This document shows positions 1 to 64,000 of a DNA stretch of 64,000 nucleotides, piece by piece; the first letter of the stretch is position 1, and every line of letters starts with the position of its first letter. The position numbers were made by a program, and so were the translations under genes. The notes below the pieces were generated by a model. The model ran no database searches. It saw only the letters and a list, made by a program, of their open reading frames with translations, and was not told where the DNA came from. This DNA comes from an uncultured Desulfatiglans sp. (GTDB lineage: Bacteria; Desulfobacterota; DSM-4660; Desulfatiglandales; Desulfatiglandaceae): contig LR026961.1 of NCBI GenBank assembly GCA_900498135.1, positions 898,399 to 962,398 of the forward strand. Direction: 5' to 3'.

Positions 1-95
1 AAGCGTTTGCGCGGAGGCGACCTGCAGGTCGCCGCACAAGCAAACGTGCAGATTGACGCCGAGATTGGCCAAAAAGACCATTTCCGGATGGAAAC
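1..95 (+). repeat. Dispersed palindromic repeat, copy 1 (cut by window edge)
   Basis: This copy carries the 18-bp perfect palindrome GGCGACCTGCAGGTCGCC (about 17-34), flanked by GCGTTTG-type arms, and ends with the terminal motif CATTTCCGGATGGAAAC. The same modules recur near 18.2, 42.6 and 56.2 kb. It lies 27 bp past the stop of the minus-strand phosphoglycerate kinase gene and could act as a 3' end structure. The left part lies outside the window. Confidence 0.8.
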
Positions 96-122
96 TGCTC
101 TGAATTCCGGTGGAGGGCCTCA

Positions 123-1418
123 TCAACCCATCAGGGCGGAGACCGGCTCGAGCCGATAGGCTCCCCCCATTTCAATGGCGGTGAGGACAGTGCCGCCACC
201 CGTGAAATAGTAGGTATCCGGATCGTTGAGACCCGAAAGATATACACCGGGGCAAAGACTTCTCAACTCCTGCAGCGTGTCCCCGCCCGCAAAGAGTTTC
301 TGACTTCGCTTGTTGCGTCCGATCAATTCATACAACGCGCGCGTTCCCTCGGGGTAAAGAGGCATATAGCCCATAACGGCATTGACAAACACCGTCATAG
401 CCGAGTCGATGGCCTGAACCGTCTCCGAGTGCGCCAGTGAATCGGGATGAACATCGACCAGATAACCGAACGTACCCCCCTTCGCCAGGTCGGCCATCGA
501 AACCTTTCTGGCCCCCTCGCGGCCCTTTTCATCCATGGTGTCGACTTCGACCAGAAAGGGCATCTCGACAATCCTGCCCTGTCCGCTGTCCATCTCAACG
601 AGCTCACGGGCAAGAGCGATGTCCTCATCGGCCACACCGGCGATACGCACGCCATATTTGGCCGCAAGGAAGGTGTTGTAGATGAGCCCGCCCAGAATCA
701 GATGGTCGACCCTATCGTACAAGGCCTTGATCGGGCCGATCTTGGTGTCGTACTTGGAGCCGGCGACCACGGCCACAAACGGCTTTTCAGGCTCCAGCGC
801 CCGATGCAGGTTGCTGATTTCGCGCTGCAGGAGGATACCGGCGAAGCTCGGCAGTTCCGCAGCGATATCGAAGGTGCTTGCATGGGGGCGCCAGGACCCG
901 AAGGCATCATTCACATAAAGATCAGCAATCGAAGCCATCTCCTGGGCAAAGCTCTCCCGTTCCTTTCCCTTGGCCTGCTCGCCGGCAAACCATCGGCTGT
1001 TCGGCAGATAGATCATGTCGAAACGCCCATGCTTCAGATCCTTGACCGCCGGGGCGACTCGCGCGCGGTCGAGGTGCAGGATCCCTCTGTCGGGATCGAT
1101 CGGAAACTCGGGCACATGAATCCGGACAGCCAGTTTTTGCTCCAGGTATTTCGCAATCGCATCGACCGCCTCGCCCTGCCGACAGACTATCTTCCCGCTT
1201 TTCTTGTCTTTGGGACGACCCACGTGCGTCATAAGAATCGGTCGACCTCCCCGGGCGGCAATGGCATAAAGGGTCGGGAAAGTGGCATCGATACGATAGG
1301 GGTCCTTTATCTCACCCGCTTTCACCACATTGTGGTCTACACGCAAGAGGACCGCCTTCCCGTCCATCTCGGCATTCTGGAGGATCCGCAGCCCGGGATC
1401 CAACTTTCCTGTCCGCAT
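123..1418 (-). CDS. pgk: Divergent phosphoglycerate kinase
   Basis: Catalyses reversible phosphate transfer between 1,3-bisphosphoglycerate and ADP in glycolysis/gluconeogenesis, in the cytoplasm. At 431 residues it is longer than the usual 390-400. Family landmarks are visible: VDHNVV in place of the usual VDFNVP, HVGRPK, SRWFAGEQAKGK (like ENTRF..GE.KN), YVNDAFGSW, GSKYDTKIGPI with both conserved lysines, and GGG near the C-terminus. The usual WNGPMG segment is replaced by VNAVMGYMPLYPEG, and the nucleotide loop GGGDS by AGGDT. The start was chosen at the ATG preceded by AAGGAGGGCAGGTT; a longer upstream reading has no ribosome site. A TATAAT promoter lies upstream. The fold assignment is firm; catalysis with the altered loop is inferred. 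Confidence 0.85.
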   Translation of the reverse strand: MRTGKLDPGLRILQNAEMDGKAVLLRVDHNVVKAGEIKDPYRIDATFPTLYAIAARGGRPILMTHVGRPKDKKSGKIVCRQGEAVDAIAKYLEQKLAVRIHVPEFPIDPDRGILHLDRARVAPAVKDLKHGRFDMIYLPNSRWFAGEQAKGKERESFAQEMASIADLYVNDAFGSWRPHASTFDIAAELPSFAGILLQREISNLHRALEPEKPFVAVVAGSKYDTKIGPIKALYDRVDHLILGGLIYNTFLAAKYGVRIAGVADEDIALARELVEMDSGQGRIVEMPFLVEVDTMDEKGREGARKVSMADLAKGGTFGYLVDVHPDSLAHSETVQAIDSAMTVFVNAVMGYMPLYPEGTRALYELIGRNKRSQKLFAGGDTLQELRSLCPGVYLSGLNDPDTYYFTGGGTVLTAIEMGGAYRLEPVSALMG

Positions 1419-1470
1419 AACCTGCCCTCCTTCGTTGGTGAGGTTCTTTATTTCACGGATATTCCCTGAT

Positions 1471-1499
1471 ATTATAAAAAAATGTCTACTGATGGTCCA
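1471..1499 (-). promoter_or_regulatory. Sigma-70-type promoter for pgk
   Basis: Reading the minus strand, TGGACC (1499-1494) is followed 17 nt later by a perfect TATAAT (1476-1471). The predicted start of transcription is near 1464, about 45 nt before the pgk start codon. The -35 match is only 4 of 6. Confidence 0.5.
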
Positions 1500-1531
1500 T
1501 CCGTTCCGCCCCAAAAACCCGCTTTCCAACA

Positions 1532-2598
1532 GTGCTGCATGCATCGGGACAACCCTACACAGGACGGATGGAACCTATCGTTCGAAATGCGGTCTTGATG
1601 GTTTTATCTTATAAACTTATGTTTTCCCCTGAATCAAGATTAAATGGAATCGCCCCTGTTCAAGTCTCTAAAAGGATCCTCATGATCCGGCCGGGGGCCC
1701 TCGGGGATACCCTTCTGACGATACCGGCGCTGGCCGGGCTGCCTGAAAATGCAGAAATCGCTTTGACCGGCCGGGGTCCGGGGCTCTATTTTGCGAGGCG
1801 ATGGGCATCCGAAATCCAGGATATGGAAGGACCTGGATGGTACCGGCTCTTCTCGCATGAACGCCACAGTGACGCTCTCCCGTTAACATTGAAACCTGAT
1901 CTCGTACTCGCGCTCTTCAACAATCCCCCTGCCGCCCTTGAAAAAAATCTGCGCTCTTATTTTCCTCATGCGGATCTGTTCATCATGCCGTCCCTCCCGC
2001 CCCAAAACCTCCCTGTGCACGTGGCCGAGCACATTGCCACATGCCTGGCTCAAGCCGGCCTGATGATCGATCCGGCGCGTGCGATGAAGCACGCACTGAG
2101 CCGTGCCCTTCTTCGGCCGGCGCTTCCACCCGAAGATCGGAAACGGTTCGTCTTTCATCCTGGATCCGGAAGCCCGAAAAAGAATCTTTCCTTGTCCTTT
2201 TGGGTCGATCTCGTCAGAAGGTTGTCCCTTTTCAAGGCCTTTGAAGGCACCAGACCCATCTGTCTCCTCGGTCCGGCCGAATACGCCGCCCGGCATCCTT
2301 TCCTATCGACACCCCCGGATGGCATCGAAACCGTCCTCTGTCAGGAGCCTGAGCCTATGGAGACACTTCTTTCAACTGCATGCCTCTACCTTGGCCACGA
2401 CAGCGGAGTGACCCACCTGGCGGCCATGATGGGTTTACCGACCGTGGCCTTCTTCCAATCGCCCAACCAGACCTTATGGCGCCCTTTGGGTCCTTGTGTA
2501 ACTATCCTTTCCAAAGAACCCTCGGAAAAGCGCCTTCTCTCCAAAACCCTCGATGCCCTAGCCGACGTCTCGGGAAGGACCGGCCGTCCGCTTTTGTC

Positions 2599-2611
<13 letters not shown>
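1532..2611 (+). CDS. Glycosyltransferase family 9 (heptosyltransferase-like)
   Basis: Probably adds a sugar, possibly heptose, to lipopolysaccharide core or a related glycan at the cytoplasmic face of the inner membrane. GT9 hallmarks are present: an N-terminal ILMIRPGALGDTLLTIPAL strand-loop, HPGSGSPKKNLSLSFW at the start of the donor domain, and GHDSGVTHLAAMMGLP with the conserved Asp-Ser-Gly. Substrate and acceptor cannot be read from sequence. The start is uncertain: ATGs at 1532, 1568, 1598 and 1619 lack good ribosome sites. The ATG at 1682 has AAAGGA upstream but would cut the first beta strand. The longest reading is given; the true start may be about 1619. No other glycan genes are adjacent. 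Confidence 0.75.
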
Positions 2612-3988
<1,377 letters not shown>

Positions 3989-4479
3989 GGTGCTTTAAAG
4001 AACCACTCCTATACGAAGAGGTGCTTCTGGATAAGGCATGAAAGCTGTGCCTATCCAGAGGGCTTCTTGGGATACCATCGAATTTCGATCATTTTTGAAA
4101 GCATCTTGTCGACCTGCCCGTCACCCTGAGAAATCCGAGGTACAGGTGCGATGCAGGCCATTGTTTTTTTGGCGGCGTTGCGCAGCCGCCATGAAAAGCC
4201 GTCAGAACACTCATGGACCCTATCCCACCCTCGATCCCCACGGAGTAAAGGGCACGCCTCGTCTTGACAATGCTGGATCTGAACATTTCCTGCAGGACTA
4301 TTCGCATGCTTTTGGAAATGGGCATAGACGCAGCGAGTGCGGTGAACCTATCTCTTTCATCGAGGAGATCGGTCGTTTGGACTCATTGGAACAGCCGCCT
4401 TTGAATGCGCCTGCCTGTGTAATATGCCGCCCTTCAGTTGGAACCATGTGCAAGAATGCTCACGAGGAGGAATTCATCT
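3989..4479. other. Intergenic region, no gene supported
   Basis: About 490 bp between enolase and the lipid-synthase block. Open frames here lack ribosome sites and plausible protein composition. It holds a bulged hairpin at 4027-4058 after enolase and a GC-rich hairpin near 4169-4190 whose T-run precedes rather than follows the stem. It presumably contains the promoter of the downstream operon, but no convincing -35/-10 pair was found. Confidence 0.5.
4027..4058 (+). terminator. Possible weak terminator after enolase
   Basis: CTGGATAAGGCA pairs with TGCCTATCCAG (one bulged A), 39 nt after the enolase stop. No strong T-run follows, so factor-independent termination is doubtful. Confidence 0.3.
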
Positions 4480-4728
4480 ATGCCCTATGACGCATCGAAA
4501 GATCAGGTGCTGGACACCTGGGAAAACGAGGAAACAGGGTTGCTGATATCGATCAATCGCTACGGGGATGGTGAACCTAAACTGCAAATCGGACCCCGAA
4601 CCTTCACGAAGCGGGACGGGACCAAGGGAACGATGAAATCGGGACGGCTGACGGCGGAGGACGTCGCCTGGCTTCGAGACATCATCGACGATATCCAGGA
4701 AAAGCTGAATGTCTACATTCAGCAGTGA
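4480..4728 (+). CDS. Small PC4/YdbC-like putative nucleic-acid-binding protein
   Basis: An 82-residue protein. The order of elements, LLISINRYGDGEPKLQIG, then FTKRDGTKG, a short linker and an amphipathic C-terminal helix (WLRDIIDDIQEKL), resembles the PC4 coactivator/YdbC fold, where a four-stranded sheet followed by a helix binds single-stranded DNA as a dimer. This is pattern recognition, not a search result. The start ATG has a strong ribosome site (GAGGAGGAATTCATCT). It is the first gene of a same-strand run and ends 93 nt before the first ketosynthase, so it could be a regulator or just a neighbour. It may equally be an uncharacterised conserved protein. Confidence 0.55.
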   Translation: MPYDASKDQVLDTWENEETGLLISINRYGDGEPKLQIGPRTFTKRDGTKGTMKSGRLTAEDVAWLRDIIDDIQEKLNVYIQQ

Positions 4729-4821
4729 TTCAGTGAATCCTGCCTGCGCAGATCTTCGCCGTCGAACGGAAAATCAGGCAGGTGGAAGGACCGTCTTTTC
4801 GTTGATTGGAGATGACAAAAA

Positions 4822-6066
4822 GTGAATCCGAATGCGGTCGCCATCACCGGAATCGGTATGATTTGCCCATTGGGCATCGATACCCCTACGTGCTGGAAAA
4901 ACATGCTTCAAGGTACGGCCGGCATAAGACCCATTACGAAATTTGATCCTGTCCGTTGTCTCAGCCGTATCGGAGGGGAATTGCCCGAGGCATACCCGGA
5001 TTATGAACGCACTCATCTGTCGCATCGCCTTCTCAAACACGGAACCTTGGCGACTCGTCTGGCCCTCCTGAGCAGCCTGGAAGCCATGAGAGATGCAGCC
5101 TTGGAACCGGGACAACTGGACGCGGACCGCGCAGGTGTCATCACAGGCTGTGGAGGATCGACCGTTGGCGACGCCTTGATTCCGGTCGGTGAAGAATACA
5201 ATCGGCGGCCCTTCGCTCATGGCATGCTGAATGCCCCAGCCGCCGCTATCCGTATGACTCTCGGCTTCAGAGGGCCTTCTTTCAATGTAGCTACAGCCTG
5301 TGCGTCCGGTGCTTATGCCGTGGGTCTGGGCTACGATTACATACGACATCAGGGTGAACTCTGTGTTGCAGTGGGTGTCGACACCATGCTCTCAGAAGAG
5401 ACCGTACAAGGTTTCAGCAGGTTGATGGCACTCTCCGAACTGAACGAACACCCGGAAAAGGCCAGCCGTCCCTTTGATCGAAAACGGACGGGTTTCGTGC
5501 TGTCCGAGGGTGCTTGCGCGGTTATTCTGGAATCGCTGCCCCATGCCGTCAAACGTGCTGCTCGCATTTATGCGGTCATGTCGGGACATGCAATGACTTC
5601 AGAGGCTTTCAATATCATCGCACCAGAGCCCGATGGACTGGGAATGGCCGAGACCATGGAGAAGGCCATCGTCAATGCGGGAATTCAAAAAGACCTGATC
5701 GGGTACATCAACGCCCATGGAACATCCACAGTGCATAACGATCGCGCTGAAACCAGCGCCATCAAAGCAGTTTTCGGTGGAAGAGCCTGGCAAATCCCTG
5801 TCAGTTCGCAGAAATCCATGATCGGGCATACGATCGGCGCTGCCGGCGCCATCGAATTCGCTGTGACGGCGCTAAGCCTTCGGCATCAGGTCTTGACGCC
5901 GACCATCAATTACGAAGAGCCGGATCCGGAATGTGATCTCGACTATGTGCCCAATCAAGCAAGACGCGTCCTGAGGCTGGACGCAGCCATCAGCAACTCT
6001 TTTGGTTTTGGCGGACACAATTCTTGTATCGTCCTCGAAAGACACACGACACCTGCCGGGGAATGA
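4822..6066 (+). CDS. Beta-ketoacyl-ACP synthase II-type ketosynthase (active)
   Basis: Condenses an acyl thioester with an extender carried on ACP; FabF/KSalpha family. At 414 residues it is full length. The catalytic triad is intact: Cys160 in TACASGAY, His299 in NAHGTSTVHND and His336 in QKSMIGHTIGA, followed by the glycine-rich NSFGFGGHNS. The start is GTG with GGAG upstream; an ATG just before lies in another frame. It shares a near-identical N-terminus (GIGMICPLG, CWKNML, GIRPIT) with the defective ketosynthase at 9180, indicating gene duplication, so the two may form a heterodimer. The block carries its own ACP and transferase, so this is probably a specialised enzyme rather than the housekeeping FabF. 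The product is unknown. Confidence 0.9.
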   Translation: MNPNAVAITGIGMICPLGIDTPTCWKNMLQGTAGIRPITKFDPVRCLSRIGGELPEAYPDYERTHLSHRLLKHGTLATRLALLSSLEAMRDAALEPGQLDADRAGVITGCGGSTVGDALIPVGEEYNRRPFAHGMLNAPAAAIRMTLGFRGPSFNVATACASGAYAVGLGYDYIRHQGELCVAVGVDTMLSEETVQGFSRLMALSELNEHPEKASRPFDRKRTGFVLSEGACAVILESLPHAVKRAARIYAVMSGHAMTSEAFNIIAPEPDGLGMAETMEKAIVNAGIQKDLIGYINAHGTSTVHNDRAETSAIKAVFGGRAWQIPVSSQKSMIGHTIGAAGAIEFAVTALSLRHQVLTPTINYEEPDPECDLDYVPNQARRVLRLDAAISNSFGFGGHNSCIVLERHTTPAGE

Positions 6067-6120
6067 CCCCGCCGCCTGAACGGATTTTTGTTAGAGATAC
6101 TCACTTTTTTTGGAGGCAAC

Positions 6121-7221
6121 ATGCAGGGGAGGAATGTCTATATTACTGGAATCGGATCGTTTTCTCCTGGAAACCCCGTCCCTTTTGATGAAATCGAAGA
6201 AGTCCTGGGCCCGCTCACCGATGGTCCACCCAAATTGATGAAGCGACTGGACCGAATGCGAAAGGTCATGCGGGAGCTCCTGGGTATCGAATATTCCTAT
6301 TACGCCATCGATCGAAAAACGCGGGAAGCCACCGAAACCAATGTGTCCATGAGTGTGAAAGCAGCTCAAAAGGCCCTGCAGATGGCCGGTATTGAGGCTG
6401 TTGACGTCGATCTGATTATCTATGCAGGGATCCTCTACGATTATCTTTGCCCTCCTCCAAGTGTGCTCGTCCAGGACGCCCTCAAAATCCCTCGCTGTGC
6501 AGAAATGTCGATCTATTCCAACTGCACATCCATCTATAAGGCGCTGCAGGTCGGCAGTGACCTGATCGCCAACGGCCGATACCAAAACGCCCTGCTGGTG
6601 ACTTCCCAGATGTCCTCGGCTTTCCTCAAGGCGGAGATATTCAATCAGAAGGTCATGACCGAGCAACAGGTCGTGCTGCGCTGGTTTCTGAGCGACGGCG
6701 CCGGGGCTCTGGTGTTGACCGCCGAGAAAAATACACGCCCCTCGCTGGAGGTTGTGGATACCTATCTGGAATCGGTAGGGATGGGACACAAACCTCCCAT
6801 GCGCCACATGATGGGTGCTATCAACTTCCATCCTCTGCAAGTTTACGAGAAAGGGTGGCACCATCTGGAACAGGACCTCATGACCGTCAGCAAGCTCGCG
6901 CCCGCCCTGGGCGAAAAGGGCTTTAAGCGGATGATCGATCAGACAGGGCTGAATGTAGGGGACGTGAAGTGCTTTTTCGTCAATATCCCAACCAAACATC
7001 TGATGGATCTCACGATAAATTACCTCCGAAAGCACTGGGGTGTCGATCTCCCTTTCTATACCAAATTGAGCACGCGCGGCTACCAGGGCGCCCCGGCTAT
7101 CATTATCGCACTGGATGATTATTTTCAGACAGAAGACCTCCAGATCGGCGACACTCTTGTCAGTTTCGTAACGGAATCGAGCAAGTGGATGCACGCTGGA
7201 TTCATTTTGAAATACTGCTGA
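6121..7221 (+). CDS. KAS III-like ketosynthase with altered catalytic residues
   Basis: A 366-residue thiolase-fold protein of the FabH/KAS III group, expected to prime chain growth or transfer an acyl group. The nucleophile is Cys135 in YSNCTSIYKAL. The usual His in HQAN and Asn in GNTS are not evident: the matching places read FVNIPTKHL and TRGYQGAPA. This could mean acyl transfer without decarboxylative condensation, as in some KAS III-like acyltransferases (inference). The start ATG has GGAGGCAAC upstream; an earlier in-frame start has no ribosome site. It lies 54 bp after the first ketosynthase, in the same operon. Confidence 0.75.
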   Translation: MQGRNVYITGIGSFSPGNPVPFDEIEEVLGPLTDGPPKLMKRLDRMRKVMRELLGIEYSYYAIDRKTREATETNVSMSVKAAQKALQMAGIEAVDVDLIIYAGILYDYLCPPPSVLVQDALKIPRCAEMSIYSNCTSIYKALQVGSDLIANGRYQNALLVTSQMSSAFLKAEIFNQKVMTEQQVVLRWFLSDGAGALVLTAEKNTRPSLEVVDTYLESVGMGHKPPMRHMMGAINFHPLQVYEKGWHHLEQDLMTVSKLAPALGEKGFKRMIDQTGLNVGDVKCFFVNIPTKHLMDLTINYLRKHWGVDLPFYTKLSTRGYQGAPAIIIALDDYFQTEDLQIGDTLVSFVTESSKWMHAGFILKYC

Positions 7222-7303
7222 AGGCGGCCTTTGGAAATCGGATAGCCGCCACGAGGCGATATGTCTAAGCCTCCCAATTTCTCCAACGAAAGCGTCGTTT
7301 GCC

Positions 7304-8032
7304 ATGCCTGATAAATCGAAACATCTGATTGCTTCCTCGATGCACAGCGACATCCTCGTGCTAACCATCACCAACCCTCCCAACAATCTCATGCCGCCCG
7401 CCTTCTTCAACGAACTCCACTACCACTACCAACACATGATCTCACCCGAGGTCAGCGCCGTAATCTTTACCGGGGAAGGACACGTCTTCTCCAAAGGCGC
7501 TGATCTTGCCGCCATGGATACCGATGGAACAGCATCCAGTGAAGAGCGGTTTGTTTTCGCGAATGACCTCATCAATGCCGTTTCGCGTCTGGACAAACCT
7601 GTCATCGCTGCCATCAACGGAGCCTGCCTCGGGGGCGGGTTCGAACTGGCCCTTGCCTGTCACTTGAGACTATCCATCCCGAAGGCCCGTCTCGGATTGC
7701 CCGAGACCTCCATCGGACTGGTGCCGGGACTTGGCGGCCTGCAACGGCTGATTCGGCTTGCCGGCGAAACCAGGGCCCTCGAGATGGTCCTTTTGGGGGA
7801 CATGATTTCCGCCGAACAGGCCGCGGACTGGAACCTCATCAACCGCATTCTTCCGAAAGAGACCTTTTTCGAACGGGTTCTCCTGTTTACCAAGACGGTC
7901 CTGACTGGTTCGAGGGAGGCCATCGCCGCGGTGCTTGAACTCGCGGCGGGTATGCGCGAACAGGACGATATCAGACAGACGTTTGAAACCGCTCGACGTT
8001 TCACAAAATTGGTGCGAAATAGAATGAAATAG
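7304..8032 (+). CDS. Enoyl-CoA hydratase/isomerase (crotonase) family protein
   Basis: A 242-residue crotonase. The oxyanion-hole segments FSKGADL and GACLGGGFELAL are present, and both hydratase glutamates are kept (Glu114 in GGGFE, Glu134 in GLPETSIG), so hydration or dehydration of an enoyl/3-hydroxyacyl thioester is likely. In this operon it could replace a FabZ-type dehydratase, working on ACP- or CoA-bound chains with the dehydrogenase at 11995 (inference). It ends 3 bp before the phosphopantetheinyl transferase gene. Confidence 0.85.
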   Translation: MPDKSKHLIASSMHSDILVLTITNPPNNLMPPAFFNELHYHYQHMISPEVSAVIFTGEGHVFSKGADLAAMDTDGTASSEERFVFANDLINAVSRLDKPVIAAINGACLGGGFELALACHLRLSIPKARLGLPETSIGLVPGLGGLQRLIRLAGETRALEMVLLGDMISAEQAADWNLINRILPKETFFERVLLFTKTVLTGSREAIAAVLELAAGMREQDDIRQTFETARRFTKLVRNRMK

Positions 8033-8035
8033 GTT

Positions 8036-8734
8036 ATGTTTTTTGTTTATCGGCCATTCCCACCTTGCACATCACAGAAACCGATCCTGGCGGCAGTAGG
8101 CAAAGCCGACGATCTCTCGGAGCATGCTGTTTTTCCCTGCCCTGAAGAATGGGCGGCTGTTCGGCGCATGCAGTCATACACAAGAAGGCGGGAGTGGATA
8201 GCGTCCAGGGCCGTTTTGAGAATCCTGACGGCCCTGACAACAGCATGCGACCACCCTCTTGATGCAAAAATCATCAAGAACTGTTACGGTCGGCCCACTG
8301 TCCGGCTGGTCAAGCAGGGGGTATGGGTTGACGTTGCGTGCTCTATTTCGCACAAGGAAGGATGGGTCGCCGTCTGTCTTGCTGAGGACGGTGTAACGGC
8401 TGTGGGAATCGACATCGAGACCGTTTCCGAAAGACCCGTTCGGCTGGCGGGCGCTTTCAGCCACGAGAAGGATTGCGCGGCGGGCATCGAAGATGCCAGA
8501 AGAAAATACACCTTGCTCTGGAGTTGCAAAGAGGCGGCTTCGAAGGTTTTGGGTCTGGGGCTTCTTGTCGATTACAAGAAGATAGTCGCCGTAGTCGACG
8601 ATGCCGGGCGTATCCACATCGATTTCAACGGCGAGGTAGAGATGGAAGGGACGGCTATGCATCTGGACGATGCGGTGGTCGTTTGTTGTCGTTCCTGCCG
8701 CCCGCTTACGAACAGGAACGGCTTCTCAGCTTGA
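8036..8734 (+). CDS. Sfp-type 4'-phosphopantetheinyl transferase
   Basis: Transfers the phosphopantetheine arm from CoA to a serine of an acyl carrier protein. The 232-residue length fits the Sfp group rather than the short AcpS group. Motifs are GRPTV, CSISHKEGWVAVCLA, VGIDIE (Mg-binding acids) and WSCKEAASKVLG. It starts 3 bp after the crotonase gene and precedes the ACP gene, its obvious substrate. A dedicated transferase inside the operon supports a specialised rather than housekeeping pathway. Confidence 0.9.
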   Translation: MFFVYRPFPPCTSQKPILAAVGKADDLSEHAVFPCPEEWAAVRRMQSYTRRREWIASRAVLRILTALTTACDHPLDAKIIKNCYGRPTVRLVKQGVWVDVACSISHKEGWVAVCLAEDGVTAVGIDIETVSERPVRLAGAFSHEKDCAAGIEDARRKYTLLWSCKEAASKVLGLGLLVDYKKIVAVVDDAGRIHIDFNGEVEMEGTAMHLDDAVVVCCRSCRPLTNRNGFSA

Positions 8735-8855
8735 TTGATGCGAAACGCTTTCGGCGGCGCAGCCATAATGATTGCGTCCGGAGGGCAAGGGCGATCCCTC
8801 TGACCTGTCTGTTAATCACTTGTTGGTGTAGAGTGCAATATCGGAGGAAAAAGGT

Positions 8856-9176
8856 GTGACACAGGCGCTTAACAACGAGGAAAAGAAACAAATTGCTCAA
8901 GAGATTCTGAATTTTTTGGCTGATGAATTTGAAATTGACGCCAGTGAAATTACCATGGACACAAATATCATCGATGATCTTGGCGGAGACTCCATTTTGT
9001 TTCTTGAAATGATCGAAGAGTTCAAAGCAAAATACCATATTGAACTTGAGGTCAGAACGATCGGCCAATACATGCTGAAAAATCCCATTTATACTGTAGG
9101 GGAAACCATCCAGGCCATTTACACCATCATCGAAAAAGGTGAACAGCTGCTGGAAGAACTGAATCTCGGAGACTAG
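8856..9176 (+). CDS. Acyl carrier protein
   Basis: A 106-residue carrier protein. The attachment site is Ser46 in DDLGGDSILFLEM, with the rest of the four-helix pattern around it. At position +1 it has Ile instead of the common Leu (DSI, not DSL), as seen in many specialised carriers. It starts with GTG after TCGGAGGAAAAAG. The coding sequence is visibly richer in A and T than its neighbours. The defective ketosynthase starts 3 bp after its stop, suggesting translational coupling. Confidence 0.9.
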   Translation: MTQALNNEEKKQIAQEILNFLADEFEIDASEITMDTNIIDDLGGDSILFLEMIEEFKAKYHIELEVRTIGQYMLKNPIYTVGETIQAIYTIIEKGEQLLEELNLGD

Positions 9177-9179
9177 CCG

Positions 9180-10451
9180 TTGCAAGATATATTATCCAGC
9201 TCGCCAAGCGCCCGCCCGCCTGTCGCTGTGACCGGAATAGGGATGATCTGCCCGCTCGGCGTGACGGTTCATGAGTGCTGGAAGAATATGCTTAACGGTC
9301 AGTCCGGGATTCGCCCCATCACAGCATTCGAGACATCCGGCTGCTCAACGACAATCGGTGGACAACTCCCTGAGGCTGCATCGCAGATAGAAAAGAAACG
9401 GACACCAAAGCGGCTCTTCAAACAGACGATTCGCTCCAGTCGTCTGATACGCGTATGCGCTCAAGACGCCATGACGGACTGCGGCGTCGAACTCAGAGGT
9501 CTGGACGCAACACGCTGCGCCATCATCGTCGGCACCAGCGGCTCGAGTGTCGGAAACCCTCTGGATTTGACGGATGCCGAAACGGAGCGCTTCAGGATCA
9601 TCCGCGACATGGTCAACGCTCCGGCAGCATGGCTCAGCATCGAGTTCGGATTCAAAGGGCCGGCTTTCACCCTTTCGGCCGCAGCCGCATCCGGTATTTA
9701 CGCAGCGGCCACAGGGGTCGACCTTATCCGTCATGGGTGGGCAGACCTGGTTGTCGTCGGCGGTGTAGACACCGTCTTATCAAAGAACAGCCTCATCAAA
9801 GCCAACCATCTCAAAATGCTCTCCACCAGGAACGCCGAACCCGAAAAGGCCCTGCGCCCCTTCGATATCCAGAGAGACGGATGTCTTCTCTCGGACGGGG
9901 CCTGTGCCGTCGTCCTGGAATCTCTTACCCATGCCCGATCCCGAAACGCGCCCATTTACGCATGGATCCAAGGATATGCCGCCTGCTCGGAGCCGTACAG
10001 CCCCCATTCAGAAGCCCGAGACGGAGCGGAAATGGCTCGGACGATGGAACGGGGGCTTCAGGACTCCGGGATGCCCAAAGAATCCATCGGGTATCTCAGC
10101 GCTGCCGCCACATCCGCCGTCATCAGCGATGCCCTTGAATCGCAGGCCATTCGAACCGTTTTCGGAAGTCACGCCGAAGCACTGGGCATCAGCGCCATCC
10201 AGTCCATGATCGGTCACACCATGGGCGCCTCGGGTCTCATCGCTTTATCGACGACGGCCCTGGCACTCAAGAACCAGATGGCGCCTCCCACCATCAACTA
10301 TGCCTTTCCGGATCCAGCATGCAATCTCGACTACATACCGAATTCCATGCGAAAATTGAACGGGGTCGAAGGTGCCATGGTCAACGCGTTCAGTATCGGG
10401 GGGCATAACGCCGTGGCGGTTCTGAGCCGCCAGGATTCAGTCCAGGAATGA
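9180..10451 (+). CDS. Ketosynthase homologue lacking catalytic residues (chain-length-factor-like)
   Basis: A 423-residue FabF-fold protein in which the nucleophilic Cys is Ala169 (LSAAAASGIY) and the first His is Ala309 (LSAAATSAV), while the second His (His346, QSMIGHTMGA) and the glycine-rich C-terminal loop remain. It cannot act as a normal condensing enzyme. By analogy with KSbeta/chain length factors of type II polyketide and aryl-polyene systems, it probably pairs with the intact ketosynthase at 4822 to set chain length; classical chain length factors carry Gln instead of Cys. The start is TTG, 3 bp after the ACP stop, with GGAG upstream; no better in-frame start precedes the first beta strand. 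Confidence 0.8.
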   Translation: MQDILSSSPSARPPVAVTGIGMICPLGVTVHECWKNMLNGQSGIRPITAFETSGCSTTIGGQLPEAASQIEKKRTPKRLFKQTIRSSRLIRVCAQDAMTDCGVELRGLDATRCAIIVGTSGSSVGNPLDLTDAETERFRIIRDMVNAPAAWLSIEFGFKGPAFTLSAAAASGIYAAATGVDLIRHGWADLVVVGGVDTVLSKNSLIKANHLKMLSTRNAEPEKALRPFDIQRDGCLLSDGACAVVLESLTHARSRNAPIYAWIQGYAACSEPYSPHSEARDGAEMARTMERGLQDSGMPKESIGYLSAAATSAVISDALESQAIRTVFGSHAEALGISAIQSMIGHTMGASGLIALSTTALALKNQMAPPTINYAFPDPACNLDYIPNSMRKLNGVEGAMVNAFSIGGHNAVAVLSRQDSVQE

Positions 10452-10635
10452 GCGGCCGCCTATTGGAGCAGCGCACCCCGTGCAATCGAAACCTGAGACC
10501 CCCGAAGGTCTTTTTTTCTTCTCGCAGCGCTTCGCAGACGGCACACCATTCATCAGACGCCGCATCAGTGCCCTCAGTCGAAGGGCTGCCAGGCCGGGGG
10601 GCATGGACCGCAACCTCCCCGTAAAGGATATCCGG

Positions 10636-11076
10636 ATGAGAGAAACCTGCTTTTCCGATCTGGAAGTTCCCATCCGGGTGCGGTATTGCGAAACGGACAA
10701 AATGGGGGTCGTCCACCATTCGAATTACATCCGTTACATGGAAATCGCTCGGATGGCCTGGCTGGAAGCCATCGGATGCCCATTTACCCAGATCGAACGT
10801 GGAGAGACCCGACTCATGATCACGGAGATCTCCTGCACCTATCGCGCGCCGGCAACCTTCGACGATTTCCTCCAAGTGCATACCATTTTAGAAAAATGGA
10901 ATAAATTCAGGCTTTCTTTCCTATTTCTCATCAAAAAGGAAGGCCGGATCATCGCCAAAGGAGGGTCCTCGCTTGCCGCAGTCAGCATTGAGGGCTATCC
11001 CGCCCCTCTTCCAGAAATCCTGCTCAAGCGGTTATCGGAAATCGATGTAACGTCATCCCAACATGAGCATCACTGA
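10636..11076 (+). CDS. YbgC/4-hydroxybenzoyl-CoA-type hot-dog thioesterase
   Basis: A 146-residue single hot-dog domain predicted to hydrolyse an acyl thioester. The family signature YCETDKMGVVHHSNYIRYME contains the catalytic Asp and the conserved GVV-H-NY. The start was chosen at the ATG following AAAGGATATCCGG, giving the usual family length; an upstream GTG at 10480 would add an atypical 52-residue tail. It overlaps the acyltransferase gene by 14 bp. The likely role is to release the finished chain from ACP or CoA. Confidence 0.85.
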   Translation: MRETCFSDLEVPIRVRYCETDKMGVVHHSNYIRYMEIARMAWLEAIGCPFTQIERGETRLMITEISCTYRAPATFDDFLQVHTILEKWNKFRLSFLFLIKKEGRIIAKGGSSLAAVSIEGYPAPLPEILLKRLSEIDVTSSQHEHH

Positions 11077-11995
11077 TCTCACAGCACAGAATCGCCGGGT
11101 CTGCATCCTCGTCCCAGGCATCGGCACTTCCTATCTGAAGGCGCTTCCGCTCGTCTCGAAAAGTTCTCTCTTCCGGGAAAACTGTGATAAAGCCCGCATC
11201 GCGACCATCGTCGGACAAATGGACCCCGGATCGGAAGACCACGGCCCTGCATTGACGGACACGCTCGATAACCAGCGGCTTTCCTACGTCATCAACTGCA
11301 CCATGTGCGATCTATACGCTGCACGCGGGATAGATGGGGAAGTGGTTATCGGATACAGCATGGGGATTTATGCAGCCCTCTACCACGGCGGGTTCTACAC
11401 GTTCGAAACCGGACTTTCCATCCTTGAAAATGCCCACACCCTCGCCTCGGAATGGTGTCTCAAGAGCGGCAAAACCTATGGCATGGCCCTGATCCTGGGC
11501 CTGACCCATCCCGAAATCCAGGATCTTCTCCTGGCCACGGTCGGCAATCGGCTGGAGATCGCCATGCACAACGGCAAGCGGAACTTCGTCCTAGCGGGCG
11601 AGCGCGCCGCCCTCGAGTCGTGCATGGAAAAGGCTCTGCATTCAGGGGCACTCGGCACAAGACCCATTCAAACGGCGCATCCTTATCACAGCTCCCACCT
11701 GGAACCTATTGCTGGTGATTTTATCGCCTTCGTCAAAGGCTTGAACATGGCGTCCCCCAAAAGAACGGTGCTCTCCTTGATCGACGGAAGACCGATTGGC
11801 CAAGAACAAGCGGCCGAAGTCGTCGTCCGATCCATCCATACCCCTCTTCATTTCGATTGGGCCATTCAAAATGCCGTCCGAATGCACGGTATCTCGACCT
11901 GCCATGAAACCGGCCCGCCGACATCAATGGCCCGGCTGACCCATTACATCGACCGGAAACTGATCGTCCATTCCTTCGAACAGGAGGAACGGTGA
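11063..11995 (+). CDS. FabD-like acyltransferase with altered substrate-selecting residue
   Basis: A 310-residue malonyl-CoA:ACP transacylase-fold protein. The nucleophile elbow is GYSMGIYAAL (Ser99) and the catalytic His is His209 in AHPYHSSHLEP. The N-terminal FPGQG motif reads VPGIGTS, and where FabD has the Arg that holds the malonyl carboxylate (MRG), this protein has NAH, with Ala124 aligned to the Arg. It may therefore load an uncharged acyl group or hydrolyse stalled chains rather than transfer malonate (inference). It overlaps the thioesterase gene upstream and the dehydrogenase gene downstream (TGATG), which points to one transcript. Confidence 0.8.
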   Translation: MSITDLTAQNRRVCILVPGIGTSYLKALPLVSKSSLFRENCDKARIATIVGQMDPGSEDHGPALTDTLDNQRLSYVINCTMCDLYAARGIDGEVVIGYSMGIYAALYHGGFYTFETGLSILENAHTLASEWCLKSGKTYGMALILGLTHPEIQDLLLATVGNRLEIAMHNGKRNFVLAGERAALESCMEKALHSGALGTRPIQTAHPYHSSHLEPIAGDFIAFVKGLNMASPKRTVLSLIDGRPIGQEQAAEVVVRSIHTPLHFDWAIQNAVRMHGISTCHETGPPTSMARLTHYIDRKLIVHSFEQEER

Positions 11996-13224
11996 TGAGA
12001 ATCGGGTTGGCTGGATATGGAAAGATGGGCGCGTCGATCTTCCGGTTGCTCTCTAATACCTATCCCTCTATAACGGTTCTTTGCATCGATGAAACCGAAG
12101 CGCACACCGCAGGCAAGAAGCACACGAAACGCCTTGAACGGGCCTTGAAAAGCGGCCAAATCTCCGAAACTGCCTACCAAACCTCGAGAAGAAGCATCCT
12201 CTTCACCTCGCACGTGCAAGATCTCGCCGGATCGGATGTCGTCGTCGAGGCCGTCTACGAAGATCCCGTGGTCAAGGCAACACTCTTCAAACAACTGGAA
12301 TCCGTTCTTTCGTGGAAGGCCCTGCTGCTTTCCAATACGTCTTCCATTTCCATCGCCTCTCTGGCCAAGCACCTCCGCCATCCGGAGCGATTTTGCGGAT
12401 TGCATTTTTTCTACCCCGTCGAACTGATCGACCTGATCGAAATCCTGGAAGGGCCTGAAACCTCTCCTGAACTGCCCGCGTACCTCAAATCCTGGTGCCA
12501 CAGCCTGGGGAAGAACGCCATTCTCGCAAAGGATGCACAAGGTTCTGTTGTCAATGCCATCCTCAGTTATTATTACCTCGAAGCGCTTTACATCCTGGAA
12601 GAGGGGTTGGCCCTCCCAAGCGCAGTGGATGCCGCCGCCCGGCCCTTGTTCTATGTCGGCCCTTGTGAATCGATGGACGTCATCGGCATCGACTTTCTCT
12701 TCGCCGCCATGCGGCGCGCTGGCCAACCGGGCAGCCTGCTCCCCGTGGACTGGGACGGACAAGGCCGCCAGCCATGCGAAAAACAAGGATTACGGGCGCC
12801 TGTCCTCTTTGAAAGACTACTTTCTCAAGGCCGGACCGGGAAAAAAAAATCACGCGGAATATACCTCTACGACGGCCAAAAGGCCTCGGATGATGCACCA
12901 GGTTTTTATAGGCACCGATCCGACGGCAACTCGGCGCCCGAACACCCTGCCCAAGATGAACTGCTGACCAAAAGACTCCTTTATTCCGTTTTGAATGGCA
13001 CCCTTTACAGCCTGCAGCAGAAAAAGGCATCGCTCGAAGACCTGGATCTCGCCGTCAAGGAAGTCCTGTTGATGAAACAGGGGCCCTTCGGGATGATGAG
13101 AGACATGGGTTTGGAAGCGGTCTTGCGGGACTTTTCCCTTCTGGCAGCCCGGGCAGGAAAACGATTCGAAATTACGGATCCGGATCTGCTGGCCTGGACC
13201 ATCACACACGATCCACAACGCTGA
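11995..13224 (+). CDS. 3-hydroxyacyl-CoA dehydrogenase family protein
   Basis: A 409-residue NAD-dependent dehydrogenase. A Rossmann motif is present (GLAGYGKMGASIF), followed by the catalytic pair His137 (GLHFFYPVE) and Glu149 (LIDLIEIL), with Ser/Asn in LLSNTSS. Two C-terminal helical regions follow, as in the long-chain family. It interconverts 3-ketoacyl and 3-hydroxyacyl thioesters. In this operon it could serve as the ketoreductase, since no FabG is present. An ATG overlaps the previous stop (TGATG); a GTG one codon earlier is also possible. It is the last gene of the run. Confidence 0.85.
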   Translation: MRIGLAGYGKMGASIFRLLSNTYPSITVLCIDETEAHTAGKKHTKRLERALKSGQISETAYQTSRRSILFTSHVQDLAGSDVVVEAVYEDPVVKATLFKQLESVLSWKALLLSNTSSISIASLAKHLRHPERFCGLHFFYPVELIDLIEILEGPETSPELPAYLKSWCHSLGKNAILAKDAQGSVVNAILSYYYLEALYILEEGLALPSAVDAAARPLFYVGPCESMDVIGIDFLFAAMRRAGQPGSLLPVDWDGQGRQPCEKQGLRAPVLFERLLSQGRTGKKKSRGIYLYDGQKASDDAPGFYRHRSDGNSAPEHPAQDELLTKRLLYSVLNGTLYSLQQKKASLEDLDLAVKEVLLMKQGPFGMMRDMGLEAVLRDFSLLAARAGKRFEITDPDLLAWTITHDPQR

Positions 13225-13243
13225 GCGCGGTTGCCCCGCGCTC
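13223..13243 (+). terminator. GC-rich hairpin overlapping the operon's last stop codon
   Basis: GAGCGCGG pairs with CCGCGCTC across a 5-nt loop, starting inside the dehydrogenase stop codon. No T-run follows, so it is either a factor-dependent end or an mRNA-stabilising stem. Confidence 0.35.
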
Positions 13244-13433
13244 ACGCGGAACATCCTCCCCACGGATGCTTGCACTCCCGACCTGAATCATCTATCCTTT
13301 CAAGATTGTAAACCTTCGCGGGAGAGAAACCAATGTCTTGGTCCCGCGGTCGAAACCCCCAACATCTTGCGGCCCATGCAGATTATGGATCTGCATGGAG
13401 CATGCAAATCAATGCATTAGACTGATTCCACGT

Positions 13434-15794
13434 ATGCATAAAAAAACCGGCACCCCAAAACGCCCTCGCACCCGCCGAAAAAGTGCCCCCAAAAAATCCT
13501 TCCGGCGGCGCCTGGTAGCCTGGATCTTCATCGCCCTGTTGCTCATCACCGCCGGACTGACCCTTTATGGGTTTTTTCTCGCCCAGGACATCCAGCACCG
13601 CTTTTCAGGGCGGCGCTGGACGGTACCCTCCAGGATCTACTCGGATGCCGCACTTCTCTACCCCGGACAATCCGTAAACGTCGAGGCCCTGAGGAACAGG
13701 CTGAAGCGGCTGCAGTACCGGCCGGTGGACCGGCCGCCCCGGGAAAAAGGCGAAATGTCCTTCAGCGGGACGACCCTGCGGATCTTCCTGCACGACATCG
13801 ACATCCCGGGCAGGACCAGAGCGGGTTACCCCGTCCAGATCCAACTCCAGAAAGGGCGCATCCACTCCATCAAAAGGCTGGACACTTCCGCTGCGCTGAA
13901 ACTCCTGGAACTCGAACCCGAAGAGCTGATGCTCTTTTTCGGCCTCGAACGCGAAGATCGACAACTCGTCTCCATCGACGAGATCCCGCTGCACGTCATC
14001 CAGGCCGTGCTCGCTGCAGAGGATGCCCGCTATTACGACCATCCGGGAATGGACATCAAGGGGATCCTGCGCGCAGTCTACATGGACCTCAAACACGGCG
14101 AACTGCGCCAGGGGGGATCCACGATCACGCAGCAGCTGGCGAAAAATTATTTCCTGACCCCTGAAAAGACCTTTCAGCGCAAACTGAAGGAAGGCCTGCT
14201 GGCCGTCACCATGGAGACGATGTACGACAAGGACGAGATCCTCGAAATCTACCTGAACGAGATCTATTTCGGACAGAAGGGGTCCGTCGCCATCCACGGC
14301 ATCGGGGAGGCATCCTGGTTCTATTTCGGGAAACCGGTCAAGGCGATCTCCTTGCCTGAGGCCGCTGCACTCGCCGGCCTGATCCGCGCCCCCAATCATT
14401 ACTCCCCTTACAAAGACCCCGAGCGATGCCTGGAACGGCGCAACTCTGTCCTGCAAGCCATGCACAAACAGGGGTGGATCTCGGAGGGCGAGGCGGCCTC
14501 GGCCTCCGACGCCGCGCTCGAAACCATCGGCTACCAGGCTTACGGGCGTACCGCTCCCTACTTCCTGGATTTTGTCGTGTCCCAGTTGAAGACCCTTTAT
14601 TCGCCTGACGACCTGGCCAGCCTTGGACTCTATATCCAAACGACCCTCGACACTCAGGTCCAAGAGGCCGCCGAAAAGGCCCTCAAGAAGGGTCTTGAAC
14701 GGATCGAATCCCGGCATCCCGATCTGAAGCGATCCTCCCCCGAAAAACAGGTTCAGGGCGCCATTGTGGTCATGCAGCCCCGCACTGGGGCCATCCTGGC
14801 CATGGTCGGAGGACGTCATTACGGCAACAGCCAGTTCAACCGCATCACCCATGCTCGCCGCCAGCCCGGCAGCGCCTTCAAGCCATTCGTTTTCTTGAGC
14901 GCCCTCGACCGTTTCACGCCCGCCAGTCTGCTGTCCAACCAGCCCAAGACCTATACGGTCGACGGCCGGGCCTGGGAGCCCAAAAATTACGCCCCGCTGG
15001 AAGCCGATCAGGTCACCTTGCGGACGGCCCTGGCCAAATCCGTCAACCGGGCGTCCGTGGATCTGGCCATGCAGGTCGGTCTGAGCGAGGTGGTGGAAAC
15101 GGCGCAACGATTTGGATTCTCGACTCCGCTTCCCCCTTACCCATCCCTCGCCCTGGGCGCCGCCGAGGTCATCCCTCTGGAGTTGGCCCGCGCCTATTGT
15201 GCATTTGCGGGCGACGGCATCCTGCCTCAGCCGCTTTCCCTGCGTGAAGTGATCGATGAAGGCGGGGAAACGCTCGAAAGGCGCCACATGGAGATCAGCG
15301 AGGTCACCTCACCGGCAAAGGCCTACCTCATGACATCCCTGCTGCAGAGCGTCGTACAGGATGGTACGGCCCGGAGCCTCCCAGCCCTCGGCATCTCGTT
15401 TCCCGCAGCCGGCAAGACCGGGACTACCAACGATTCGCGGGACGCCTGGTTCGTGGGTTTTACGCCGGATGTCCTCGCCGTGGTCTGGGTGGGTTTCGAT
15501 GAGGGCGGTACGCTGCACGGCACGGGGTCCTCGATCGCCCTCCCTATCTGGGCCGACCTCATGCGCTCTTTGCCGCAGTTCGCCACCGGCAACTGGTTCA
15601 CGACCCCCGAGGGCATCGTGACCAAAAGGATCTGCCCGGCCAGCGGTCTCCTCGCCCTGCCGGGCGCATGTCCCTCGCCGCAGGACGAGGTCTTTCTGGT
15701 GGAAAACGCCCCGTCCGCGACCTGCACACTGCACGCGCCGAAGAAAAAAACCGGAATCCTGGAGTGGTTCAAAGATGTCTTCGAAAGCCTCTGA
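13434..15794 (+). CDS. Bifunctional penicillin-binding protein 1b
   Basis: A class A PBP of about 786 residues that polymerises and cross-links peptidoglycan in the periplasm, anchored by one N-terminal membrane segment (AWIFIALLLITAGLTLYGFF) after a very basic cytoplasmic tail. A UB2H-like region (WTVPSRIYSDA) marks it as PBP1b-like. The GT51 glycosyltransferase domain shows EDARYYDHPG and GGSTITQQLAKNYFL; the transpeptidase domain shows GSAFK (SxxK), SVN and KTGTT. The start was taken at MHKKTG just before the basic tail; the ribosome site is weak, and a start up to 32 codons earlier is possible. The next gene overlaps its end by 20 bp, suggesting a matched outer-membrane partner. Confidence 0.92.
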   Translation: MHKKTGTPKRPRTRRKSAPKKSFRRRLVAWIFIALLLITAGLTLYGFFLAQDIQHRFSGRRWTVPSRIYSDAALLYPGQSVNVEALRNRLKRLQYRPVDRPPREKGEMSFSGTTLRIFLHDIDIPGRTRAGYPVQIQLQKGRIHSIKRLDTSAALKLLELEPEELMLFFGLEREDRQLVSIDEIPLHVIQAVLAAEDARYYDHPGMDIKGILRAVYMDLKHGELRQGGSTITQQLAKNYFLTPEKTFQRKLKEGLLAVTMETMYDKDEILEIYLNEIYFGQKGSVAIHGIGEASWFYFGKPVKAISLPEAAALAGLIRAPNHYSPYKDPERCLERRNSVLQAMHKQGWISEGEAASASDAALETIGYQAYGRTAPYFLDFVVSQLKTLYSPDDLASLGLYIQTTLDTQVQEAAEKALKKGLERIESRHPDLKRSSPEKQVQGAIVVMQPRTGAILAMVGGRHYGNSQFNRITHARRQPGSAFKPFVFLSALDRFTPASLLSNQPKTYTVDGRAWEPKNYAPLEADQVTLRTALAKSVNRASVDLAMQVGLSEVVETAQRFGFSTPLPPYPSLALGAAEVIPLELARAYCAFAGDGILPQPLSLREVIDEGGETLERRHMEISEVTSPAKAYLMTSLLQSVVQDGTARSLPALGISFPAAGKTGTTNDSRDAWFVGFTPDVLAVVWVGFDEGGTLHGTGSSIALPIWADLMRSLPQFATGNWFTTPEGIVTKRICPASGLLALPGACPSPQDEVFLVENAPSATCTLHAPKKKTGILEWFKDVFESL

Positions 15795-16275
15795 AATGCT
15801 GATCCTCATGACGCTGGGCGGTTTTCTGCTCTTCCTGACATCCTGTGCAACCGCCCCGCAGCCCGCGTCGAGACCCGCAACGGCATCCGTCCCGCGGCCC
15901 GCACCGGAACCCGCGCCGACTCTCAAAACTCCCCCTCCCGCCCCCTCGCGATCCTCCATCGACAGCGTTCCGCCGCCGCGGGCCGCGGCGGTCCCGAAAG
16001 TCGATCCCAGGGCGGTCGCTGCGTTGGAGATCACGGAAGAGGGCCGCATGCTCCTGAAAGACGGCCGAACCGACGAGGCCATCACCGTCCTCGAACGGGC
16101 CCTCAATCTGAACCCGAGCAACGGCCAGGCCTGCTACTACCTGGCGGAGGCCTGGCTGGTGAAGGGAAACAGGCGGCAGGCCAGATCGTTCAATCGTCTG
16201 GCCGGCATCCACTTGCAGAAAGACCGGGAATGGCGTGCGCGGGTCGACGCGCAGCAGCGTCGAATAGAACGGTGA
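15775..16275 (+). CDS. TPR-containing lipoprotein
   Basis: A 166-residue lipoprotein with a hydrophobic signal and lipobox (FLTSC), a proline-rich linker of about 60 residues, and a C-terminal tetratricopeptide pair (GRTDEAITVLERALNLNPSN followed by GNRRQARS). It overlaps the PBP1b-like gene by 20 bp, a layout reminiscent of outer-membrane lipoprotein activators of class A PBPs (LpoA/LpoB). Such a role is plausible, but sequence similarity to LpoB was not recognised. Confidence 0.75.
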   Translation: MSSKASEMLILMTLGGFLLFLTSCATAPQPASRPATASVPRPAPEPAPTLKTPPPAPSRSSIDSVPPPRAAAVPKVDPRAVAALEITEEGRMLLKDGRTDEAITVLERALNLNPSNGQACYYLAEAWLVKGNRRQARSFNRLAGIHLQKDREWRARVDAQQRRIER

Positions 16276-16532
16276 CAAGGCCCCGGACGCAGTGGAAAAA
16301 CGGGCGAGGCCAGCGCAAAAGGCCTCTTGGGAGATGAGGACCGATCGGACGCTTACGGCGCATTATTGATGGAAGCTCTTTAAGCCTCACCGGCGCGAAC
16401 TTGCAGGACGGGGGACGAGGCATTCATCTTCGCTGGAACGCTGCGGTGGATCCGTCGGCCAGCGGGTCCACCACGCTCGAGGCCGGAAGACACGACTGAA
16501 GCCTCAGGCATCGAGCGTCTCGAGCCGGCCGT

Positions 16533-16934
16533 TCAACCCCGCTGAGCCTTCATCTTACGCCGGACCCTGTCCAGAAACGATTGCACCGAAACCAGGATTT
16601 GGACATTTTCCCCTTCAGCGATCTTCTGAAACTCGTCATTCACCACCACTTTGAAGACCATTCTGCCCTCTTCGAACGCGCTCAGCTCCGATTCGGCACG
16701 CACGCCGACACCGATAGGGGTCGCCGCGAAATGCCGCACCCGAACCTCCGTGCCGACACTGATGCGGCCCTCCGGCAAACGGCCGGCTATCGCGTTGCGC
16801 GAAGCCTGCTCCATAAGGAGCACGACCTGATGCGTGGAGAGCACCTCGGCACCCAGATTCCCGGTGTAACTCGCCAGGTTCTGCCTTGAAACCACCAACT
16901 CCGCAACCCCTCTCAAACCAGGCTCGATGATCAT
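16533..16934 (-). CDS. FlK-like hot-dog acyl-CoA thioesterase
   Basis: A 133-residue single-domain hot-dog protein. The pattern VLSTHQVVLLMEQASRNAI, GRISVGTEVRVRHFAATPIG and a conserved N-terminal MIIEPGLRG match the group that includes fluoroacetyl-CoA thioesterase, where Thr, Glu and His form the active site (Thr34, Glu42 and His68 here by position). It probably hydrolyses a small or toxic acyl-CoA; the substrate is unknown. The start ATG follows GAAAGGAGTGAGGCCG; longer readings are not supported. It stands alone, convergent with the TPR lipoprotein gene. Confidence 0.8.
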   Translation of the reverse strand: MIIEPGLRGVAELVVSRQNLASYTGNLGAEVLSTHQVVLLMEQASRNAIAGRLPEGRISVGTEVRVRHFAATPIGVGVRAESELSAFEEGRMVFKVVVNDEFQKIAEGENVQILVSVQSFLDRVRRKMKAQRG

Positions 16935-17245
16935 CGGCCTCACTCCTTTCAACCTCGCGAACCAACCGCACCGGCCGGCTGCTAAAGCCGGCCGGCAATC
17001 GCCCTTCCGCGCTCGGTCTGAAAACGGAACGATGTGCAGACTCCCTCTTGACTCCAAAATATGCACCGGCTCTGTCCGCCGCAGCAAGGGGTCGATCGCC
17101 GGAACCGGTGACGGGTGGATATCGTTTTCAGCCACGCCCCTGGCAGAAGGGCATCCTGGCGCAGAGACGCCAGACCTTGAAGGCGTGGGTCTGGTATCCC
17201 GGCATGCATTTCCGGCCCTTAAACCGTGGATATTTCCGCTTCGTC
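16935..17245. other. Intergenic region with a perfect 10-bp hairpin
   Basis: About 310 bp between two minus-strand genes. It contains CCGGCCGGCT paired with AGCCGGCCGG across GCTAA (16971-16995), 37 nt upstream of the thioesterase start on the minus strand. No T-run follows. No gene is supported. Confidence 0.45.
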
Positions 17246-17980
17246 TCAGGGGATGTTTCTCAGGTCGATCCCCAGGGCCGCCAACTCGGCCTCGAGCAGG
17301 GCCTCCCAACCCTTGTTCGCCTTCGGATTCGCCGGGCTCGGGTGGGTCACGGCACCGACCGTGACACCCCTTTCGGCCAGGGCCTCGGCGGCTCTCTGAG
17401 CCGCAAACTTTCCCACGCCCAGCACAAACCTGGGACGGATGAGTTCCACCGCCCCCTGCAGGGCACGGTCACAGGCAGCCACCAAGGGCTTCCGCTCCGC
17501 TGCGGGAAGCTTGTCCGGCGTGAGGTTCCGCCCGCTTTCCTCGACAAAGAGCAGAGGGCAATAATTCGCCACAAAAAACCGGCTGAAAAAGACCTCCGGC
17601 TCGCCGAAGCGCGAGCGGGCCCACCCCCAGAGCCTCCGGCCGCTCACTTCGCTCCGCCTGCAACCGAAGCCCTCCACCGGACGTTTGGGATGTTCCCGCT
17701 GCGGCCGCCCCACGGGTGCATCGATCCTCAGCCAATCGCGCACCGCACTCACCTCTCCGAAGGGAACCCCGGTCTGGGCCATACCCCAGGGACCCGGGTT
17801 CATCCCGAGCAGGAGGACCTCCTTCGGCCCAAGACCATAGCGCTCCAGATAGAGGTCATAAGGGGCCCTTGCGTAGACCAATGGGTTGTACACATGCGTG
17901 ACCGGTAAGTCGAATCGGAGAAGGTTCAAGGATTCGACCAGCCTGTCGTTCAGGTCGCGCCAAGCTTCGGCGCTCTGCAT
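17246..17980 (-). CDS. SMUG-type uracil-DNA glycosylase
   Basis: Removes uracil and oxidised pyrimidines from DNA in base-excision repair. At 244 residues it fits the SMUG1-like bacterial group. Signature segments are LLGMNPGPWGMAQTGVPFGE (catalytic Asn in motif 1), HPKRPVEGF, SGRRLWGW and the motif-2 loop THPSPANPKANKGW. The start was set at MQSAEAW to give normal family length; the ribosome site is weak, and an open frame continues 28 codons upstream with unlikely composition. It reads away from a repeat-filled intergenic region. Confidence 0.9.
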   Translation of the reverse strand: MQSAEAWRDLNDRLVESLNLLRFDLPVTHVYNPLVYARAPYDLYLERYGLGPKEVLLLGMNPGPWGMAQTGVPFGEVSAVRDWLRIDAPVGRPQREHPKRPVEGFGCRRSEVSGRRLWGWARSRFGEPEVFFSRFFVANYCPLLFVEESGRNLTPDKLPAAERKPLVAACDRALQGAVELIRPRFVLGVGKFAAQRAAEALAERGVTVGAVTHPSPANPKANKGWEALLEAELAALGIDLRNIP

Positions 17981-18198
17981 TCTTGCTGATTGGGTGAGCA
18001 ATCGCCCTCCTTTGTCCCGCACTGAAACACCAAGGCCCTGGATCCAAATCTCCCTGGCCGGCATCCACCGGCCGGCGCCAGCCCCGGCAAACCAGCCTCA
18101 TGGCCCCATCGCCACCCTCAATCGTCCGGCAGGCGCCGTTCCCTGCGCCCTTACCGGACGGGACTGAATCGAGGAACCCGGAACCGCGTTCTGATCCC

Positions 18199-18250
18199 GC
18201 CGCACAAGCAAACGTGCAGATTGACGCAGAGATTGGCAAAAAAGACCATT
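18199..18250 (+). repeat. Dispersed repeat, copy 2 (right half only)
   Basis: A 52-bp piece identical to the right half of the full element that follows (from GCCGCACAAGC to AAAAAAGACCATT). It sits 16 bp before that element, forming a truncated tandem pair. Confidence 0.85.
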
Positions 18251-18266
18251 GGACCAACGTCAACCC

Positions 18267-18408
18267 GTTTCCAATCCGGAAATGCGGATTTTTTGCCAAG
18301 ATCAAGGAAATCCAGCGTTTGTGCGGAGGCGACCTGCAGGTCGCCGCACAAGCAAACGTGCAGATTGACGCAGAGATTGGCAAAAAAGACCATTTCCGGA
18401 TTGGAAAC
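18267..18408 (+). repeat. Dispersed palindromic repeat, copy 3 (most complete)
   Basis: A 142-bp element bounded by perfect 18-bp terminal inverted repeats, GTTTCCAATCCGGAAATG at the left and its reverse complement at the right. The middle holds the perfect palindrome GGCGACCTGCAGGTCGCC (18328-18345) within longer imperfect arms (CGTTTGTGCGG facing CCGCACAAGCAAACG). The whole unit can fold into one long stem, as in a MITE or a bacterial REP/BIME element. It lies between the divergent glycosylase and J-domain genes. No flanking target duplication was recognised. Confidence 0.85.
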
Positions 18409-18659
18409 TATATCAAATTCCGGCCGATTGCAAGCCCGCGCCGGCACCCGCCCCGGCGCCGCTTTTTCGGTCGCCGGCCTGTTCCGGTTTTGCACTTGCG
18501 GCCCCTCCCGTTATTCTATATTCTGAGTGGTAGAAAACCTTTTTTCACTGTTGATGATAAGGTTCTCTGGACAGTCCCCGATCAGCGCGTTCCGCCCGAT
18601 CGTAGCCGCCTGCCCTCGAGTTTCCTGTCAACGTCAACACAACCCATCCTGACAAATTG

Positions 18660-19496
18660 ATGAACGAGAACGGATCCAGAGACTACTATAAGATCCTGGG
18701 TGTCGATCCCGGCGCCTCCCCCCAGCAGATCAAGGAGGCCTTCCGCCGCCTCGCCCTGGAACATCATCCGGACCGGAACCAGGACAATCCGGAAGCGACC
18801 GCTCGGATGGCGGCCGTCAATGAGGCCTACGCAGTCCTCTCGGACCCGGTAAAGCGCCGGGAGTACGATGAAATCCGAAGCCGCTTCGGCTCCGAGGCCT
18901 ACGGCCGGTTCCGTCAGAATTATTCGCAGGAAGACATCTTCCGCGGCTCGGATATCCAGTCCGTTTTCGATGAGATGAGCCGGACCTTCGGCTACCGGAG
19001 CTTTGAAGATCTCTTCAAGGAATTCGCCCGCTCGGGCGGCCGCACCTTCGACTTCGGGGGACCGGGCTACCGGGGGAAGGGTTGGGTCTTCACCTCCCGG
19101 CCGGGGCAGAACCGCGGGTCCTCATCACCCCTGCTGAACCGGGGAATCGGCAAAATGTTGTCGTACGGGCTTCGGAAAACGCTCGGCGTCCATATCCCCG
19201 AACGCGGCCCCGACCGGCACGACACCATCACCATAGCACCCGAGGAGGCCGAACAGGGTGGGAAGATACCCTACAACATGAGAGAATTTTCCAAAACGCT
19301 CCTGGTCAGCATCCCTGCCGGTTTTCCAGAGGGCGGACAACTGCGCCTCAAAGGCATGGGGGGGCCAGGCAAGGGAGGGGGCGAAGCGGGGGACCTTTAT
19401 CTGAAGGTCCGTTTGCGCAAACCCTTGATGCAGAAAATCAGCGGGGCCTTCCAGCGCTTCCTCGGCACGATCGCCCCGAAAGACGGCTCTTCCTAA
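18660..19496 (+). CDS. J-domain co-chaperone, CbpA-like (no zinc finger)
   Basis: Stimulates DnaK ATPase and delivers substrates. The 278-residue protein has an N-terminal J domain with the essential HPD (HHPDRNQ) near residue 36, a Phe/Gly-rich middle (about 90-160) and a DnaJ C-terminal substrate domain (DTITIAPEEAEQGG; SIPAGFPEGGQLRLKGMGG). The four CxxCxGxG repeats of DnaJ are missing, so it belongs to the CbpA/DjlA-like class. The ATG at 18660 is used; a TTG lies one codon earlier. A dnaK gene is not adjacent. Confidence 0.9.
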   Translation: MNENGSRDYYKILGVDPGASPQQIKEAFRRLALEHHPDRNQDNPEATARMAAVNEAYAVLSDPVKRREYDEIRSRFGSEAYGRFRQNYSQEDIFRGSDIQSVFDEMSRTFGYRSFEDLFKEFARSGGRTFDFGGPGYRGKGWVFTSRPGQNRGSSSPLLNRGIGKMLSYGLRKTLGVHIPERGPDRHDTITIAPEEAEQGGKIPYNMREFSKTLLVSIPAGFPEGGQLRLKGMGGPGKGGGEAGDLYLKVRLRKPLMQKISGAFQRFLGTIAPKDGSS

Positions 19497-19711
19497 AGGA
19501 TTGCAGACCCGGCGCGGGACAGCCCTGGGATCCCCGGAAACACCTGTTCGAAGGCAGTTGGCACTGTCCATCGGTGAGCCTGAAAGCGCCTGGAGACTGA
19601 ACCAGCGACCCTCCGCAGGGCCGTGGGGCGCTCTGTGCACGGAGTCCGGACCCTGGGGCACCGTGTGTGAAAAACAGATGATCATCCTGCAGACATCAAC
19701 CTGTTCAACGT

Positions 19712-22700
19712 GTGCCCGATAGGGCCGGGAGACTCCCAACCCTGATTGCCTTGAAGAAACCACTGCCTTTGCACAAAGAATCCGGCCATCCCACCCTCCA
19801 GATCTTCGGCGCACGCCAGAACAACCTGAAAAATCTGGACCTGCAGATCCCCTTCAACCGGATCACCGTGGTGACCGGCGTAAGCGGTTCGGGGAAGTCA
19901 TCCCTCGCCTTCGACACCCTTTACGCCGAGGGGCAGCGGCGTTACGTGGAGACCTTTTCCCCGTACGCCCGTCAGTTCATGGACCGGATGGATCGGCCCC
20001 TGGTGGACCGGATCGAGAACATCCCGCCGGCCATCGCCATCGATCGGAAGGACCCGGTGCGGACCTCGCGCTCGACGGTCGGCACCATGACGGAGTTGAC
20101 CGACCTCGGAAAGCTCCTCTTTGGGCGCCTTGGCGTCCTCCATTGCCGCGTGTGTGGCCGCCCGGTGCGAAACCAAAGCCCCGAAGAGGTCTGGCAAGGC
20201 CTCGCCGGGATTCCGGAGAGGGCCGAGATCCTGATCACCTTTCCGGTCCTCCTGGACAACGGCGACCCCGCCAAAGCGGCCGCCGAACTCCGCCGCATGG
20301 GGTATACCCGCTTTTTCCGCGACGGAGAAATGCTGCCCCTAGAGGATTGGGAGCCCCAACCGGGGGAGACCGAAATCGTCGTCGTCGGGGACCGCCTTCC
20401 CTTCAAGTCCTCGGAGCGCCAGCGTGTCCTCGATTCGGTGGAACAGGCCTTCCGCCTCGGCGGCGGCCGTCTGAGCGTCGTCGTCGAACGCGGGCGGCCG
20501 CTCTCTTTCGCCTCTTCGCTCACCTGCCCGGAATGCAACATCACCTATCCCGCTCCCACCCCCAACCTCTTCTCCTTCAACAGTCCGTTGGGGGCCTGTG
20601 ACACCTGCCGCGGATTCGGGCGCATCATCGACATCGACCTCGACCTCATCATCCCGGACCGCGGCCTGTCCCTGCAGCAGGGGGCGATCAAACCCTGGGG
20701 CCGTGCGGAGGACGGCCGCATGGAGTTCGAGGACTTGATGGCCTTCTGCCGAAGGGAGAGGATTCCTGCGACGGTCCCCTTCAAGGCGCTCAGCCCCGCC
20801 CAGCAGCGCCTCGTCGTCGAAGGCGGCAAGGACTGGTATGGCATCCGGGGGTTCTTCGAATGGCTGGAAACCAAGACGTATAAGATGCATGTCCGCGTCT
20901 ATCTCTCGCGGTTCCGCAGCTACGCCCCCTGCACCGCCTGCGGAGGGACGCGATTCAAGCAAGCCGCCCTCCAATACCGGTTGAACGGGTTGAATATCGC
21001 CGAGATCTATGCCCTTTCCGTGAAGGAATGCAACGTCTTTTTCGACGCCCTGCCTGTTCCGGAGGTGGACAAGGCCGCGCTCATGGTCCTCGGGGAGATC
21101 CGCAGCCGTTTGAGATACCTGGAAGATGTCGGGCTCGGTTACCTCACCCTCGACCGTCAGTCCCGCACCCTGTCGGGCGGGGAGGTGCAGCGCGTCGCCC
21201 TCACATCGGCTTTGGGCTCGTCCCTCGTCAACACCCTGTACGTGTTGGACGAACCCAGCATCGGACTCCACCCCCGTGACAACCACCGGCTGACGCGGAT
21301 CCTTCAGCGGCTCCGTAACCTCGGGAACACCCTGGTCGTGGTCGAGCACGACCCCGAGATCATCGCCCGCAGCGACTTTCTCCTGGACCTCGGTCCGGGC
21401 GCCGGCAAAAACGGCGGGCAGATCATGTACTTCGGGCCCACCGCGGATGCCCGCAACACCGTCACCGCCCAGTACCTGAGAGGCGAGCGGTTCATCCCTC
21501 TCCCCCAGAAACGCCGCCCGCCCGAAAACGGCTGGCTCACCGTGGAGGGCGCCGCGGAAAACAACCTGAAAGACATCGATATCCGCATTCCGCTCAACTG
21601 CCTCAGCTGCCTGACCGGGGTCTCCGGCTCCGGCAAATCCACCCTCGTGGAAGAGATCCTCTACAAAGGCGTGAAGCGCCTCAAAGGCCAGCCGGAAGGC
21701 CGCCCCGGCGCCCACCGCGCCATCCAGGGGGCCGATCGGGTAGGCGACGTGGTGCTGGTTGACCAGAGGCCGATCGGCCGCACACCGCGGGCCAATTGTC
21801 TGACCTACTCGAAGGCCATGGACCCCATCCGGAGCCTCCTTGCCAGGACGCGCAGCGCGAAGGCAGCGCGCCTCGAACCGCGCCACTTCTCCTTCAACGT
21901 GGCTGCGGGCCGGTGCGAAACCTGCCAGGGCGCCGGCTTCGAGAAGGTGGAGATGCAGTTCCTGTCGGATGTCTACATCTCGTGTCCGGACTGCGGCGGC
22001 AAACGCTTCAAACCCGAGGTCCTTGAAGTCGCCTACGATGGGAAAAACATCCACGACATCCTGTGCATGACCGTCGATCAGGCCCTGGACTTCTTCCAGA
22101 ACCACACCGCCATCGCCGATGCGCTGCTGCCGCTTCGGGAGGTGGGCCTCGGCTACATGGAACTCGGGCAGCCGCTCAACACCCTGTCGGGCGGCGAGGC
22201 GCAGCGTTTGAAGCTCTCCCGCCATCTGAAGGAAACCAGGCCCGGCCATCGGCTGTTCATCTTCGACGAACCGACCACAGGCCTCCACTTCGCAGACATC
22301 GACACCCTGCTGAAGGTGTTGCGGCGCGTGGTCAACGCGGGGAATACCGTCCTTGTGATCGAACATAACATGGACGTCATCAAGGCCGCGGACTGGGTCA
22401 TCGACCTCGGCCCCGAAGGCGGATCCGAAGGCGGGTACGTGGTGGCCGCCGGAACCCCCGAGGCCGTGGCCGCCTGTCCGGATTCGCATACCGGGCGATT
22501 CCTCTCGGAGTACCTCGGCGGGCACGACCGGCTGACCCCCGGCGTCCGGGAACAGGCCGCCCGCTGGGCGGATGGTCCACCCGCTCCGGAGGGCGGGGCC
22601 ATCGAGGTGCACGGGGCCCGAGAGCACAACCTGAAGGATCTGCACCTGTCGATCCCGCGCCGAGAGATGGTCGTCGTGACCGGCGTATCGGGCTCGGGGA

Positions 22701-25081
22701 AGTCGACGCTCGTCTTCGACATCATCTTCGCCGAAGGGCAGCGGCGTTATCTGGAGAGCCTCGCGCCCTACGTGCGCCAATACGTGAAGATCCTCGAACG
22801 GCCTGCCGTCGACGCCGTCACAGGCATCCCCCCCACCGTCGCCATCCAGCAGCGCACCAGCCGGAGCAGCCGACGCTCCACCGTCGCCACCCTGACGGAG
22901 ATCTACCATTTCCTGCGCCTGCTCTTCAGCAAACTCGGCGGGCAGTCCTGCCCCGCCTGCGGCCGCCAGCTCAAGGCCCTCGGGCTCAGCGAGATCATCG
23001 CCGCCGTGACGCAGCGGTTCGCAGGCACCCGCGCCAGGATCCTGGCCCCCAAGATCTTCGGCCGCAAGGGTTTCCACAAGATCCTCTTCGAACGAGCCTA
23101 TCAGAAGGGCTTCCGCGAGGCGCGCATCGACGGCCGCTTCACGCCGATCGAACGAGGCCTGAGCCTGAGCCGTTACCACGAACATACCATCGAGCTGGTC
23201 GTGGGCGAAATCCCCCATCCCAACCTCGAGGAGCTCGTGTTGACGGCCCTCGAGGAGGGCAACGGCACCCTGACCGTCGTAGACAGCACCGGCCGCGAGG
23301 AGACCCTGAGCCGGCGGGGCGTGTGCCCGGCCTGCGGAGTCGGGCTGCAGGAGCCCGATCCGAGGCTCTTCTCCTTTAACAGCCCCCAGGGCGCCTGCCC
23401 CCGCTGCGAGGGATTGGGCACCATCGGCGGGGAAGACACCGGGAAGGAACGAACCTGCCCCGACTGCGGCGGGAGCCGCCTGAAACCGGAGGCGCTGAGC
23501 GCCCGCATCGCGGGGCTTTCCATCTGGGATATCGTTCAACGGCCGGCGTCGGAGGCCCGCGCCCTCCTGGAGGGGCTCTCCTTTTCACCGGCCGAATCCC
23601 CGATCGCCGATCCGATCATGGCGGAGGTCCTCACCCGCATCGCCTTCCTCGACCGGCTCGGGCTCGGCTATCTGGCCCTCAGCCGGAGCGGCGACACCCT
23701 CTCGGGGGGCGAGGCCCAGAGGATACGCCTCGCGGCCCAACTGGGGTCCAACCTGACCGGGGTCTGCTACATCCTGGACGAACCGACGATCGGACTCCAC
23801 GCACGCGACAACCGCCTGCTGCTCGACGCCCTGGACTCGCTCAAGGGCCGCGGCAACTCCATCCTGATCGTGGAGCACGACGAGGAGACCATCCGAGCCG
23901 CCGACCACATCATCGACCTCGGGCCGGGCGGCGGGGAGGCAGGCGGACAAATCGTAGCGAGCGGGACATTGGAGGAGTTGAGCCGTGTCCCCGAATCCCT
24001 GACCGGGCAGGCCTTCGGCGGGCGGGGGCGCGAGCTGACATCGCGGCTGCGGCCCTACATGAACGGACCAGCGATCACGGTCCGGGGGGCGTCCGGTAAC
24101 AACCTCAAACACATCGACGCCGTGTTTCCCCTGGGAACACTCATCGCCGTCACCGGGGTCTCGGGGTCGGGAAAGTCCACCCTTCTCAAGGAAACGCTTC
24201 ACCGTGAACTGCACGCCCGGCTGCAGGGCAAGGAGGGCGGGGGACTCTGCCGCGGAATCGAAGGTTGGAAGGCGGTCGAACGCGTCCTCGAAGTGGATCA
24301 CACCCCGATCGGCAGGACCCCGCGCTCGGTGCCCGCCTCCTACATCGGGTGTCTGACGGAGATCCGCCGGCTGCTCTCCATGACCCCCAAGGCGCGCGCC
24401 CGCGGGTACGGCCCCGGCCGTTTCTCCTTCAACGTCCAGGGGGGGCGCTGCGAGGCCTGCAAGGGACAGGGCTCCGTCAAGGTGGCCATGAGCTTTCTGC
24501 CGGACGTCTATGTGCACTGCGAGATTTGCGGCGGGCGGCGCTTCGAACCCGAAACGCTCGACATTACCTACAAGGGCAAACACATCGCCGAGATCCTGGA
24601 CCTGACCTTCAGCGAGGCCACTGCCTTCTTCGAGGCCGTGCCCGCCATACGGAGGGCCATCCAGGCGGTGGAAGACATCGGGCTGGGATACCTCAGGCTT
24701 GGCCAGGCCAGCCCCACCCTGTCGGGCGGCGAGGCGCAGCGCATGAAGCTGGCCGAAGAACTGGGCAAGGCCTCCCGCGGCCGCACCCTCTACATCCTGG
24801 ACGAGCCAACCACGGGACTGCACTTCCACGACGTCCAGCGCCTGGTCGGGGTCCTGCAGGCCCTGGTGGACCAGGGGAACACCGTGGCCGTGATCGAGCA
24901 CAACATGGAAGTCATCGCTGCGGCGGACTATGTCATCGACCTCGGGCCGGAGGGCGGAGAGGCCGGCGGGGAGGTCGTCGCTGCCGGCTCACCGACGGAG
25001 ATTCTCGAACAAACCCGGATCTCGCACACCGCTGCATGGCTTGAACGCTACCTGCACGGGATCGAGCCGGATCCCCCCTGA
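19712..25081 (+). CDS. Double-length (fused tandem) UvrA-type excinuclease subunit
   Basis: Damage-recognition ATPase of nucleotide excision repair or a relative. At 1,789 residues it is two UvrA units in one chain, with the junction near residue 950. Four Walker A motifs (GVSGSGKS near residues 59, 637, 993 and 1486) and four signature/Walker B sets are visible (TLSGGE, then LDEP or FDEP). Zinc-binding cysteines occur in both halves (CPECN, CTACGG, CETCQG, CPDCGG; CPACG, CPRCEG, CEACKG, CEICGG). Ordinary UvrA is about 940 residues and dimerises, so this reads as a covalent dimer; similar 'dimeric form' UvrA proteins are known in deltaproteobacteria. The start is GTG with no strong ribosome site; a later start is possible. 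Confidence 0.92.
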
Positions 25082-25089
25082 AAAAGCAA

Positions 25090-25138
25090 GGGCCGAAGCC
25101 CGGCAGGATCCTCCTGCCGGGCTTCGGCCCTCTTTTCT
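25090..25138. terminator. Strong bidirectional terminator between uvrA and lon
   Basis: A perfect 19-bp stem (GGGCCGAAGCCCGGCAGGA and its complement 11 nt or fewer apart) is followed by TCTTTTCT on the plus strand and preceded by AAAAAGCAA, which gives a T-run on the minus strand. It can end both convergent transcripts. Confidence 0.9.
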
Positions 25139-25157
25139 ATGGTTCCCTGTCAGATGG

Positions 25158-27584
25158 TCACGCGTGGACGGCCTGCTGGACCTCTCCCTCGCCTTCCGCG
25201 GGCTCCAGCGCGACGCTCAGCGCCTCATCGATCCGATCGACCAGCACGAACCGCATGGCCTGCTGGACCTCTTCCGGGAGTTCTTCCAGATCCCGCTCAT
25301 TGCGTTTCGGGAGGATCACCGCCTTCAAGCCGGCCCTGTGGGCGGCCAGGACCTTCATCTTGATCCCGCCGACCGGCATGACACGGCCCCGCAGGGTCAC
25401 TTCCCCGGTCATACCGACATCCCCGCGGACGGACCGCCCGCTGAAGAGGCTCGCCATCGCCATCACCATCGCAATACCTGCCGAGGGGCCGTCCTTCGGG
25501 ATAGCGCCGGCCGGAACATGCACGTGCACATCGGTCTGCTCGAACAGCTCCGGCGCAATCCCCAGCCCGTCGGCCTTTGAGCGCACGTAGCTGTGGGCGA
25601 TCTGAGCGCTCTCCCGCATCACGTCCCCCAGCTGGCCGGTCAAGGTCAGTCGCCCTTTCCCGCGCATCTGTGTGGCTTCGATGAAGAGGATGTCCCCGCC
25701 GACGGCGGTCACCGCCAGTCCGGTGGCGATGCCGGGGATCTCGATGGTCTCCGAGGTCTCCGAATCGAACTTCTCCTTCTTCAGATACTGCCGGACGATC
25801 TCCGGCGTGATGGTAATGTTCTCCGCCTCGCGGCCCGCGATCCGGACCACCGCCTTGCGGCACACCGCGCCGATCTGGCGCTCCAGGTTCCGCACGCCGG
25901 CCTCACGGGTATAGTCCTGAATGATCTTCAGCAGGGCCTCATCCGTAAAGGTGATCTCATCCGGGCGCAGCCCGTTGGCCCGCAGCTGTCGGCTCACCAG
26001 GTGCCGTCTGGCGATGTGAAGCTTTTCGTACTCGGTGTAGCCGTCCAGCTGGATGATCTCCATCCGGTCGCGCAGAGGACCCGGGATGGTTTCGAGCTGG
26101 TTCGCGGTCGTGATGAAGATGACATCGCTCAGGTCGAAATCCAGGTCCAGGTAATGGTCCCGGAAGGCATGGTTCTGGGCCGGGTCGAGCACCTCCAGCA
26201 GCGCGCTGCTCGGGTCGCCTCGCCAGTCGGTGCCGATCTTGTCCACCTCGTCCAGCATGAAGACCGGATTCCGGGTCCCGGCGCGCTTGATCGCCTGGAT
26301 AATCCTCCCCGGCATGGCACCGATGTAAGTCCTGCGGTGGCCGCGGATCTCCGCCTCGTCCCGCATGCCGCCAAGGCTCATACGGGTGAATTTGCGGCCG
26401 AGGGCCCGCGCGATGCTCTGCCCGAGGCTCGTCTTGCCGACTCCCGGAGGCCCCGCGAAGCAGAGGATCACCCCTGTCCCGTCCGGACCATCCTGCCCTT
26501 CGGCAGCGCCCGGCTCCGCACCGCGCTCCTTCACCAATTGGTGGACAGCCAGGTATTCGATGATCCGGTCCTTGACCTCCTCCAAATCGTAATGGTCCTC
26601 ATCGAGCACCCGGCGCGCGCCCACGATGTCCGTTTCGTCGACGCTCACCTCGTTCCAGGGAAGATCGCTCAGCCAGTCGAGGTAGGTCTGGATCACAGGA
26701 TACTCGGCCGAGTGGGGCGACATCGAAGAAAGCCGCTTCAACTCTCTCAGCGCCTCTTTCTCCGCCTCCTCCGGGAGGCCGGCCTTCTCGATCTTTTCAC
26801 GGTACTCGTCGACCGGCGACTCCGGCGCCTCGTCTTCTCCCAGCTCCTTGCGGATGGCCTTCAGCTGCTGGCGCAGATAGTAATCACGCTGCGCCTTGTC
26901 CATCTCCTCCTGGGCGTCGTTCTTGATCTTCTTCCCCAGGCTCAGAATGTCCCGCTCCCGGGCCAGATAGGTGATCAGGTGCCGGAATTTCTCCTTGACC
27001 TGATCCAGTTCGAGGACCAGCTGGCCCTCGGGCACATCCAGCCTCAGGTTGCTCGCCACGAGATAACTCAGGTACTGCGGGTCCTGCACCTGATTCAGAA
27101 GCGCCGCGGCCTCCTTCGGCAGGTTGGGCGACAGATGGATCACCTCCTGCGCCAGTTCGCGCAGACTGCGCTCCAGGGCATCCGTCTCCAGGTCCTTCTC
27201 GATGATGTCCGAGGCCGGCTCCACCTCTGCACGAAGGTAGGGTTCCGAGCCGATCCAGTGTTTGACGCGAAAGCGCTCAAGCCCCTGCACCACGATCTGA
27301 AGGGTATTTTCGTTCGGCGCCCTCAAGACCCGGTCGATCTTCGCGAGCGTCCCGACTTCATAAACCTCGCCCGGCTGAGGCTCTTCGATATGGCCGTCTT
27401 TCATGGTGACGAGGCCGATGATCCTGTCCCCCTGCAGCGCGTCTTCCACCAGCTTCACGGAGCGTTTGATACCTACGACCAACGGAATCACCATGAAAGG
27501 ATAGGCGACGGTGTTGCGCAAGGGCAGGATCGGGATCTCACGGGGCAGATCCACCTTTCCCTGTTTTTCCTTTTCATGTTCCAT
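25158..27584 (-). CDS. lon: ATP-dependent Lon protease
   Basis: Cytoplasmic AAA+ serine protease that degrades misfolded and regulatory proteins. The 808 residues show an N-terminal substrate domain beginning IPILPLRNTVAYP, a coiled linker, Walker A GPPGVGKTSLGQSIARALGR near residue 380, and the C-terminal protease domain with the Ser-Lys dyad (Ser near residue 700 in PKDGPSAGIAM; Lys in VGGIKMKVLAAHRAG). The start ATG follows AAGGAGTTTTGAAACG. It is transcribed alone from a promoter about 165 nt upstream and ends at the shared terminator. Confidence 0.96.
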   Translation of the reverse strand: MEHEKEKQGKVDLPREIPILPLRNTVAYPFMVIPLVVGIKRSVKLVEDALQGDRIIGLVTMKDGHIEEPQPGEVYEVGTLAKIDRVLRAPNENTLQIVVQGLERFRVKHWIGSEPYLRAEVEPASDIIEKDLETDALERSLRELAQEVIHLSPNLPKEAAALLNQVQDPQYLSYLVASNLRLDVPEGQLVLELDQVKEKFRHLITYLARERDILSLGKKIKNDAQEEMDKAQRDYYLRQQLKAIRKELGEDEAPESPVDEYREKIEKAGLPEEAEKEALRELKRLSSMSPHSAEYPVIQTYLDWLSDLPWNEVSVDETDIVGARRVLDEDHYDLEEVKDRIIEYLAVHQLVKERGAEPGAAEGQDGPDGTGVILCFAGPPGVGKTSLGQSIARALGRKFTRMSLGGMRDEAEIRGHRRTYIGAMPGRIIQAIKRAGTRNPVFMLDEVDKIGTDWRGDPSSALLEVLDPAQNHAFRDHYLDLDFDLSDVIFITTANQLETIPGPLRDRMEIIQLDGYTEYEKLHIARRHLVSRQLRANGLRPDEITFTDEALLKIIQDYTREAGVRNLERQIGAVCRKAVVRIAGREAENITITPEIVRQYLKKEKFDSETSETIEIPGIATGLAVTAVGGDILFIEATQMRGKGRLTLTGQLGDVMRESAQIAHSYVRSKADGLGIAPELFEQTDVHVHVPAGAIPKDGPSAGIAMVMAMASLFSGRSVRGDVGMTGEVTLRGRVMPVGGIKMKVLAAHRAGLKAVILPKRNERDLEELPEEVQQAMRFVLVDRIDEALSVALEPAEGEGEVQQAVHA

Positions 27585-27988
27585 CGTTTCAAAACTCCTT
27601 GTATTGAAATGTTTCAGGCCTGCCCTCTGCCTGATATGCCGCAGGCATCGGCCAGCGCGTCTGGTACATGCTCTTCCTGTCTAACCGCAATCCGCCGGCG
27701 TTCGCTCATTGTTTCTGAAGGAACACCAACGAAGGTCACGGTTATAAAATAAGACCTGTCGAGAAATTGTAAAGACCGGGGTCTCGAAGAACGAACGCGC
27801 GGCAACGAGGAGCGACCCAAGGATCACGACCCCAAAAAGGGCACAGGCGGGGGGCCGTTCGCCCCTGGATCAAAGGAGGGGGGATGTCTGACGGATTCGT
27901 GCAGGATGGATCATCTGCCTGGCGGCAGCGGCGGAGGACGCCGCAGGCGCCATCATGGCTCCGTTGCCGCCAGTTCGGGCGGGAAGGT
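27585..27988. other. lon upstream region, no gene supported
   Basis: About 400 bp between the ABC-F gene and lon. The lon-proximal 190 bp hold the promoter and a leader. Short open frames in the leader have no ribosome site and no recognisable content. Confidence 0.5.
27746..27773 (-). promoter_or_regulatory. Putative lon promoter
   Basis: On the minus strand TTTACA (27773-27768) is followed after 16 nt by TATTTT (27751-27746), in an AT-rich patch within otherwise GC-rich DNA. It resembles a sigma-70 site with 5 of 6 and 4 of 6 matches. No clear heat-shock sigma-32 element was seen. Confidence 0.4.
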
Positions 27989-29905
27989 TCACTTGGCCGA
28001 TTGGAGATTCACCTCCTCCAGCTCCTCCCAGCGGGCCATGGCCGCATCGATCTCTTCCTCGAGGGCGTGGAGTCGGGACTGGAGCCGCGCCACCTCGCTC
28101 CCGGCCGACCGATAGAGCTCAGGCTCGGCCATGGCGGCGAAGAGGTCGCGCCTTTCGGCCTCGAGGCCCTCGATACGGTCAGGCAGAAGCTCCAGCTCCC
28201 GCTGCTCCTTGAACGTGAGCTTTCGCGGGGCCTCTTTGCGTGGACGGGGCTTCGCATGCTTCGCCTTCTCCGGCCCCGAAGCCGCCGTATCCTTCGGGCG
28301 CTGTCTCAGCCAGTCGTCATAGCCGCCCACAACCTCGGTCACCCGTCCTCGCCCTTCGAAGGCCAGGACCGAGGTCACGACATGATTCAGGAAGGCCCGG
28401 TCATGGCTCACGATCAGCACGGTCCCGGGGAATTCCACCAGCATGGCCTCCAGGAGTTCGAGGGTTTCTATGTCCAGGTCGTTGGTCGGTTCATCGAGCA
28501 CCAGCAGGTTGGCCGGGCGCGTGAAGAGTTTGGCGAGCAGCAGGCGATTCCGCTCTCCGCCGGAAAGGCGCGTGATAGGCGCACGCGCCTGCTCGGGAGT
28601 GAACAGGAAATCCTGCAGATATCCGATGACGTGCCGGGTCTTGCCGCCCACGATGACCTTGTCGCCATCTCCGGCCACGTTCTGCTGGACCGTCTTGTCC
28701 GGATCCAGCTGGGCGCGCAGTTGATCGAAATAGGCCACTTCGAGATTTTCACCGCGTCTCACGCGGCCGGCTTCGGGCTCCAGGTCCCCGAGCAAGATGC
28801 GCAGCAAGGTCGTCTTGCCGCAGCCGTTGGGCCCGATGATCCCCACCTTGTCACCCCTCAGGATGGTGGTGGAGACGTCTCGGACAACGGGAACCCCTCC
28901 GAACCCGAACGAAACGCCGCGGACCTCGATGACCCGCTTCCCGGATCTTTCGACCTCATGCTCAGCCAGGTGGACGGAGCCGCCAAGGGAACGCCGCCGG
29001 GCGACCTCGGCCCGCATTTCCATGAGGGCCCGCACCCGCCCCTCGTTTCGGGTCCTCCGGGCCTTGATCCCCTGCCTGAGCCACTCCTCCTCACGTTTCA
29101 ACTGCTTGTCGAAAGCGGCGTTCCGATTGGCCTCTACATCGAGAAGTGCTTGCTTGCGGGCAAGGTAGTCCTCGTAGCGGCCGGGAAAGGACGTGAGCAT
29201 CCCCCGGTCCAGTTCGACGATGCGGGTGGCGAGCCGGTCGAGGAAGACCCTGTCATGGGTCACGAAAAGCATCGTCCTGACCGAGCGCAGCAAGAACTGC
29301 TCCATCCACAGGATGGCATCCAGATCCAAGTGGTTGGTGGGCTCGTCCAGGAGCAGGATATCCGGACCGTTGGCGAGGGCACGGGCCAGATAGATCCGCC
29401 GCTTGAGCCCGGCTGAGAGCGTTTCGCTGTCGGCGGCCTCATCGAGGTCCATGCGCGAGATGATCTCCTGCACCTGCTGATGGCGCTCCCAGGCGTCTTC
29501 GGCCTCCAGAGTCCGCCGGGCCTGTTCGAGACGGGCCGAATCCGTCTCTTTCGGATGCCTGCGCGAGGCGAGGAGGAGGTGATGGTATTCCTGCAGGAAG
29601 GACGCATAAAGGCCCTGACCGGAGGCGACCACATCATAGACGCTTCCTTCCATGTCCAGAGGCACCTCCTGAGGCAGCAGGGCGGTCCTGAGACCCGAAG
29701 CGCGCGTAATCGTTCCCCCGTCGGGGCGGAGTTCCCCGTGGACCAGTCTGAGCAGCGTCGACTTCCCGGTGCCGTTGCGCCCGATCAGACAGATCCGCTC
29801 CCCCCGCTCGATCTGGAGATCCACGTCGGCAAGCAGCGGCGGCCCTCCGAACGCCAGGGTGATCCGATTCAACATGACGAGAGGAGTGGGCCTCGTGGAC
29901 TTCAT
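27989..29905 (-). CDS. ABC-F ATPase, Uup-like
   Basis: A soluble twin-ATPase protein of the ABC-F family, which acts on ribosomes (EttA/Uup group) rather than transporting. Of 638 residues, the first cassette has GRNGTGKST and LSAGLKRR with DEPTNHLD; a charged interdomain linker follows. The second has GPNGCGKTT and LSGGERNR with DEPTNDLD. A C-terminal basic, then coiled-coil, extension (about the last 90 residues) is typical of Uup. The first signature has Ala for Gly (LSAG). The start ATG overlaps the shikimate kinase stop (ATGA), so the genes are coupled. Confidence 0.88.
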   Translation of the reverse strand: MKSTRPTPLVMLNRITLAFGGPPLLADVDLQIERGERICLIGRNGTGKSTLLRLVHGELRPDGGTITRASGLRTALLPQEVPLDMEGSVYDVVASGQGLYASFLQEYHHLLLASRRHPKETDSARLEQARRTLEAEDAWERHQQVQEIISRMDLDEAADSETLSAGLKRRIYLARALANGPDILLLDEPTNHLDLDAILWMEQFLLRSVRTMLFVTHDRVFLDRLATRIVELDRGMLTSFPGRYEDYLARKQALLDVEANRNAAFDKQLKREEEWLRQGIKARRTRNEGRVRALMEMRAEVARRRSLGGSVHLAEHEVERSGKRVIEVRGVSFGFGGVPVVRDVSTTILRGDKVGIIGPNGCGKTTLLRILLGDLEPEAGRVRRGENLEVAYFDQLRAQLDPDKTVQQNVAGDGDKVIVGGKTRHVIGYLQDFLFTPEQARAPITRLSGGERNRLLLAKLFTRPANLLVLDEPTNDLDIETLELLEAMLVEFPGTVLIVSHDRAFLNHVVTSVLAFEGRGRVTEVVGGYDDWLRQRPKDTAASGPEKAKHAKPRPRKEAPRKLTFKEQRELELLPDRIEGLEAERRDLFAAMAEPELYRSAGSEVARLQSRLHALEEEIDAAMARWEELEEVNLQSAK

Positions 29906-30426
29906 GCCTTTCCCCCATCGAGCGCCAGGATGATGCGCCCACAAACGGCTTCCTGGGTCAGACCGGCGCAGTCGATCCGGATGTCCGCATAACGGCGGTA
30001 GAGGGCGAGCCTTTCGCCGTAGAGCTCGGCAAAGCTCTGATCCGGCCGTCTGGCGATCCCCCGCGTCGTGAAGTCGTGGATGCGCCGCTCGAGCGTTTCA
30101 GCCGCCGCATCGAGAAACACCACGACCCCCGACCCCTTGAGATGCTCCATCGCGGCCTCACTGTAAACGGCGCTTCCCCCTGTGGCGATGACATGACCCT
30201 GCAGGTCGAGTCCGAGCAGGACCCGCTCCTCGATCGCACGAAGCGCCATAAACCCCTCTTCATCGACGATCTCCTGCAGGGAACGGCCCTCTGAGGCCTG
30301 CAGGAGGAGGTCCGTGTCCACGAAGCCCATCGCCGCCATCTTTGCCAGGATCACACCCACCGTGCTTTTCCCGGCCCCCGGCATGCCGATGAGGACGATG
30401 TTCCGGATCGGTGGGTTCAATGCCAT
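29902..30426 (-). CDS. Shikimate kinase
   Basis: Phosphorylates shikimate on the way to chorismate and aromatic amino acids. The 174-residue protein has Walker A GMPGAGKST, the shikimate-binding Asp in VDTDLLLQ, the GGS loop (ATGGSAVY) and a lid arginine region (RGIARRPDQSF). The start was taken at MALNPP, with GGAGAGAGAG upstream; an ATG six codons earlier lacks a ribosome site. The shikimate arginines after DTD are less clear than in E. coli AroK, so the call is at family level. It is coupled by overlaps to the lipoprotein gene before it and the ABC-F gene after it. Confidence 0.82.
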   Translation of the reverse strand: MALNPPIRNIVLIGMPGAGKSTVGVILAKMAAMGFVDTDLLLQASEGRSLQEIVDEEGFMALRAIEERVLLGLDLQGHVIATGGSAVYSEAAMEHLKGSGVVVFLDAAAETLERRIHDFTTRGIARRPDQSFAELYGERLALYRRYADIRIDCAGLTQEAVCGRIILALDGGKA

Positions 30427-30998
30427 TCGACGCTCTCTCTCCATGTATCCGATCGTCCGAGGGTTGCACCATAACCTGCCTTGCGCGCTCCCGCACGAAC
30501 TCCACGCTCCGTACTCACCTTGTCGGAATCAAAAGGCTGCAACCTGAAACGCCCTTCGCTCTCGAAGGGGATCTTGACCGCTCCCCCCTTCTCCCTGACC
30601 ACCCTTACAAAACCTTCTACGCTGTAAACCAGTTCCTCCCGATCAGGCATTTTCAGAAATCCCCTGAAAAGGTCGATCATGGACGAATACACTACGATCG
30701 AAACAATCCCCGTATCGAAAGCGGAAATAGTCGCCCCTTCCTTTCCGACCCCCGAACCGAAATGCTGCCCGTTCAGCTCAAGATCGCAGGCGACCCCCTG
30801 GATGATCAGAGGAAAATCATTTGGGTTCACCACCCTGAGATCCACCTCCAACAGGGTCTCGAAGTGCCGGATCGCCTGGATGCGCAGGTCGGACAGCCCG
30901 ACCTGCGGCGGCTCGATGGAGCGCAGAAACCCTGCGCAGCCACACATCCATGCCGCTGCAACAACCGCAAAGCAGATCCGTTTTGGAAGGCTACGCAT
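30417..30998 (-). CDS. LEA14/WHy-domain lipoprotein
   Basis: A 193-residue secreted protein with a signal ending in a cysteine-rich lipobox (AAWMCGCAG). A WHy-type beta domain follows: VGLSDLRIQAIRHFETLLEV and LRVVNPNDFPLIIQGVACDL, with the characteristic N-P-N motif. Bacterial LEA type-2 proteins of this kind are linked to desiccation or envelope stress; the function here is unknown. The start ATG has GGTGGAGACG upstream. The last 30 residues are basic and low complexity and run 10 bp into the shikimate kinase start. Confidence 0.75.
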   Translation of the reverse strand: MRSLPKRICFAVVAAAWMCGCAGFLRSIEPPQVGLSDLRIQAIRHFETLLEVDLRVVNPNDFPLIIQGVACDLELNGQHFGSGVGKEGATISAFDTGIVSIVVYSSMIDLFRGFLKMPDREELVYSVEGFVRVVREKGGAVKIPFESEGRFRLQPFDSDKVSTERGVRAGARKAGYGATLGRSDTWRESVEWH

Positions 30999-31178
30999 CG
31001 TCTCCACCTCACTGATCAGTCTCAATGATGATCCGAACAAGGCCTTTCCGGCCGGTCCCGGCATGGGTCGGCGCGTTTCGTCCACGCTGCAAACGGCAGA
31101 TCGAGCCCCAAGAAAACGGCTGAATCGATGGACGTCGGACCACCCGGATCCTCGCGGGAGAAATAGGTCCGAGCCGGA

Positions 31179-31736
31179 TCACAGTTTGCGCAGCAGCGCC
31201 CTCCGCGCCCTGAGATCCGCAAAACCCTCGACAGCCTTCAGACCGGCGGCTTCGGCAAATGCGGCGGTCTCCCGGAATCGAGTCACCGAAACATGGCCTT
31301 TCGGTTCGATGATCAGCAGCTTCGCCCCGGGCTTCATGACCCCTCGCACTTCCTCGAAGAACCGCGCCGAATTCGGCAACTCGTGGACCACGTGGATCGC
31401 CACCACAAGATCCACCTCTCCGGCAAGATCCGGAAGACCCATCCCCGCAGGGCCGCCCTGCCGGATGTCGATCCGCTTCTCCAGACCGGCCTTCCGTGCC
31501 CGCCGCGAGAGGGCGGAGAGCATTTTGGGCTGAATGTCGACCGCCACAACCCTGCCCGCAGGGCCGACCATGTGCGCAATCGGAAGCGTGAAGTACCCCA
31601 TCGCGCAGCCGGGCTCGAGAACGGTCATCCCCTGTCGAACAAGACCGCCCAACATCTTCTGGGGGTTCTCGATCAAGCGCCTCAAAGGATTCAAGAGAAT
31701 ATAACCGATAAAAGGCGGACACACCCTTCCAGCCAT
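31179..31736 (-). CDS. SAM-dependent methyltransferase (class I)
   Basis: A 185-residue Rossmann-fold methyltransferase. SAM-binding motif I is VLEPGCAMGYFTLP, motif II has VVAVDIQPKML, and a later DLVVAIHVVHELP corresponds to motif IV. The substrate is unknown. The ATG at 31736 follows AAGGGAGCTTGACG; a TTG two codons earlier is also possible. It stands 180 bp upstream of the lipoprotein gene on the same strand. Confidence 0.82.
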   Translation of the reverse strand: MAGRVCPPFIGYILLNPLRRLIENPQKMLGGLVRQGMTVLEPGCAMGYFTLPIAHMVGPAGRVVAVDIQPKMLSALSRRARKAGLEKRIDIRQGGPAGMGLPDLAGEVDLVVAIHVVHELPNSARFFEEVRGVMKPGAKLLIIEPKGHVSVTRFRETAAFAEAAGLKAVEGFADLRARRALLRKL

Positions 31737-31948
31737 CGTCAAGCTCCCTTCAGCCTCTCCGGCCGGCGGCCGTTCGGGTGCTGCACCCGCCGGCGGCCGG
31801 AAGACGCAAACCAGATATGCCTTGGCCTGCTCAAAAAAATATGATACGTAGCGCGTGATGACCGGTCAAAGGATATCATGCCGGAGCAGCCGTTCGTCGC
31901 TCGGCAAAGGGTTCATCCCGTCAATCCTTTAACAAGGAGGTTTTGGAA

Positions 31949-32527
31949 ATGACCTCAGATAAAAGAACGATCCCGTTCTCTTTGTACCTGGCCGCGCTGG
32001 CATGTCTGATCCTCATGCATGCCCCGATGGAGCCGGCGGCGGAGGCCGATGAGCTCTCCAATACCTGCGAGGCCCAAGGGGCGGTGATTGCAGTGCACTG
32101 CGCCGCCGAAGGGCTCGGCGCCCTGTGCCGCGGCCAGGAAGATCCCGGGCAGCGCATCGACTTGATCCGCCACTTCATCGAGCCGATCCGGTTCTACCCC
32201 GATCGGTCCGGCTACTTCTACGTGTACGATCTCGATTGCCGCAACATCGCCCATGCCACCCAGAAAGACCTCGTCGGGAAGAATCTATACGACTATCAGG
32301 ATGCAAAAGGCAAGTATGTGATCCGTGAACTGGCCGAAGCCGCCCGGGTAGGCGGCGGGTTCGTCACCTACCACTGGATCAAGCCCGGGTCAGAGGGGGA
32401 AAAGCTGAAGCTGGGGTATGTCGAACCGATCCCCGGAACGGAATACTTCATCGGCACCGGCGTATACGAAAGTTCCATGACGGAAAGCGGCGCCGCCCCT
32501 GGGGAAAAGCACGAACAAGGCAGGTAG
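31949..32527 (+). CDS. Secreted single-Cache-domain protein
   Basis: A 192-residue periplasmic protein with an N-terminal signal segment (FSLYLAALACLILMHAP) and a Cache_2-type ligand-binding fold. The typical run is GYFYVYDLDCRNIAHA, DLVGKNLYDYQDAKGKYV, and PGTEYFIGTGVYESSM. No kinase, chemotaxis or cyclase domain is attached, so it is either a free-standing binding protein or a sensor partner encoded elsewhere. The start ATG follows a strong AAGGAGGTTTTGGAA. Confidence 0.82.
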   Translation: MTSDKRTIPFSLYLAALACLILMHAPMEPAAEADELSNTCEAQGAVIAVHCAAEGLGALCRGQEDPGQRIDLIRHFIEPIRFYPDRSGYFYVYDLDCRNIAHATQKDLVGKNLYDYQDAKGKYVIRELAEAARVGGGFVTYHWIKPGSEGEKLKLGYVEPIPGTEYFIGTGVYESSMTESGAAPGEKHEQGR

Positions 32528-32667
32528 ACAGACACCCGAAGCCGGCGCCGGGACGAACCGGATGCCTACATCGTGCAAGGCCTTTCAGCCGGCCCATCAG
32601 GACGGCACCCGCCCAGTCCGCGCCGATCCGCGCTCGAGTTGGAAACAGCTTTTTCACACACACCCCT

Positions 32668-32698
32668 ACCGGCCCCGGGCAGCCCGCCCGGGGCCGGT
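32668..32698. terminator. Strong GC hairpin between convergent genes
   Basis: A 13-bp perfect stem (ACCGGCCCCGGGC with its complement) and 5-nt loop lie between the Cache protein gene and the crotonase-like gene, 8 bp from the latter's stop. T-runs are lacking on both sides, so it is best read as a bidirectional 3' end stem. Confidence 0.55.
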
Positions 32699-32705
32699 CG
32701 AGCGG

Positions 32706-33485
32706 TCATCTCCCTGTCCAGACAGGGAGTCTTTTCTCCTTGAAGGCCCGGATGCCTTCAGGGGCATCCTCGGTACAGCACAAACGGGCGAACGCCTCGT
32801 TCATGTACTCGAAGGCCTGGTGATACTCCATATCCTCCGCCGTGTAGAAGGCCTTTTTGGCGATCTGCAAGGCCACCGGGCTCTTCTGAGCGAGGGCGGC
32901 CGCCCACCTGCGGGTCTCCATCTTCAGGGCCTCTTCAGGATAAACCCGGTTTACGAGCCCCATCGCCAAGGCCTCTCTGGCCGGAACGAGGTCCCCGAAA
33001 AAAAGCATCTCGAGGGCCTTCTTCCTACCGACGGACCGCGCAACCGGTACGACGGGACCGATGCAGTTCAGACCGACATTGATGGCCGTCAAACCCAACC
33101 GCGCCGACTCGCCTGCTACAGCCAGATCCGCGGCGGCCACCAGGCCCGCGCCATTCGCCGCCGCGACCCCGTGAACCTGGGCGATGACGGGCTTGCACAA
33201 GCCGCTGATGGCAACCAGAGGGCGCTCCATGCACCCGATCCACTCCCGATATTCGAGCGCACTCTTGCCGTGGAAATCACCGACATCGATACCCGCGCAA
33301 AAGGCCTTTCCAGCGCCCTTCAACACGATCACGCGCACCCGCTGATCCGCATCCAGTTCCTGGAGCGCCTGCCCGAGTTCCGTTGCAAGCGCCACGTTGA
33401 AGGTGTTGAGGTTTTCCGGACGATTGAGCGTCACATCCGCGACATAATCATCCCCGATCTCCACGATGATGGTCTCATATCCCAT
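32706..33485 (-). CDS. Crotonase-family protein lacking hydratase glutamates
   Basis: A 259-residue enoyl-CoA hydratase/isomerase-fold protein. The oxyanion-hole segments AFCAGIDVGDF and GVAAANGAGLVAAADL are present, but both hydratase glutamates are missing: Leu replaces the first (NGAGL) and LTAINVG replaces the usual PEI segment. It is therefore probably an isomerase, decarboxylase or hydrolase rather than a hydratase, perhaps like ECHDC3. The start ATG has AAGGAGCAGGCGC upstream. It lies downstream of a RidA-like gene and a Liv-type binding-protein gene on the same strand. Confidence 0.8.
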   Translation of the reverse strand: MGYETIIVEIGDDYVADVTLNRPENLNTFNVALATELGQALQELDADQRVRVIVLKGAGKAFCAGIDVGDFHGKSALEYREWIGCMERPLVAISGLCKPVIAQVHGVAAANGAGLVAAADLAVAGESARLGLTAINVGLNCIGPVVPVARSVGRKKALEMLFFGDLVPAREALAMGLVNRVYPEEALKMETRRWAAALAQKSPVALQIAKKAFYTAEDMEYHQAFEYMNEAFARLCCTEDAPEGIRAFKEKRLPVWTGR

Positions 33486-33689
33486 GCGCCTGCTCCTTTT
33501 TTCCGCTCGAAATCCATGCGCTGAACGGCTTTGTCCGTCTCATGAGGCGCGCCCGGTCGGCGCCGTTCATTCGTCCGTCTGTCTTCGCCGGCGCTGGACA
33601 AGGTCACTCACAGAGCCGGCCGCCATCCTGCCGTCGCATGCCCTCCAGACCCGGAACATCCCCCACGGAGGGGCACCTGCGTCCGCCGC

Positions 33690-34156
33690 TCATCCAGCCT
33701 GGCATTCGCCAAGACCGGCGTCGGCGATGCATTCGATCTCGATCCTGGCGCCGAGCGGCAGCCCGGCGACCTGGACGGTGGACCGCGCCGGCCGGTGATC
33801 TCCAAACACCTCGGCATACACGGCATTCACCACGGGGAATTCCTTCATATCCACGAGAAAGACCGTCGTCTTCAACACGTCCTTCATCCCCAACCCTGCC
33901 GCCAGCAGAACCTTCTGCATGTTTTCCAGGACCTGCCCCGCCTGGGTCTCGATGTCCTCACCGGCAAGCTTTCCTGTGCGCGGATCGATCCCGATCTGAC
34001 CCGAACAGAACAGAAAATCACCGGCCCTTATTCACAGGCCATAAGGGCCGGTGCTCTTCCGATCTGACCCGAACAGAAGAGCAGCCCCCCCGACTTCACC
34101 GCCTGAGCGTAAGGCCCCACGGCCGCAGGTGCCTTGTCGGTCGCAATCCTCTCCAT
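33690..34156 (-). pseudogene. RidA-family enamine/imine deaminase, frameshifted by a 68-bp insertion
   Basis: RidA proteins hydrolyse reactive 2-aminoacrylate-type enamines. The N-terminal part reads MERIATDKAPAAVGPYAQAV and SGGLLFCSGQIG; the C-terminal part continues in another frame with MKDVLKTTVFLVDMKEF, YAEVFG, RSTVQVAGLPLGARIEIE, which includes the conserved Arg and Glu. The break is a 68-bp insertion (34011-34078) flanked by a 20-bp direct repeat. Deleting it rejoins the frame through CSGQIGIDPRTGKLAGED, the expected RidA sequence of about 132 residues. The insertion contains an adapter-like sequence, so the gene is probably intact in the organism. The start ATG follows GTGGAGGAGTC. 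Confidence 0.8.
34011..34078. other. Probable sequencing-adapter/chimera artefact
   Basis: Positions 34051-34065 read GTGCTCTTCCGATCT, identical to the 3' end of the Illumina TruSeq read-2 adapter. The following bases repeat 33991-34010 exactly, and the preceding bases form a perfect 13-bp inverted repeat (CACCGGCCCTTAT and its complement, 34019-34053). The native sequence already contains CCGATCT at the junction, the kind of match that lets an adapter end misprime. It disrupts an otherwise intact gene. Confidence 0.75.
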
Positions 34157-34206
34157 GACTCCTCCACATCCACGAGAGCAGCCTTCAACCGCTGCGGGGT
34201 TCTCGA

Positions 34207-35448
34207 CTACTGCAGGCCTTTCCGATACCCCTCCCGCACCGCCTTCAGCTCCTCGGGGGTCCTGCAGATCTCCTCGGCCGGCACATAGTGGATGTTTTTC
34301 AACACCGGAAAACCATAAGCCTCGCTGAAGACGGTCTCCCCCCAGAGACAGTCCTCGACAACCGAATGATCTTCGGCCCGCATGATCTTCCATCCCTCGG
34401 GACTCTCCCAGGCCAAAGGCTCCTTTTCGACCGCTGCAATGATCTTTTCAGCATCCGTGCTGCCTGCGCGCTCGACGGCCGCCTTGATGAAGGTCACTCC
34501 GGCGTAGGTCTCCCCCGCCATATAATCCGGATACTCATTGAATCGTTCCTTGTAGGCCTTCACGAATCCTCGGTTCAGCGCCGAATCGGGCGTCGTGAAC
34601 AGATAGCGCGTGGACATGAAGATCCCCTCCGGCATATCCTTGCCGACCGGAATGAGCGTTTCCAGCGCCCCGCCGACCGGAAAAGCGAACTTCACCTGGT
34701 CGAACAACCCCGTCGGCAGCGCCTGCTTGATGAACGCGACCGAATCCCCTCCCCAGAGAGGACACCAAACGGCATCGGGCTTGATTTTCATCACCTCTTG
34801 AATGGCTGCCGAGTAATCCGTGGCCATGAACTTCGGGAAGACCTCCCCCACCACCTCGACATCGGGCTTCAATTCCTTCAGTTTGGTAATGAACATCTCC
34901 CATGATGAATGCCCGTAGTTGTAGTCCGGACCGACCACCATCCAGCGTTTGTAAGGTTTATTTGCCATCAGATAGGCGCCTGAACGCGAATGCATCATGG
35001 CATTGCTAAGCGTGCTGAAGAGGTAAGGGGAAAAATTGGCGCCCGTAAGGGCGTCGGTTGCAGCCTGCGTTGCGATCAGGATCTTCTTGTGCTCTTTTGC
35101 GATGTCCAGGAGCGTCATGGCCAGACCGCTCGACGTCGGGCCCATCAGGAAATCGACCTTGTCGGTCAGAATGAACCGCTTGGCGATCTCTATCGTCCGT
35201 TCTTTGTTCAGTTGGGTGTCTTCGGTGGTCGCCTCCAGTTTTCTCCCGAGGATGCCGCCGGCGGCATTGATCTCCTCGACGGCCAGTTGAATCGCCTGGG
35301 CACCGTGTTTGCCGTACCCCCCCATCTTGCCGGACGAAATAAACATCGCCCCCAGTTTGACAGGCTTTTCTTCCGCAGCGGCCCCACCGCAAAACAGGGT
35401 AACACTCGCAGCCAGCACGCCAATCGCCAAACAGCATATCGCCCTCAT
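34207..35448 (-). CDS. Branched-chain amino acid-type ABC transporter substrate-binding protein
   Basis: A 413-residue periplasmic binding protein of the Peripla_BP_6/LivJ type. It has a signal peptide (AICCLAIGVLAASVTLFCGGAAA), then KLGAMFISSGKMGGYGKHGAQAIQLAVEEINAAGG, typical of the first lobe, and MGPTSSGLAM in the ligand cleft. The start ATG follows GGAGGTCGGGACC. No permease or ATPase gene is nearby, so the partner transporter must lie elsewhere. RidA-like and crotonase-like genes follow on the same strand, suggesting an amino-acid- or acyl-derived ligand (inference). Confidence 0.9.
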   Translation of the reverse strand: MRAICCLAIGVLAASVTLFCGGAAAEEKPVKLGAMFISSGKMGGYGKHGAQAIQLAVEEINAAGGILGRKLEATTEDTQLNKERTIEIAKRFILTDKVDFLMGPTSSGLAMTLLDIAKEHKKILIATQAATDALTGANFSPYLFSTLSNAMMHSRSGAYLMANKPYKRWMVVGPDYNYGHSSWEMFITKLKELKPDVEVVGEVFPKFMATDYSAAIQEVMKIKPDAVWCPLWGGDSVAFIKQALPTGLFDQVKFAFPVGGALETLIPVGKDMPEGIFMSTRYLFTTPDSALNRGFVKAYKERFNEYPDYMAGETYAGVTFIKAAVERAGSTDAEKIIAAVEKEPLAWESPEGWKIMRAEDHSVVEDCLWGETVFSEAYGFPVLKNIHYVPAEEICRTPEELKAVREGYRKGLQ

Positions 35449-35718
35449 GGTCCCGACCTCCGTTTTTGGATCATTAGCGTTGAAAGGGATCATCTTTCTT
35501 CAGCCACGCGGAATACCTGTCGCATCACCCCCTTTCCCGATCGAATCCGTCTCTCGAAACCGATCCATCGGCCATACCTGCGTAATGTGCCAGAAAACAG
35601 ACGGCAACACAAGAAGCCAGATTCAATGCCTAAAGGGTGCTCATCCGGAAGTGAGCCTCTCTCCTCCCGCCCTCTCGCCCGATCACAGCCGAGACACCCG
35701 CCTGTCGACGTCCAATGG

Positions 35719-36492
35719 TCAGGTCCTGCAGTAGTGGTCCATGAAGGCCTTGGTGATCGCGCTCAACCGCTCATCGAGGATCGCGTAAACCTTTTTCTCG
35801 ATATCCTCCGGAATCCCTCCGTAAAACGCCTGTGCGATGCCTCCCGTGATGCAGGCCAGGGTGTCCGTATCTCCTCCAAGAGAGACAGCCGTCCGGATCG
35901 CGTCCTCAAAATCCGTCGAATCCAGAAAAGCGCGAATCGCGGGGGGTACGGTCCCCTGGCATGACACATCGAACGGATGGCCAGGGCGGATCTCGTCTAT
36001 CGGCCGGCTCAGATCGTACGCGAAGCGCGTCTCGATGAACGTCCGGATCTCCTCCTTCGAATGCCCGGTCCGCGCGAGGAAAACCGCTGCGGCAACCGCC
36101 TGCCCGCCTTTGATCCCTTCGGGGTGGTTGTGGGTCACCTCCGTAAACCCGCGTGCTCGATCGAGAACGCTCTCCAGATCGTGACAGGCATACCCGACCG
36201 GACTGATGCGCATGGCGGCCCCGTTCCCCCAACTGCCGTAGGGCTCCGAGTCTTCGCACCGCGCCCAGCGATGGAAGCTTCCACCGTATCCGGCGTGCGG
36301 ATACCACCGGTAGAAGGTCTTCAGATTCTTCACATAGGGCGTTCCCGTCAGGATCGTGTCCGCCAGGGCAACCGTCAGCACCGTATCATCCGTGTAGACG
36401 CACAGGTCCGAAAACAAAACGAAATGCTTGGTCTTCATGCGCGTCCCCTCATAAACCGATCCTACGATATCACCCGCTATCGCCCCGATCAT
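35719..36492 (-). CDS. ADP-ribosylglycohydrolase family protein
   Basis: A 257-residue all-helical hydrolase of the DraG/ARH family that removes ADP-ribose from proteins or small molecules using two Mg ions. It begins MIGAIAGDIVGSVYEG, has the metal-binding TDDT (residues 34-37), and has SLGGDTDTLACITGGIAQAFYG near the C-terminus with the second metal site. The start ATG follows AAGGAGAGAGGCC. No ADP-ribosyltransferase or nitrogenase gene is adjacent, so the substrate is unknown. Confidence 0.88.
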   Translation of the reverse strand: MIGAIAGDIVGSVYEGTRMKTKHFVLFSDLCVYTDDTVLTVALADTILTGTPYVKNLKTFYRWYPHAGYGGSFHRWARCEDSEPYGSWGNGAAMRISPVGYACHDLESVLDRARGFTEVTHNHPEGIKGGQAVAAAVFLARTGHSKEEIRTFIETRFAYDLSRPIDEIRPGHPFDVSCQGTVPPAIRAFLDSTDFEDAIRTAVSLGGDTDTLACITGGIAQAFYGGIPEDIEKKVYAILDERLSAITKAFMDHYCRT

Positions 36493-36617
36493 GGCCTCTC
36501 TCCTTCCCGGCCCAAGGCCGCTCGGTCCGCAGAATGCGGCCGCGCCCATGCAGGCCCGGCTGCGCAGGCGGTCCGGAGCGAATTGACCCTGTTTCAAAAT
36601 TGCGATACTGTTTCGGC

Positions 36618-37727
36618 ATGATACCGCAATCACCCCTCATCCGTATACCGAAATGGGCCCTGGGGGCAGCCATGCTCCTGGGGCTTCCACCGGCAGGCGT
36701 CCTGCTGGCGGGGCGCCCGATCGGACCTTACTTCGCATTCCCGCCGCGCACGGATTTCGTCTCCCACGCGCCTTTCTCATGGCCGGTCTTCTGCGTGTAC
36801 GCCCTGGTCGGAACAGGCGCGCTTGCGTTCATCCTCTTTCTGTGGGCCCGGTCGAGAAACGCCCCGGCCCCCGCTCCTGCAACGAAGCGGCCCTTTCCGT
36901 GGTGGGGTTGGGCGGGGATCGGATGGGGGACCGCCGTCTGGCTGTTCGCCTGGACACGATTTTCCTGGTTCGCCCCCTTTCAGCCGCACACCTTTTTCCC
37001 CCTCTGGCTCGGCTACATTCTGACGATGAACGCCTTGATTCATAGACGGCTGGGACAATGCCCCCTCAGCAGCCGGCCCGGGCGGTTCGTCCTGCTTTTC
37101 CCCCTCAGCGCAATCTTCTGGTGGTTCTTCGAATACCTCAACCGCTTCGTGCAGAACTGGCATTATCTCGGCAGCGAATACGACGCCTGGCGCTATGCCC
37201 TTTACGCCACGATCTCCTTTTCGACCGTTCTGCCGGCCGTTCTCTCCACCCAACGCTGGCTGCTCACTCTTCCCTGGATCCGCCGGGCCTTCGAGGGCCT
37301 CCTGCCCATCCGGCCCCGTCACCCCGCACGCCTCGCCGCGTGGACGCTGCTTCTGTCGGCTGCCGTTCTGGCCGGCATCGGCGTCTGGCCCGACCTCCTC
37401 TTTGCCGGCCTCTGGGTGGCGCCGCTCCTGATCATGGTCGCCCTGCAGTCCCTGACCGGCGGCCGGCACCCTCTCGAAGGCATCCCGAAGGGCAACTGGC
37501 GAGGGGTTGTCAGCTGGTCTCTCGCGGCGCTCCTGTGCGGCTTTTTCTGGGAGATGTGGAACGCGGGCAGCCTCTCCCGCTGGGAGTATACCGTTCCCTT
37601 TGTCCAGGGTTCCAAGATCTTCGCGATGCCGGTCCTGGGATATGCCGGATATCTGCCCTTCGGGCTGACGTGTGCGGCCGTCGCCGAGATCTGGATGGCG
37701 CCGGACACATCTGCGCAAGGCAGGTAA
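36618..37727 (+). CDS. Multi-pass membrane protein of unknown function
   Basis: A 369-residue protein with about nine to ten hydrophobic segments, rich in Trp, Phe and Pro (for example WGWAGIGWGTAVWLFAW and IFWWFFEYLNRFVQNW). No transporter or enzyme motif was recognised. The ATG at 36618 is the first Met before the hydrophobic region; an upstream in-frame start at 36534 would add a Pro/Arg-rich tail unlikely to be real. It is divergent from the ADP-ribosylglycohydrolase gene and 71 bp upstream of the KhtT-like gene. Confidence 0.65.
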   Translation: MIPQSPLIRIPKWALGAAMLLGLPPAGVLLAGRPIGPYFAFPPRTDFVSHAPFSWPVFCVYALVGTGALAFILFLWARSRNAPAPAPATKRPFPWWGWAGIGWGTAVWLFAWTRFSWFAPFQPHTFFPLWLGYILTMNALIHRRLGQCPLSSRPGRFVLLFPLSAIFWWFFEYLNRFVQNWHYLGSEYDAWRYALYATISFSTVLPAVLSTQRWLLTLPWIRRAFEGLLPIRPRHPARLAAWTLLLSAAVLAGIGVWPDLLFAGLWVAPLLIMVALQSLTGGRHPLEGIPKGNWRGVVSWSLAALLCGFFWEMWNAGSLSRWEYTVPFVQGSKIFAMPVLGYAGYLPFGLTCAAVAEIWMAPDTSAQGR

Positions 37728-37798
37728 CACGTTTTCATGTTTTCGAGGGTGCCCGCTTATGGTATCTTCCCGTGGGAAAAATCAGGAAAGGAGCCGTT

Positions 37799-38281
37799 AT
37801 GAAAGTCAAAACCAGCGAACTGCCGGGCATCGGCAAGAGCTATGCCCTAGAGACAGCCGAGGGCGCGCGCCTGGTCGTCATCGTCCATCACCAGGGGAAC
37901 CGGGAGTTCTACTATTTCGAGGACCCGGACCAGGACGACCCCAGCCAAACGTTTCTGCTGACCGACGAGGAGGCCCGCCAGGTGGGGACCATTCTTCTGG
38001 GCGTGGACTATCAGCCGGTAACCGACGACCGGATGGAATTCCTCATGAAGAACCTGCGGGTGGACTGGCTGAAGGTGGCCCCGGAGAGCTGCCTGGCGGG
38101 CAAATCGATCCTGGAATCGCAGATCCGGAAACGCACCGGTGCAACCGTCATCGCCATCCAGCGCAGGGAGAAGATGATCGGAAGCCCCGACGTGAACGAG
38201 GTGATCCAACCCGGGGACATCCTGATGTCCATCGGAACACGCGACCAGACCAAGACCCTGGAATCCTTGTGCCAGTGCTGA
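37799..38281 (+). CDS. KhtT-like regulatory subunit of a cation-proton antiporter
   Basis: A 160-residue cytoplasmic protein. The N-terminal half (SELPGIGKSYALETAEGARL) matches KhtT-type domains and the C-terminal half is a TrkA_C/RCK_C ligand-binding domain (CLAGKSILESQIRKRTGATV; VIQPGDILMSIGTR). Such subunits gate the antiporter in response to pH or nucleotide ligands such as c-di-AMP. The start ATG has AAAGGAGCCGTT upstream. The antiporter gene follows 47 bp downstream, completing a two-gene unit. Confidence 0.88.
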   Translation: MKVKTSELPGIGKSYALETAEGARLVVIVHHQGNREFYYFEDPDQDDPSQTFLLTDEEARQVGTILLGVDYQPVTDDRMEFLMKNLRVDWLKVAPESCLAGKSILESQIRKRTGATVIAIQRREKMIGSPDVNEVIQPGDILMSIGTRDQTKTLESLCQC

Positions 38282-38328
38282 TTGGAGCCCTCGAACCCGA
38301 CACGCTCTCCGTCCCATAGGAAGAAACC

Positions 38329-39525
38329 ATGGCTCAGCTGCCCTTTCTGCTCCTCGCAGGGCTGATCCTCTGCAGCTTCTTCTTCGTCAGTTTCAGTTCG
38401 CAGAAACTGCGCCTGCCCTCCGTCTTGATCTACATCGTGCTCGGGATCGCGCTGACATCGTTTTTCCGGGAAAACGAGGCCATCCACCTTGCCGGCGAAG
38501 TCGGTATCGTCCTGCTGTTCTTCATCCTGGGGCTCGAGTTCCCTCTGACCCGTATGGTCGAGATCAGCCGGCGCATCTGGCCGGCCGGTCTCATGGATGT
38601 CCTGCTGAACACCGGCGGCGCCATGGCGCTGGCGCTCCTGTTCGGGCTGAATCCCCTGGCCGCCTTCGTGCTCGGATCCGTCGCCTACGCGACCAGTTCC
38701 TCCATCTCGGCCAAGCTCCTCGAGGAGCAGAAGCGCCTCGCCAACCCGGAGACGGAGTTCATCCTGGCCCTGCTGATCTTCGAAGACCTGATCTCCCCGG
38801 TTCTGGTCTCCTTCATCGCCGCCGCGAGAACGGGCGAAGAGATGACCATCGGATTTGTCGGGCTGCTCCTGCTCAAGATCATCCTGCTCATGACGGGGGC
38901 CATTCTGATCGGGTACTATGCCTTCAAGCGCATGGAAGGCTTCCTGGCCCGCTACATGCAGCAGGATTTCATGCCCCTGTTCGCAACCGGCATCGCCCTG
39001 GCCTACGCCGGGGTCGCCATGACCCTGGGGCTTTCCGAAATCCTGGGGGCCTTTCTGGCCGGAATGATGCTTTCCGAAACCGGTAAATCCAGCGAAATCG
39101 AACACCTGATCGCCCCCATCCGGGACATCACCCTGCCCTTCTTCTTTTTCTGGTTCGGCACCACGATCACCCTTGGCGAAGGCGTGCCCTTCGTCCCGTT
39201 GATGATCGTGATGGCGCTCTGGGCTGTCGCAGGCAAGATTCTGACCGCCTTCCTCGGGGGACGCCTCTTCGGATTGACCCGCAAGACGGCCGGGCGGGCG
39301 GCCTTTTCCATGGTGCACCGCGGAGAATTCTCGGCCGTCATCGCCAGCCTGGCCTTGCCCCAGCTGCGGATATTCAGCGGCATCTATATCTTCGTCACCG
39401 CGGTCATCGGGGTCGTCTTGTTCCAGAAGGCACCGGCCATCGCCAACTGGTACATCGCCCGTTGGCCCGACAAGAAAAAGGGCAGGCTCGAAGAACCGGC
39501 ATCGAACGCCACCCCGAGGCCGTGA
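38329..39525 (+). CDS. KhtU/Kef-type monovalent cation:proton antiporter
   Basis: A 398-residue inner-membrane CPA2-family antiporter with about 12-13 hydrophobic segments. Typical features include LPSVLIYIVLGIAL, ILGLEFPLTRM, a half-helix region VAYATSSSISAKLLEE and the acidic pair in LIFEDLISPVLV expected to carry ions. No C-terminal RCK domain is attached; that role belongs to the gene just upstream. It probably exports K+ or Na+ under alkaline or toxic-metabolite stress. Confidence 0.88.
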   Translation: MAQLPFLLLAGLILCSFFFVSFSSQKLRLPSVLIYIVLGIALTSFFRENEAIHLAGEVGIVLLFFILGLEFPLTRMVEISRRIWPAGLMDVLLNTGGAMALALLFGLNPLAAFVLGSVAYATSSSISAKLLEEQKRLANPETEFILALLIFEDLISPVLVSFIAAARTGEEMTIGFVGLLLLKIILLMTGAILIGYYAFKRMEGFLARYMQQDFMPLFATGIALAYAGVAMTLGLSEILGAFLAGMMLSETGKSSEIEHLIAPIRDITLPFFFFWFGTTITLGEGVPFVPLMIVMALWAVAGKILTAFLGGRLFGLTRKTAGRAAFSMVHRGEFSAVIASLALPQLRIFSGIYIFVTAVIGVVLFQKAPAIANWYIARWPDKKKGRLEEPASNATPRP

Positions 39526-39760
39526 GTGCACCGGCCGGCCTCCATGAACTACTACAGCCCGCAGGCAGCCTCGAAAGGCAGGCCGAAAACTGTTTGGAGG
39601 GACCGGGCGGGCCGAGAGGAACCTCCGGCCCGAAATGCACACGTAAAAGGGAAACCGTCCGAACCGGTTGATATCGGCTGCACGATACAGTAAAATCCGG
39701 TCCCGCTTGCAGGATGCAAATCTTGCGGAGCGCAATCCTATTTTTCGAATGGAACAACCC

Positions 39761-40939
39761 ATGATCGAGACTGACGCCCTCCTGGAAGCCCAGGCGATTA
39801 TGACGCGATTCGCTGCAGAGACGGGGATCCCTCCTGCCGCCACCCGGCCTCCGATCCGCTATCTCTGGACGGATGCCTTTGCCGTATGCAATTTCCTGGG
39901 CCTGTATCGAACCGCCGGAGATCCGTCGCACCGGCAGCTTGCCGTAAACCTCATCGACCAGGTTCACCACGTCCTGGGCCGCCACCGTGAGGATGACACC
40001 CGTGAGGGCTGGATCAGCGGGCTCAGCCACCGGAACGGTGAAGACCACCCAACGGCCGGAGGGCTCCGCATCGGCAAAAAACTGAATGAGAGAGGCCCCT
40101 CAGCACCCTTCGACGAGCCTCTGGAATGGAATCGCGACGGACAATACTTCCACTATCTGACCAAATGGATGCACGCGCTCGACCGCGCCGCCCGCCTGCT
40201 CGGGCAAAACCAGTACGGGAGATGGGCCTCGGAGCTGGCCAAAACCGCCTACACGCGCTTCGTCTACTCCGCTGCGAATGGCCTCGAACGGCGCATGGTC
40301 TGGAAGATGAGCATCGATCTCTCCTATCCTCTCGTCAAAGCCATGGGGCACCATGACCCGCTCGACGGCTTCATCACCTTCATGCAGATCGATTCCAATC
40401 CCTCCAGAAAAACGGAAAAGGGTGGATGGCCCGATCTCGAGACCGAGATCGCCGAACTGGCCGATATCTGCGCCGGAAAGAACTGGGCGACGGACGATCC
40501 ACTGGGGATCGGAGGGCTCTTGTGCGACGGCTTCCGCCTGGCCCAACTGACGGCCCGAGGGGACTTCCTCGGCAACGGTCTGCTCGAGGCCGTCCTGGAG
40601 GCGTCGCTCCAAGGCCTCAAGGTTTACACGAAGAGCAGCCCCACCAAGCGGCCGGCGGAACAGCGGCTGGCCTTCAGGGAACTGGGGCTGTCCACCGGCC
40701 TGCACGCCCTTGCAAAGACAGAGCGGCTTCTGGTCCACGAAAGCCAACTCCCCCTGAAGACCCGAAGACTCCAGGGGCTGGTCAACCGCCTGATGAAATA
40801 CGCACCGCTCGCCGGCGAAACCGAGGAATTCTGGCTCGATCCCGCCCATCAGGAAACCCCTGTGTGGATGGAACACCTTGACATCAACCGAGTGATGCTT
40901 GCCACGAGCCTTGCACCGGACGGGTATGTTGACATCTGA
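39761..40939 (+). CDS. Conserved hypothetical, helical-toroid-like protein
   Basis: A 392-residue soluble protein with no signal peptide. It shows repeated amphipathic helices and aromatic-rich motifs (RYLWTDAFAVCNFLGLY; NRDGQYFHYLTKWMHALDRAA; ADDPLGIGG-like loop TDDPLGIGGLLCDG) that suggest an (alpha/alpha) barrel as in six-hairpin glycosidase-like enzymes; this is impression only. The ATG at 39761 follows GGAACAACCC; starts at 39749 (ATG) and 39668 (TTG) are possible. It sits between the antiporter and the HerA-like ATPase genes with no clear functional link. Confidence 0.6.
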   Translation: MIETDALLEAQAIMTRFAAETGIPPAATRPPIRYLWTDAFAVCNFLGLYRTAGDPSHRQLAVNLIDQVHHVLGRHREDDTREGWISGLSHRNGEDHPTAGGLRIGKKLNERGPSAPFDEPLEWNRDGQYFHYLTKWMHALDRAARLLGQNQYGRWASELAKTAYTRFVYSAANGLERRMVWKMSIDLSYPLVKAMGHHDPLDGFITFMQIDSNPSRKTEKGGWPDLETEIAELADICAGKNWATDDPLGIGGLLCDGFRLAQLTARGDFLGNGLLEAVLEASLQGLKVYTKSSPTKRPAEQRLAFRELGLSTGLHALAKTERLLVHESQLPLKTRRLQGLVNRLMKYAPLAGETEEFWLDPAHQETPVWMEHLDINRVMLATSLAPDGYVDI

Positions 40940-41154
40940 TCGGTTTCCATTTCGGAAAGGGTCCTTTTGCGGGTGTACTGATCCCGGTAAGGCTGGAATC
41001 CTTCGGTGCAGGTTTCGGGCATTGCGGTCTCTTGCCGCCGGATCCACCGGTTGAACGAAGAGGCATGCATCGGGTCGGCGGCCTGTCGTGGAACGGCTGG
41101 GACGCCTTCGAGCTCTATCAGCAATCCTGTGTGGGGTCTGAAAGGAGGTCTTCC

Positions 41155-42636
41155 GTGGACCGGATCTTGATCGGCAAAGGAGAGCAGCCCGTTCACCTGC
41201 TCACGCGCTACGCCAACCGCCACGGCCTTGTGGCCGGGGCGACGGGCACCGGCAAGAGCGTCTCGCTCCTCGTGCTGGCCGAAGGTTTCTCTCGCCTCGG
41301 CGTGCCCGTGTTCATCGCCGACGTCAAAGGCGACATCGCGGGTCTCGCCATGCCCGGCGTCATGAACGAAAAGATTCGGGAGCGTGTCGCCCGGATCGGC
41401 ATCCCGGATTACACCCAGGGAGGCAATCCCGTCATCTTCTGGGATGTCTATGGCGACTCCGGCCATCCGGTCAGGGCGACCATCAGCGAGATGGGGCCGA
41501 CCCTCCTCGGCCGGATCCTCGAACTGACCGAGGTCCAGATGGGAGTCCTGGAAATCGTGTTCCGGCTGGCGGATGAGCAGGGCCTGCTGCTGCTCGATCT
41601 GGACGACCTGCGCGCCCTGCTCGGGCTCGTTGCAGCCAGCCGCAAGGACGTGTCGGCGGCCTACGGCCTGGTCAGCGCCCAATCCGTGGCCGCCATCCAG
41701 CGCGCCCTTATCTCCCTCGGAGACCGGGAAGCGGAGGCCCTTTTCGGCGAACCGGGGCTCGAACTCCCGGATCTGATGCGGACGGATCTGAGCGGCCGCG
41801 GGATCATCAACATCCTCGCCGCAGACCGGCTGATTCTGAAACCGCGCCTATACTCCAGTCTGCTCCTCTGGATCCTGTCGGAGCTCTTCGAAAACCTGCC
41901 CGAGGTGGGCGACCTCGACCGGCCGAAACTGGTCTGCTTCCTCGACGAAGCCCATCTCCTCTTCGATGACGCCCCGCCAGTCCTGCGCCGCCGCGTCGAA
42001 CAGGCCGTCCGGCTCATCCGATCCAAAGGCGTGGGGCTCTATTTCTGTTCGCAGTACCCGGACGACCTGCCCAATGACATCCTCGGCCAGCTTGGCAACC
42101 GCATCCAGCACGCCCTGCGGGCCTTTACGCCGCGCGATCAGAAGGCGGTCCGTTCGGCCGCCGAGACCTTCGCTGTCAACCCCAAGCTCGATGTCGCCCG
42201 TGTCATCTCCGAACTCGCCGTCGGAGAAGCCTTGGTTTCGACCCTCCAGGAAAAGGGCCTTCCCATGCCGGTGGAGCGCACCCTGATCTGCCCGCCGCGC
42301 TGCCGCATGGGGGTGATCACCCCCGAAGAACGCCTGATGATACGGACGCGAAGCCCGCTCGGCGGCAAGTACGACACCCGCCTCAACCGCGAGTCGGCCC
42401 ACGAGATCCTCGCCCGCCGGGCGGCGGCGGAACCTCCCGAGGCACGGTCACCCGGACGTCCGGAGCCCGCTGAGGACCGCAGCGGCCTCGGCGGGATTCT
42501 ATGGGGAACCAAGCGCCGTCAGGGGATGCTGGAAACCATGGCGAAACAGGCCGCTCGCACCATCGGGAGCCAGATCGGCCGCCAGATCCTGCGCGGTGTG
42601 CTGGGAGGCATTTTGGGCGGATCCAGCCGCCGTTAG
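41155..42636 (+). CDS. HerA/DUF853-like P-loop ATPase
   Basis: A 493-residue ATPase with Walker A GATGTGKSVS near residue 30, Walker B VCFLDEAHLLF, and the DUF853 pattern VFIADVKGDIAGLAMPG and YFCSQYPDDLPNDILGQLGNR. It belongs to the FtsK/HerA superfamily of DNA or protein translocases, but lacks an N-terminal HAS barrel. The GTG start follows a strong AAAGGAGGTCTTCC; earlier starts are not supported. The C-terminus is Gly/Arg-rich with a glycine-zipper-like tail (GRQILRGVLGGILGG). A dispersed repeat begins directly after the stop codon. Confidence 0.85.
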   Translation: MDRILIGKGEQPVHLLTRYANRHGLVAGATGTGKSVSLLVLAEGFSRLGVPVFIADVKGDIAGLAMPGVMNEKIRERVARIGIPDYTQGGNPVIFWDVYGDSGHPVRATISEMGPTLLGRILELTEVQMGVLEIVFRLADEQGLLLLDLDDLRALLGLVAASRKDVSAAYGLVSAQSVAAIQRALISLGDREAEALFGEPGLELPDLMRTDLSGRGIINILAADRLILKPRLYSSLLLWILSELFENLPEVGDLDRPKLVCFLDEAHLLFDDAPPVLRRRVEQAVRLIRSKGVGLYFCSQYPDDLPNDILGQLGNRIQHALRAFTPRDQKAVRSAAETFAVNPKLDVARVISELAVGEALVSTLQEKGLPMPVERTLICPPRCRMGVITPEERLMIRTRSPLGGKYDTRLNRESAHEILARRAAAEPPEARSPGRPEPAEDRSGLGGILWGTKRRQGMLETMAKQAARTIGSQIGRQILRGVLGGILGGSSRR

Positions 42637-42637
42637 G

Positions 42638-42750
42638 GTTTCCATCCGGAAATGGCCTCTATTGCCGACCTCGGAGTCAATCCGCGCGTTTGCTTGTGCG
42701 GCGGCCTGCAGCTGAGCTCCATGCAAACGCTTGATCTCCTCGATATCGGC
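42638..42750 (-). repeat. Dispersed palindromic repeat, copy 4 (degenerate)
   Basis: It begins with GTTTCCATCCGGAAATG one base after the HerA-like stop and continues through CGTTTGCTTGTGCGGC to a damaged core (GGCGGCCTGCAGCTGAGCTC, where intact copies read GGCGACCTGCAGGTCGCC), then ACGCTTGATCTCCTCGATATCGGC. It is inverted relative to copies 1-3 and fills the gap before the convergent GNAT gene. Confidence 0.75.
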
Positions 42751-42864
42751 GAACCGGATCCCGACGCGAAGCGGCGGGACCGAGCACGCGAAGCGCCCCG
42801 TGAGAAAATCCTCGTTTCCCGATGAAAACCCGGGTTGAACGGAGAAATCTTTTCCCGGACGGAT

Positions 42865-43317
42865 CTAGATATTCCGCTCCAGATTGATCGTCATGGATGG
42901 ATTGAACCTGTTGGCACTGAAAAACTGGATCAACTTGGGATCGTTCCAGGCAACCAGCGTGTTGATCTTCTTGACTCCCACTCGTTTCAGGTGATCGACG
43001 AATTCCGCAATCAATCGGGCACCGATCCCCTGATGCTGAAAATCGGGGTCGACACCGATGGTATCCAGCGTGGCCTCCTGCTGGAAGATGCCATACTGCC
43101 CCATGTAGAGTTCCCCCATGACGAAGCCGGCGACGCTTCCATCTTCTTTTTCGGCCACCAGCGACACCGGGACATAATCCTTCGTCTCGAAAAGCTTCTC
43201 GAATTTCGCTTTGTAGTATTCGTGGCGCGATTCCTTTACGACCTTTTCATCGATCTCGAGGACGGCCTCGAAGTCATCAGCTTTCATGAGCCTGATCTTT
43301 ATGGCATCGTCTTTCAT
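42865..43317 (-). CDS. GNAT-family N-acetyltransferase
   Basis: A 150-residue acetyl-CoA-dependent acyltransferase. It begins IKIRLMKADDFEAVLEID, has a central beta strand with FVMGELYMG, the acetyl-CoA loop QHQGIGARLI (Q-x-x-G-x-G) and a C-terminal NRFNPSMTINLERNI. This is close to RimI-like or small-molecule acetyltransferases; the substrate is unknown. The start ATG follows AAGGGAGCGGTT. Confidence 0.87.
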   Translation of the reverse strand: MKDDAIKIRLMKADDFEAVLEIDEKVVKESRHEYYKAKFEKLFETKDYVPVSLVAEKEDGSVAGFVMGELYMGQYGIFQQEATLDTIGVDPDFQHQGIGARLIAEFVDHLKRVGVKKINTLVAWNDPKLIQFFSANRFNPSMTINLERNI

Positions 43318-43906
43318 AACCGCTCCCTTCTACATTGAAGTGGACTGCAGTCGCTCCTCTTGTTTCCCAACGTAAATTCGTCAACCGAACGGATCACCCT
43401 TCAGGGCCTCGAGCACTTTCCAAATTCAGTTCCTGCTCCGAAAAGGGTTCAGTACAAAATGAACCTCCTCAGAGGGAAATCCGTTGCTGGTTCGTGTGTC
43501 GGGTGCTGCGATGCGTTTCCTCGTCGATCCACCCCATCCTGAAAGCGTGGCAAAATGGAATCGACGTTTCTGCGGGAAGGATTTTTCCTGCCGGGAAGGC
43601 AGGTTATTTCAAGACGTTCTGGGCTTTTTCATAGAAGTATACCACACTATCGACGGATGGCTCCATAGTCTTGAAACAGAAAAGAGAGGTCAACCCTTTT
43701 TCGTTTGAGATTCGAACATGTGTGAACTTCGTATCCCTCTCCGCCGATCGGTCGATTCGCTGGAAAGACCCTGCAAAAAGAATCCGTTATACAGCGCCTC
43801 CGCAGTCAACCCAACCGCATGCTCAAGAAGCACCCCTGTTGATCGCCCCGGATATCCTCTGGCCTGAGGCGACAATTTCTGGTAGAAGGAAGGCATTCCA
43901 CACCTT
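43318..43906. other. Intergenic region, no gene supported
   Basis: About 590 bp between the divergent GNAT and MFS genes. Base composition is lower in GC than the flanks. Short open frames on both strands lack ribosome sites and known motifs. It may hold promoters for both neighbours; none was clear enough to call. Confidence 0.5.
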
Positions 43907-45184
43907 TTGGAAGGGCATCAGGAACCTTCAACACAGGGAGGACCGGCGCTGAAACGGCAATCCTTTCACTGGGCCTGGGTGATTCTGGGGACCTGTTTCC
44001 TGGATCTCTTCGTCAATTACTCCGCCCGCCTCGGCTACGGCGTCGTCCTTCCCGAAATCATCAAGGACCTGGACCTCAGCCGCACCGCAAGCGGCTCCAT
44101 CTTCAATGCCTATCTCTTCGCCTACATAGCCCTCACGCCCCTCACGGGTTATCTCACCGACCGTCTGGGGGCGAGACGCATCATCACCGCCTGCGCCTTC
44201 ATCCTGGCGACCGGGCTTTTCTTTATGGGACGGTCGCATTCGCTCTGGACGGTCCTGTTATCCTATGCCGTCGTGGGACTCGGGGCTACAGGGATGTGGA
44301 CGCCGGTCATCACGGTGGTCCAGCGCTGGTTCGCCCCTCACCGGCGGGGACTCGCCCTGGGAATCCTTTCGACGGGATACGGTCTGGGATTTGCGACCAT
44401 GGGGGCGGCCTTTCCATGGATCGTCTCCCATTTCACCTGGCGCCATGCGTGGTATTTCTTGGCTGCCGGGGCCCTTGGCATGGTCTTCCTGAACGGCGGA
44501 CTCCTGCGGAGCAGCCCCGAGGCGGCCGGCGCCGTGCCTTGGGGCCTGAAGGACATCGGCATCCCTCTGACGACGGGGGGTTCGAAACGGAAGATCCCAC
44601 TCCGGAAGGTCTTCAGACACCGGAACTTCTGGCTCATCGGGTGGAGCTACTTTTGCGCCTCCTACGGCCTTTACGGGATCACCACCTTCATGGTCGACTA
44701 TGCGAAGGACCAGCTCGGGCTGCCCCTCGAAAAGGCGAGTCTGCTGGCGACGGTGCACGGGTCCTGCCAGGTGATCGGCGTTCTCACGATGCTGCCCCTT
44801 TCGGACTATCTGGGCCGAAGGCGTACGATCATCATCTCCAATAGCATGATCGCCGCCAGCCTGGCAGGGATTCTTTTAAGCGGCCCCTCGTGGCAATGGC
44901 TCTACCTCTTCGTAGGGGCCATGGCCGTCTTTTACGGTGTCACCTTTCCGATTTACGGGGCATCGGCCGGCGATTATTTCCCGAAGGAGTACATGGGAAG
45001 CGTCATCGGGATGTGGACCCCGTTCTACGGGCTGGGGGCCATCGTGGCCAACTGGGTGACCGGTTTTCTGCGCGATACCACCGGCCGATACAATGCGGCC
45101 TTCGTCATCTGCACCCTCGCGGCCATCCTGGCGGTGGCCCTTGTCTGGTTCGTGAGAAGGCCGGTCACGGGCGAAACCGATTGA
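43907..45184 (+). CDS. Major facilitator superfamily transporter
   Basis: A protein of up to 425 residues with 12 hydrophobic segments. The MFS loop motif GYLTDRLGARRI follows the second helix, and PLSDYLGRRRTII marks the equivalent place in the second half. It resembles oxalate/formate- or monocarboxylate-type carriers; the substrate is unknown. The start is uncertain: a TTG at 43907 without a good ribosome site, while AGGGAGGACC lies about 20 codons later before a CTG near the first helix. It ends 16 bp before the DUF1786 gene, so the two are probably co-transcribed. Confidence 0.82.
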   Translation: MEGHQEPSTQGGPALKRQSFHWAWVILGTCFLDLFVNYSARLGYGVVLPEIIKDLDLSRTASGSIFNAYLFAYIALTPLTGYLTDRLGARRIITACAFILATGLFFMGRSHSLWTVLLSYAVVGLGATGMWTPVITVVQRWFAPHRRGLALGILSTGYGLGFATMGAAFPWIVSHFTWRHAWYFLAAGALGMVFLNGGLLRSSPEAAGAVPWGLKDIGIPLTTGGSKRKIPLRKVFRHRNFWLIGWSYFCASYGLYGITTFMVDYAKDQLGLPLEKASLLATVHGSCQVIGVLTMLPLSDYLGRRRTIIISNSMIAASLAGILLSGPSWQWLYLFVGAMAVFYGVTFPIYGASAGDYFPKEYMGSVIGMWTPFYGLGAIVANWVTGFLRDTTGRYNAAFVICTLAAILAVALVWFVRRPVTGETD

Positions 45185-45200
45185 CAGAGAGGAGGAAGAC

Positions 45201-46289
45201 ATGCCGGATAGGGGACGTTATTTGTTGATCGATGTCGGCGCAGGCACCATGGATGTGCTCTATTGGGATGCCGCACTCGACATCCACTACAAGGCGGTGG
45301 TCAAATCACCCGTCCGGCGTCTGGCCGAGGAGGCATCGGCCATCGAGGGAGACATCCTCATCACCGGCTGCGAGATGGGCGGCGGAGCTCTCGGGAGCAT
45401 TTTACGCGGCAAGGCCGATTCGGCCCGGGTGGTCATGACCACCGAGGCGGCTGCAACCCTCCATCACGACATGGGAAAGGTCCGCTCCTGGGGGATCGAG
45501 GTCGTGGATACAGCCCAAGCCTTGGAACGGATGAAAAACCCCGGTCTCAAACGGCTCGAACTGGCGGACGTCGACCCGGAGCGCATCCGCAGGCTCGTCG
45601 AAAGCTTCGGGGTGCCCTTCGCCTTCGATTGTGTCGGCCTCTGCGCCCAGGACCATGGCGTGGCCCCTCCGGGCGTGTCGCACCTCGACTTCCGGCATCG
45701 CCTTTTCACGGAGATCCTCGACCGCAGTCCCTCCCCATCCGCGCTTCTCTACCGCGCGGAGGAAGTGCCGGCTGCCATGAACCGCTTGAAATCGCTTGCG
45801 GAATCCGCCCGGAAACTGCCGGTGGAAGAAGGGATCTACGTCATGGACAGCGGGATGGCGGCCATTCTGGGGGCCTCACGCGACCGTGCCGCCCGCGGGA
45901 AAGAAAAGATCCTGGTGCTGGACGTGGCCACCTCCCACACCGTGGGAGCCGCGCTCGAAAGGGACGAAATCGTCGGATTCTTCGAGTATCATACGCGGGA
46001 CATCACGGCCTCCAATCTCGACCGTCTGTTGAAAGACCTGCCCGAAGGAAGACTCAGCCACGAGGAAATCCTGCGCGAAGGCGGACACGGAGCGTATACC
46101 CGGCGGCGCTTCCCTTGGGAAGACACACTGCCGATCATCGCGACAGGACCCAAACGCGCCCTGTTGAAGGATTCCCGGCTACCCATCGTCTACGGCGCTC
46201 CTTTCGGGGACAACATGATGACCGGCTGCGGGGGGCTGCTCGAGGCCATCCGGGGCAGACAGGGGCTCGATCCGGCGGAGATTGTTTAA
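45201..46289 (+). CDS. DUF1786 (COG4012) actin-like ATPase-fold protein
   Basis: A 362-residue protein of the ASKHA type. An N-terminal phosphate-binding loop is LLIDVGAGTMDVLYWD, and a second nucleotide segment is ILVLDVATSHTVGAAL, matching the PHOSPHATE 1/2 motifs of sugar-kinase/Hsp70 folds. A Cys/Gly-rich C-terminal end (YGAPFGDNMMTGCGGLLEAI) is typical of DUF1786. The biochemical role is unknown; the family is found mainly in anaerobes. The start ATG follows AGAGGAGGAAGAC. Confidence 0.82.
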   Translation: MPDRGRYLLIDVGAGTMDVLYWDAALDIHYKAVVKSPVRRLAEEASAIEGDILITGCEMGGGALGSILRGKADSARVVMTTEAAATLHHDMGKVRSWGIEVVDTAQALERMKNPGLKRLELADVDPERIRRLVESFGVPFAFDCVGLCAQDHGVAPPGVSHLDFRHRLFTEILDRSPSPSALLYRAEEVPAAMNRLKSLAESARKLPVEEGIYVMDSGMAAILGASRDRAARGKEKILVLDVATSHTVGAALERDEIVGFFEYHTRDITASNLDRLLKDLPEGRLSHEEILREGGHGAYTRRRFPWEDTLPIIATGPKRALLKDSRLPIVYGAPFGDNMMTGCGGLLEAIRGRQGLDPAEIV

Positions 46290-46308
46290 TCTCGCCCTGC
46301 CTTTTTTT
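46274..46308 (+). terminator. Intrinsic terminator overlapping the DUF1786 stop codon
   Basis: GGCGGAGATT pairs with AATCTCGCC across GTTT (one bulged G). CTGCC and a run of seven T (46302-46308) follow. The stop codon lies inside the loop and stem. Confidence 0.6.
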
Positions 46309-46665
46309 CTCGGAGGCACGTCAGGGAAAAGACTTGTCCAAAAACGGCGTTTCAAGGTCTTTCCCGCATTGCGGACGCGTAAGATGAGCTGCAGGCAGTT
46401 TCCCTGCGAAAAGGGTCTTTTTGCCCGATAGGGGCATCATGGACATCCCCTGGCAAACCGGGCCGATCCCGATTCTTCAACCGATGATGCATCGGTCCTG
46501 GAATCCACGAAATTGGAGGTGTGCGTGAGCACAAATATGATATAATAAAAATTTATTGAATTGCACCGCTCGCAGCAGCCTCGACCCACCCTGGCCTTCT
46601 TCTGGGTGAACAGACAGAGACGCCGGGTGCGGCGATTATAAAGCAGATAGAAAGGAAGTCGTCAA
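46309..46665. other. Intergenic region upstream of the entericidin-like gene
   Basis: About 360 bp containing an AT-rich promoter patch at 46531-46560 in otherwise GC-rich DNA, and a roughly 110-nt leader before the next gene. No other gene is supported. Confidence 0.5.
46538..46546 (+). promoter_or_regulatory. Extended -10 promoter
   Basis: TGATATAAT is a perfect TATAAT with the upstream TG of an extended -10 element. No good -35 is found at the normal distance. It would start a transcript near 46553 leading to the entericidin-like gene. Confidence 0.5.
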
Positions 46666-48880
<2,215 letters not shown>

Positions 48881-48942
48881 ACATCCGGGGTAACTGAGAC
48901 CCTGGCGGCGGCCGTTATCAGGGCTGGGAAGGGCTCGGCCTT

Positions 48943-49842
48943 TCAGGACCGGCTGCGAGGCTCGATCTTGGCGGTCAGATAAAAGACGATGCCTAGGACC
49001 AGCAGGCCGCCGATCAGCAGGGCGAAGGTGACGGCATCCTTTTCATCGATGGCCGCCACGAACAGCTTGCGGATAAAGGCGACTAACGCCAGTTCGACAA
49101 AGACCTGGACACGGAAGCCGCCCCCTCGGAGATGCTCCACCTGGGTGTGAAGGAGTTCGATCATCATCCACAGGATCAGCAGGGAGCCGAGGGCGCGGAT
49201 AATGCCGGTCTCGAGGGTCTCCCGCAGCGCATAAAGGATGTCCGAGACCAGGAGCCCCGCCACTCCTGCAGACATGAGCACCAGCCCTACCATGAGCACC
49301 AGATTCAGGCCGTGAAGCAGGCGCTCGGCCCAGCGCACCAGCCAGAGTTCCGCCCGGTGCGAAATGAACACCTTCTTGAGTTCGGCCTCCCGGTAGGAGC
49401 TCGTCATGACGTCCAGACTGATGTCGAGGACCTTGTTCATGGTCTCCACCAGGTCCTGGCGGCGGGAGGTGTCCTGCACCTCTGCGACGAGGTGGCTGAT
49501 GCAGAAGGTTCGGATGAAATTCATGGCCGCGTTGACATAATGCCCATTCAGTCCGATCTTCACGTGGATCTTGCCGATCCGCTGCAGGCGAAGCAGATAC
49601 CGGTGATCGTATTCCGCGGTCAGGAGGTCTCGAAACCAGCTCTTGATGGTGCGTTTGCGCTTGGCGACGGCGGCCTCGGTGGTGAAGTAGGAAGCGGTCC
49701 GCGGGCTTTCCAGAAGGTAGCTGTAAAAATCCTCGGCCAACTGATCTTCATACGGCAGCAGGCTGTTCGCAAGCTCCGCGAGATTTTTCTCGTCGAGCGT
49801 CGAAAACCGGTAGTGCTTGCGAATATCCTGCATGTTTTCCAT
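48943..49842 (-). CDS. Protoglobin/globin-sensor domain fused to a PsiE-like membrane domain
   Basis: A 299-residue protein. Residues about 1-155 form a globin-coupled-sensor-type globin: LAEDFYSYLLES, then LLRLQRIGKIHVKIGLNGHY with His93 as the expected proximal haem ligand. Residues about 178-290 form four hydrophobic segments with the PsiE pattern (ILWMMIELLHTQVEHLRGGG; LVAFIRKLF). A basic and acidic linker joins the two. It is likely a haem-based gas or redox sensor that controls a membrane module of unknown activity. The start ATG follows TTGGAGGCCACTCG. The promoter carries a palindromic operator. Confidence 0.82.
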   Translation of the reverse strand: MENMQDIRKHYRFSTLDEKNLAELANSLLPYEDQLAEDFYSYLLESPRTASYFTTEAAVAKRKRTIKSWFRDLLTAEYDHRYLLRLQRIGKIHVKIGLNGHYVNAAMNFIRTFCISHLVAEVQDTSRRQDLVETMNKVLDISLDVMTSSYREAELKKVFISHRAELWLVRWAERLLHGLNLVLMVGLVLMSAGVAGLLVSDILYALRETLETGIIRALGSLLILWMMIELLHTQVEHLRGGGFRVQVFVELALVAFIRKLFVAAIDEKDAVTFALLIGGLLVLGIVFYLTAKIEPRSRS

Positions 49843-49887
49843 CGAGTGGCCTCCAATCCAGGAGCGGCTTGTCGGGAACGAAGCACC

Positions 49888-49929
49888 AATCCACCTTGTG
49901 GATTCTACTTGCCTTTTTGCCGATGTCAA
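49888..49929 (-). promoter_or_regulatory. Promoter with overlapping palindromic operator
   Basis: Minus strand: TTGACA (49929-49924), 16-nt spacer, TAGAAT (49907-49902), with the first start expected near 49896. A perfect 7-bp inverted repeat AATCCAC-AAG-GTGGATT (49904-49888) begins inside the -10 and covers the start site, the usual position for a repressor. The start codon of the globin fusion is 46 nt beyond the operator. Confidence 0.65.
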
Positions 49930-50191
49930 CCAAAAGACCGTTCGGGACCGTCGAACGGCCTTCTGCAGCAAGAGTGACAGGGGCCTGGAATGCGCCGGAA
50001 GGGATCCGCTCGAAACATCGTACACCGCGTCATCGCATCCGGACGGCTCTTGTGGAGCCTCTCCTGATCAGGGATCTTTCAGGAGGCGAGCCGTTTTTTC
50101 AGCATGATCCGATCTCCCGGGCCGGCCGTCCTCATGGAACCGGCCGTCTTTCAGCAGCATGCATTGTCCGGAACGACGAAAGTCCTCCACC
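49930..50191. other. Intergenic remainder, no gene supported
   Basis: Lies between the divergent globin-fusion and lipoprotein genes. It presumably holds the lipoprotein promoter; no clear site was found. Confidence 0.45.
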
Positions 50192-50731
50192 ATGAAGGAT
50201 CGTTCTTTCAAAAGACACACCATCAGGAGGGTGCTGGCCGGCATCACTGCACTGGCATGGCTGGCGGTGTTCTCATCAGGCTGCTCCGAGGACGAGCGGC
50301 TGAAGCGGGAGATCCGTGAAGATGCCAGGGCTGGACGCTTCGATGAGGCCGTCGCGAAGGCGCGCGAGCACTTTGCGGCGGACAAGCTCACGCTCATGGT
50401 CCTGCTCGAAACCATCGACATCGAGCGCAATCGCGCCGAGAAAACAACCTACCGGCACCACCTCACCCTCGAAGCAGTGGCGTGGGAAAAGACGGACTCC
50501 GGGGTTTCCCTTTCGGGCGGGATACGCAATTCCGGGGACCGGACCCTGACCGGTTACGGCATCCAGGCGACCCTGCTGCGGGACATCGAGCGGAAGGAGA
50601 CCTTTTTCTTCGCTCGAATCGCACAGGTGCCCCCCGGGGGTCTCGGCATCTTCCGCTACGATAGAAAAACCCGGGCGCCGTTCGATCACGTGCTGCTCGA
50701 AATTCATGATTTCGGGATCGAAGACGACTGA
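50192..50731 (+). CDS. Putative lipoprotein of unknown function
   Basis: A 179-residue lipoprotein with signal LAGITALAWLAVFSSGC. After a helical stretch (KREIREDARAGRFDEAVAKA, one TPR-like repeat) it has a beta domain with SLSGGIRNSGDRTLTGYGIQ and VPPGGLGIFRYDR, resembling FxLYD-type domains that bind in the envelope. No function was recognised. The start ATG is the one nearest the signal; an in-frame ATG at 50159 is also possible. It ends 169 bp before a TRAP operon in the same direction. Confidence 0.7.
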   Translation: MKDRSFKRHTIRRVLAGITALAWLAVFSSGCSEDERLKREIREDARAGRFDEAVAKAREHFAADKLTLMVLLETIDIERNRAEKTTYRHHLTLEAVAWEKTDSGVSLSGGIRNSGDRTLTGYGIQATLLRDIERKETFFFARIAQVPPGGLGIFRYDRKTRAPFDHVLLEIHDFGIEDD

Positions 50732-50900
50732 TTCCCCTTTCTTTCCGCTTGACAGGGAACAAGTCCCTGCTTCATCTTGTCCCCTGACTCATCAGGCCGA
50801 AAAAGGATCACGCCCCGCCAAACCCGTTCCCGTCCCCTCCAGATCATTCCAGCCGCGCGGATAGCTGGAGGAACGGCAGCGCTCCAAGGAGGACTCCGAG

Positions 50901-51986
50901 ATGAAAAAAAATCCCCTGCGCCAAGGCATCCTGACGCTGTTGTCTGCCGCGCTGTTTTTGATTGCGGCAACCCCGGTCCTGGCGGAAAAGGCTGAATACA
51001 GCATGGTGATCGCCCACCTGTATCCTGCCGACATGGAGAGCAACGAGGTGCATCCAGCCCTCGTCCGCTTTGCCGATATCGTCGAGACCCAGACCGGCGG
51101 CGCCGTGGAGGTCAAGATCTTCGGTGCCATGCAGCTGGGGACCGAGATCGAATACACCGCCAAGGCGCAACAGGGGAAAACCGTGCAGGCCGCCGTCCTC
51201 TCCTCAGGCGCCTTTTCCTCTTTCTTCCGAAAATACCAGGTGATTACAACGCCCTTCCTTTTCGACGATTACAATACCGCCTGGGCCTTTTTCGACAGCG
51301 AATGGTATGCGGGCTTCATGGACGAGATGCGGAAGGCGACCGGTCTGCGCTGGCTGGGGACCTTCGATGAAGGCGGCGGGTTCGTGGCCTTCACCAACAA
51401 CAAGCGGCTCATCAAAACGCCTGAAGACATGAAGGGTTTGAGGATCCGCGTCGAGGAAAACCCAGCCCACATCGCCGTCATGGAATCACTCGGCGCCAAG
51501 GCCGTCCCGCTCGAATGGGGCCAAGTCCCCACCGCCCTTCAGACAGGGGTCGCCGACGGTCAGTTCAACGCGCCTGGGCTCAACACCGCGATGCGCTTTT
51601 GGGACACGTGCAAATACACCACCTGGACGGGCCACATCTACAATACGGGCAACTGGTTGGTCAACGACGTGTGGTTCAAGAGTCTGCCCGAAACCTATCA
51701 GCAGATCATCCTGCGCGCCGCCCGCCAGGCCATCGGCTATGCCCGCGGGGTCGCGGCACACCTTTGCTACCTCGGCTGGCAGGAAGGCACCCGGAAGTAC
51801 AAGGACCATTACATCCCGAGCAGTCAGGAAAAAGAGGCCTTCAAGAAACTCATGCGTCCGGCCTTTTTCACCTGGGCGACAAAGGATTTCGGTCTCGCCC
51901 CTGAACTGCTCAACGAGGTCTGGTCCACGGTAGACGGCATCAGCAAAGGACTTGACCAGGAATATCATGACAAGTGGGGCCGTTAG
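50901..51986 (+). CDS. TRAP transporter substrate-binding protein (DctP), system 1
   Basis: A 361-residue periplasmic solute receptor. The signal peptide is GILTLLSAALFLIAATPVLA, followed by SMVIAHLYPADMESNEVHPA. Typical DctP segments are DMKGLRIRVEENPAHIAVME with the substrate-carboxylate Arg, and GQVPTALQTGVADGQFNAP. The start ATG follows AAGGAGGACTCCGAG. It leads an operon with small and large permeases. The ligand is probably an organic acid. Confidence 0.93.
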   Translation: MKKNPLRQGILTLLSAALFLIAATPVLAEKAEYSMVIAHLYPADMESNEVHPALVRFADIVETQTGGAVEVKIFGAMQLGTEIEYTAKAQQGKTVQAAVLSSGAFSSFFRKYQVITTPFLFDDYNTAWAFFDSEWYAGFMDEMRKATGLRWLGTFDEGGGFVAFTNNKRLIKTPEDMKGLRIRVEENPAHIAVMESLGAKAVPLEWGQVPTALQTGVADGQFNAPGLNTAMRFWDTCKYTTWTGHIYNTGNWLVNDVWFKSLPETYQQIILRAARQAIGYARGVAAHLCYLGWQEGTRKYKDHYIPSSQEKEAFKKLMRPAFFTWATKDFGLAPELLNEVWSTVDGISKGLDQEYHDKWGR

Positions 51987-52006
51987 CAGGCCCCATCCCC
52001 GCCGCC

Positions 52007-52510
52007 ATGGAACTGATCGTCTCCTTCAGCGATAAACTGAACGGCATCGTGCTTCGCGTCTGCGGAGCCATGGTGGCAGTACTCCTCGTCATCAATATCT
52101 ACGGGGTCTTCTTCCGTTATGCGCTGAACGACCCCCTGCCCTGGCCCCTGCCTGTTTCGCGCATCCTGCTCGTCTGGATCGCGCTCCTCGGGATCAGCGT
52201 CGCCCTCAAGGCCGGTGAGCATGTCGCCGTCGAAGGGGTCGTTCGCTCCCTGCCCGAACAATACGAAAGAACCATCCGGGTGGGCGGCTACGCGGTCACA
52301 GGGATCTGGCTCGCAGTGGTCCTCTGGCAGGGCTGGCTCGCCACCGTTGCGGCCGATCAGATGATGATGATCTCAGCGAAGTTACAGCTCTCCTTCAAAT
52401 GGCGGCTGGCCGCCGTCCCGATCAGCGCCGCCGTCCAGATCGTCCACGTTCTTGCCTGTCCTGCGATCATCCAGGCCGCCATGGAAGAAAGAGCGGAGAA
52501 GCATCCATGA
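52007..52510 (+). CDS. TRAP transporter small permease (DctQ), system 1
   Basis: A 167-residue membrane protein with four hydrophobic segments; typical motifs are VFFRYALNDPLPW and RILLVWIALLGISVALKAGEHV. The start is uncertain: the ATG at 52007 gives a normal DctQ N-terminus, while a GTG at 51974 overlaps the binding-protein gene. It overlaps the large permease gene by four bases (ATGA). Confidence 0.88.
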   Translation: MELIVSFSDKLNGIVLRVCGAMVAVLLVINIYGVFFRYALNDPLPWPLPVSRILLVWIALLGISVALKAGEHVAVEGVVRSLPEQYERTIRVGGYAVTGIWLAVVLWQGWLATVAADQMMMISAKLQLSFKWRLAAVPISAAVQIVHVLACPAIIQAAMEERAEKHP

Positions 52511-53790
52511 CGACCGTCCTCATCGTCTTCGTCCTTCTCCTCATTCTGGCCGTCCCGATCGGTTACATCATGGGCATCTCGTCTCTGATCGGGCTCTTCC
52601 AGATGGGCGGCTGGGAATACCTGGAGCCTGTGGCCGTATCGCTCCATTCCGGCACATCCGGGTACATTCTCGTCTCGATCCCTTTCTTCGTCCTCACGGC
52701 GGAGATCCTGAATCAATCCGGCATGACCACCAGGCTCGTGGCCTTCGCCGACAGCCTTTTCGGGCACCTGAGAGGCGGGCTGAGCCATGTCAACATCTTC
52801 GTCAGCATCCTGTTCGCCGGTCTGACCGGCACCGCGATCACCGATACCGTAGCCGTAGGCGGCATCCTCATCCCCGCCATGAAAAAACAGGGGTACACCG
52901 CCGGCTATGCCGCAGCTGTCACCGCCGCCTCGTCGGTCATCGGACCGATCATACCCCCGAGCGTCGTGATGGTGATCTACGCGAGCATCCTGAGGCTTTC
53001 GGTCCCGGCCCTCTTCGCTGCGGCCCTCATCCCCGGCCTCCTGTGCGGCCTGGGCCTGCTGGTCCAAAGCTGGGTCCTGAGCACGCGGCGGAACTACCCG
53101 AAATCGAGCCGCGCCACTCTCGGGACGGTAGCCCGTGCAGCCATCCAAGCCACACCGCCCATGGGCGTGGGGATTTTCATCCTCGGCTGCATCCTCTTCG
53201 GCATCACGGATGTCTCGGAGGCCGCCGCCGGCGGCGCTCTCTATGCGCTCCTTCTCGGCTGGATAGGGTACCGGAGCCTCGGTCTGCGGGAGATCTGGCA
53301 ATCGATGCTGAACACCGTCGTACTCTCGGGGGTGATCTTCCTGCTCATCGGGGCCGCCGCGGCCCTGGGCTGGTTCATCACGCTGTCGGGTGTCGTGGAA
53401 GAGACCGGGAAATGGGTGGCTTCATTGGACGCCAGCCCCTATATCATCCTGACGCTCGTGGACGCGGTCGTTCTGATCGCCGGCATGTTCATCGACGTCA
53501 TCCCCGCCGCTCTGGTGCTGGGTCCGGTGCTTTCACCCGCCATGACCCAGCTCGGCGTCGATCCGATCCATTTTGCAATGGTCATGATGGTCGGGTTGAA
53601 TATCGGCAACACCACGCCTCCCATGGGAATGAGCCTGATGACCGCCTCGCGCATCGCCCGCATCCCCTATGAATCCTGTATGAAGGACGCCGGCTGGTTC
53701 ATCTGCGCGGAGATAGGCATCCTGCTGCTCGTGACCTATCTCCCGGTTTTTTCCCTGTGGTTGCCACAGCTACTGGGCTACACGAACTAG
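52507..53790 (+). CDS. TRAP transporter large permease (DctM), system 1
   Basis: A 427-residue inner-membrane protein with about 12 segments that carries out sodium-driven uptake. Family motifs include IPFFVLTAEILNQSG, GGLSHVNIFVSILFAGLTGT, SSVIGPIIPPSVVMVIY and TPPMGMSLM. The start overlaps the small permease stop. Its stop lies one base from the stop of the convergent response regulator gene, so there is no room for a terminator between them. Confidence 0.94.
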   Translation: MTTVLIVFVLLLILAVPIGYIMGISSLIGLFQMGGWEYLEPVAVSLHSGTSGYILVSIPFFVLTAEILNQSGMTTRLVAFADSLFGHLRGGLSHVNIFVSILFAGLTGTAITDTVAVGGILIPAMKKQGYTAGYAAAVTAASSVIGPIIPPSVVMVIYASILRLSVPALFAAALIPGLLCGLGLLVQSWVLSTRRNYPKSSRATLGTVARAAIQATPPMGVGIFILGCILFGITDVSEAAAGGALYALLLGWIGYRSLGLREIWQSMLNTVVLSGVIFLLIGAAAALGWFITLSGVVEETGKWVASLDASPYIILTLVDAVVLIAGMFIDVIPAALVLGPVLSPAMTQLGVDPIHFAMVMMVGLNIGNTTPPMGMSLMTASRIARIPYESCMKDAGWFICAEIGILLLVTYLPVFSLWLPQLLGYTN

Positions 53791-53791
53791 A

Positions 53792-54304
53792 TCAATAAGA
53801 GATGTGTTTCTCGATGAAATCCTTGTGCTCCTTTTTCCACTCCTCTCCGAACTTTCTCTCGTAATAGGAACCCAGTCTCTCGAGCCAGCGCCACCAAGGG
53901 CTCCGGCCCCTTTCCCGGGCCTCAAGGACGTCCTCCAAAAACAATTGGATGTCGTTCAGTTTTTCCTTGGGGACGTAGGAAGCCGCCCCCTCATGCAAAG
54001 ACTTCAGGGTGTTTTCAGGAGACAAGGCGTGCGCCGTGAGCATCACCGCCGGCACCCCTCTGCTTCGGGCGATCTGAAGCAGATTGAAGCCATCCACGCC
54101 CATGATGTCCAGGACCGCGAGGTCGTAATGCCTGGTATTGAGCAGCTCCGACGCTTCATCGAAAGTGGAGGCCGCCGTGATGGAACACATGGGAAGCAGT
54201 TCCTCGAGGCTTTCGAGCACATCCGGTTCATCATCTACGATAAGGACCTTCTTCCCTTCCAGCCGAGACAGCGTGGCGCCTTTCTCAGATCCCTTTTTAG
54301 CCAT
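53792..54304 (-). CDS. Stand-alone response regulator receiver protein
   Basis: A 170-residue protein with one receiver domain (KVLIVDDEPDVLESLEELLP; phospho-acceptor Asp in LAVLDIMGVDGF; Thr/Lys switch residues in VMLTAHALS and SYVPKEKL) and a short charged C-terminal tail (WWRWLERLGSYYERKFGEEW) instead of a DNA-binding output domain. The same tail type occurs in receiver proteins near TRAP genes (recollection, not searched). The start ATG follows TAGGGAGATGAACCT. It is the last gene of the aromatic/TRAP operon; no sensor kinase is adjacent. Confidence 0.88.
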   Translation of the reverse strand: MAKKGSEKGATLSRLEGKKVLIVDDEPDVLESLEELLPMCSITAASTFDEASELLNTRHYDLAVLDIMGVDGFNLLQIARSRGVPAVMLTAHALSPENTLKSLHEGAASYVPKEKLNDIQLFLEDVLEARERGRSPWWRWLERLGSYYERKFGEEWKKEHKDFIEKHISY

Positions 54305-54375
54305 AGGTTCATCTCCCTAAAAGGATACGCTCTTGCAGACGAAAAACGGCGGCCCGAAAAGTCCTCGCACGCACC

Positions 54376-55680
54376 CTACTCGATCAATTCCGGCAGAAAC
54401 GTCGCAATGGAGGGAAACGCAATGATCGCAGCAGTCCCTACGATAAGAGCCAACAGGAAAGGAACCGAGCCCCTGAAAATCGTCATCAGGGGGACGTCCC
54501 CGGCGATACCCCTCACGATGTACACGCATATTCCCACTGGTGGGGTGATGGTGCCCATATGTGTGACGAGGACGATGACAATCCCGAACCAGATGGGATC
54601 ATATCCCAGATTCACCACAATCGGGTAAAAGATGGGAATCGTCAACATGATGAGCGCCATCGAGTCGATGAAGAAGCCCCCGATCAGAAAGATGAGGCAT
54701 ATCAAAGCCATGATCGCCCATGGAGGCCAGTGGATCATCCCGACGGAGGTGGCCAGATCCATCGGGATGCGGGTCAGGGCCAGGAAGTGTCCGAAGACGG
54801 TGGCCCCGGCGATCAGCATGATGACCATGCAGGAGATCTTCAAGGTCCCGTAAACGGCGTTCAGGAAATTCTCCCATGAAAGCTTTCTCTGCGCCACCAC
54901 GATGATGAGGATCAGCATCGCCCCCACGGCCCCGGATTTCGTAGGGGTGAACAGGCCCATCACGAGGCCTCCCATCACGAATGCGAAGACGGCGATCGTT
55001 TCCCACAGGTGCCGAAGGGAATAGAGCATTTCCTTCAGGCTGAATTTCTCCCCTTTGGGCCCCTGCTCCGGCTTCCACAGGCAGTAGATCCAGATGGCGA
55101 CCATGAAGAGAAATGTGATGAATAGGCCGGGTACGATACCGGCGATGAACAGGCTCCCGATAGACTGTTCGGTCAGGATACCGTAGATGATAAGGACCAC
55201 GCTCGGGGGGATCAGGGAGCCCAGCCCCCCGCCCGAGGCCACGGAGCCGGTCGCGAGTTGCCCTCCGTAGTCGTACCGTTTCATCTCGGGCAGTCCGATG
55301 GTCCCCATGGTAGCCGACGTGGCGGTGGCCGATCCGCAGACGGCCCCGAAGGCTGCGCAGGCCATGACCGTGGCCATAGCCAGCCCTCCCCGGACGCGCC
55401 CGATGAATTTATAGGCCACGTCGTACAAGTGGCGGCTGACCCCGGCATAATAAGCGATATAGCCCATAAAGACGAAAAGAGGGATCAGGGTCAGACCGTA
55501 AGAGGAGAATACGCTGAAAACGTCCACGGCCAGGAGCTTCATGCCCGCCCTCAGGTTCGTCAGATAGCTGTACCCGAGGAAGCCCACGATGGCCATGACG
55601 TAGGCGACCGCCATTCTCGTAAAGAAAAGCACCAGCAGGAGCACGATGCCGATGATGCCCACAAGCGTAAAATCACTCAT
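54376..55680 (-). CDS. TRAP transporter large permease (DctM), system 2
   Basis: A 434-residue membrane protein with about 12 segments. Motifs include LTLIPLFVFMGYIAYYAG, RVRGGLAMATVMACAAFGAV, GGLGSLIPPSVVLIIYG and TPPVGICVYIVRG. The start overlaps the small permease stop (ATGAGTGA), so the two are translationally coupled. With the binding protein at 56448 it forms a second, distinct TRAP system inside the CoA-ligase/hydroxylase operon; the likely cargo is the aromatic acid that operon handles (inference). Confidence 0.93.
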   Translation of the reverse strand: MSDFTLVGIIGIVLLLVLFFTRMAVAYVMAIVGFLGYSYLTNLRAGMKLLAVDVFSVFSSYGLTLIPLFVFMGYIAYYAGVSRHLYDVAYKFIGRVRGGLAMATVMACAAFGAVCGSATATSATMGTIGLPEMKRYDYGGQLATGSVASGGGLGSLIPPSVVLIIYGILTEQSIGSLFIAGIVPGLFITFLFMVAIWIYCLWKPEQGPKGEKFSLKEMLYSLRHLWETIAVFAFVMGGLVMGLFTPTKSGAVGAMLILIIVVAQRKLSWENFLNAVYGTLKISCMVIMLIAGATVFGHFLALTRIPMDLATSVGMIHWPPWAIMALICLIFLIGGFFIDSMALIMLTIPIFYPIVVNLGYDPIWFGIVIVLVTHMGTITPPVGICVYIVRGIAGDVPLMTIFRGSVPFLLALIVGTAAIIAFPSIATFLPELIE

Positions 55681-56149
55681 CCCGCTCGCCTCCCCTCACA
55701 AACACCAGGAACTCAATGAACATGATCAACGCCAGGTTGAGGCAGGCGAAGGACACCCCGTAAATGAGATAAAATGTGGGGAATTGAAGCGTCGGGGAGA
55801 CCTGGCCGGCCTGCCCCATCTCCCGGGCGTAAAGGAAACACTGCCAGGCGACAAGACAGAAGAGCAGCGTCGTGATCAAGGTCACTACGCAATCGTTGAT
55901 TCCTTTGACCCGTTTGGGAAACCGCATATACAGCAGATCCACCCCCACATGGCCTTTCTCGATCTCCGTATAGGGCAGCGCAAAAGACAGCAGTAAAAAA
56001 GCCATCATACCGACGAGTTCCTCCGAGCCTAGCAAAGGATGCCCGAACAGACTGCCCACGACATCGGCGCACGTGAGCAGCATCATCCCCAAAAGGCAGA
56101 TCCCCCCCAACTTCGCCAGAAAATCCGAAAGCGCTTTTGCGATCTTCAT
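55673..56149 (-). CDS. TRAP transporter small permease (DctQ), system 2
   Basis: A 158-residue protein with four hydrophobic segments (LLGMMLLTCADVVGSLF; MMAFLLLSFALPYTEIEKGHV). The DctQ motif EIEKGHVGVDLLY is clear. Unusually, about 300 bp holding a dispersed repeat separate it from the binding-protein gene upstream. It overlaps the large permease gene by 8 bp. Confidence 0.9.
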   Translation of the reverse strand: MKIAKALSDFLAKLGGICLLGMMLLTCADVVGSLFGHPLLGSEELVGMMAFLLLSFALPYTEIEKGHVGVDLLYMRFPKRVKGINDCVVTLITTLLFCLVAWQCFLYAREMGQAGQVSPTLQFPTFYLIYGVSFACLNLALIMFIEFLVFVRGGERDE

Positions 56150-56229
56150 CTAACGCGCTCCTGACTCATGGGCGATCGGGAAAAACATTTCTCGACCCCC
56201 CACAATGGTTGCCGTTCAGATTTCAATGC

Positions 56230-56341
56230 GTTTCCATCCCGGAATGGTCTTCCTTGCCGATCTGGGCCTCCATCTGCACGTTTGCCCGCGGGGCGACCTG
56301 CAGGTCGCCCCGCACAGACGCTTGATTCCCCTGACAGGGGC
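56230..56341 (-). repeat. Dispersed palindromic repeat, copy 5
   Basis: It begins GTTTCCATCCCGGAATGG and continues through GCACGTTTGCCCGCGGGGCGAC to the intact core GGCGACCTGCAGGTCGCC, then GCACAGACGCTTGATTCC. It is inverted relative to copies 1-3. It lies inside an operon, between the TRAP binding protein and the small permease, where a strong stem could set different mRNA levels for the two parts. Confidence 0.8.
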
Positions 56342-56447
56342 CATACCGCGAGCCGCCGCGAAGGGGTGGGAATGCACACCCGGAGGCTATAATGAAAAAA
56401 ACCTCCCTGCAAACATTTTTCCAATCACACTTTACTTTCAGCCAAAT

Positions 56448-57539
56448 CTAGTCCGCCTCTTTGTATTTGCTCTTGAATTCCCCTTTCTTCGCATCCTCGA
56501 GCCTCTTCTGGACAAACTTCAGCACTTCGTCTCCGGGAAGGTTCTTCGCCTTGGTTTCACTGATATACTCGTCCAGTACGGGTTGGACGGCTTTGGTCCA
56601 CCGCGCCGATTCCTTCGGTCCGATCCCGATCATCGTGTTCCCGTAATCCAGCAGGAAATTGATGCCTTCGAAGGCCCCAGCCTCCCAGGCCTTGCCATGC
56701 CTGAAGACCCATTCGCTGTTGATCTGCTCGATAATCGCCTTGACGTCGTCCGGAAGGGCGTTCCATTTGTCCTTGTTCATGGCGACGAAAAACCCGAGGG
56801 AGTAAGCGGTCGGGTAGCACGCGATGACATAGTTCGTCACCTCGGCCATTTTCCAGCCCTTGTTGGATTCGAGCGGGTACAATCCGCCATCGACCACGCC
56901 CTTCTGAAGGGCCTGGTAGAGTTCGTTCATGGGAAAAGCAGCCGGCGTCCCGCCGAGAGCCTTGATCATGCTGGCTGTCGGGCCGTGGGAGCGGATCTTC
57001 AACCCCTTGAGGTCCTCCATCTTATGGACGGGCTTGTCCTTGGTGTGGATGAAGCCGGGGCCGTGGGCATGGAGGTACAACAGCTTCACCTCGTCCAGTT
57101 CAGCCGGCTGGAATTTTTCGTACACCTCATTGATGATGGCCGTCGCCACCTGCCCGCTCGGAAAACCCAAAGGCAGGTTGATGAAGTCCATCAGGGGAAA
57201 ACGTCCCCGGGTGTACTGCAGCACGGAGCACCCGATATCCGAGAGCCCCTCTTTCACCCCCTGATAACATTGCGAAGCATCCGTCAGGGTCTGGCCCGGG
57301 TAATGCGCGATTTTCACCCGCCCGTCGGTCCTTTTTTCCACCTCTTTGCACCAGGCCGCCTCCACTTTGCTTTGGGAGTGGGTGGGGGGCATGAATCCGC
57401 TGTAGGTGAGGTGGATGACATCCTTGGCATCCGCCGCGCCCGGCATCAGAAGGCCCGTCAAAAGCATGACAAGAAAGGCCAGGCCTACACCAAGCACAAC
57501 ACCCGGAGAAAAATGACGCTCGACCGATAACTTTTTCAT
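56448..57539 (-). CDS. TRAP transporter substrate-binding protein (DctP), system 2
   Basis: A 363-residue periplasmic receptor. The signal segment is VVLGVGLAFLVMLLTGLLM, cleaved near ADA-KDVIHLTYSG. Typical segments are HSQSKVEAAWCKEVEKRTDG, DLKGLKIRSHGPTASMIKAL (carboxylate-binding Arg) and PMNELYQALQKGVVDGGLYP. The start ATG follows GGGAGGGGTTGGAA. It sits directly downstream of the CoA ligase gene, so it probably captures the same aromatic acid. Confidence 0.93.
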   Translation of the reverse strand: MKKLSVERHFSPGVVLGVGLAFLVMLLTGLLMPGAADAKDVIHLTYSGFMPPTHSQSKVEAAWCKEVEKRTDGRVKIAHYPGQTLTDASQCYQGVKEGLSDIGCSVLQYTRGRFPLMDFINLPLGFPSGQVATAIINEVYEKFQPAELDEVKLLYLHAHGPGFIHTKDKPVHKMEDLKGLKIRSHGPTASMIKALGGTPAAFPMNELYQALQKGVVDGGLYPLESNKGWKMAEVTNYVIACYPTAYSLGFFVAMNKDKWNALPDDVKAIIEQINSEWVFRHGKAWEAGAFEGINFLLDYGNTMIGIGPKESARWTKAVQPVLDEYISETKAKNLPGDEVLKFVQKRLEDAKKGEFKSKYKEAD

Positions 57540-57625
57540 TTCCAACCCCTCCCTTTCTGTTGAAAACCCATGATGAAGAAACGGGAACCCTGCCATCCTG
57601 TGCAGAATCCCACGGACACACGGTA

Positions 57626-58945
57626 TTACGTTTCCCGGATGACCCTTTTGGCCTTCAGTTCGAACCGGGGCAGTTCACCGACCCCGATAATCTCCACTTC
57701 CGGCGTAAACGTCACCATATATTTGAAGTGTTCGATGAAGCCACGGACGGCCTGTTCCAATTTTTCCGCCGGAACGTCCTCGGAGGCCGGTTCCACGCGG
57801 ATCCGGATGCGTTTTCCGCTGCCCATTTTTGGAACCACGATCTGGTACTCGTTGGAGAAGACCTCCACCTCTCTGATGAGATTTTCGATGGCCGATGGGA
57901 ATACATTGACCCCCCCAAACTGGAACATGTCATCCGAACGTCCCAGGATTCCCCCATCCAGCCTCAGAAAGGTTCTGCCACAATCGCAGCGCTCCCGGTT
58001 GAATTTGACCAGGTCTTTGATGCGGTACCTGAGAAGGGGCATGGTCTCACAGCACAGATTGGACAGGACCAGTTCGCCCACCTGTCCGTTTTCAACCGGC
58101 TGAAGGGTCTCCGGATCGAGGCACTCGGCGTAAAACATGGCCTCGTTCACATGGGTCCCTTTCTGACAGATGCACTCGAAACCGAAGTTCGAGATCTCGC
58201 TGGAACCGATGTCGTCATAGCATTTGGCCCCCCAGGTCTCTTCGATGGCCTGTTTGGTCGACAGGACATTGGCGCCGGGTTCCCCCGCCGCCACGACGAT
58301 GGAAACCTTCGAATCCCTCAGGGACACCCCCATCTTCTTCGCGGTTTCACCCAGGTAGAGCAGATAAGTGGGCGTCCCGCACACGACCGTGGCTTCCCAG
58401 TTGAAGATATTCCTGACCCTGTCCTTGGAAGACTGCCCCCCACCGGGGACGATCATGACCCCCGCCTGCTCCAGCGCCGCCTGGAAGCCCCACCAGGCGA
58501 TATACAGGCTGTACCCGAAGGGGACGAAAAGGATGTCGGAGGTCTTGATGCCGTAGGCGTGCATGAAATACATGAACTGTTCATAGAAGTGAACCGTCCA
58601 GTCCTTCTTGTTGAGCATCACCCGGACCGGGATGCCTGTGGTGCCGGTCGTCTGGAAGACGCGCACGCCCTCTTCCGGGGGTACGCACATGAAGTCGCCC
58701 CAGGGGGGATGTTGCGCCTGGCTCTCCCGCAGCTCTTCCTTGACGGTGAATGGGACCCTCGAGATATCCTCCAGGCTCCGGATATCCGCAGGTTTGATAC
58801 CGGCCTCGTCGAACTTTCTCCGGTACATGGGGCTTCGTTCGTACACATAAGTCATACGCTCCTGAAAACGCTGCAACTGAAGTTCCTGAAGCTGGTCGCG
58901 CGGCAGCGTTTCCAACGGCTTGTTCCAGTAGCTCACCTGATCCAT
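57626..58945 (-). CDS. Phenylacetate-CoA ligase family (PaaK-like) aryl-CoA ligase
   Basis: A 439-residue AMP-forming ligase that activates an aromatic acid to its CoA thioester. Motifs: the ATP loop QTTGTTGIPVRV, DIGSSEISNFGFEC for adenylate binding, and the hinge GRSDDMFQFGGVNVFPSAIE before the C-terminal domain. The PaaK branch accepts phenylacetate and relatives; with the hydroxylase genes upstream, a hydroxylated aromatic acid is a likely substrate (inference). It is 87 bp upstream of the TRAP binding-protein gene in the same operon. Confidence 0.9.
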   Translation of the reverse strand: MDQVSYWNKPLETLPRDQLQELQLQRFQERMTYVYERSPMYRRKFDEAGIKPADIRSLEDISRVPFTVKEELRESQAQHPPWGDFMCVPPEEGVRVFQTTGTTGIPVRVMLNKKDWTVHFYEQFMYFMHAYGIKTSDILFVPFGYSLYIAWWGFQAALEQAGVMIVPGGGQSSKDRVRNIFNWEATVVCGTPTYLLYLGETAKKMGVSLRDSKVSIVVAAGEPGANVLSTKQAIEETWGAKCYDDIGSSEISNFGFECICQKGTHVNEAMFYAECLDPETLQPVENGQVGELVLSNLCCETMPLLRYRIKDLVKFNRERCDCGRTFLRLDGGILGRSDDMFQFGGVNVFPSAIENLIREVEVFSNEYQIVVPKMGSGKRIRIRVEPASEDVPAEKLEQAVRGFIEHFKYMVTFTPEVEIIGVGELPRFELKAKRVIRET

Positions 58946-59059
58946 TCGGACCCTCCAAGATCGAGATTTCCCTGTGCGCGCCGGGCTCGCCGGCGCGCCG
59001 CGTGATGGCTGACCCTTGCACCCGGCAGGGTCCGTTCCCGGAACCGGCCGGATGAAAAC

Positions 59060-61387
59060 CTAGCTGCGGCTGCCAAGGCCTTTCAAAATCTTCTCGGGCG
59101 TAAACGGCGTAGAGAGGAGCCTGACGCCGACGGCATCGTAGATGGCGTTGGCGATGGCCGCCAAAATGGCGGAGACGTAGCCTTCTCCGACTTCCTTGGT
59201 ACGATAGGGCTGCCCGACCCTGTATTGCTCCGTGATCACGTCGATATGCTCGGAGGGGGCGATGTTCCGGATGCAGGGCATCCGATAGTCGAGCCAGTTC
59301 GGGTTGAGTGTCCGCCCCTCTTCCATCATGATCTCTTCCATGAAGGCATGCCCGAGCGCCATGGAGACCTGTCCGTCGATCTGCCCTTCGACCAGGAGCG
59401 GGTTGATAGGGAAACCGCAATCGTGGGCGGTGACAGCCCTCAGGAGCCTGACCTTCCCCGTCTCGGTGTCCACCTCCACCTCCGCCGTCTGGGCATCGAA
59501 GGCATAGTTTTCCGTCCACCTTCCCTTGGTCGTAGCCAGGCTCGGATGCGTTGGTTCATCCCTCATGGTCCGCCAGTGGCCCTCTCCGATGATCGGATCC
59601 CCTCTGCGCGTCTGGATGCTCAGCGCCACCAGATCCCTGTAGGTAAGCGCCTTGCTGGGGGACCCCGCCACATAAACCTTCTTGTCCTTCAGCACCAGGT
59701 CATCGATGCTCGCCTCGAGCTGCTGAGACGCGAGTTCGAGGAGTTGTGTGCGGACATTGCCGGCCGCCACCCGTGTGGCATTTCCGCACACGTAGGCGTT
59801 GCCGCTGATCCAGGAACCGATGTCCACGGGCGTCGTTTCGGTGTCCGCGGCGATCACCTGGATCTCCTCCATCGGGATCTTCAACTCCTCGGCCACGATC
59901 TGCGAATGAATCGTTTCGGCCCCCTGCCCGATATCCAGCGCACCGGTCAGGAGCGTCACACTTCCGTCGTCATTCATCTTCACGATTACCGACGAACTGT
60001 TCGGATAGATCAGGGATCCCCCGAAGTAGCTGCTGACGCCGATGCCGATGCCTCTTTTGTACCTCTGAGAGGAGTTTTCGCCGCGCCCCCCCCGCACATG
60101 ATGAAAATCCGTATGCCTCGTGATCTCCGTGATGCAGTCCTTCAGTCCGCAGTTGTGGACATTGTCCCCGTTGGGAAGCTGTTCGCCCGATTCGCGGGCG
60201 TTTTTCAAGCGGATCTCGATCGGGTCGATCCCCAGTTCCTCCGCGATCATATCGAGCTGCGATTCCACCGCAAAACGCAGCTGAGGGGCGCCGTGCCCCC
60301 GCTGGGGTGTCCGCACCGGGTTGTTGGTGAATACGGAATAGCCCTCATATTTGAAATTCGGGACACGATAGGGGACCATCGCAAATCCCCAGGCCAGGAA
60401 GATGACCACCACACCGCTGCCGCGGTAGGCGCCGGAGTTGTTGATTACCCGGTATTGCTGGGCCACGAGGGTCCCGTCCTTCTTGACACCGGTCTTCACG
60501 GTCACAATCAGCGGCTGGCCATGCCTGAACGCGGTGAAGACCTCCTCCCTGGTCGCCACGATCTTGACAGGCCTGGCGGCCTTCATGGAGAGGAGCGCCG
60601 CACAGAATTCGTGCGAAAAGAGGTCGATCTTGCCGCCGAAGGCCCCTCCGACGTAAGTCTTCAGGACCCGCACGGAGGAAAAAGGCAGGCCAAGGGTCTT
60701 GGCGAGCTTCGCCCGTTTGAGGAAAGGCCCCTGCGAAGAGGTCCAGACGTTGAGCTTCCCGTCCGGCTCGAAGCTGGCGACGGTCGCCTGGGACTCGAGA
60801 TACCCATGGGTGCGAAGATGGCTCTCGAACCGGTCTTCCCTGACATAATCCGCCTCCTTGAAACCGGCTTCGATGTCGCCCCACTCCGAGGTGGTCTTTC
60901 CGCCGATGTTCATCACAGGCTCTTTGACCTTCGGATGCGTCGGGTGGATCTCCGGTGCATCCGGCTTCATCGCCTCCTCCGGGTCAAAAACAGCCGGAAG
61001 AGGCTCATATTCCACCTCGATCAGCCGCAGGGCCTCGTCCGCCGCATAGACGTCCGTGGCAGCCACCGCCGCTACTTCCTCCCCGATGAACCTCACCTTG
61101 TCCATGGCCAGAGGATACTGATCCGCAGGATACCTCGGGGTCTCCACGAAACCATGCTTGATGCCCAGGGTGTCCTTGCCGGTGATGACCGCCTTGACCC
61201 CGGGAACCTGCCGTGCACGCGTCGTGTCGATACGAACGATGCGCGCATGGGCGTGAGGACTCCTCAAGATCCTTCCCACCAGCATGTTCTTCAGCTGGAG
61301 ATCCACCGTGTAAACGGCCTGCCCGGTCACTTTTTCAGGACCGTCCTTCCTTAGAATCCGTTTTCCCACATATTCCAGATCGCCCAT
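59060..61387 (-). CDS. Molybdopterin subunit of a xanthine-dehydrogenase-family enzyme (HcrA-like)
   Basis: Large catalytic subunit, 775 residues, carrying the molybdenum cofactor. Motifs: VGKRILRKDGPEKVTGQAVY at the N-terminus, GGAFGGKIDLFSHEF for cofactor binding, IGQGAETIHSQI, and the active-site Glu in TKEVGEGYVSAI. With the two smaller subunits it forms the alpha part of an alpha-beta-gamma complex. Because the FAD subunit has an extra Fe-S segment, the best guess is a 4-hydroxybenzoyl-CoA-reductase-like dehydroxylase; other hydroxylases are possible. The ATG at 61387 lies 8 nt after AAGGAG; an ATG two codons earlier is too close. Confidence 0.87.
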   Translation of the reverse strand: MGDLEYVGKRILRKDGPEKVTGQAVYTVDLQLKNMLVGRILRSPHAHARIVRIDTTRARQVPGVKAVITGKDTLGIKHGFVETPRYPADQYPLAMDKVRFIGEEVAAVAATDVYAADEALRLIEVEYEPLPAVFDPEEAMKPDAPEIHPTHPKVKEPVMNIGGKTTSEWGDIEAGFKEADYVREDRFESHLRTHGYLESQATVASFEPDGKLNVWTSSQGPFLKRAKLAKTLGLPFSSVRVLKTYVGGAFGGKIDLFSHEFCAALLSMKAARPVKIVATREEVFTAFRHGQPLIVTVKTGVKKDGTLVAQQYRVINNSGAYRGSGVVVIFLAWGFAMVPYRVPNFKYEGYSVFTNNPVRTPQRGHGAPQLRFAVESQLDMIAEELGIDPIEIRLKNARESGEQLPNGDNVHNCGLKDCITEITRHTDFHHVRGGRGENSSQRYKRGIGIGVSSYFGGSLIYPNSSSVIVKMNDDGSVTLLTGALDIGQGAETIHSQIVAEELKIPMEEIQVIAADTETTPVDIGSWISGNAYVCGNATRVAAGNVRTQLLELASQQLEASIDDLVLKDKKVYVAGSPSKALTYRDLVALSIQTRRGDPIIGEGHWRTMRDEPTHPSLATTKGRWTENYAFDAQTAEVEVDTETGKVRLLRAVTAHDCGFPINPLLVEGQIDGQVSMALGHAFMEEIMMEEGRTLNPNWLDYRMPCIRNIAPSEHIDVITEQYRVGQPYRTKEVGEGYVSAILAAIANAIYDAVGVRLLSTPFTPEKILKGLGSRS

Positions 61388-61409
61388 GATCATTGCTCCT
61401 TGGGATGGC

Positions 61410-61901
61410 TCAGCGCTTGTCGGCCGTCGAAGAAGCCGCGTGCAGCACGGCCTCCATGATCTTGTTGTAGCCCGTGCAACGGCACAGGTGTCCTTCCAAG
61501 GCCTCCTGAATCTCTTCCTCATTCGGCCGGGGGTTCCGTTTGAGCAAGGCCGTCGAAGCCAGGACCATGCCCGGGGTGCAAAACCCGCACTGGACGGCGC
61601 CCTTTTCGAGGAAGGCCTGCTGGACAGGGGTCAGAACACCGCCCTCGGCCTGTCCTTCTATCGTTTCGACCCGCTTGTTCTCGCATTCAACCGCCAGCAG
61701 AAGGCAACCCAGAACCGGCTCCCCCTCCACCAGCACCGTGCAGGAACCGCACTCGCCCGTTCCGCAGCCTTCCTTGACCCCCGTCAAACCGATCCGGTTG
61801 CGCAGGACTTCCGACAGCGTCTCCTGGGGCTCAACGGCAAGCTCATAGGTCTCTCCGTTGATCGTCACTTCCAATAATCGTTTCGATGGCTTCGTTCTCA
61901 T
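61410..61901 (-). CDS. 2Fe-2S subunit of the molybdenum enzyme (HcrC-like)
   Basis: The 163-residue gamma subunit, carrying two [2Fe-2S] clusters. The plant-type site is GCGTGECGSC with a later Cys in LGC, and the second site is CGFCTPGM and CRCTGY. It carries electrons between the FAD/Fe-S and molybdenum subunits. The start ATG follows TAACAGGAGTGCCTC. It lies between the beta and alpha subunit genes with 12- and 22-bp gaps, clearly one operon. Confidence 0.95.
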   Translation of the reverse strand: MRTKPSKRLLEVTINGETYELAVEPQETLSEVLRNRIGLTGVKEGCGTGECGSCTVLVEGEPVLGCLLLAVECENKRVETIEGQAEGGVLTPVQQAFLEKGAVQCGFCTPGMVLASTALLKRNPRPNEEEIQEALEGHLCRCTGYNKIMEAVLHAASSTADKR

Positions 61902-61913
61902 GAGGCACTCCTG

Positions 61914-62912
61914 TTATCGACCGCCGGTAAGCTGATTCACTGCGCGGGTCAGGGCATTCAGGGCTTCGACCTCGAGGGCCCTGGTCAAATACCACTTGGA
62001 ATAGCCGTGATGAGGGGTCACCGTCACCTCCTCCGCGACCTGGCGCGCCGCCTCGGCCAGCAGCTCCGGCGCAAAGGGCTCTCCCACGAGCGATCCCTCG
62101 CTTTTCAGCGCCCGCGCCGGGGCCGGAGACACCGCCCCAACGGCGATCCGGGCCCGGGTGCAGGTTCCCGGGTCCTTGTCGGTTTCCAGGAGCACTGCAA
62201 TATTCAAGGCCCCGAACTCCATCCCTTCCCTCGAGGTGAGTTTCGAGAAGGCCCATCCTCGGGTGCCTCCGGCCGGAGGCACCCGAATGCCGGAAATGAT
62301 CGTATCGGACCCAATGGTCAAAGGGTGCAAGGGATCACCGCTGTAAAGGGCTTCGAGGTCCAGCAGCGCGCCGGCCCCGCCCCCTTCGACCTGGATCTTC
62401 GCACCCAGGCAAACGAGGGCCGGCGCCGTATCCGACATGTAAACGGCCCAGCACTTTTTCCCCTTCGGTATGAAATAGCAGAAATCTCCTCCCCGTTTGA
62501 AGCAGGGCTCCATGAACTGGAAGGTATGTCTCTGGTTGAAATACAGACATCGCGTATCCTGGCAGAGGTTCCCCGCCAGCGTAGCGACATTCCTGATCTC
62601 CCGCGTAGCCACCCTGCCGGCGGCCGCAGCGAGAAGCGGCGCCTTCTCCGCCACCTCGGGGGAAGACGCCACGGACGACAGCGTCGAAGCGCCGTCCAGG
62701 ATGAGGTCCCCCTCCGGGAGGACGTTCGGAGCGGAGGCCCCGAGGCCCTTCAGGCTGATCAGGCGCTCTGGATCGGCCACCCCGTATTTCATGCGGGGCA
62801 GCAGATCCGTTCCTCCGGCCAGCAAGGCGCTCTTGACGGCCTTTTCCGCCAAGAGGCTCGAGGCCTCCTTGAGGCTGGTCGGTTTCTCGAATGCAAATCT
62901 GGGAAGGTACAT
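61914..62912 (-). CDS. FAD subunit with extra Fe-S segment (HcrB-like)
   Basis: The 332-residue beta subunit of the CoxM/FAD_binding_5 type. FAD loops ALLAGGTDLLPRMKYG and ATLAGNLCQDTR are clear. Cys122, Cys137, Cys145 and Cys154 lie in the insert RCLYFNQRH, MEPCFKRGGDFCYF and KKCWAVYMSD. Such a cysteine insert holds an additional [4Fe-4S] cluster in 4-hydroxybenzoyl-CoA reductase, where low-potential electrons enter; ordinary xanthine dehydrogenase lacks it. The ATG at 62912 is 8 nt after GGAGG; two earlier ATGs (62930, 62918) are less well placed. It is the first structural gene after the sigma-54 promoter. Confidence 0.88.
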   Translation of the reverse strand: MYLPRFAFEKPTSLKEASSLLAEKAVKSALLAGGTDLLPRMKYGVADPERLISLKGLGASAPNVLPEGDLILDGASTLSSVASSPEVAEKAPLLAAAAGRVATREIRNVATLAGNLCQDTRCLYFNQRHTFQFMEPCFKRGGDFCYFIPKGKKCWAVYMSDTAPALVCLGAKIQVEGGGAGALLDLEALYSGDPLHPLTIGSDTIISGIRVPPAGGTRGWAFSKLTSREGMEFGALNIAVLLETDKDPGTCTRARIAVGAVSPAPARALKSEGSLVGEPFAPELLAEAARQVAEEVTVTPHHGYSKWYLTRALEVEALNALTRAVNQLTGGR

Positions 62913-63083
62913 GTCCATCCCTCCGTCCATGAAAAGGTTATCCGCTCGAAGACGGACTGTTGAAGTGACCCGCGCCAACCAGGGAAGCTGCGTCGGCGGC
63001 GGCCCCCCATCGGTTCTCTGAAGCGGGTTCCGCGTTGGATGCACACAGGGCATCTTTCGTCGTGGAGTTTGGAATAATCTTGA

Positions 63084-63098
63084 GCAAGAGACGTGCCA
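63084..63098 (-). promoter_or_regulatory. Sigma-54 (-24/-12) promoter for the aromatic operon
   Basis: On the minus strand, TGGCAC (63098-63093), 5 nt (GTCTC) and TTGC (63087-63084) match the sigma-54 consensus perfectly, including the GG and GC dinucleotides at the right spacing. Transcription would start near 63072, about 160 nt before the HcrB-like start codon. The gene just upstream encodes a sigma-54 activator. Confidence 0.85.
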
Positions 63099-63172
63099 AA
63101 AAATTTTCGACGGGTCATATAGCGGAAATCACAGTGAAACCCGGATTCTTCCCTCATGAAAAGCCGACCAGA

Positions 63173-63191
63173 TGCCTCCTGATAAGAGGCA
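63173..63191. promoter_or_regulatory. Inverted repeat, possible activator-binding site
   Basis: TGCCTC and GAGGCA are separated by 7 nt, about 75-95 bp upstream of the sigma-54 promoter, a suitable distance for an upstream activating sequence. Only one such repeat was seen, so this is tentative. Confidence 0.3.
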
Positions 63192-63373
63192 GGAATGTCT
63201 CCTTGGATGAAACAACTGGCCACCGAACTCGCTGAACGAAGGTCTTGACGCTAATCCGGTAAAACAGCCTCTGTCGCTGGCAGCGGCCAAGCGGTCGATG
63301 ATCGATCGGCTCATCCGCTGGGCTTCTTTCCCTGCAACCTTGAACGCGGTGTTCGACGGTTTCTGCGGGCTGG

Positions 63374-64000
63374 TTACAAGCTTTTGAAGGACTTTCCGGA
63401 CATTCCGAATTGCTTCATAAGCCTCTGAAGAGAGGTGCGGCGCATATTCATCGCCTGGGCGGTTTTCGTGATATTGCCCTCGTTGAGCGCAAGGCACCGG
63501 GCAAGATACTGGCGGGTGAAATCGTCCACCATGTTTCGGCGCATTTCCTGAAACGTGATGCCCTGGTCCCCTTGAACATCCGGAAAGCCTGTCTTCATCG
63601 GCCCCGAGGGCAGAATATGGTCGATGCGGATGGTGCCGTTGTCCGCCAGCACGGCGGCTCGCTGAACGGCGTTTTCGAGCTCTCTTACGTTGCCGGGCCA
63701 ATCGTACGCACACATCATGTTCAGGATCTCGTCCGGTATCCGGAGGCGTTGGTCGAGGTTCAGCCGCGCCGTGTAATATTTCAAAAAATGCGCGGCGAGG
63801 ACGGGGATGTCCTCGCACCGCTCCCTCAGAGGGGGCATGGTCAGCGCGACGACATTGAGACGAAAAAAAAGATCGGGTCTGAAGGCGTTCTCTTTGACTC
63901 TTTTTTCCAAATCCCGGTTGGTCGCCGCGATGATCCGGACATCGACCTTCACCGGTTCGACGGACCCGAGCCTGACGACGGTCTGCTCCTGGACGGCCCG
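63374..64000 (-). CDS. Sigma-54-dependent transcriptional activator (5' end outside window)
   Basis: The C-terminal 208 residues of an enhancer-binding protein. The visible part of the AAA+ domain has the tail of a switch loop (VDVRIIAATNRDLEKRV), FRPDLFFRLNVVALTMPPLR (sensor I and arginine-finger region) and the sensor II motif WPGNVRELENAVQRA. A Fis-type helix-turn-helix follows at the end (NITKTAQAMNMRRTSLQRLM). The N-terminal sensory part, GAFTGA loop and Walker motifs lie beyond the edge. It is separated from the operon by 461 bp that hold the sigma-54 promoter, so it very likely controls uptake and dehydroxylation of the aromatic acid. Confidence 0.92.
   Translation of the reverse strand, partial: RAVQEQTVVRLGSVEPVKVDVRIIAATNRDLEKRVKENAFRPDLFFRLNVVALTMPPLRERCEDIPVLAAHFLKYYTARLNLDQRLRIPDEILNMMCAYDWPGNVRELENAVQRAAVLADNGTIRIDHILPSGPMKTGFPDVQGDQGITFQEMRRNMVDDFTRQYLARCLALNEGNITKTAQAMNMRRTSLQRLMKQFGMSGKSFKSL

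Follow-up and report, generated by a model that had tools for sequence, protein, structure and literature searches.

A degenerate FabF-type ketosynthase as a probable chain-length-factor-like partner of its intact paralogue

The gene cluster and its relatives

The window analysed here is a 64-kb stretch of DNA, which at 4822-13224 carries a gene cluster encoded on the + strand. The cluster begins with KS1 (4822..6066), an intact FabF-like ketosynthase with Cys160-His299-His336, Lys331, a GFGG gating loop and Glu at the position equivalent to FabF 265. It is followed by a KSIII-like protein (6088..7221), a distant relative of StlD/DarB that keeps Cys146 and has Asn299 and Tyr332 where the catalytic His and Asn would be expected. 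Next are a member of the enoyl-CoA hydratase family (ECH, 7304..8032) with both catalytic Glu residues, likely to carry out a dehydratase step, a 4'-phosphopantetheinyl transferase (PPTase, 8036..8734) with a weak Pfam match that is above the cut-off, and an acyl carrier protein (ACP, 8856..9176) with Ser46 in a DLGGDSI motif, 99% identical in the sister species. Directly 3' of the ACP gene lies KS2 (9180..10451), a catalytically degenerate FabF-like protein; the KS1 and KS2 genes are thus 3.1 kb apart, with the KSIII, ECH, PPTase and ACP genes between them. The cluster continues with a YbgC/FadM-type 4HBT thioesterase (10480..11076), whose true start is likely further in, a FabD/MdcH-like acyltransferase (AT, 11063..11995) that retains the GYSMG Ser and His209 and likely loads malonate on the ACP, and a 3-hydroxyacyl-CoA dehydrogenase (HCDH, 11992..13224) that retains His138 and Glu150 and is likely to reduce beta-keto groups. 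Active-site residues are complete in ECH, HCDH, AT and ACP, and no enoyl reductase gene was found in the cluster.

Two further features of the window were noted. A small ORF 5' of KS1 (4438-4728) is 99% identical in the sister species and has no Pfam match; it possibly encodes a PC4-like DNA-binding protein. At 18190-18400 there is a tandem, partly inverted intergenic repeat, with identical copies of 53 nt located 144 nt apart. About 50 more copies are found genome-wide, many of them 94-96% identical over 135-140 nt and some in tandem, and the repeat looks like a dispersed element of the REP/MITE type.

Related clusters were located using the KSIII-like gene as a specific probe. This gave four loci from delta-proteobacteria (L040-L043) and ten from Bacteroidetes (L044-L053); in a sweep of 395 genomes of the phylum, strong matches were rare (4 at E < 1e-100). 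Viral contigs yielded no relative. The Asn and Tyr of KSIII are shared by all cluster relatives, in both phyla, for which that stretch is sequenced, whereas StlD/DarB-type relatives of the same phylum have Cys-His-Asn. Judged from this pattern, the conserved Cys-Asn-Tyr site looks like that of a distinct chemistry. G001, a second species of the same genus, also has the whole cluster. L040, L041 and L042 contain KS1, KSIII, ECH, ACP and KS2, and the latter two also AT and HCDH, whereas L043 and those Bacteroidetes loci that extend that far have a single intact KS of the family. Every KS2-bearing cluster has an intact KS1.

On the 3' side of the L040-L042 clusters are genes for a LolD-like ATPase, an FtsX/MacB-type permease, a LolA-like protein and a probable outer-membrane protein. 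Since these Lol-type export genes adjoin the clusters, the gene content suggests that their product is envelope-targeted. None of the export genes was found in the 64-kb window, and elsewhere in the genome to which it belongs there are only permease homologues of 29-31% identity.

Several observations concern the wider family. The Bacteroidales versions (L044-L053) combine one intact KS with KSIII, two crotonases, HCDH, ACP and AT, together with B12-dependent radical SAM and haem-binding proteins, and some of them adjoin aryl-polyene/flexirubin-like KS genes. A protein of about 320 aa that could not be assigned with confidence to any Pfam or NCBIfam family is encoded in KS1/KSIII clusters (L040 11403-12365, L043 2455-3405) and beside nine StlD/DarB-type KSIII genes of the phylum; from its position we take it to be a DarA-like partner. 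Finally, G160, another genome of the phylum (L079 9011-10168), has a lone KSIII of the C-N-Y type (48%) with neither KS1 nor KS2, which on inspection of the sequence adjoins a probable radical SAM protein and RND/MMPL-like transporters.

The active site of KS2 and its variation

The ORF at 9180..10451 is genuine and encodes a protein of 423 aa. It has a TTG start with a GGAG 8 nt upstream, which overlaps the 3' end of the ACP gene. KS2 is a full-length FabF-type protein, matching the ketoacyl-synt N and C models of Pfam, and its top-scoring NCBIfam model is fabF, with a score below the cut-off of that model. In BLASTP, KS1 and KS2 share 188 of 406 residues (46%) with 1 gap (E 6e-122). The initial annotation described their N-termini as near-identical, which is an overstatement: N-terminal windows of 40 residues contain 21-24 identical positions, fewer than the best window (27/40), which is found in another part of the protein.

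Its reading of the active site, by contrast, was borne out. Both pairwise and multiple alignment place Ala169 of KS2 opposite Cys160 of KS1 and Ala309 opposite His299, with the second His retained (His336 to His346). The flanks of the nucleophile position (GFKGPAFTLSAAAASGIYAA) align free of gaps, and the Cys is restored by no alternative KS1/KS2 alignment, an outcome named in that annotation as grounds for refutation. Moreover, the active-site Lys331 of KS1 is Gln341 in KS2, and the gating loop changes from GFGG to SIGG, the gating Phe becoming Ile. KS2 therefore departs from the FabF signature (Cys-His-His triad, Lys and GFGG), having Ala-Ala-His, Gln and SIGG. In the set, 23 positions never vary among the intact KSs; KS2 retains 14 of them and differs at 9 (C163, F202, Y299, H303, G304, T307, S333, K335 and F400 in FabF numbering), most of which are active-site or gating residues. 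Reference CLFs also lack many of these invariant residues, but carry Gln, Asp and Arg as replacements. The claim that KS2 has Ala at the nucleophile position rather than the usual Gln also stands: Gln is present in all reference CLFs and in no KS2 orthologue.

Despite these changes the fold is predicted to be intact and of the FabF type, because a confident AlphaFold2 monomer model (pLDDT 89.4, pTM 0.92) has structural matches in FabF and in the KS chain of actinorhodin (Foldseek, VIA-align; Z about 63), with FabF among the closest PDB structures. Two FabF-like chains (B and C) are present within one entry in PDB 9s5h/9s5i, which may be a relevant pair; a literature search found no publication on these entries.

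KS2 was sampled in four lineages, three of which come from metagenome assemblies or bins; L041 and G398, with identical match figures, were counted as one. KS2 of G001 is 96% identical and has the same replacements. At the nucleophile, first His, second His and Lys positions, KS2 reads A/A/H/Q in the genus of the window, C/N/H/K in L040 and S/N/H/K in L041 and L042; C/H/H/K is found in the same alignment in all KS1 proteins and all single KSs. Thus the first His is replaced in all KS2 lineages (A/N/N/N) and the nucleophile is non-uniform (A/C/S/S), and parsimony gives two changes at each of these sites. From the aligned residues, loss of the first His is taken to be a trait common to the KS2 clade, and the Cys was lost later, probably twice. 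The second His is retained in all KS2 and the Lys in three of the four lineages; the L040 orthologue retains Cys and GFGG as well as its Lys. Some residual KS2 chemistry may thus persist.

Origin and conservation of KS2

A tree was built from 60 sequences, comprising FabF, KSalpha and CLF (annotated Streptomyces plasmids), APE/flexirubin-like KSs and their neighbours, and the cluster KSs. KS1 and KS2 each form a monophyletic clade and the two are sisters (100/99) with similar inner branching, and together they are sister to the KS that related clusters have as a single copy. This sisterhood persists when extreme branches are dropped, and after removal of the active-site columns support is 99 for KS1+KS2 and 93 for KS2. 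Five Bacteroidales proteins encoded beside APE/flexirubin-like KS genes, which are 'CLF-like' by position only and served as stand-ins for ApeC, sit on a very long branch. AU tests, with the groups named after the first tree had been seen, reject KS2+CLF (p-AU 0.001), KS2+KSalpha+CLF (p-AU 0.002) and KS1+single KS to the exclusion of KS2 (p-AU 0.001). Membership of KS2 in the CLF clade is thereby ruled out, as is a duplication predating the split from the single-KS clusters. Since KS1 and KS2 are sisters and the constrained trees are rejected, these sequences are best explained by a duplication inside the cluster family, after that split, and not by kinship with classical CLFs. The duplication proposed in the initial annotation is upheld by this result. 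Its suggestion of a CLF-type partner fares less simply, since in a tree that includes FabF, KSalpha, CLF and APE-like KSs, as it had advised, KS2 falls outside the CLF groups as the sister of KS1.

KS2 is a maintained gene under purifying selection. Its frame is unbroken in every orthologue (five genomes, of which two are the congeners), and dN/dS between the two congeners (Nei-Gojobori) is 0.214, compared with 0.223 for KS1; values for other cluster genes are 0.03 (ACP), 0.14 (HCDH), 0.24 (ECH) and 0.29 (AT). Because the KS2 replacements recur in a second species and its dN/dS is no higher than that of KS1, both a sequencing error and a decaying pseudogene are excluded as their source.

Conservation is unevenly distributed. 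Across four lineages KS2 is less conserved overall than KS1 (51% vs 61%), and the deficit is greatest in the regions equivalent to FabF 257-286 and the gate region 390-406. The gates of FabF are its loops 1 and 2; in sequence order, the two gating loops comprise residues 265-275 and 399-402 (PMC7138838). Loop 2 and the gate loop of KS2 are degenerate in this region-specific comparison with KS1. In contrast, the equivalent of FabF 114-150, which includes an F[RK]IIR[ED]M motif, is better conserved in KS2 than in KS1 (identity 0.63 vs 0.29 in the best window), a difference that none of 2000 column permutations reached. The stretch 108-137 lies at the dimer interface and chain pocket in KS-CLF pairs. 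By analogy, the loss of a protein's own gates and catalytic residues, with the partner-pocket segment kept, is the pattern that a chain-length-factor-like role predicts.

These data bear on other readings of KS2. That it is a decaying pseudogene or an annotation artefact, as its active-site decay and TTG start might indicate, is scarcely credible given the intact frame, the selection on it, the upstream GGAG and conservation that is locally stronger than in KS1. It is highly improbable that KS2 is an active ketosynthase of altered mechanism, for instance one that in some lineages combines Asn-His with a Ser or Cys. The complement of L040 (Cys/Asn/His/Lys with GFGG) and the Ser/Asn/His of two other lineages would accommodate this, but KS2 of the window, with Ala/Ala/His/Gln and no gating Phe, has no nucleophile, and therefore a function common to the clade cannot depend on one.

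We also consider it improbable that KS2 is a stand-alone homodimer supplying an acetyl-ACP starter by decarboxylation of malonyl-ACP, in the manner of KSQ or of the decarboxylating KSs of beta-branching. The nucleophile is replaced in three of four lineages with the second His kept in all, and the Bacteroidales layout of two ECHs, KSIII, ACP, AT and KS resembles a beta-branching cassette. However, KSQ-type decarboxylases, in which Cys is replaced by Gln or Ser, keep both His residues, and in every KS2 the first His is Ala or Asn; in FabF the two hold the thioester carbonyl together (PMC7138838). The usual Gln is absent from all KS2 (A/C/S/S), the gate and loop 2 are degenerate, and a beta-branching cassette was rejected since KSIII is without the His and Asn found in its relatives among the KSIIIs and shows no HMG-synthase-type signature beyond weak model matches. 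A regulatory or acyl-ACP-binding protein, acting as a homodimer or as a partner of KSIII and unrelated to the function of KS1, is unlikely too. The fold of KS2 is kept, its gene directly follows that of the ACP, and KSIII might need a partner because it is without the standard Cys-His-Asn site. Yet KS2 is a FabF-type subunit, nearest to KS1 in sequence and tree, and in FabF-type dimers the counterpart of its best-conserved segment meets the partner FabF-type subunit. Against a KS1-KS2 partnership stands the distance of 3.1 kb between the genes, unlike classical KSalpha/CLF pairs.

Proposed role of KS2 and comparison with known systems

We consider it probable that KS2 serves KS1 as a CLF-like, catalytically dead partner of independent origin within a type II lipid/polyketide synthase. 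The CLF-type partner of the initial annotation is thus retained as regards function, given the degenerate catalysis, purifying selection, constant presence of an intact KS1 and conserved interface/pocket segment. It is not retained as regards CLF-clade membership, since KS2+CLF is rejected, the second His has not become Arg and the first His has become Asn or Ala, not Asp. KS2 probably works like a CLF and, on its sequence, is not a member of that clade.

A KS/CLF is an obligate heterodimer, one of whose subunits is KS-like and inactive, and a channel at its interface sets chain length (PMC12664062). In ApeO/ApeC both subunits contribute residues to the lining of the cavity, which ApeO His138 and ApeC Glu142 close (PMC8358021). 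For the present cluster we infer a comparable arrangement. KS2 would have arisen from KS1 by duplication inside the cluster family in a delta-proteobacterial lineage and lost its condensation chemistry, beginning with the first catalytic His and later, at least twice, including the nucleophilic Cys, and would have lost gating loops 1 and 2, while being kept in a heterodimer with KS1 as its non-catalytic subunit. The PPTase would activate the ACP, AT would load malonate on it, and KS1 would perform the decarboxylative condensation with malonyl-ACP. By homology to FabF and KS-CLF pairs, the 114-150 segment of KS2 would reach the dimer interface and form the end of the acyl pocket of KS1; because it would close that pocket, KS2 may, like a chain length factor, contribute to the choice of chain length or substrate. 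HCDH would reduce the released beta-ketoacyl chain and ECH would then dehydrate it. FabF 265 is Asp in fatty-acid KSs of the releasing kind and in polyene KSs, and Asn in actKS (PMC7138838); by analogy, the Glu of KS1 fits reduction between condensations. An unsaturated or polyene-like product is plausible, since the cluster is without an enoyl reductase.

More tentatively, the cluster could represent a new type II condensing machine of anaerobic delta-proteobacteria, in which an independently evolved CLF-like KS2 at various stages of decay (Cys-Asn-His, Ser-Asn-His, Ala-Ala-His) works with KS1, a Cys-Asn-Tyr KSIII and HCDH and ECH of the beta-oxidation type in the synthesis of a lipid or polyene destined for the envelope. 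The usual account of chain length factors traces them to a single, ancient duplication of a ketosynthase of fatty-acid synthesis. An independent, younger duplication with a dead partner at several stages of decay would test the path from active homodimer to obligate heterodimer, and could show which residue goes first and whether selection keeps pocket shaping. It would also point to an uncharacterised class of type II lipid/polyketide clusters in anaerobes that would be missed by searches for CLF motifs or for adjacent KS-CLF genes.

Compared with FabF (KAS II), KS2 has the same fold and length, and FabF is among its closest structures, but it is without the Cys, first His, Lys and gate Phe. 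Like the CLFs (KSbeta) of type II PKSs (actinorhodin 1TQY and four Streptomyces plasmid CLFs), it has a KS fold in which the nucleophile Cys and first His are replaced and the gating Phe is lost, and it is clustered with an intact KS and an ACP. Unlike them, it comes from a separate duplication (AU p 0.001), its clade has Ala, Ser or Cys and not Gln at the nucleophile site, and the first and second His, which are Asp and Arg in reference CLFs, are respectively Asn/Ala and kept. Classical CLF genes lie directly downstream of the intact KS in clusters with aromatic cyclases, whereas KS2 is not adjacent to KS1 and its cluster has a reducing, CoA-type HCDH and ECH. In PqsB-PqsC and the CLF domains of PUFA synthases, too, an inactive KS-like subunit or domain stands beside an active one, in a FabH-type or type I context and with separate origins. 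A literature search found nothing specific for ladderane clusters as a match. The polyene KS-CLFs ApeO-ApeC (aryl polyene) and Iga11-Iga12 (ishigamide) resemble the present system as reducing type II systems with a KS-CLF pair, ApeC and Iga12 being compared by description and not by sequence, and KS1 shares with polyene and releasing KSs an acidic residue at FabF 265 that actKS does not have. They differ in that here there is no FabG-type KR, with HCDH and a crotonase instead, and in a KSIII of the StlD/DarB type. Similar in outline are the non-actinobacterial 'FAS-FAS' KS pairs, with two FabF-like genes per cluster that are without typical CLF motifs; the survey describing them required pairs within 2000 bp and proposed or assumed one ancient duplication (PMC10132072). 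KS1 and KS2 lie further apart than that limit, and a separate, later duplication is supported for them. On present sequences we therefore file the KS1/KS2 pair as an independent, convergent case, CLF-like in its putative working and not a CLF.
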